A program made the position numbers and the translations under genes. Below the pieces are notes generated by a model. The model searched no databases, was not told the DNA's origin, and was given only the letters and a program-made list of their open reading frames with translations. Below are positions 1 to 18,545 of a stretch of DNA of 18,545 bases, one piece after another. The stretch is from positions 1-18,545 of the forward strand of contig JAGGSF010000042.1 of assembly GCA_021159235.1 (NCBI GenBank). The letters are read 5' to 3'. This DNA comes from Deltaproteobacteria bacterium. Lineage in GTDB: Bacteria; Campylobacterota_A; Desulfurellia; JAGGSF01. Numbering within the stretch: position 1 is the first letter of the stretch; each line of letters opens with the position of its first letter.

Positions 1-1
1 C

Positions 2-109
2 TTAAGCTCTGTTTTAGAACAGGAGATAAGAGAATATTATATAATAAACGGGTTTGAGTATCTTGTGGGAAAAATCAACGGTGAATTAAATAAGCGACAA
101 AATAAATAG
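2..109 (+). CDS. C-terminal fragment of an unidentified protein
   Basis: An open frame enters from the left edge and ends at a TAG at 107-109, giving the last 35 residues of a protein. The tail is charged and helix-prone, with a Glu/Arg/Tyr-rich stretch, a short hydrophobic patch (GFEYLVG) and a Lys/Asn/Gln-rich end. No family can be named from so little sequence. It converges on the porin gene. The hairpin at 171-201 has no T-run on this strand, so no terminator is visible for this gene. The other two + strand frames stop inside this stretch, which supports this frame modestly. Confidence 0.45.
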   Translation, partial: LSSVLEQEIREYYIINGFEYLVGKINGELNKRQNK

Positions 110-160
110 CAGAGCAAATCTGTGATAAATATTCTTCATCCAGAGGCTAATATTCTTTTT

Positions 161-201
161 AAACAAAAAACCCCGTGCAGTAGAAAAACTACTGCACGGG
201 G
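161..201 (-). terminator. Rho-independent terminator of the porin gene
   Basis: A perfect 13-bp stem (171-183 with 189-201, arm CCCCGTGCAGTAG) with a 5-nt A loop lies 16 bases past the porin stop codon. Read on the - strand it is followed directly by TTTTTTGTTT. On the + strand no T-run follows, so it acts in one direction. Confidence 0.93.
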
Positions 202-217
202 AAAACCTCAGCCAGAT

Positions 218-1429
218 TTAGAAGTTGTACTTAAACACCAGGCTGTACTGAGAACCCTTGTCCTTCTTCGTTCCACTCCTTAGCTGATAGGTGGTCTTCG
301 GTCTCTCATACTCAAATGCAATTGATGTAACCTTTGTGGTTTTCACACTACCACCGATATAGTAAGCCTCATTCTTCTTTACAATGTCTGTTCCTGCGCC
401 TGCGCGAACCTTGTCTGAATCCTTGATCTTGGTCATGGCATAGCCGCCCCAGGCTGCAAACTGTGGAATAGGAGTAATCTTTGCTCCCACATGCCAGGAG
501 TGACCCTTCGTTGCCTTCACATCATCATCTTCCACATAGAAGGATGGCGGTTTACGACTACTTGAATTAAGAGCCATCATGCCGGTTGCACCCTTGAAGT
601 AGTTGTAATCTGCCTTCAGTGTGATCCAGTTGATGGGCACAGCCAAACCTGCTGTTACTATATCAAAGTGCTTCTTCTTCTCTTCGGAAGTTTTAGCCAA
701 TTTTACAGCCTCATAGCCGTAGCCTGCATAAACTGTGATGGGTGAACCGAAATAGGTCTTAATTTTACCGGTTAATTTGCCTGCTACTCCTGGCATCGTG
801 GTTCTATTCACTACTAAACCACCTGTACCTGTTACATATCCCTTCATCTCCTGAGCCGCTACCTCTGGAATCAAAGTAACCTGACCTAAATCAAATGTGC
901 CGCCTGCCTGCACCTTACGCACAAAGTAAGAATCATTGCCGCTCCAGCCAAAACCTGCCATACCTATGGGCATAATGGTATATGTTCCCTGATTCAAGAA
1001 ATTGGCATCCTTACCCACACGGACATAATAGTTTTCTATATCGTGCTGCAGATAGGCTTTTCTCAAACGCAAGGACTTATCAGTTCCAGACTTACCGGCA
1101 AAATCCGCTTCAATCTTTCCACTGACACCGATATCCGGTGTATTGAGCTTCAAGCCTATTCTCGTCCATCTGCCTGTGGCTTTAAAGTAGGTTTTGTTCT
1201 GTTTTGCTTCAGCCGTTCCACCTGCTGATGATTCATTTGCCACATTGTTGTAATAAGTGGTGTTTGTTCCCATCTTCTTGGACCAGGTGAAGTCCGCTCT
1301 TACAAAACCGTAGACAGAAATATTTGTATCACCTTTGGTGGCTACCGTCCCGGCATGTGCTGTGCCTGCTGCCACCATTCCGCCTACCAACGCTGCTGCC
1401 GCTACCAAGCTAATCACGCGTCTCTTCAT
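218..1429 (-). CDS. Outer-membrane porin-like beta-barrel protein
   Basis: This 403-residue protein probably forms an outer-membrane channel. The N-terminus MKRRVISLVAAAALVGGMVA is a Sec signal peptide: two Arg, a hydrophobic core, and an AHA cleavage site near residue 26. The mature start (around SVYGFVRADFTW) resembles DcaP-like and other Gram-negative porins. The body alternates polar and hydrophobic residues as barrel strands do, and the last residue is Phe (YSLVFKYNF), the usual barrel-assembly signal. I chose the ATG at 1429 because AAGGAGG lies 5 nt upstream and the signal peptide begins there. An in-frame ATG at 1480 would add 17 charged residues before the signal peptide. The gene stands alone between its own promoter and terminator. 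The substrate cannot be inferred. Confidence 0.85.
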   Translation of the reverse strand: MKRRVISLVAAAALVGGMVAAGTAHAGTVATKGDTNISVYGFVRADFTWSKKMGTNTTYYNNVANESSAGGTAEAKQNKTYFKATGRWTRIGLKLNTPDIGVSGKIEADFAGKSGTDKSLRLRKAYLQHDIENYYVRVGKDANFLNQGTYTIMPIGMAGFGWSGNDSYFVRKVQAGGTFDLGQVTLIPEVAAQEMKGYVTGTGGLVVNRTTMPGVAGKLTGKIKTYFGSPITVYAGYGYEAVKLAKTSEEKKKHFDIVTAGLAVPINWITLKADYNYFKGATGMMALNSSSRKPPSFYVEDDDVKATKGHSWHVGAKITPIPQFAAWGGYAMTKIKDSDKVRAGAGTDIVKKNEAYYIGGSVKTTKVTSIAFEYERPKTTYQLRSGTKKDKGSQYSLVFKYNF

Positions 1430-1508
1430 ACTTTCCTCCTTAAAATTTCCTGATTTTTTCTTTAACATACTTCTTTCCATCCTTTTCTTCTCACCTCCTT
1501 AAAAACTT

Positions 1509-1537
1509 AATTTAGCACAGTTTTAAGCCTCTGTCAA
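1509..1537 (-). promoter_or_regulatory. sigma70-type promoter of the porin gene
   Basis: On the - strand a perfect TTGACA (1532-1537) is separated by 17 bp from TAAATT (1509-1514). Transcription would start near 1502, giving a leader of about 70 nt to the ATG at 1429, with AAGGAGG sequences before both the 1480 and the 1429 starts. Confidence 0.8.
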
Positions 1538-1595
1538 GGAAATCTAAAACTTTCCTTAATCAGTATTGGAATTTTAATGTTCTTTTTTGATTTGT

Positions 1596-1686
1596 CAAGA
1601 GAAACTTTGTCTTTTGACAAAGTTTCTCTTGCAAACGCTGGAAGCGTTTGTCAAGTCCCTTGCAACTGCCAGAGGCAGTTGTCAAG
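1596..1686. repeat. Array of three linked hairpins with shared CTTG/CAAG arms
   Basis: Three inverted repeats are packed end to end. Hairpin A is a perfect 16-bp stem (1596-1611 with 1616-1631, 4-nt loop). Hairpin B (1628-1655) and hairpin C (1659-1686) share one design on the + strand: CTTG, then an 8-bp arm (CAAACGCT in B, CAACTGCC in C), a 3-nt loop, the complementary arm, one unpaired T, then CAAG. The inner five bases of B and C differ but both pair perfectly. A and B share the CTTG at 1628-1631, so they compete. On the - strand every CAAG edge reads CTTGACAA, so TTGACA occurs three times. On the + strand the array ends in GGATTTTTT, which is terminator-like. Function is unknown. It lies about 60 bp upstream of the porin -35 box. 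Confidence 0.75.
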
Positions 1687-1700
1687 GATTTTTTACTTAA

Positions 1701-1816
1701 AGTGTGATTACTATTTAAAAATGTCATAAAACCTCCAAAGGAGGTTTTACGGCAATTTGTAAAATTGTCACATGATCTTACTAAATAGAAAGGTGTGGCA
1801 CTTGATTTAGCAATGA
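1701..1816. repeat. 116-bp dispersed repeat, copy 1
   Basis: This segment is repeated at 4847-4962 in the same orientation, with differences only at 1798 (G versus A) and 1811 (C versus T). It holds a perfect 9-bp hairpin (AAAACCTCC, loop AAA, GGAGGTTTT, 1728-1748), a CAATT/AATTG stem just after it, and outer pairing of CTATTTA with TAAATAG. The ends form imperfect terminal inverted repeats of about 21 bp (TGATTACTA inward on the left, complement TCATTACTA on the right in copy 2). No open frame and no clear target-site duplication are visible. A non-autonomous mobile element (MITE-like) or a repeated structured element are both possible. Confidence 0.85.
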
Positions 1817-1827
1817 TAGTTTTAGAA

Positions 1828-1855
1828 TTGATTTTTGCAAGTAGAGAAATAAGAT
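1828..1855 (+). promoter_or_regulatory. Possible promoter of the 1879 gene
   Basis: TTGATT (1828-1833), a 16-bp spacer and TAAGAT (1850-1855) lie just outside the repeat, giving a start near 1862 and a short leader. The match is moderate (four of six bases in each box). Confidence 0.45.
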
Positions 1856-1878
1856 GTTTTTAGTTGGGGATTTGAAAA

Positions 1879-2730
1879 ATGAAAGAATATGGTCTTTTGT
1901 TCAGTGATGGACATAATTTAAAAATGATGAATTTCAATGAGAAGAGGATAGTGTGTTTAGAAAATGTAGAGGGATGGACATACGATGCAGAAGTGCACAA
2001 CGGTGATGTATATTATGTTTGTAACCTGCTGTGGGGAAGATACGAAATTAGACGGTTGATGGAAAGGGGAAAGAAATACATTCGTTCGCAATATATAAGT
2101 GAGGTTCTCTCCTTAGAAGACAGAATTGTAGATGTGGGATTGTATGGAATCTGCGATACAGAAAGCGGCGAGATGATTATTCCCATGGAAGAGATGAAGA
2201 GAGAGGGCATATATTTTATAAACACCATCTTTAGATACAGAAAAGAGATTGCTGTCGGTGTAACATATATCAGTCACAGAAAGTATAAGGATCATTCCTG
2301 TGGCATTGTATTGGTTGACCTAGAGAAGGGGAAAATAGGGGAAGAGATAATACATTATGATACAAACTTATACAGTTTAAAGAACGAACAGAGATGGCAG
2401 GCTCGGATGTTGAATGAAAAAGAGATTGTAAGTTGTGTTTACCGAAAACACTTGGATATAGGTGGGAAAAAGATTGAAGGAACAGAAGTGGAGAAAAACG
2501 GAATGATCTGGAGAATAACACCCACCCGAGATGTAGTATGGTATTCGGGCTATGGCTTAGGTGGTATTAAGTGGTTCAATTTGACTGCAAACAGTGGAGG
2601 AAGTATAATGGATAATTCAATCCATCAATCTTCCATTTTTCCCGATTGGATTCCTGCTCTTAAGTCGATATCAAAAGAAGTGTGGGATAGACTTGTTCCT
2701 AAGGCTGTTGAATACGCACTGTGTAACTAA
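1879..2730 (+). CDS. Hypothetical protein, 283 aa, no recognised family
   Basis: I do not recognise this protein. It has no signal peptide or membrane span, so it is probably cytoplasmic. The sequence is rich in short beta-like segments with aromatic residues and turns (for example GDVYYVCNLLWGRYEIRRL and CGIVLVDLEKGKIGEEII), as in beta-propeller-like proteins, but no clear repeat unit can be fixed by eye. The ATG at 1879 is preceded by GGGG (1866-1869) at a long spacing, a weak ribosome site. The gene is convergent with the DUF2201 gene and overlaps its 3' end by 4 bp, with no terminator visible between them. It lies between the two 116-bp repeats with the MoxR/DUF2201 pair, which suggests, but does not show, a shared function. 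Reading-frame length and composition support a real gene. Confidence 0.7.
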   Translation: MKEYGLLFSDGHNLKMMNFNEKRIVCLENVEGWTYDAEVHNGDVYYVCNLLWGRYEIRRLMERGKKYIRSQYISEVLSLEDRIVDVGLYGICDTESGEMIIPMEEMKREGIYFINTIFRYRKEIAVGVTYISHRKYKDHSCGIVLVDLEKGKIGEEIIHYDTNLYSLKNEQRWQARMLNEKEIVSCVYRKHLDIGGKKIEGTEVEKNGMIWRITPTRDVVWYSGYGLGGIKWFNLTANSGGSIMDNSIHQSSIFPDWIPALKSISKEVWDRLVPKAVEYALCN

Positions 2731-3815
2731 TCTTTATCATTGAGAGTTACCACACAACCAAAGGGGGCAGTTTTCCTGTTTCCTACCGAAACCCATATAA
2801 CAGGATAGGAAGGTGGATGGGAAGGGAATGTGCCACAGAGGTCAGTTAGATAAATGAGACAGGGAGGGAAAGGTAGGTTTTTCTCAACCCACTGGAATAC
2901 AGGTTCAAAGTTTGTACCTCCCCCTCCTCTTATCTTTTCCATTGCTTCTTGCAGTTGTCCTAAGGTAGCTATGGTGCATACTGCATGTACTTGGGCATCA
3001 CAGAAGATGAGGGTGAGCGAACAGGAGGGAAAATGCTGGATGATGCCCACAATCTCGGACAGAAACAGTGTCAATTCCTTTTTTGATATAGAGCCGGAGG
3101 TATCTATACCTACCGGAATGCCCGTTGTATCCCTCTTTAATCCTGGCAAGATGAGACCATCGTGAATATGCCTCCTGGATGGGGGATGCCAGGACCAGTC
3201 CATTAAAACATTCTCCATGATCAGTGATTTTAACATCCTTCTCCAGGAAAGACGAGGTTTAGCAAAGAGGTCAATCAGTCGTTGTTCCGATGAAGAAGAA
3301 TCACCTTGATCGCGTAAAGTGTTGATGGTTTGAGTAACCCTACTTCTCCATTTTTGCTGTGCTTTAGTTCTTCTCGACTCATCCATGGAGAAATCATGAT
3401 GTTCGTCTATAATTCTATACCGAAACTCGGGCAGCAGGGCATAAATTTCTTCTGCATATAAGCCGTGATAACATTTGTTGTACAATGCCTGTTTTGGTTT
3501 TTCACCCACACCTGCCTCCAGAAGTATGCTGTTTACCGCAAAATCACAGGCTGCATCCCACTTCTCCTTTATTCTCGTTTCACGGCGGGAGAAATGATCC
3601 AGTATACAGTGCAATATCTCATGTCCAATCATAAATTGGAGCTCTTCTACGGACAATGAAGAAATAAACCGGGGGTTTATGTACAGCTTTTCATAGTCCG
3701 TCTTTATGGTCTGTACAGATGATGTAAATACAATGTTAAAATGCAGAGCCAATCGGCCGAAGAAAGGGCTTTTAAGAAGTAGCTGGGCGCGCGCTTTTTC
3801 AATTTTTTTCATCAT
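2727..3815 (-). CDS. DUF2201 protein: putative metallopeptidase domain plus VWA-like domain
   Basis: This 362-residue protein pairs with the MoxR ATPase upstream. The N-terminal half carries a zincin-type HEILH (residues 65-69) followed by His74, then WDAACDFAVN (86-95), matching the DUF2201 N-terminal putative metallopeptidase. The C-terminal third is VWA-like: DTSGSIS resembles a MIDAS DxSxS motif, GGGGTNFEP supplies the conserved Thr, and IYLTDLCGTFP is the family's typical Asp-containing strand. I chose ATG 3815 because it overlaps the MoxR stop as ATGA, typical of translational coupling, and because the family motif EKARAQLLLKSPFF then falls near the N-terminus. An in-frame ATG at 3854 is the alternative (375 aa). 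Substrate is unknown. It may act as the effector or adaptor of the MoxR ATPase. No membrane segment is seen. Confidence 0.85.
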   Translation of the reverse strand: MMKKIEKARAQLLLKSPFFGRLALHFNIVFTSSVQTIKTDYEKLYINPRFISSLSVEELQFMIGHEILHCILDHFSRRETRIKEKWDAACDFAVNSILLEAGVGEKPKQALYNKCYHGLYAEEIYALLPEFRYRIIDEHHDFSMDESRRTKAQQKWRSRVTQTINTLRDQGDSSSSEQRLIDLFAKPRLSWRRMLKSLIMENVLMDWSWHPPSRRHIHDGLILPGLKRDTTGIPVGIDTSGSISKKELTLFLSEIVGIIQHFPSCSLTLIFCDAQVHAVCTIATLGQLQEAMEKIRGGGGTNFEPVFQWVEKNLPFPPCLIYLTDLCGTFPSHPPSYPVIWVSVGNRKTAPFGCVVTLNDKD

Positions 3816-4795
3816 AATATGAGATGCTGAAACTTGTGACAGAAATCTCTCCATCTGTTGCAGGTTCTGAGTAAAATACCGGATTTTAGTGCATCACGGG
3901 CGAGAAGGATGGAAAATTCCCTCCTATCAATGTTTAGTATATAATCTAACAGTTTTTCTTTACAATCTCCTTGACTCTTAGCGTAACGGATAAGCATTCC
4001 ACAAACGGCATACATTCTGGATGGTTCTTTAAAGGTGATGTGCTGAGAAAGGATCTGGGAGGGGGAAGGTAAATCTTTGTAAATGTTCAGAAAGGTGATG
4101 AACTCTGCCATGACACCTTCTCCCACCGTAGATGAGACAGCGATCTCCAGATCTACTCCTGCTTTAAGGGCTCGGGAGCAATATTCCCAGCTTCGGGGGG
4201 TGGGGAAGGTATTTTCATCTTTGTTAAATTTGAACAAAAGCTCGGGTCTAAAATTTAAAAATGCAATGATACGGGTGTCTATATCGTTTTTAAATGCCCA
4301 CTCCTTCCAGTCTTCCAGATTTGGTTCCAGTTCAAGATGCAAGAAACGGTTTCTTAACGCTACAGGCATCTGGAATGTAACCGTCGCATCTTCCATTCTG
4401 TTTCCAGCAGCAACTACCGCCCAGTTCTCAGGTAAACTGTATTCCCCGATTCTTCTGTCCAGAATCAATTGGTAGGATGCAGCCTGGATTAGGGGTGGTG
4501 CAACATTCAGTTCATCTAAAAACAGTATTCCTTTTTCTCCATCCTTTTCCACTTGAGGTAAGAATACAGGAGGAAGCCAGATTGCACGGTCTCCTTTAAT
4601 AGCCGGCAGTCCTCTCAAATCGGTGGGATCCAGCTGAGCTACCCTTAAATCTATAAACTCAATCTTTCTCTTTTCTGCTACCTGGCGGGTAATAGCGGAT
4701 TTACCAATTCCTGGTGCACCCCACACAAATACCGGTATCCGGGCTTCTGTAACCTTCTGTAGAGTAGAATACAACTGTTTCGGCGTCAATTTCAT
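3812..4795 (-). CDS. MoxR-family AAA+ ATPase (AAA_5 type)
   Basis: A 327-residue AAA+ ATPase of the MoxR/dynein-related class, probably a chaperone-like remodeller acting with the VWA-domain partner encoded next. Visible motifs are Walker A GAPGIGKS (26-33), Walker B ILFLDE (90-95), sensor-1 Asn in VVAAGNR (127-133) and an arginine-finger region ALRNRF (146-151). The start ATG at 4795 (MKLTPKQLYS) is chosen by homology. Upstream in-frame ATGs at 4801 and 4816 would lie almost on or in the -10 box. There is no Shine-Dalgarno. The promoter places the transcript start within a few bases of the ATG, so the mRNA looks leaderless. The stop TGA overlaps the next gene's ATG. MoxR-DUF2201 pairs are a known recurring arrangement, but targets are rarely known. 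Confidence 0.9.
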   Translation of the reverse strand: MKLTPKQLYSTLQKVTEARIPVFVWGAPGIGKSAITRQVAEKRKIEFIDLRVAQLDPTDLRGLPAIKGDRAIWLPPVFLPQVEKDGEKGILFLDELNVAPPLIQAASYQLILDRRIGEYSLPENWAVVAAGNRMEDATVTFQMPVALRNRFLHLELEPNLEDWKEWAFKNDIDTRIIAFLNFRPELLFKFNKDENTFPTPRSWEYCSRALKAGVDLEIAVSSTVGEGVMAEFITFLNIYKDLPSPSQILSQHITFKEPSRMYAVCGMLIRYAKSQGDCKEKLLDYILNIDRREFSILLARDALKSGILLRTCNRWRDFCHKFQHLIL

Positions 4796-4804
4796 GCACA
4801 TTAT

Positions 4805-4832
4805 ATTATAAACCAAGACTTTATCTTTTCAA
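4805..4832 (-). promoter_or_regulatory. Promoter of the moxR-DUF2201 pair (leaderless type)
   Basis: On the - strand TTGAAA (4827-4832), a 16-bp spacer and a perfect TATAAT (4805-4810). The ATG at 4795 begins 9 nt after the -10 box, so the 5' leader would be only a few bases and carries no ribosome-binding site. Confidence 0.75.
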
Positions 4833-4846
4833 CTTTAAATACAAAC

Positions 4847-4962
4847 AGTGTGATTACTATTTAAAAATGTCATAAAACCTCCAAAGGAGGTTTTACGGCA
4901 ATTTGTAAAATTGTCACATGATCTTACTAAATAGAAAGGTGTGACACTTGATTTAGTAATGA
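4847..4962. repeat. 116-bp dispersed repeat, copy 2
   Basis: Second copy of the 1701-1816 element, same orientation, 114 of 116 bases identical. Here the terminal repeats pair better: ATTACTA at the left end pairs with TAGTAAT at the right end, whereas copy 1 has TAGCAAT. A 7-bp stem TGTCACA (4912-4918) with TGTGACA (4940-4946) is kept as a G-U pair in copy 1. The copy fills most of the gap between the divergent moxR and trp promoters. Confidence 0.85.
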
Positions 4963-4994
4963 CAGGATTCGAAATCACACGGTGGTAATTTCCC

Positions 4995-5023
4995 TTGACA
5001 ATAAACATAAAAATACATATCCT
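4995..5023 (+). promoter_or_regulatory. trp operon promoter
   Basis: Perfect TTGACA (4995-5000), 17-bp spacer, TATCCT (5018-5023, four of six consensus bases). Transcription should begin near 5030, at or just before the ATG of the Trp-rich leader peptide at 5031. No obvious TrpR-type palindrome was identified. Confidence 0.75.
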
Positions 5024-5030
5024 CATATCC

Positions 5031-5084
5031 ATGAAGATGATATTCAAGGTTTGGTGGTGGGCAGGTTTACCTGTCCGCCAGTAA
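5031..5084 (+). CDS. trpL: trp operon leader peptide (trpL-like), 17 aa with three consecutive Trp
   Basis: The frame from ATG 5031 to TAA 5082-5084 encodes MKMIFKVWWWAGLPVRQ. Codons 8-10 (5052-5060) are TGG-TGG-TGG, a concentration of Trp codons not expected by chance directly between a promoter and trpE. It lies in the right place for ribosome-mediated attenuation: the Trp codons run into hairpin arm 1 and the stop codon sits just after arm 2. The ATG is 7 nt after the -10 box with no Shine-Dalgarno, so translation would be leaderless. A second in-frame ATG at 5037 is an alternative start with the same Trp codons. The role is to sense charged tRNA-Trp; the peptide itself is probably not functional. 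Confidence 0.88.
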   Translation: MKMIFKVWWWAGLPVRQ

Positions 5085-5124
5085 GCTTGAGATAATTTAA
5101 CTCAAGCCGCCTGGCGCAGACAGG
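5056..5124 (+). promoter_or_regulatory. trp attenuator: pause hairpin 1:2 and antiterminator 2:3
   Basis: Arm 1 (5056-5065, GGTGGGCAGG, overlapping the Trp codons) pairs with arm 2 (5070-5079, CCTGTCCGCC). Arm 2 extended to 5081 pairs alternatively with arm 3 (5111-5124): CCTGTC with GACAGG and CGCCAG with CTGGCG, leaving a 2-nt bulge. Between arms 2 and 3 a nested 7-bp hairpin (GCTTGAG 5085-5091 with CTCAAGC 5101-5107) shortens the span. A ribosome stalled on the Trp codons would cover arm 1 and free arm 2 for the antiterminator. A ribosome at the leader stop (5082-5084) would cover arm 2. This is the classical attenuation logic, inferred from base pairing. Confidence 0.85.
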
Positions 5125-5154
5125 AGAAGGATGTCTGAGCCGGCGGCTATTTTT
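5105..5154 (+). terminator. trp attenuator terminator (3:4 hairpin)
   Basis: AGCCGCC (5105-5111), GGC (5113-5115) and CAGACA (5117-5122) pair with TGTCTG (5132-5137), GCC (5139-5141) and GGCGGCT (5142-5148), with one bulged T and one mismatch and a 9-nt loop. It is followed by ATTTTTG. Its left arm is the same sequence used by the antiterminator, so the two are mutually exclusive. Confidence 0.88.
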
Positions 5155-5159
5155 GTATG

Positions 5160-5196
5160 GGCTTGACGGCTCGGATGGGTCGTCAAGCCTTTTTTT
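5160..5196 (+). terminator. Second, tandem Rho-independent terminator before trpE
   Basis: A perfect 9-bp stem (GGCTTGACG 5160-5168 with CGTCAAGCC 5181-5189, 12-nt loop) is followed by seven T residues. It lies 6 bases past the first terminator's T-run and 4 bases before the trpE ribosome-binding site. GAGCCG in arm 4 (5137-5142) could pair with CGGCTC (5167-5172) at the loop edge of this hairpin, offering a possible link between the two; this is inference. Confidence 0.88.
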
Positions 5197-5209
5197 GTTT
5201 GGAGACTTT

Positions 5210-6622
5210 ATGTTGAATATGTCCGAAGGTGAATTTCTGGAATACATAAAAAAAATTGACATTGTCCCCCTGTATGCAGATTCTTCCTGTGATACGGATA
5301 CACCCATATCCATCTATTTAAAACTCAAAGATTATGGAGCCTGCTACCTCTTAGAGAGTGTAGAGAAAAGCAAAAGATGGGGCAGATATTCGTTTATAGG
5401 ATTTGACAGATTGGAGACATTCTCCTTTAGCATTGGCGAAGATGAGAAGCCTTTGTCTTTGCTTAAAGATAGACACTTTTCCAAAAAAACACTTAAACTG
5501 AAGGAATTACCCCGCTTTTCTGGGGGTGGTGTGGGGTATATAGGATACGATTGTGCTTCTCTATGGAATAAGGTTGCCCTACCCTCTAAGGACATCTACC
5601 TCCTGCCAGACATCTGTCTTCTATTTACAAAGGTAGTTATCATATTTGATGATTTTCGTAAGACATTTCGCATAGTTTACAATGCAATGCAACCTCAAGA
5701 CTACAAAAAAGCAGAACAGATGATAGGTAAAATTCTCTCTCTCATCCGCCGCCCATTCTTTTACAACCAAAGAAAAGGTAAATCTTCTCCTGTATCCATT
5801 TTACACAGAGAAGCGTTTGAAGAGATGGTAAGAAAAGCAAAGAGGTGTATAGGAGATGGCGAGATAATACAGGCCGTTTTAGCACATCACATCGTATATT
5901 CAACAGATGTGCCCCCCTTTGACATCTACCGGGCTTTAAGGAGGAGTAATCCCTCTCCCTATATGTTTTACATTGATTTTGATTCTTTTAAACTCATCGG
6001 TTCATCCCCTGAAGTTTTAGTGAGATTGGAAGGAGAAACCATTGAAACCTCGCCTATTGCAGGCACCCGTCGCAGAGGCAAAACAAAAAAAGAAGATGAA
6101 AAACTGGAAGAAGAACTCCTTCAGGATGAGAAAGAAAAAGCCGAGCACCTGATGCTTGTTGACCTGGCAAGAAATGATGTGGGAAGAGTAGCGAAAACAG
6201 GAACTGTAAGGGTAGAGAATTTCATGCATGTAGAGAAATTTTCAAAGGTTATGCACATCGTTTCCGATATTAAGGCAAAAATAGAAGAAGATAAAGATAT
6301 GTTTGATGTGTTTAGATCCTGTTTCCCTGCAGGAACGGTGTCCGGTGCACCAAAGGTGAGGGCAATGCAAATAATTGCAAGCTTAGAAAAGGTAAGAAGA
6401 GGCCCTTACGCCGGCAGTGTGGGTTACTTTGGATACGATGGAAATATGGATATGTGCATCACCATACGCACCATTGTATGGAAAGAAAATAAAGCATTTG
6501 TGGGTGTGGGTGCAGGCATCGTTTATGATTCCCTCCCCCGGAGGGAATATGAAGAAACAATGGAAAAGGCATCTGCCTGCATCAATGCGTTAAGAGGTGA
6601 AAATGATATTGGTGATAGATAA
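5210..6622 (+). CDS. trpE: Anthranilate synthase component I
   Basis: Chorismate-binding subunit (470 aa) that with TrpG makes anthranilate from chorismate and glutamine, the first committed step to tryptophan. The N-terminal domain has LLES (47-50) followed by WGRYSFIG (57-64), the region that binds Trp for feedback inhibition. The C-terminal chorismate-binding domain shows SPEVLVRLEG, PIAGTRRRG, LVDLARNDVGRV, FPAGTVSGAPKVRAM and GAGIVYDS. PIAGT is typical of anthranilate rather than aminodeoxychorismate synthases. I chose ATG 5210 because GGAG (5201-5204) is correctly spaced. A start at 5153 would lie inside the attenuator terminators. Its expression depends on read-through of both terminators. 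The 3' end overlaps trpG by 20 bp. Confidence 0.97.
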   Translation: MLNMSEGEFLEYIKKIDIVPLYADSSCDTDTPISIYLKLKDYGACYLLESVEKSKRWGRYSFIGFDRLETFSFSIGEDEKPLSLLKDRHFSKKTLKLKELPRFSGGGVGYIGYDCASLWNKVALPSKDIYLLPDICLLFTKVVIIFDDFRKTFRIVYNAMQPQDYKKAEQMIGKILSLIRRPFFYNQRKGKSSPVSILHREAFEEMVRKAKRCIGDGEIIQAVLAHHIVYSTDVPPFDIYRALRRSNPSPYMFYIDFDSFKLIGSSPEVLVRLEGETIETSPIAGTRRRGKTKKEDEKLEEELLQDEKEKAEHLMLVDLARNDVGRVAKTGTVRVENFMHVEKFSKVMHIVSDIKAKIEEDKDMFDVFRSCFPAGTVSGAPKVRAMQIIASLEKVRRGPYAGSVGYFGYDGNMDMCITIRTIVWKENKAFVGVGAGIVYDSLPRREYEETMEKASACINALRGENDIGDR

Positions 6623-7169
6623 TTATGATTCTTTTACCTACAACCTGGTTCATCTTTTAAGAGAAATGAGGAGAGATGTAAATGTCATCCCCAACGATGA
6701 AAAGGATTACATTCGGTGGGTAGAAAAAAGTAAAGCTGTATTCATCTCTCCCGGTCCCTCTACTCCTGAAAATGCAGGAATAAGTATGGATGTAGTGAGG
6801 AGGTTTTACAAGACAAAACCTATATTCGGGGTGTGTCTGGGTCACCAGGTAATTGCCTATAACTTTGGAGGAAAGATTGCGAGAGCAAGAAAAATCATGC
6901 ATGGAAAAACATCTCTTATCTATCATTCAGATAAATGCATTTTTAAAAATATACCCTCTCCCTTTGTTGCTGTCAGATATCACTCCCTTTCTGTAAGCAA
7001 AGAGAATTTTCCCTTGGAGCTGGAGATTTTGGCCAGAAGTGGAGATGAAGAGATCATGTCTATCAGACATAAGAATTTTCCCCTGTATGGAGTTCAGTTT
7101 CATCCGGAGTCCATCCTTACAGAGTATGGTGAAACGTTAATCTATAATTTTTTAGAGGAGGTAAGATAA
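6603..7169 (+). CDS. trpG: Anthranilate synthase component II, glutamine amidotransferase
   Basis: A 188-aa class I glutamine amidotransferase that supplies ammonia to TrpE. It begins with the family signature NYDSFTYNLVHLL. ISPGPSTPENAG and GVCLGHQ follow, the latter with nucleophile Cys78. His167 and Glu169 in VQFHPES complete the catalytic triad. I chose ATG 6603, preceded by AGAGGTG; an in-frame GTG at 6597 is possible but has no ribosome-binding site. The gene starts inside the end of trpE, so translation is probably coupled. In some bacteria such a subunit also serves PabB; no pabB is seen here. Confidence 0.96.
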   Translation: MILVIDNYDSFTYNLVHLLREMRRDVNVIPNDEKDYIRWVEKSKAVFISPGPSTPENAGISMDVVRRFYKTKPIFGVCLGHQVIAYNFGGKIARARKIMHGKTSLIYHSDKCIFKNIPSPFVAVRYHSLSVSKENFPLELEILARSGDEEIMSIRHKNFPLYGVQFHPESILTEYGETLIYNFLEEVR

Positions 7170-8176
7170 TGCTGAGTAAACTGGTGCAGGGAGAAAATAT
7201 AAAAAAGGAGGAGATAAAATCGTTTCTGAAAGACTACCTTGAGGAGAGGAAAACAGAGGCAGAAATGGCCTCTTTCCTTACAGCTTTGCGAATGCGAGGG
7301 GAAACGGCAGAAGAGATTGCAGCCTGCATAGAGATAATGGACGAGGTGGCTATACATCTAAGTTTAGACGATGAGATAAGGGAAAACACCATAGATACCT
7401 GCGGCACGGGTGGCGATGAAAAGGGAACATTTAACATTTCTACAGCCTGTGCCTTTATAGTAGCAGGAGCCGGTGTGTATGTGGCAAAACACGGAAACAG
7501 AGCAGTATCCAGCAGATGCGGCAGTGCGGATGTGCTTGAGGCCTCAGGTATAAACATAAACATAGAAAAGAAGAAGGCAGAAAAAATACTGAAACAGGCA
7601 GGCATAGTGTTCCTATTTGCTCCCTTATTTCATCCTGCCATGAAGAAGATTGCCAGGGTAAGAAAAGCACTGGGTTTTCGCACCTTATTCAATATTATCG
7701 GACCTTTGCTCAATCCTGCAGGTGTAAAAAAACAGCTTATCGGCGTACCCTCTCAAGCAATGATGGATACCCTATCGGCTGTAATCAAACTCCTGGGGAA
7801 TAGAAGGATAATGTTAGTAAACAGTATGGATGGCCTGGATGAGGTGAGTGTATGTGCAGATACATATATTTCCGATGTAAATGGTATGTTTATAAAGAAG
7901 TATACCATCTCTCCCGAGGATTTTGGTATAAAGAGATACAGTTCAGATGCCTTAAGAGGTGGAGATGTAGAAGAAAACAGGTCTATTATGATGGATATTT
8001 TAAATAACAAAGACGGTGCATATAGAGATGCAGCTTTAATAAATGCGAGCGCTGCACTCATTGCAGCAGGAAGGGCAAAAGATCTAAAGGAGGGATACAA
8101 AATGGCAGAATTTTCCCTTGCAAGCGGTAAAGCAAAGCAAAAGTTTGAACTATTGAGGAAATTGAGCAATGACTAA
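7169..8176 (+). CDS. trpD: Anthranilate phosphoribosyltransferase
   Basis: 335 residues, normal family length. It transfers phosphoribose from PRPP to anthranilate, the second pathway step. Key motifs are the PRPP-binding DTCGTGGD (76-83), KHGNRAVSSRCGSADVLE (107-124), and HPAMKKIARVRKALGFRT with FNIIGPLLNPAG further on. It is a stand-alone enzyme with no amidotransferase fusion. GAGG lies upstream, and the ATG shares one base with the trpG stop (TAATG), so translation is coupled. Its other end overlaps trpF by 8 bp. Confidence 0.97.
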   Translation: MLSKLVQGENIKKEEIKSFLKDYLEERKTEAEMASFLTALRMRGETAEEIAACIEIMDEVAIHLSLDDEIRENTIDTCGTGGDEKGTFNISTACAFIVAGAGVYVAKHGNRAVSSRCGSADVLEASGININIEKKKAEKILKQAGIVFLFAPLFHPAMKKIARVRKALGFRTLFNIIGPLLNPAGVKKQLIGVPSQAMMDTLSAVIKLLGNRRIMLVNSMDGLDEVSVCADTYISDVNGMFIKKYTISPEDFGIKRYSSDALRGGDVEENRSIMMDILNNKDGAYRDAALINASAALIAAGRAKDLKEGYKMAEFSLASGKAKQKFELLRKLSND

Positions 8177-8786
8177 GATAAAAATATGCGGTATTACGAA
8201 TATAGAAGATGCAATGTTCTGTAGTCTTTCAGGAGTAGATGCATTGGGTTTTATCTTTTATGAAAAAAGTCCCCGCTATATAGATGCCGGCAAGGCTAAG
8301 GAAATCTGTTCCAGGTTACCTCCCTTTGTTACCAAAGTAGGGGTATTTGTAAATGAAGATGAAAAAAGATTAAGAGATATTTTCTATTTTTCAGGATTAA
8401 ATGTCGTTCAGCTACATGGTGGAGAATCTGTGAATTATGTGTATAATTTAAAAGCATTGTTGCCAGGTGTGCATATAATAAAGTTTGTAAGAAACATGAA
8501 TGAAGCAGAACTATTTGCCACTGTAGTGAATTCGTTTATTGTAGACAGCGGTGGAGGCACGGGAAAGGTTTGTGACTGGAAATTTGCCAGAAACCTGAGA
8601 GAAAAAATCTCTCTTCCTCTTATATTAGCCGGCGGATTGGACGAAAGGAATGTAAGAAAAGCCATAGAAACAGTCCGTCCTTATGCGGTGGATGCCTGCA
8701 GCAAACTGGAGAAGGAAAAGGGTAAGAAAGACAATGGAAAATTGGAAGAGTTTATCAGGGAGGTAAGAAACAGTGAAATTGCCTGA
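8169..8786 (+). CDS. trpF: Phosphoribosylanthranilate isomerase
   Basis: A 205-aa (beta/alpha)8 enzyme that converts phosphoribosylanthranilate to CdRP, the third step. It begins with KICGIT (5-10, catalytic Cys7). [25 protein letters not shown] and the catalytic Asp126 in IVDSGGGTG follow, then LAGGLDERN. The usual VDVSSGVE phosphate-binding end reads VDACSKLE, a mild variation. The start lies within the end of trpD (ATGACTAA overlap). In most operons trpC lies between trpD and trpF; here there is no room for it, and this protein is not a TrpC-TrpF fusion. Confidence 0.94.
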
Positions 8787-9978
8787 TGAAAAAGGATATT
8801 TTGGTCCATATGGAGGGAGGTTTATACCAGAAACGCTTGTTTCCATATTGGATGAGTTAAAACAGAAGTATTTTAACATCATCAACAGGAATGATTTTCA
8901 AAAAAAACTCAATCACTATTTAAGAACATACTGTGGAAGACCTACCCCTCTGTATTTGGCGGAGAATGTGAGTAGAGATCTGGGGTTTAAGGTCTATTTG
9001 AAGAGAGAAGACCTAAATCATACCGGTGCTCATAAGATGAATAACACACTGGGACAGGTGCTTCTGGCAAAATTCATGGGTAAGAAGAGGGTTATTGCAG
9101 AAACAGGTGCAGGGCAGCATGGAGTGGCCACAGCCACAGCCTGTGCATTACTCAATATTCCCTGCAAGATATACATGGGAAAGATAGACTGTGTCAGACA
9201 AGAGTTAAATGTGTTCAGGATGAAACTGCTGGGAGCGGAGGTAGAGGTTGTGGAAAGCGGTTCGCAAACCCTAAAAGATGCAATAAATGAAACAATAAGG
9301 GATTGGGTAACAAATGCCAGTGATACATACTATTGCCTGGGTTCGTGTGTAGGACCAGACCCCTACCCTGAAATGGTGAGAAATTTTCAAGTTATAATCG
9401 GCAAGGAGACAAAGGAGGAAATATTAAAAGTAGAAGGTAGGCTGCCCGATATGTGTGTAGCGTGTGTAGGGGGAGGCAGCAACGCCATTGGATTGTTCTA
9501 CCCATTCTTAGAGGATAAAGTAAAACTGGTTGGAGTAGAAGCAGGAGGAAAGGGTAAAAAATTGGGTGAAAATGCCGCTACTATTTCCCTGGGTCAAGCA
9601 GGTATACTTCATGGAGCAAAAACATATATTCTTCAAGACAAATACGGTCAGATTATTCCCACCCATTCTGTGAGTGCAGGCCTGGATTACCCTGGAGTAG
9701 GACCGGAGCATGTATTTTTAAAAGAATCGGGCCGCGCTCAATATGAGGTAGCTACAGACAGAGAAGCGCTGGAGGCATTTGAATACTTGAGCAAGACAGA
9801 AGGCATAATTCCCGCCCTGGAGAGTGCACACGCCATTGCCTATGTAAGAAAATTAAAGGGAAAGTTGAACAAGGATAAAATTGTAGTGATAAATCTTTCT
9901 GGCAGAGGGGATAAAGATATGGGAATAGTGCGGGATTTGCTCGAGGCTAAAAATGGACAGGATAAGAGAAAAAATTGA
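8773..9978 (+). CDS. trpB: Tryptophan synthase beta chain (TrpB1 type)
   Basis: A 401-aa PLP enzyme that joins indole to serine to make tryptophan, working in a complex with Trp[10 protein letters not shown] carries the PLP-binding Lys88, [13 protein letters not shown] the catalytic Glu110, GGGSNAIG binds the PLP phosphate, and ESAHAIAY and [10 protein letters not shown] are near the C-terminus. The start is a GTG at 8773, since no ATG lies before the conserved YFGPYGG; GGGAGG lies 9-10 nt upstream. It overlaps trpF by 14 bp and trpA by 26 bp, the tightest spacing in the operon. Length and motifs are normal. Confidence 0.97.
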
Positions 9979-10729
9979 AGAGGCGAACAAAAATAAGGGT
10001 GGTGCACTCATCATATATATAACCTGCGGTTTTCCTTATAAAGATAGCACAGTTGATATTGTTAAGGGTTTAGTAGAAGGAGGAGCGGATGTCGTAGAAC
10101 TGGGTATACCTTTTTCTGATCCCATAGCCGATGGAAGGATAATTCAAGAAGCATCTCAGAAAGCACTGCAACAGAAGGTAAACACGGATGATTGCTTTTC
10201 AACGGTTAAGAAAATAAGAGAAAATAAAATAGATATACCTATTTTATTTATGGGTTACTACAATACGATTTTTACCTATGGAGAGAAAAGATTTGTAGAA
10301 AGAGCAAAACAGGTAGGACTGGATGGGTTTATTGTACCCGATCTTCCATTGGAAGAATCAAAGAGAATACTCAATTTACTGAAGAATTCTTCTTTAAGCA
10401 TGCCGTTTTTAATAACACCAACCACCACGGAAGACAGGATAAAAAAGATTGTCTCTCTATCCTCTGGTTTTATTTATCTTGTGCCGCGCCTGGGAATAAC
10501 AGGTGAAAAGACAGAGGATTTATCCTTAGCCCGCTCTTTAGTTCAGAAGATAAAAAAATATACCTCTTTACCCATTTGCATAGGATTTGGGATAGAGAAT
10601 AAAAAAGATGTAGATCAGATATTTTCTTTCTGCGAAGGGGCAATCATCGGCAGTAAGTTCATACAATTTATAGAAAAAAATCCCTCCTCTGAAAATGCTC
10701 GCTTGTTTGTAGAGAAATTACTATCTTAA
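9953..10729 (+). CDS. trpA: Tryptophan synthase alpha chain
   Basis: 258 residues. It cleaves indole-3-glycerol phosphate and passes indole to TrpB through the complex. The catalytic Glu49 ([13 protein letters not shown]) and Asp60 (IADG) fall at the same numbers as in the enteric enzymes. [24 protein letters not shown] and GFGIENKKD are further family motifs. The loop usually VTGAR reads ITGEK. ATG 9953 has GAGG 6 nt upstream inside trpB, so the two are translationally coupled. It is the last gene of the operon, followed by a hairpin. It uses indole-3-glycerol phosphate, made by TrpC, which is not encoded in this window. Confidence 0.96.
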
Positions 10730-10765
10730 AGACAGTCTCCACTGAGTTGGGGAAAATTGACTGAT

Positions 10766-10794
10766 TTAATGGAGGGGATTATCCCCTCCATTAA
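10766..10794. terminator. Bidirectional terminator between trpA and groEL
   Basis: A 13-bp stem (arm TTAATGGAGGGGA 10766-10778, complement 10782-10794, 3-nt loop) lies between the convergent stop codons and ends 1 nt from the groEL stop. The T-rich flanks are short and interrupted on both sides, so it is weaker than the other terminators here, but the position fits sharing by both operons. Confidence 0.75.
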
Positions 10795-10795
10795 T

Positions 10796-12430
10796 TTAAT
10801 ACATTCCTGCTCCGCCTGGAGGCATCCCCTCAGGCGCAGATGGTTTCTCTTCTGGAATTTCTGCGATTGTTGTCTCTGTCATAAGCAGAAGTCCAGCTAC
10901 AGAAGCTGCATTCTGCAAAGCCACTCTTTCTACCTTTGCAGGATCAATAATGCCAGCCTTGAGCATATTTGTATACTCACCCTTTCCCGCATCAAAACCC
11001 ATACTTTCATCAGCTGATTCTTTCACTTTATTGATAATAACAGAACCTTCATACCCTGCATTATCTGCAATTGCCCTGATAGGTTCTTCCAGCACCTTCC
11101 TAATGATGTTTATTCCCATTTTCTGGTCTTCATTATCTGCTTCTAAATCCTCCACTACCTTCTGGCATCTCAACAAAGCAGTTCCTCCACCAGGAAGGAT
11201 TCCTTCTTCCACCGCGGCTTTGGTAGCACTCAATGCACCTTCTACTCTCTGTTTTTTCTCCTTCATCGCCGCTTCTGTAGCTGCGCCTACCTTTATTACA
11301 CCTACGCCCCCAGCCAGTTTCGCCTTTCTCTCTCTTAACTTCTCCTTGTCATATTCACTGGTTGATTGCTCAAGCTGTGCATCTATTTGCGCTATACGCT
11401 CCTGTATATCTTCCTTTTTACCTTTACCATTAACAATGGTTGTGTTTTCTTTATCTACTATTACTTTACCCGCTCTACCTAAGAAAGAGATGTCAGCACC
11501 ATCTAATTTTGTGCCTGTTTCTTCAGATATCACTATTCCACCGGTCAGAACAGCAATATCTCTCAACATCTCCTTTCTTCTGTCGCCGAATCCTGGTGCT
11601 TTCACAGCGCAGCAACTTACCGTTCCTCTGAGCTTATTCACAACAAGAGTAGCCAGAGCTTCGCCTTCTACCTCTTCAGCAACAACCAAGAATGGTTTCC
11701 CTGTTTTTGCTATCTTTTCCACTAATGGCAAAAACTCCGCCATATTGCTGATCTTCTTATCTGTAATAACAATATATGGATCTTCCAGTTCACATCTCAT
11801 TTTTCCCGCATCAGTTACAAAATAAGGAGAGATATAACCTCTATCAAACTTCATTCCCTCCACAACCTCTAATGTCGTTTCCATACCTTTTGCTTCTTCG
11901 ACAGTAATTACACCATCCTTCCCTACCTTCTCCATTGCGTCTGCAATGATATCCCCTATTTCTTTCTCGTTATTAGCAGCAACAGTAGCTACTTCTGCTA
12001 TTTGTTTCCTTTCTGTTACGGGTGTGGATAGCTTTTTGATTTCTTCCACCACTCTTTCTACTGCTTTGTCTATACCTCTTTTTACCTCTATCGCATTCGC
12101 TCCAACGGCAATGCTTCTCAACCCTTCTCTAAAAATAGCACGAGCAAGAACAGTCGCTGTTGTTGTTCCATCACCAGCTACATCCGATGTTTTGGAAGCT
12201 ACCTCCCGCACCAGCTGGGCGCCCATATTTTCATAAGGGTCTTTCAATTCAACTTCCCTTGCTACACTTACGCCGTCTTTGGTAACGGTAGGAGCACCAT
12301 ATTTCCTTTCTAAAACAACATTCCTTCCTCTTGGACCTAAGGTTACCGCTACTGCATCCGCCAACTGATTTACACCCTTTGCTATTTTATCCCTTGACTC
12401 ATCTCCAAATAATAACTGTTTACCTGGCAT
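10796..12430 (-). CDS. groEL: Chaperonin GroEL (60 kDa)
   Basis: A 544-aa ATP-dependent folding chaperone of the group I type, cytoplasmic, forming rings with GroES. ATP-site motifs include TLGPRGRNV (30-38) and [13 protein letters not shown] (84-96, Asp87). [13 protein letters not shown] in the apical domain and [10 protein letters not shown] in the equatorial domain are typical. The C-terminus is a short Gly/Pro/Met tail (PPGGAGMY), abbreviated compared with the GGM repeats of E. coli. GGAGGAG lies 4 nt before the ATG, and the gene follows groES by only 14 bp. It is transcribed from the CIRCE-controlled promoter. Confidence 0.98.
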
Positions 12431-12444
12431 ACACTCCTCCTCTG

Positions 12445-12708
12445 TTAATCCTCAAAAATTCCTAAAACATCTTCTTCTTTTAAAATAATGTAATCCTCAC
12501 CCCCCATTTTTACCTCTGTACCGCTGTACTTTGCAAACAGCACTGTGTCATTTTTCTTGATGTCCTTTACTTCATTGCCTACCTCTATGATTTTCGCTTT
12601 CTGTGGCCTTTCCTTGGCTGTATCTGGAATAATAATTCCTGCCTCTGTTTTCTCCTCGCTTTCCAAGGGTTTTGCCAACAGATGATCAGCCAATGGTTTA
12701 AATCTCAT
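12445..12708 (-). CDS. groES: Co-chaperonin GroES (10 kDa)
   Basis: An 87-residue lid of the GroEL chamber. The mobile loop with its hydrophobic triplet is visible ([17 protein letters not shown]), as are the conserved core [24 protein letters not shown] and the terminal [13 protein letters not shown] chose ATG 12708 ([11 protein letters not shown]) because AAGGAGGGG lies just upstream and the family begins here. An in-frame ATG at 12741 would start inside the CIRCE operator. It is first in the groESL operon. Confidence 0.97.
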
Positions 12709-12730
12709 AAACCCCTCCTTCAACCGTATT

Positions 12731-12757
12731 TTAGCACTCAAGCGTGCTGAGTGCTAA
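12731..12757. promoter_or_regulatory. CIRCE operator (HrcA-binding site)
   Basis: A perfect inverted repeat TTAGCACTC, 9-nt spacer, GAGTGCTAA, identical to the CIRCE consensus, sits 23 bp upstream of the groES start. It indicates repression of groESL by HrcA under non-stress conditions. hrcA itself is not in this window. Confidence 0.96.
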
Positions 12758-12759
12758 CG

Positions 12760-12786
12760 ATATTAAATTCCCTATCAAATTGCAAA
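12760..12786 (-). promoter_or_regulatory. Possible groES promoter overlapping the CIRCE flank
   Basis: On the - strand TAATAT (12760-12765) lies directly upstream of CIRCE, with TTTGCA (12781-12786) 15 bp further. The start would fall inside CIRCE, the usual arrangement for HrcA control. The -35 match and short spacer are weak, and the -35 lies in a small ATTGCA/TGCAAT inverted repeat (12779-12793). Confidence 0.4.
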
Positions 12787-12862
12787 CTGCAATATTATGG
12801 ATTCAAACCTGTTACGGTGATTTATTTGAAAATAGTGCGAAATAATGACTGTTTTCTCAAGA

Positions 12863-13612
12863 TTACTCACAATCAACACTTAGGTGTGTTTCTCTGATTA
12901 TCTTCTTTAATTCCAGGGCATTCTTTATGGCATAACCAAAAGCATCATTGTTAAAATAGACAAACACATCACGGTTTAATTTAAACTTAGAGAGAATATA
13001 CTCTGCGTCCCGTTGCAGTTCTTCTCTACTATAACACCCCGCATATAAGGGTGAACCATGTCTTCTTATGTAAAAGAACGGATAGTCATCTGCAACCTCT
13101 ACTAAATTAGGCCAATCCGATTGGCAGAGTGCCATCTTTTGTTGTTTTACCATATCATGAACTTCTTTACAGAACCAGGAAGGATGTCTAAACTCAAAGG
13201 TGTGATAATAACTATCATAAGGACGAAGAGCATCTAAAAAATCATTTAATCTATTCAGGTTACATTTAAAATCAGGAGGCAGTTGCCACAAAATCACACC
13301 TAATTTCTCCTTTAACAAAGAAGCTCTATCGAAAAACCTTTTAAGTGGCTCAGTGCAGTCTTTTAACCTCTTTATGTGAGTTATAAAACGACTGCCCTTT
13401 ACGGTGAACAAAAATCCCTTCGGCGTGTTTTTATACCAGCTTAAAAAAGCCTTTTCTTGAGGAAGGCGGTAAAAGGTAACATTTAATTCTACCGTACTGA
13501 AAAAACCACTATAATATTCCAACTGTTTCCGCTGGGGTAGTTTCAGAGGATAAAAGATCCCTTGCCAATGTTTATAGGAGTAGCCGCTGGTACCAATCCA
13601 TACTTTAGCCAT
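12863..13612 (-). CDS. DUF72 (YecE-like) family protein
   Basis: 249 residues, the usual length for the DUF72 family, which folds as a TIM barrel and has no firmly established biochemical role. The sequence begins with WIGTSGYSYKHWQGIFYP, the typical N-terminal signature. TVELNVTFYRLP, TVKGSRFITHIKRLKD, GVILWQLPPDFK, FEFRHPSWF and YVYFNNDAFGYA-like blocks (here VFVYFNNDAFGYAIKNA) follow in family order. The ATG at 13612 is preceded by AAGGTGA at close spacing. No signal peptide or membrane span. It is divergent from the YchF-like gene. No terminator is visible before the groES promoter, so read-through into groESL is possible. Confidence 0.9.
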   Translation of the reverse strand: MAKVWIGTSGYSYKHWQGIFYPLKLPQRKQLEYYSGFFSTVELNVTFYRLPQEKAFLSWYKNTPKGFLFTVKGSRFITHIKRLKDCTEPLKRFFDRASLLKEKLGVILWQLPPDFKCNLNRLNDFLDALRPYDSYYHTFEFRHPSWFCKEVHDMVKQQKMALCQSDWPNLVEVADDYPFFYIRRHGSPLYAGCYSREELQRDAEYILSKFKLNRDVFVYFNNDAFGYAIKNALELKKIIRETHLSVDCE

Positions 13613-13637
13613 TCACCTTAGTCTAATATACTTCTCT

Positions 13638-13653
13638 CGTATTTACAAATACG
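13638..13653. promoter_or_regulatory. 16-bp palindrome in the divergent DUF72/YchF-like promoter region
   Basis: CGTATTT-AC-AAATACG is a perfect 7+2+7 inverted repeat. It covers the -35 box (13642-13647) of the YchF-like gene promoter and lies upstream of the DUF72 start, where a dimeric repressor could affect both. No regulator is known; a chance AT-rich palindrome is possible. Confidence 0.4.
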
Positions 13654-13670
13654 CTTGTTTAATATAACAT
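13642..13670 (+). promoter_or_regulatory. Promoter of the YchF-like/tat/pilD/lptF/metF operon (leaderless type)
   Basis: TTTACA (13642-13647), 17-bp spacer, TAACAT (13665-13670). The ATG at 13678 begins 7 nt... that is, bases 13671-13677 separate it from the -10 box, where transcription itself should start. No Shine-Dalgarno is present, so the first gene appears to be leaderless. Confidence 0.75.
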
Positions 13671-13677
13671 AATTTGT

Positions 13678-14727
13678 ATGAAATTAGGATTGCTGGGATT
13701 CCCAAAGGTTGGAAAGAAAACGTTGTTTGAACTTTTGACGGGTAAAGAGGCTGATCTTTCTAAAGGTACAGGTATAGCCTGCGTCAGAGATGAGCGTCTC
13801 AATCAACTGGCCAAGATATATAAACCCAGGAAAGCAGTCCACGCTACACTGGAGTTTTTAATTATTCCGGATATAGGAGAACAGAACAACACAAAAATCT
13901 TTCAGGTCATGCAAAATGTAGATGTTTTATGCCACATTGTAAGGGTATTTAAAGATGATACGGTATTCCACATAAAAGGCAGTATAAATCCTGCAAGAGA
14001 CATAAAAACAGTAAACGATGAGTTGATACTAAATGACCTTCTTTTCATAGAAAAACGCACTGGCAAGTTGAAGAAAGAACTTACGAGAAAATCTGCACAA
14101 TCTAAACTGAATGAAGAAAAATTGCTTTTGCGTTTCAAACAACATCTGGAAGAAGGAAAGCCATTGCGTACTTTAGCCCTTTCTGATGAAGAGAAAAAAC
14201 TTGCAAAAAGTTACCCGTTTTTAACTTTTAAAAATATGATAGTGGTGTTGAATGTAGGGGAGGAGGACACCACAGATAACAGACTATTAGAGACATTAAA
14301 AAAACACTTTGCCGATCAGAACATGGAATGGATTCAAATACCAGCCAAGCTTGAAAAGGAAATCTCTGCAATGGAATCTGAAGAGGAAAGACAGGCTTTT
14401 TTAAAGGAGATGGGAATAGGAGCTTCCGCTTTAGAGAAACTCACCATATTATCCTGCAAGGCACTGGGTTTAATTACATTTTTCACCGTAGGAAAGGATG
14501 AGGTTAGAGCATGGATGATCCCCAAGGGTTCAAGAGCACCGGAAGCTGCTCGCGCTGTTCACACAGATATGGAAAAAGGTTTTATTCGAGCACAGGTTAT
14601 AAAATACGATGACCTTATAAAACTGGGAAATGAAAAGAATGTTAGAAAATCTGGTAAATACATGCTTAAAGGTAAAGACTATGTTGTTGAGGATGGTGAT
14701 ATCTTGAATTTTCTCTTCAATGTGTAA
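13678..14727 (+). CDS. YchF/OLA1-like protein (DUF933) with a degenerate nucleotide-binding site
   Basis: 349 residues related to YchF, the ribosome-associated ATPase/GTPase, but modified. The P-loop reads GFPKVGKKT (7-15): Lys14 replaces the Ser/Thr that binds Mg2+. The G3 segment, normally DIAGLVKGAS followed by a GLGN motif, is replaced by a shorter PDIGEQNNT. Beyond this the match resumes: DVLCHIVRVFKDD, DELILNDL, a coiled region near 125-165, and NVGEED in place of the ATP-specificity NVDE/NKxE. The C-terminal TGS/DUF933 part is well kept (VRAWMIPKGSRAPEAA, HTDMEKGFIRAQVI, LKGKDYVVEDGDILNFLFNV). It is probably a paralogue that uses the C-terminal domains for ribosome or RNA binding with weak or no NTPase activity. 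It is first in a six-gene operon, 16 bp before tatA. Confidence 0.88.
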   Translation: MKLGLLGFPKVGKKTLFELLTGKEADLSKGTGIACVRDERLNQLAKIYKPRKAVHATLEFLIIPDIGEQNNTKIFQVMQNVDVLCHIVRVFKDDTVFHIKGSINPARDIKTVNDELILNDLLFIEKRTGKLKKELTRKSAQSKLNEEKLLLRFKQHLEEGKPLRTLALSDEEKKLAKSYPFLTFKNMIVVLNVGEEDTTDNRLLETLKKHFADQNMEWIQIPAKLEKEISAMESEEERQAFLKEMGIGASALEKLTILSCKALGLITFFTVGKDEVRAWMIPKGSRAPEAARAVHTDMEKGFIRAQVIKYDDLIKLGNEKNVRKSGKYMLKGKDYVVEDGDILNFLFNV

Positions 14728-14743
14728 TGACAGGGGAGGAGGT

Positions 14744-15025
14744 GTGTTCCCATCCATAGGACCAACTGAACTCTTGATAATTGCCCTCATCGCCATCGTT
14801 GTTGTAGGTCCACGAAGAGTTCCCGAAATTATGAGAAGTGTAGCTAAGTTCTACAGGTCATTAAAAGATAATGTAGATGACCTGAAGAAAAATGTAAAAG
14901 ATTCCATAAACATAGATGATGAGGATGAACCATTTTATAAAAAATCGGTAAAGGTGCCCAATCCGGATAGCAGAGAAAAGGATGGTAGAAAAGAGGAACC
15001 TCCAAAAAGAAGCAACGGTTCTTGA
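14744..15025 (+). CDS. tatA: Sec-independent translocase component TatA/TatB
   Basis: A 93-aa single-span membrane protein of the twin-arginine translocation pathway, partner of TatC encoded next. The short periplasmic start IGPTELL is followed by a hydrophobic helix (about residues 8-21), the hinge GPRRVPEIM, an amphipathic helix and a charged disordered tail. I chose the GTG at 14744 with GGGGAGG 4 nt upstream. The in-frame ATG at 14720 would add eight polar residues and overlap the previous gene. The hinge and VVVGPRR look slightly TatB-like, so the A/B assignment is open. Only one TatA/B gene lies here. Confidence 0.9.
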   Translation: MFPSIGPTELLIIALIAIVVVGPRRVPEIMRSVAKFYRSLKDNVDDLKKNVKDSINIDDEDEPFYKKSVKVPNPDSREKDGRKEEPPKRSNGS

Positions 15026-15731
15026 ACACTTAGAAGAATTGCGTTATAGATTAATCCTCATTATCGTTGGAATAATCATAGCTTTATGTATAACATACCC
15101 CTTTTCCAAGAATCTCCTGCATATCCTTATATCTCCCCTTCTTATCACATTGCCCAAGGGAAGCCACATTGTATTTACCGGTTTGACAGAAGCATTCTGG
15201 ATGAGAGTGCAAATCTCATTAGTAGCGGCTGTATTCCTGAGTTCTCCCTGGTCATTCCTTCAAACATGGCTGTTTGTAAAACCAGGCTTAAAAATAGAGG
15301 AAAGACGGATTGCCATCCCTCTAATTACTTCACTAACCGTATTCTTCATAAGTGGCGCTTTTTTTGCCTATAAGCTGGTTTTTCCATATGCATTCAAGTT
15401 TCTTTTGAGTTATGGAGGAGGCGAACTCATGCCTCTTCCCGGCATAAAACAGTATATCAGCTTTGCATTAAAACTCATCTTTGCCTTTGGAATTGTGTTC
15501 GAAATGCCAATTGTTAGTTTCTTTCTTTCTCGATTGGGACTTATTGATGCAAAAACACTTATTAAAAAAGCAGATTATGCGATTCTCATTATATTTATTG
15601 TGGCTGCTATATTTACTCCACCCGATGTATTCACTCAACTTCTGATGGCCGGTCCCTTAATACTTCTATACGGTTTGAGCATTGTTGTAGCTGCCATATT
15701 CTCCACCAGGAAAAGAAAAATTTATGAATGA
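14982..15731 (+). CDS. tatC: Sec-independent protein translocase TatC
   Basis: A 249-residue inner-membrane protein with six predicted spans; it binds twin-arginine signal peptides and exports folded proteins. Visible signatures are HLEELRYRL near the N-terminus, TEAFWMRVQIS, VKPGLKIEER, the span SLTVFFISGAFFAYKLVFP, FGIVFEMPIV with the conserved Glu, and IFTPPDVFTQLLMAGPLILLY. The ATG at 14982 lies 44 bp inside tatA; no strong ribosome-binding site precedes it, so coupling with tatA is likely. It overlaps the prepilin peptidase gene by 8 bp. Confidence 0.96.
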   Translation: MVEKRNLQKEATVLEHLEELRYRLILIIVGIIIALCITYPFSKNLLHILISPLLITLPKGSHIVFTGLTEAFWMRVQISLVAAVFLSSPWSFLQTWLFVKPGLKIEERRIAIPLITSLTVFFISGAFFAYKLVFPYAFKFLLSYGGGELMPLPGIKQYISFALKLIFAFGIVFEMPIVSFFLSRLGLIDAKTLIKKADYAILIIFIVAAIFTPPDVFTQLLMAGPLILLYGLSIVVAAIFSTRKRKIYE

Positions 15732-16464
15732 AGTTTTTGTTTTTATTTCCGGTCTTGTTGTGGGTAGTTTCTTAAATGTATGTATATACAGAATACCGCG
15801 TAATGAATCTCTGTTATATCCTCCTTCCCATTGTCCATTCTGCGGTGCGCATATCAGATGGTCTGACAACATTCCGATTATAAGTTACATTATTCTAAAA
15901 GGTAGATGTCGAAACTGTGGAGCTCATATACCCATACGCTACCCGTTGGTAGAATTTCTTTCGGCCACAATCCTCATTCTTCTGTATGAAAGATTTTCAC
16001 TTTCTCTTCTTTTCTTAAAATATGCAGTATTCAGTTACGCTCTTCTTACTATCACATTTATAGACATTAAACACCTGATTGTTCCGGATAGAATTGTTCT
16101 TCCTTTAATTTTATTAGGCATACTGTTTTCATTACCTCACCATGTTTTAAAATCAATCGTGGGAATAGCAGGTGGTTTTGTTTTGTTTGTCCTTATCGCC
16201 ATCATAGGTAAAATCTTATTTAAAAAGGAAGCACTGGGTGGAGGGGATATAAAACTAATTGCTGCCTGTGGTGCTTTTTTGGGTATAACGGGAGTTATAA
16301 TTACAACCTTCTTAAGCGCATTTTTTGGTAGTATCTTTGGTATATATTTTATCATATTTAAAAAGGGTAAAATCTCATCACAACTCCCTTATGCCCCCTT
16401 CATCTCTGTCGCTGCTTTTCTCTATATTCTTTATGGAGAAACGATCGTAAGATGGTGCTTGTAG
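15724..16464 (+). CDS. pilD: Type IV prepilin peptidase / N-methyltransferase (A24 family)
   Basis: A 246-aa inner-membrane aspartic protease that trims and N-methylates type IV prepilins or type II secretion pseudopilins. The N-terminal methylation domain has the two CxxC pairs (Cys37/Cys40, Cys62/Cys65). Catalytic Asp114 lies in FIDIKHLIVPD and Asp175 in the GGGDIKL motif. Several hydrophobic spans follow the usual plan. This full-length bifunctional form implies type IV pili or a related secretion machine elsewhere in the genome; no pilin or pilus genes lie in this window. It overlaps tatC and the downstream permease by 8 and 13 bp. Also called gspO in type II secretion systems. Confidence 0.95.
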   Translation: MNEVFVFISGLVVGSFLNVCIYRIPRNESLLYPPSHCPFCGAHIRWSDNIPIISYIILKGRCRNCGAHIPIRYPLVEFLSATILILLYERFSLSLLFLKYAVFSYALLTITFIDIKHLIVPDRIVLPLILLGILFSLPHHVLKSIVGIAGGFVLFVLIAIIGKILFKKEALGGGDIKLIAACGAFLGITGVIITTFLSAFFGSIFGIYFIIFKKGKISSQLPYAPFISVAAFLYILYGETIVRWCL

Positions 16465-17489
16465 ATAAATACATAATAAAACAACTTACAAAAACATTCC
16501 TCTCTTCATTTATTATATTAACAGCATTGATGCTATTTGCAGGCGTTATTCAGATATCTCATATTGTTTTTGTGCAGGGCATCACCGTAAAGATACTTCT
16601 AAAGATTTTTTACCAGCAGGCAACCTTTGTCGCTATATTCACCATTCCCATGGCACTTACCGTAGCAGTCAACTTCGTATATGCAGATTTCACCAAGAAC
16701 AATGAAATTATCGCCTTTCAAACCAGCGGTATAAGCAAACTCAACTTATACAAACCCGCTTCTTACTTCACCATATTTATATTTCTCATATCTTTTCTAA
16801 ATGTATCCTCTATAGCTTACAAACAGAGGGGAGAATTCCATCTTACATTGCTTCAGTTAACCCGGCACAAGATATATTCGAAAATTTCAGAGAGGTCTTT
16901 TTTCCGCTTCTCAAAAGGATCCGTTATCTATGCGGAAACAATTTCCCCTGATACCTTAGAGCTTAAGTCTATATTTTTGCAAACACCGCGGGAGATAATC
17001 GTAGCTCAAGAGGGACGTTTTTGGGATTCTCCAAAAGGAACGATATTTTTGATGAAAGATGGAAACATGTATAAGAGAAAGGATAAAACAGTAGAAATCA
17101 CGAGTTTTAAGGAGTTCAATACCCTCATCTCCCCTCAAAGATTTGTCCAAAAAGCAGAAGAAATAAGAAAAGAACCCAAATATATGAACATGTGGCAGCT
17201 GTTTCACATAAAAAGCGATTTTGCAAAGATGCAGATTAATAAGATGTGTGTTCTTTCATCTTCTGTATTCGTCCTTTCTTTGGTTGCTTTTAGCCTGGGT
17301 GTAATTTCCAAATCGGGCAAATCTGCAGGATTTATCCTATGTATAGGAATCTTCATCTTATTTTATATTCTCGAGATGCTGGGCGAGAGTGTTGCTAAAT
17401 CTACAAACATCCCATTTTATATATGGTTGCCGAATATAGTTCTGGTTATTTTTGGTGCAGTTTTGTTTTTATCTGTAGTTCGGAGGTAA
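16452..17489 (+). CDS. LptF/LptG (YjgP/YjgQ) family permease
   Basis: A 345-residue inner-membrane permease. In the Lpt machine LptF and LptG with the LptB ATPase extract lipopolysaccharide toward the outer membrane. The plan fits: three N-terminal spans (about 15-35, 52-75, 100-120), with NEIIAFQTSGIS after the second matching the family's ABC-contact region, then a periplasmic jellyroll-like domain (about 125-250) with FSKGSVIYAE and GTIFLMKDGNMY, then three C-terminal spans. Only one such gene is here; LptF and LptG cannot be told apart by eye. The start ATG 16452 has a weak, distant GGAG. Three bases separate it from metF. Confidence 0.88.
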   Translation: MVLVDKYIIKQLTKTFLSSFIILTALMLFAGVIQISHIVFVQGITVKILLKIFYQQATFVAIFTIPMALTVAVNFVYADFTKNNEIIAFQTSGISKLNLYKPASYFTIFIFLISFLNVSSIAYKQRGEFHLTLLQLTRHKIYSKISERSFFRFSKGSVIYAETISPDTLELKSIFLQTPREIIVAQEGRFWDSPKGTIFLMKDGNMYKRKDKTVEITSFKEFNTLISPQRFVQKAEEIRKEPKYMNMWQLFHIKSDFAKMQINKMCVLSSSVFVLSLVAFSLGVISKSGKSAGFILCIGIFILFYILEMLGESVAKSTNIPFYIWLPNIVLVIFGAVLFLSVVRR

Positions 17490-17492
17490 CCT

Positions 17493-18365
17493 ATGCGCAT
17501 CATAGAGCTTATGAAAATTAAAAGACCATTTGTCTCCCTTGAATTCTTCCCTCCCAAGGATCAAGCCCTGTGGCCAAGATTCTTTGAGACAGTGGAAAAA
17601 TTAAAGACTGTCAATCCCCTATTTGTTTCTGTTACCTGCGGAGCCCTGGGCAGCGGTCAGGAATATACAAAGGAGATTACCATTCGCTTAAAAAAAGATT
17701 TTAAACTGGAAGTAATGGCACATTTGACCTGCATAAACAGTTCTTCAGACAAACTCCATTCTCTTCTGAAAGCACTACTTGAAGCTGGAGTGGATAACGT
17801 TTTGGCACTGAGGGGTGATCTGCCTCAAGACAAAACATTTGATTATAAGGAAGGTGAGTTCAAACATGCCTCAGACTTAATATCTTTTCTCCGTAAATAC
17901 TATCCACAATTCGGTATTGCCGTTGCCAGCTATCCAGAAGGACATCCTGAATCTCTTAGTTTAGAAGAGGATTTAAAATTCCTCAAACTAAAGTTAGACA
18001 GAGGTGCAGATTTTGCCATTACACAACTCTTTTTTGATAACAATATCTACTGGAAATTTTTAGAGAAGGCAAGGAATATTGGCATTGACAAGCCTATTAT
18101 TCCGGGAATTCTGCCTGTGACAAACCTTAAAACCTTAGAGCGTATCCTCTCTCAATGCGGAGCAAGTATTCCAGAACAGCTTTCAAAAGACCTACATATT
18201 GCCCACGAAAAAGGTGGGGCTGAAGCAGTTAAAGCTCTGGGTACGGAGTATGCAACAATGCAGATAAAAGAACTTTTAAATGGAGGGGTTCCGGGCGTAC
18301 ATATCTTTACTTTAAACATGGCAAGCACATGTTTAAACATCTTCAGAACGCTCAATTTAATATAA
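17493..18365 (+). CDS. metF: 5,10-methylenetetrahydrofolate reductase
   Basis: A 290-aa FAD-dependent (beta/alpha)8 enzyme that makes 5-methyl-THF for methionine synthesis, or feeds C1 metabolism. Family motifs are VSLEFFPPK with the catalytic Glu, VSVTCGALGSG, AHLTCINS, LALRGDLP, VASYPEGHPES, ITQLFFDN and PGVHIFTLN. The start ATG has GGAGGT 7 nt upstream. It is the last gene of the operon, with no clear terminator behind it. The 3' end contains a 10-bp inverted repeat (TTTAAACATG 18311-18320 with 18328-18337) inside the coding region. A role in methionine rather than in envelope export makes it the metabolic outlier of the operon. Confidence 0.96.
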   Translation: MRIIELMKIKRPFVSLEFFPPKDQALWPRFFETVEKLKTVNPLFVSVTCGALGSGQEYTKEITIRLKKDFKLEVMAHLTCINSSSDKLHSLLKALLEAGVDNVLALRGDLPQDKTFDYKEGEFKHASDLISFLRKYYPQFGIAVASYPEGHPESLSLEEDLKFLKLKLDRGADFAITQLFFDNNIYWKFLEKARNIGIDKPIIPGILPVTNLKTLERILSQCGASIPEQLSKDLHIAHEKGGAEAVKALGTEYATMQIKELLNGGVPGVHIFTLNMASTCLNIFRTLNLI

Positions 18366-18385
18366 TCACTAATTTTTAGCCACAC

Positions 18386-18414
18386 TTAACAATATACGCC
18401 AGAAATGCTATATT
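18386..18414 (+). promoter_or_regulatory. Promoter of the right-edge resolvase-like gene (leaderless type)
   Basis: TTAACA (18386-18391), 17-bp spacer, TATATT (18409-18414), then 8 nt to the ATG at 18423. No Shine-Dalgarno is present. The AT-rich setting makes a chance match possible. Confidence 0.55.
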
Positions 18415-18422
18415 TATAAAGT

Positions 18423-18545
18423 ATGAAGGCAAGAGAAGTAATGGAGATATTGCGAATATCAAGATCAACTGTCAGGAATTTAAGAAAAGAAGGAGTTTTA
18501 AAAGCAGAGAAACTTCCTAACGGACATTATGATTTTGATCCTGAA
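18423..18545 (+). CDS. IS607-type resolvase/transposase N-terminus (partial), MerR-like HTH
   Basis: The last 123 bases encode 41 residues from ATG 18423 and run off the window. The start (MKAREVMEILRISRSTVRNL) is a winged helix-turn-helix with the AREVMEILRIS and STVRNLRKEG helices. The piece RAEKLPNG-like (here KAEKLPNGHYDFDPE) is typical of the N-terminal DNA-binding domain of IS607 serine recombinases, which precedes the catalytic resolvase domain. A plain MerR-like regulator cannot be excluded without the rest of the gene. If correct, an IS607 element, usually with a TnpB gene, starts near 18366-18422. Confidence 0.72.
   Translation, partial: MKAREVMEILRISRSTVRNLRKEGVLKAEKLPNGHYDFDPE

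Follow-up and report, generated by a model that had tools for sequence, protein, structure and literature searches.

How can a leader that senses tryptophan through a single leader peptide open two terminators in succession? The question is raised by positions 5031-5196 of the window, the whole stretch of 18,545 nucleotides analysed here, where two predicted terminators stand in tandem between a trp leader peptide and trpE. Textbook attenuation uses one terminator per leader. An earlier note on this DNA had pointed out that the first attenuator alone would leave the second terminator closed, and this puzzle proved to be a real one.

A trp leader with two predicted terminators

The leader lies between a predicted promoter and the trp genes, and its elements (arms 1 to 6, terminators T1 and T2) are arranged as follows.

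4995-5023, + strand: predicted sigma-70-type promoter, TTGACA-17-TATCCT, 10/12 matches
5031-5084, + strand: leader peptide ORF, MKMIFKVWWWAGLPVRQ and stop, 17 sense codons, Trp codons at 5052-5060
5055-5080, + strand: helix 1:2, pause or anti-antiterminator, 5055-5065 with 5070-5080, -19.9 kcal/mol
5070-5124, + strand: helix 2:3, first antiterminator, 5070-5081 with 5111-5116 and 5119-5124, -28.3 kcal/mol
5105-5154, + strand: T1, first predicted terminator (helix 3:4), 5105-5122 with 5132-5148, -28.5 kcal/mol, T run 5150-5154
5131-5166, + strand: possible second small ORF, MSEPAAIFVWA and stop, one Trp codon at 5158-5160, stop within arm 5
5133-5176, + strand: helix 4:5, proposed second antiterminator, GUCUGAGCCG (5133-5142) with CGGCUCGGAU (5167-5176), 10 bp
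5159-5196, + strand: T2, second predicted terminator (helix 5:6), 5159-5172 with 5177-5190, -23.9 kcal/mol, T run 5190-5196
5201-5204, + strand: GGAG, Shine-Dalgarno sequence of trpE
5210-10729, + strand: trpE-trpG-trpD-trpF-trpB-trpA, directly 3' of the leader

The leader ORF reads ATG AAG ATG ATA TTC AAG GTT TGG TGG TGG GCA GGT TTA CCT GTC CGC CAG TAA, which bears out the 17-codon frame with three consecutive Trp codons described in the earlier note. The note's other basic observations held as well: the leader stop (5082-5084) comes right after arm 2, which ends at 5080, a T run follows each of the two hairpins (the T1 tail being AUUUUUG), and by sequence and folding the arms offer the mutually exclusive helices 1:2, 2:3 and 3:4, the last of which is a predicted intrinsic terminator. 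A small hairpin (5085-5091:5101-5107) is enclosed in the loop of helix 2:3. The 180-nt leader folded with an energy of -86.1, against -52.9 +/- 3.9 in shuffles (z = -8.5). The second terminator does precede the trpE ribosome site as claimed, but its stem is not a perfect 9-bp helix; it has 14 pairs, of which the 9 at the base are perfect, and the spacing of 6 nt after T1 is corrected to a T1 T run ending at 5154 and a T2 stem beginning at 5159. Taken separately, bases 5102-5108 are complementary to 5160-5166 (7 bases, by inspection), a potential pseudoknot inside the 2:3 loop.

Other readings of the T2 region were considered and set aside. That T2 encodes an N-terminal extension of TrpE starting at TTG 5153 was rejected because two other members of the genus (G001 and G002) are one T shorter there, which breaks the frame; a short ORF from ATG 5157 across T2 had no conserved reading frame; T2 as a minus-strand terminator lacked a T run on that strand; and as a repeated genomic element it found only itself in the 1.13-Mb genome. 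The viral contigs searched held no relatives.

In the two other genus members the leaders are 90% identical to that of the window from the -35 box onward. They keep the WWW motif, the leader stop and T1 and T2 with their T runs, and the peptide reads MKMIFKVWWWAVKPAR followed by Q or R and the stop; the Trp codons, all arms and both terminators are retained in 3/3 genus members. Changes in G001 and G002 are only pairing-compatible, with 98% of the counted cells paired in each of two alternative states, and all 10 pairs of helix 4:5 are retained across the 3 genomes; no pair is altered on both sides, because the three genomes are close. The folding energies and this conservation agree with the mutually exclusive arms, and together with the sequence they support the enteric logic that the earlier note had invoked. 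Judged by its leader ORF and helix logic, the feature at 5031-5196 is a predicted ribosome-mediated trp attenuator.

No Rfam family reached threshold in the window, and the gathering score of RF00513 (Trp_leader) was not attained. The best sub-threshold matches, both on the T1 part, were BcKCsr2 and RcsR1, the latter of which we take to be the Sinorhizobium meliloti trpL (rnTrpL) RNA.

The downstream operon was called by protein models (trpE TIGR00564, trpG TIGR00566, trpD TIGR01245, trpF PRAI models, trpB TIGR00263, trpA TIGR00262). The nearest named record for the window TrpE, at 90% identity, is a Desulfurellaceae MAG (L031), and NCBI taxonomy places this family in Campylobacterota, class Desulfurellia. 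trpC is absent from the window operon and sits on a separate contig in the genus (G000:C17:1647-2330); in G009, a complete relative, it lies close downstream of trpE.

The predicted promoter is kept in G001 and G002, whereas the DNA 5' of it is unrelated between genus members. Its predicted +1 falls at about 5030-5031, that is, at the leader ATG, and the mRNA of the leader peptide is therefore probably leaderless. Many other class members in which a good promoter was found have the leader ATG no more than about 5 nt from the predicted +1, and leaderless trp leader peptides are also predicted for the relatives L013, L024, L027, L030, L111, L217 and L223.

Several short inverted repeats were seen just 5' of the -35 box (window 4864-4980, L003:1160-1290, L002:3122-3171). 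In G001 and G002 the palindromes CAAGGAAA...TTTCCTTG adjoin the -35 box and may be an operator or a small repeat family, and in the window a terminator-like hairpin, AAAACCTCC-AAA-GGAGGTTTT (4871-4897), separates the trp promoter from a divergent ATPase gene. Riboswitches for the molybdenum/tungsten cofactor and for fluoride were noted near the trp loci of class relatives, at L024:3307-3427 and L111:376-439.

Tandem terminators in Desulfurellia and other phyla

The earlier note had regarded T2 as unusual; it is not peculiar to the window, since T1 followed by T2 was found in 18/19 Desulfurellia trp leaders examined. All 18 of the WWW-leader trpE loci read in this class have T1, then T2, then the trpE ribosome site, the distance being about 20-31 nt from the leader stop to T1 and 6-15 nt from T1 to T2. 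The 19th leader (L010, in G007) has WW in place of WWW; its first hairpin lacks a T run, one strong terminator comes after it, and the form may be degenerate or intermediate.

The layout extends further. In the G047 phylum, to which a Candidatus Desulfofervidaceae locus belongs (L198, a match to the named record L032), tandem terminators follow WW or WWW leaders in 15 of about 26 cases, one of which (L194) was read by eye; in the phylum of G045 both terminators follow 4/5 WWW leaders; and G055 provides a further case. The sequences GCCGTGG and CCACGGC are common to the stems of many tandem leaders, as if arms 3 and 5 repeated the Trp-codon sequence of arm 1. An Rfam search of the leaders of 13 relatives gave no family within the leaders, with matches elsewhere. 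The tandem layout of trp terminators was absent from the openly accessible literature searched and seems to be undescribed so far.

Proposed coupling of the second terminator to the sensor

We think it likely that the two terminators would act in cascade under one sensor, with helix 4:5 as the coupling. According to the model, the leader would alternate between an off state (1:2/3:4/5:6) and an on state (2:3/4:5). When tryptophan is plentiful, the ribosome would pass WWW and halt at the leader stop covering arm 2, allowing arm 3 to pair with arm 4 as T1. With T1 formed, arm 5 would be free for arm 6, and polymerases escaping T1 would meet a second terminator. When tryptophan is scarce, a ribosome stalled on WWW over arm 1 would permit helix 2:3 and leave arm 4 single-stranded; free arm 4 would then capture arm 5 together with the T2 loop while arm 6 has yet to be transcribed, delaying T2 beyond its decision point so that trpE is transcribed. 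The benefit would be multiplicative, in that readthrough of T1 in rich medium would be stopped again at T2 while both would open together in starvation. Termination at each site, its dependence on tryptophan and a sufficient kinetic hold of 4:5 are what we infer from this model. The folds further predict that, in the 4:5 state, arm 6 of T2 and the Shine-Dalgarno region of trpE pair with each other (5177-5209), with a possible translational effect.

Folding of the window leader with a ribosome placed at the first Trp codon, and with T2 still short of its last nucleotides, gave 2:3 plus 4:5 as the minimum-energy structure, whereas a ribosome at the leader stop gave T1 plus a growing T2. The earlier note had suggested that free arm 4 pairs with the 5' arm of T2. 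Comparison supports this pairing, but the helix is 10 bp rather than 6 and extends into the loop of T2. With T2 still 4 nt short of its end, the probability of helix 5:6 was 0.67 when arm 4 was locked and 0.00 when it was free (0.66 and 0.17 in the sisters), and a predicted switch of this kind was seen in 23/31 loci. Complete T2 in the window behaves differently: the probability of 5:6 is 0.98 even with arm 4 free, and because the finished terminator outcompetes 4:5 at equilibrium, the second switch would have to be kinetic. For the sisters, T1 persists in the equilibrium fold and the 2:3 state is not reached even with arm 1 masked, so there too the order of transcription must decide.

The dominance of complete T2 at equilibrium would also be expected if T2 were a constitutive, leaky back-up terminator, uncoupled from the sensor and only lowering basal expression, with the likeness of T1 and T2 arising from duplication. 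We regard this explanation as unlikely, and the switching of the folds in most loci speaks against it. So does the position of T2: if this strong stop, which ends 14 nt before trpE in all members of the class, were unregulated, it would limit derepression.

Should one sensor govern both terminators, arm 4, once released, is expected to pair with arm 5. Among 29 representative leaders, the arm-4/arm-5 duplex averaged -16.3 kcal/mol within a genome and -11.5 kcal/mol between genomes, a difference with a permutation p of 2e-5 overall (the permutation floor), 6e-5 in Desulfurellia and 2e-5 in the other phyla. The matching of T1 and T2 thus appears to be maintained within genomes against drift, across the class and in other phyla, which argues against an uncoupled T2. 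Complementarity of arms 4 and 5 also exceeded that of shuffles (Fisher 2e-22 over 29 loci, which are related and hence non-independent). The hairpin finder and the stem-arm rules behind these comparisons were purpose-written and tuned on these same data. A terminator control was run on 800 kb of the complete relative G009: only 5 same-strand terminator pairs lie no more than 40 nt apart, the best 4:5 among them being -5.1 kcal/mol, and the G009 trp leader has a 4:5 of -21.5 kcal/mol, its arm 4 being matched equally by 1/408 terminator 5' arms.

Using strict stem arms, in which arm 5 stops short of the T2 loop, the window 4:5 lies within chance (p = 0.18; sisters 0.47-0.51), as an uncoupled back-up would predict; with the T2 loop included, an extended arm chosen after seeing the fold, p falls to 0.011 (sisters about 0.05). 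Complementarity of arms 3 and 6 is about equal to that of 4 and 5, as duplication would give (p = 0.35 without flanks, 0.016 with flanks). With 4:5 not clearly the stronger of the two, a resemblance between T1 and T2 left by duplication may account for some of the signal.

A quite improbable alternative is that T2 is opened by translation of the second small ORF (5131-5166): helix 2:3 would free arm 4 and expose the start, and a ribosome stalled at the Trp codon would cover arm 5, in the manner of mgtP. The start and a purine-rich, Shine-Dalgarno-like stretch, GGAGAAGG, are located in the T1 loop, the ORF with its Trp codon and its stop inside arm 5 is conserved in 3/3 genus members, and tandem leader ORFs do exist in Salmonella mgtCBR (PMC3641672). 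None of the other tandem leaders scanned showed this geometry, which would thus be particular to the window genus; relatives, however, carry T2 with no such ORF. Moreover, a single coding difference among three close genomes is too few to test coding, and initiation would have to fit the time for transcribing about 65 nt.

That T2 serves independent control by a protein or RNA ligand unrelated to tryptophan is very improbable: a second control layer was among the options of the earlier note and Bacillus clausii metE has tandem riboswitches with two terminators (PMC3641672), but no Rfam family appeared in the window or in the leaders of the 13 relatives, and the T1-T2 gap of 4-5 nt leaves no room for a sensor.

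On balance, we lean towards the view that the six-arm cascade represents a widespread and apparently undescribed class of trp attenuator, present in Desulfurellia and at least two other phyla, in which the release of arm 4 by one stalled ribosome would disable a downstream terminator and multiply the on/off range that one tRNA-Trp sensor provides.

Relation to known attenuators

A single-sensor cascade in trp was absent from the openly accessible literature searched. If the position of one ribosome is indeed relayed through a series of three helix choices, attenuation can be arranged as a cascade, which would sharpen control with no need of a repressor. To judge from the survey, models with a single terminator overlook an architecture that is common outside Enterobacteria.

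The enteric trp attenuator combines adjacent Trp codons with the pairings 1:2, 2:3 and 3:4 (restated in PMC1183508). The window leader shares with E. coli trpL (RF00513) the adjacent Trp codons, these three helices, a stop just after arm 2 and a T run before trpE. It differs in having a second terminator, the 5' arm of which is complementary to arm 4, an extra hairpin in 2:3, a probably leaderless mRNA and no Rfam match.

The trpL mRNA of Sinorhizobium meliloti begins at the trpL ATG and is leaderless (PMC7298713). The window leader, also predicted to be leaderless, resembles it in this respect, and RcsR1 is among its best sub-threshold matches; however, the S. meliloti attenuator is drawn with one terminator, and tandem terminators and a 4:5 pairing are not described there.

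The rimP leader of some Gammaproteobacteria carries two tandem terminators, of which one has a potential antiterminator (PMC2965389), a likeness to the window that ends with the sensor, since rimP is not a leader-peptide system and NusA is its suspected sensor. The leader of Salmonella mgtCBR contains tandem attenuators, mgtM and mgtP, in which two ORFs sense two signals independently (PMC3641672). As proposed for the window, two attenuation steps in one leader are decided there by ribosome position; but whereas no intrinsic terminators were seen in mgtCBR, the window leader has one sensor and two predicted intrinsic terminators, which would be coupled by helix 4:5.
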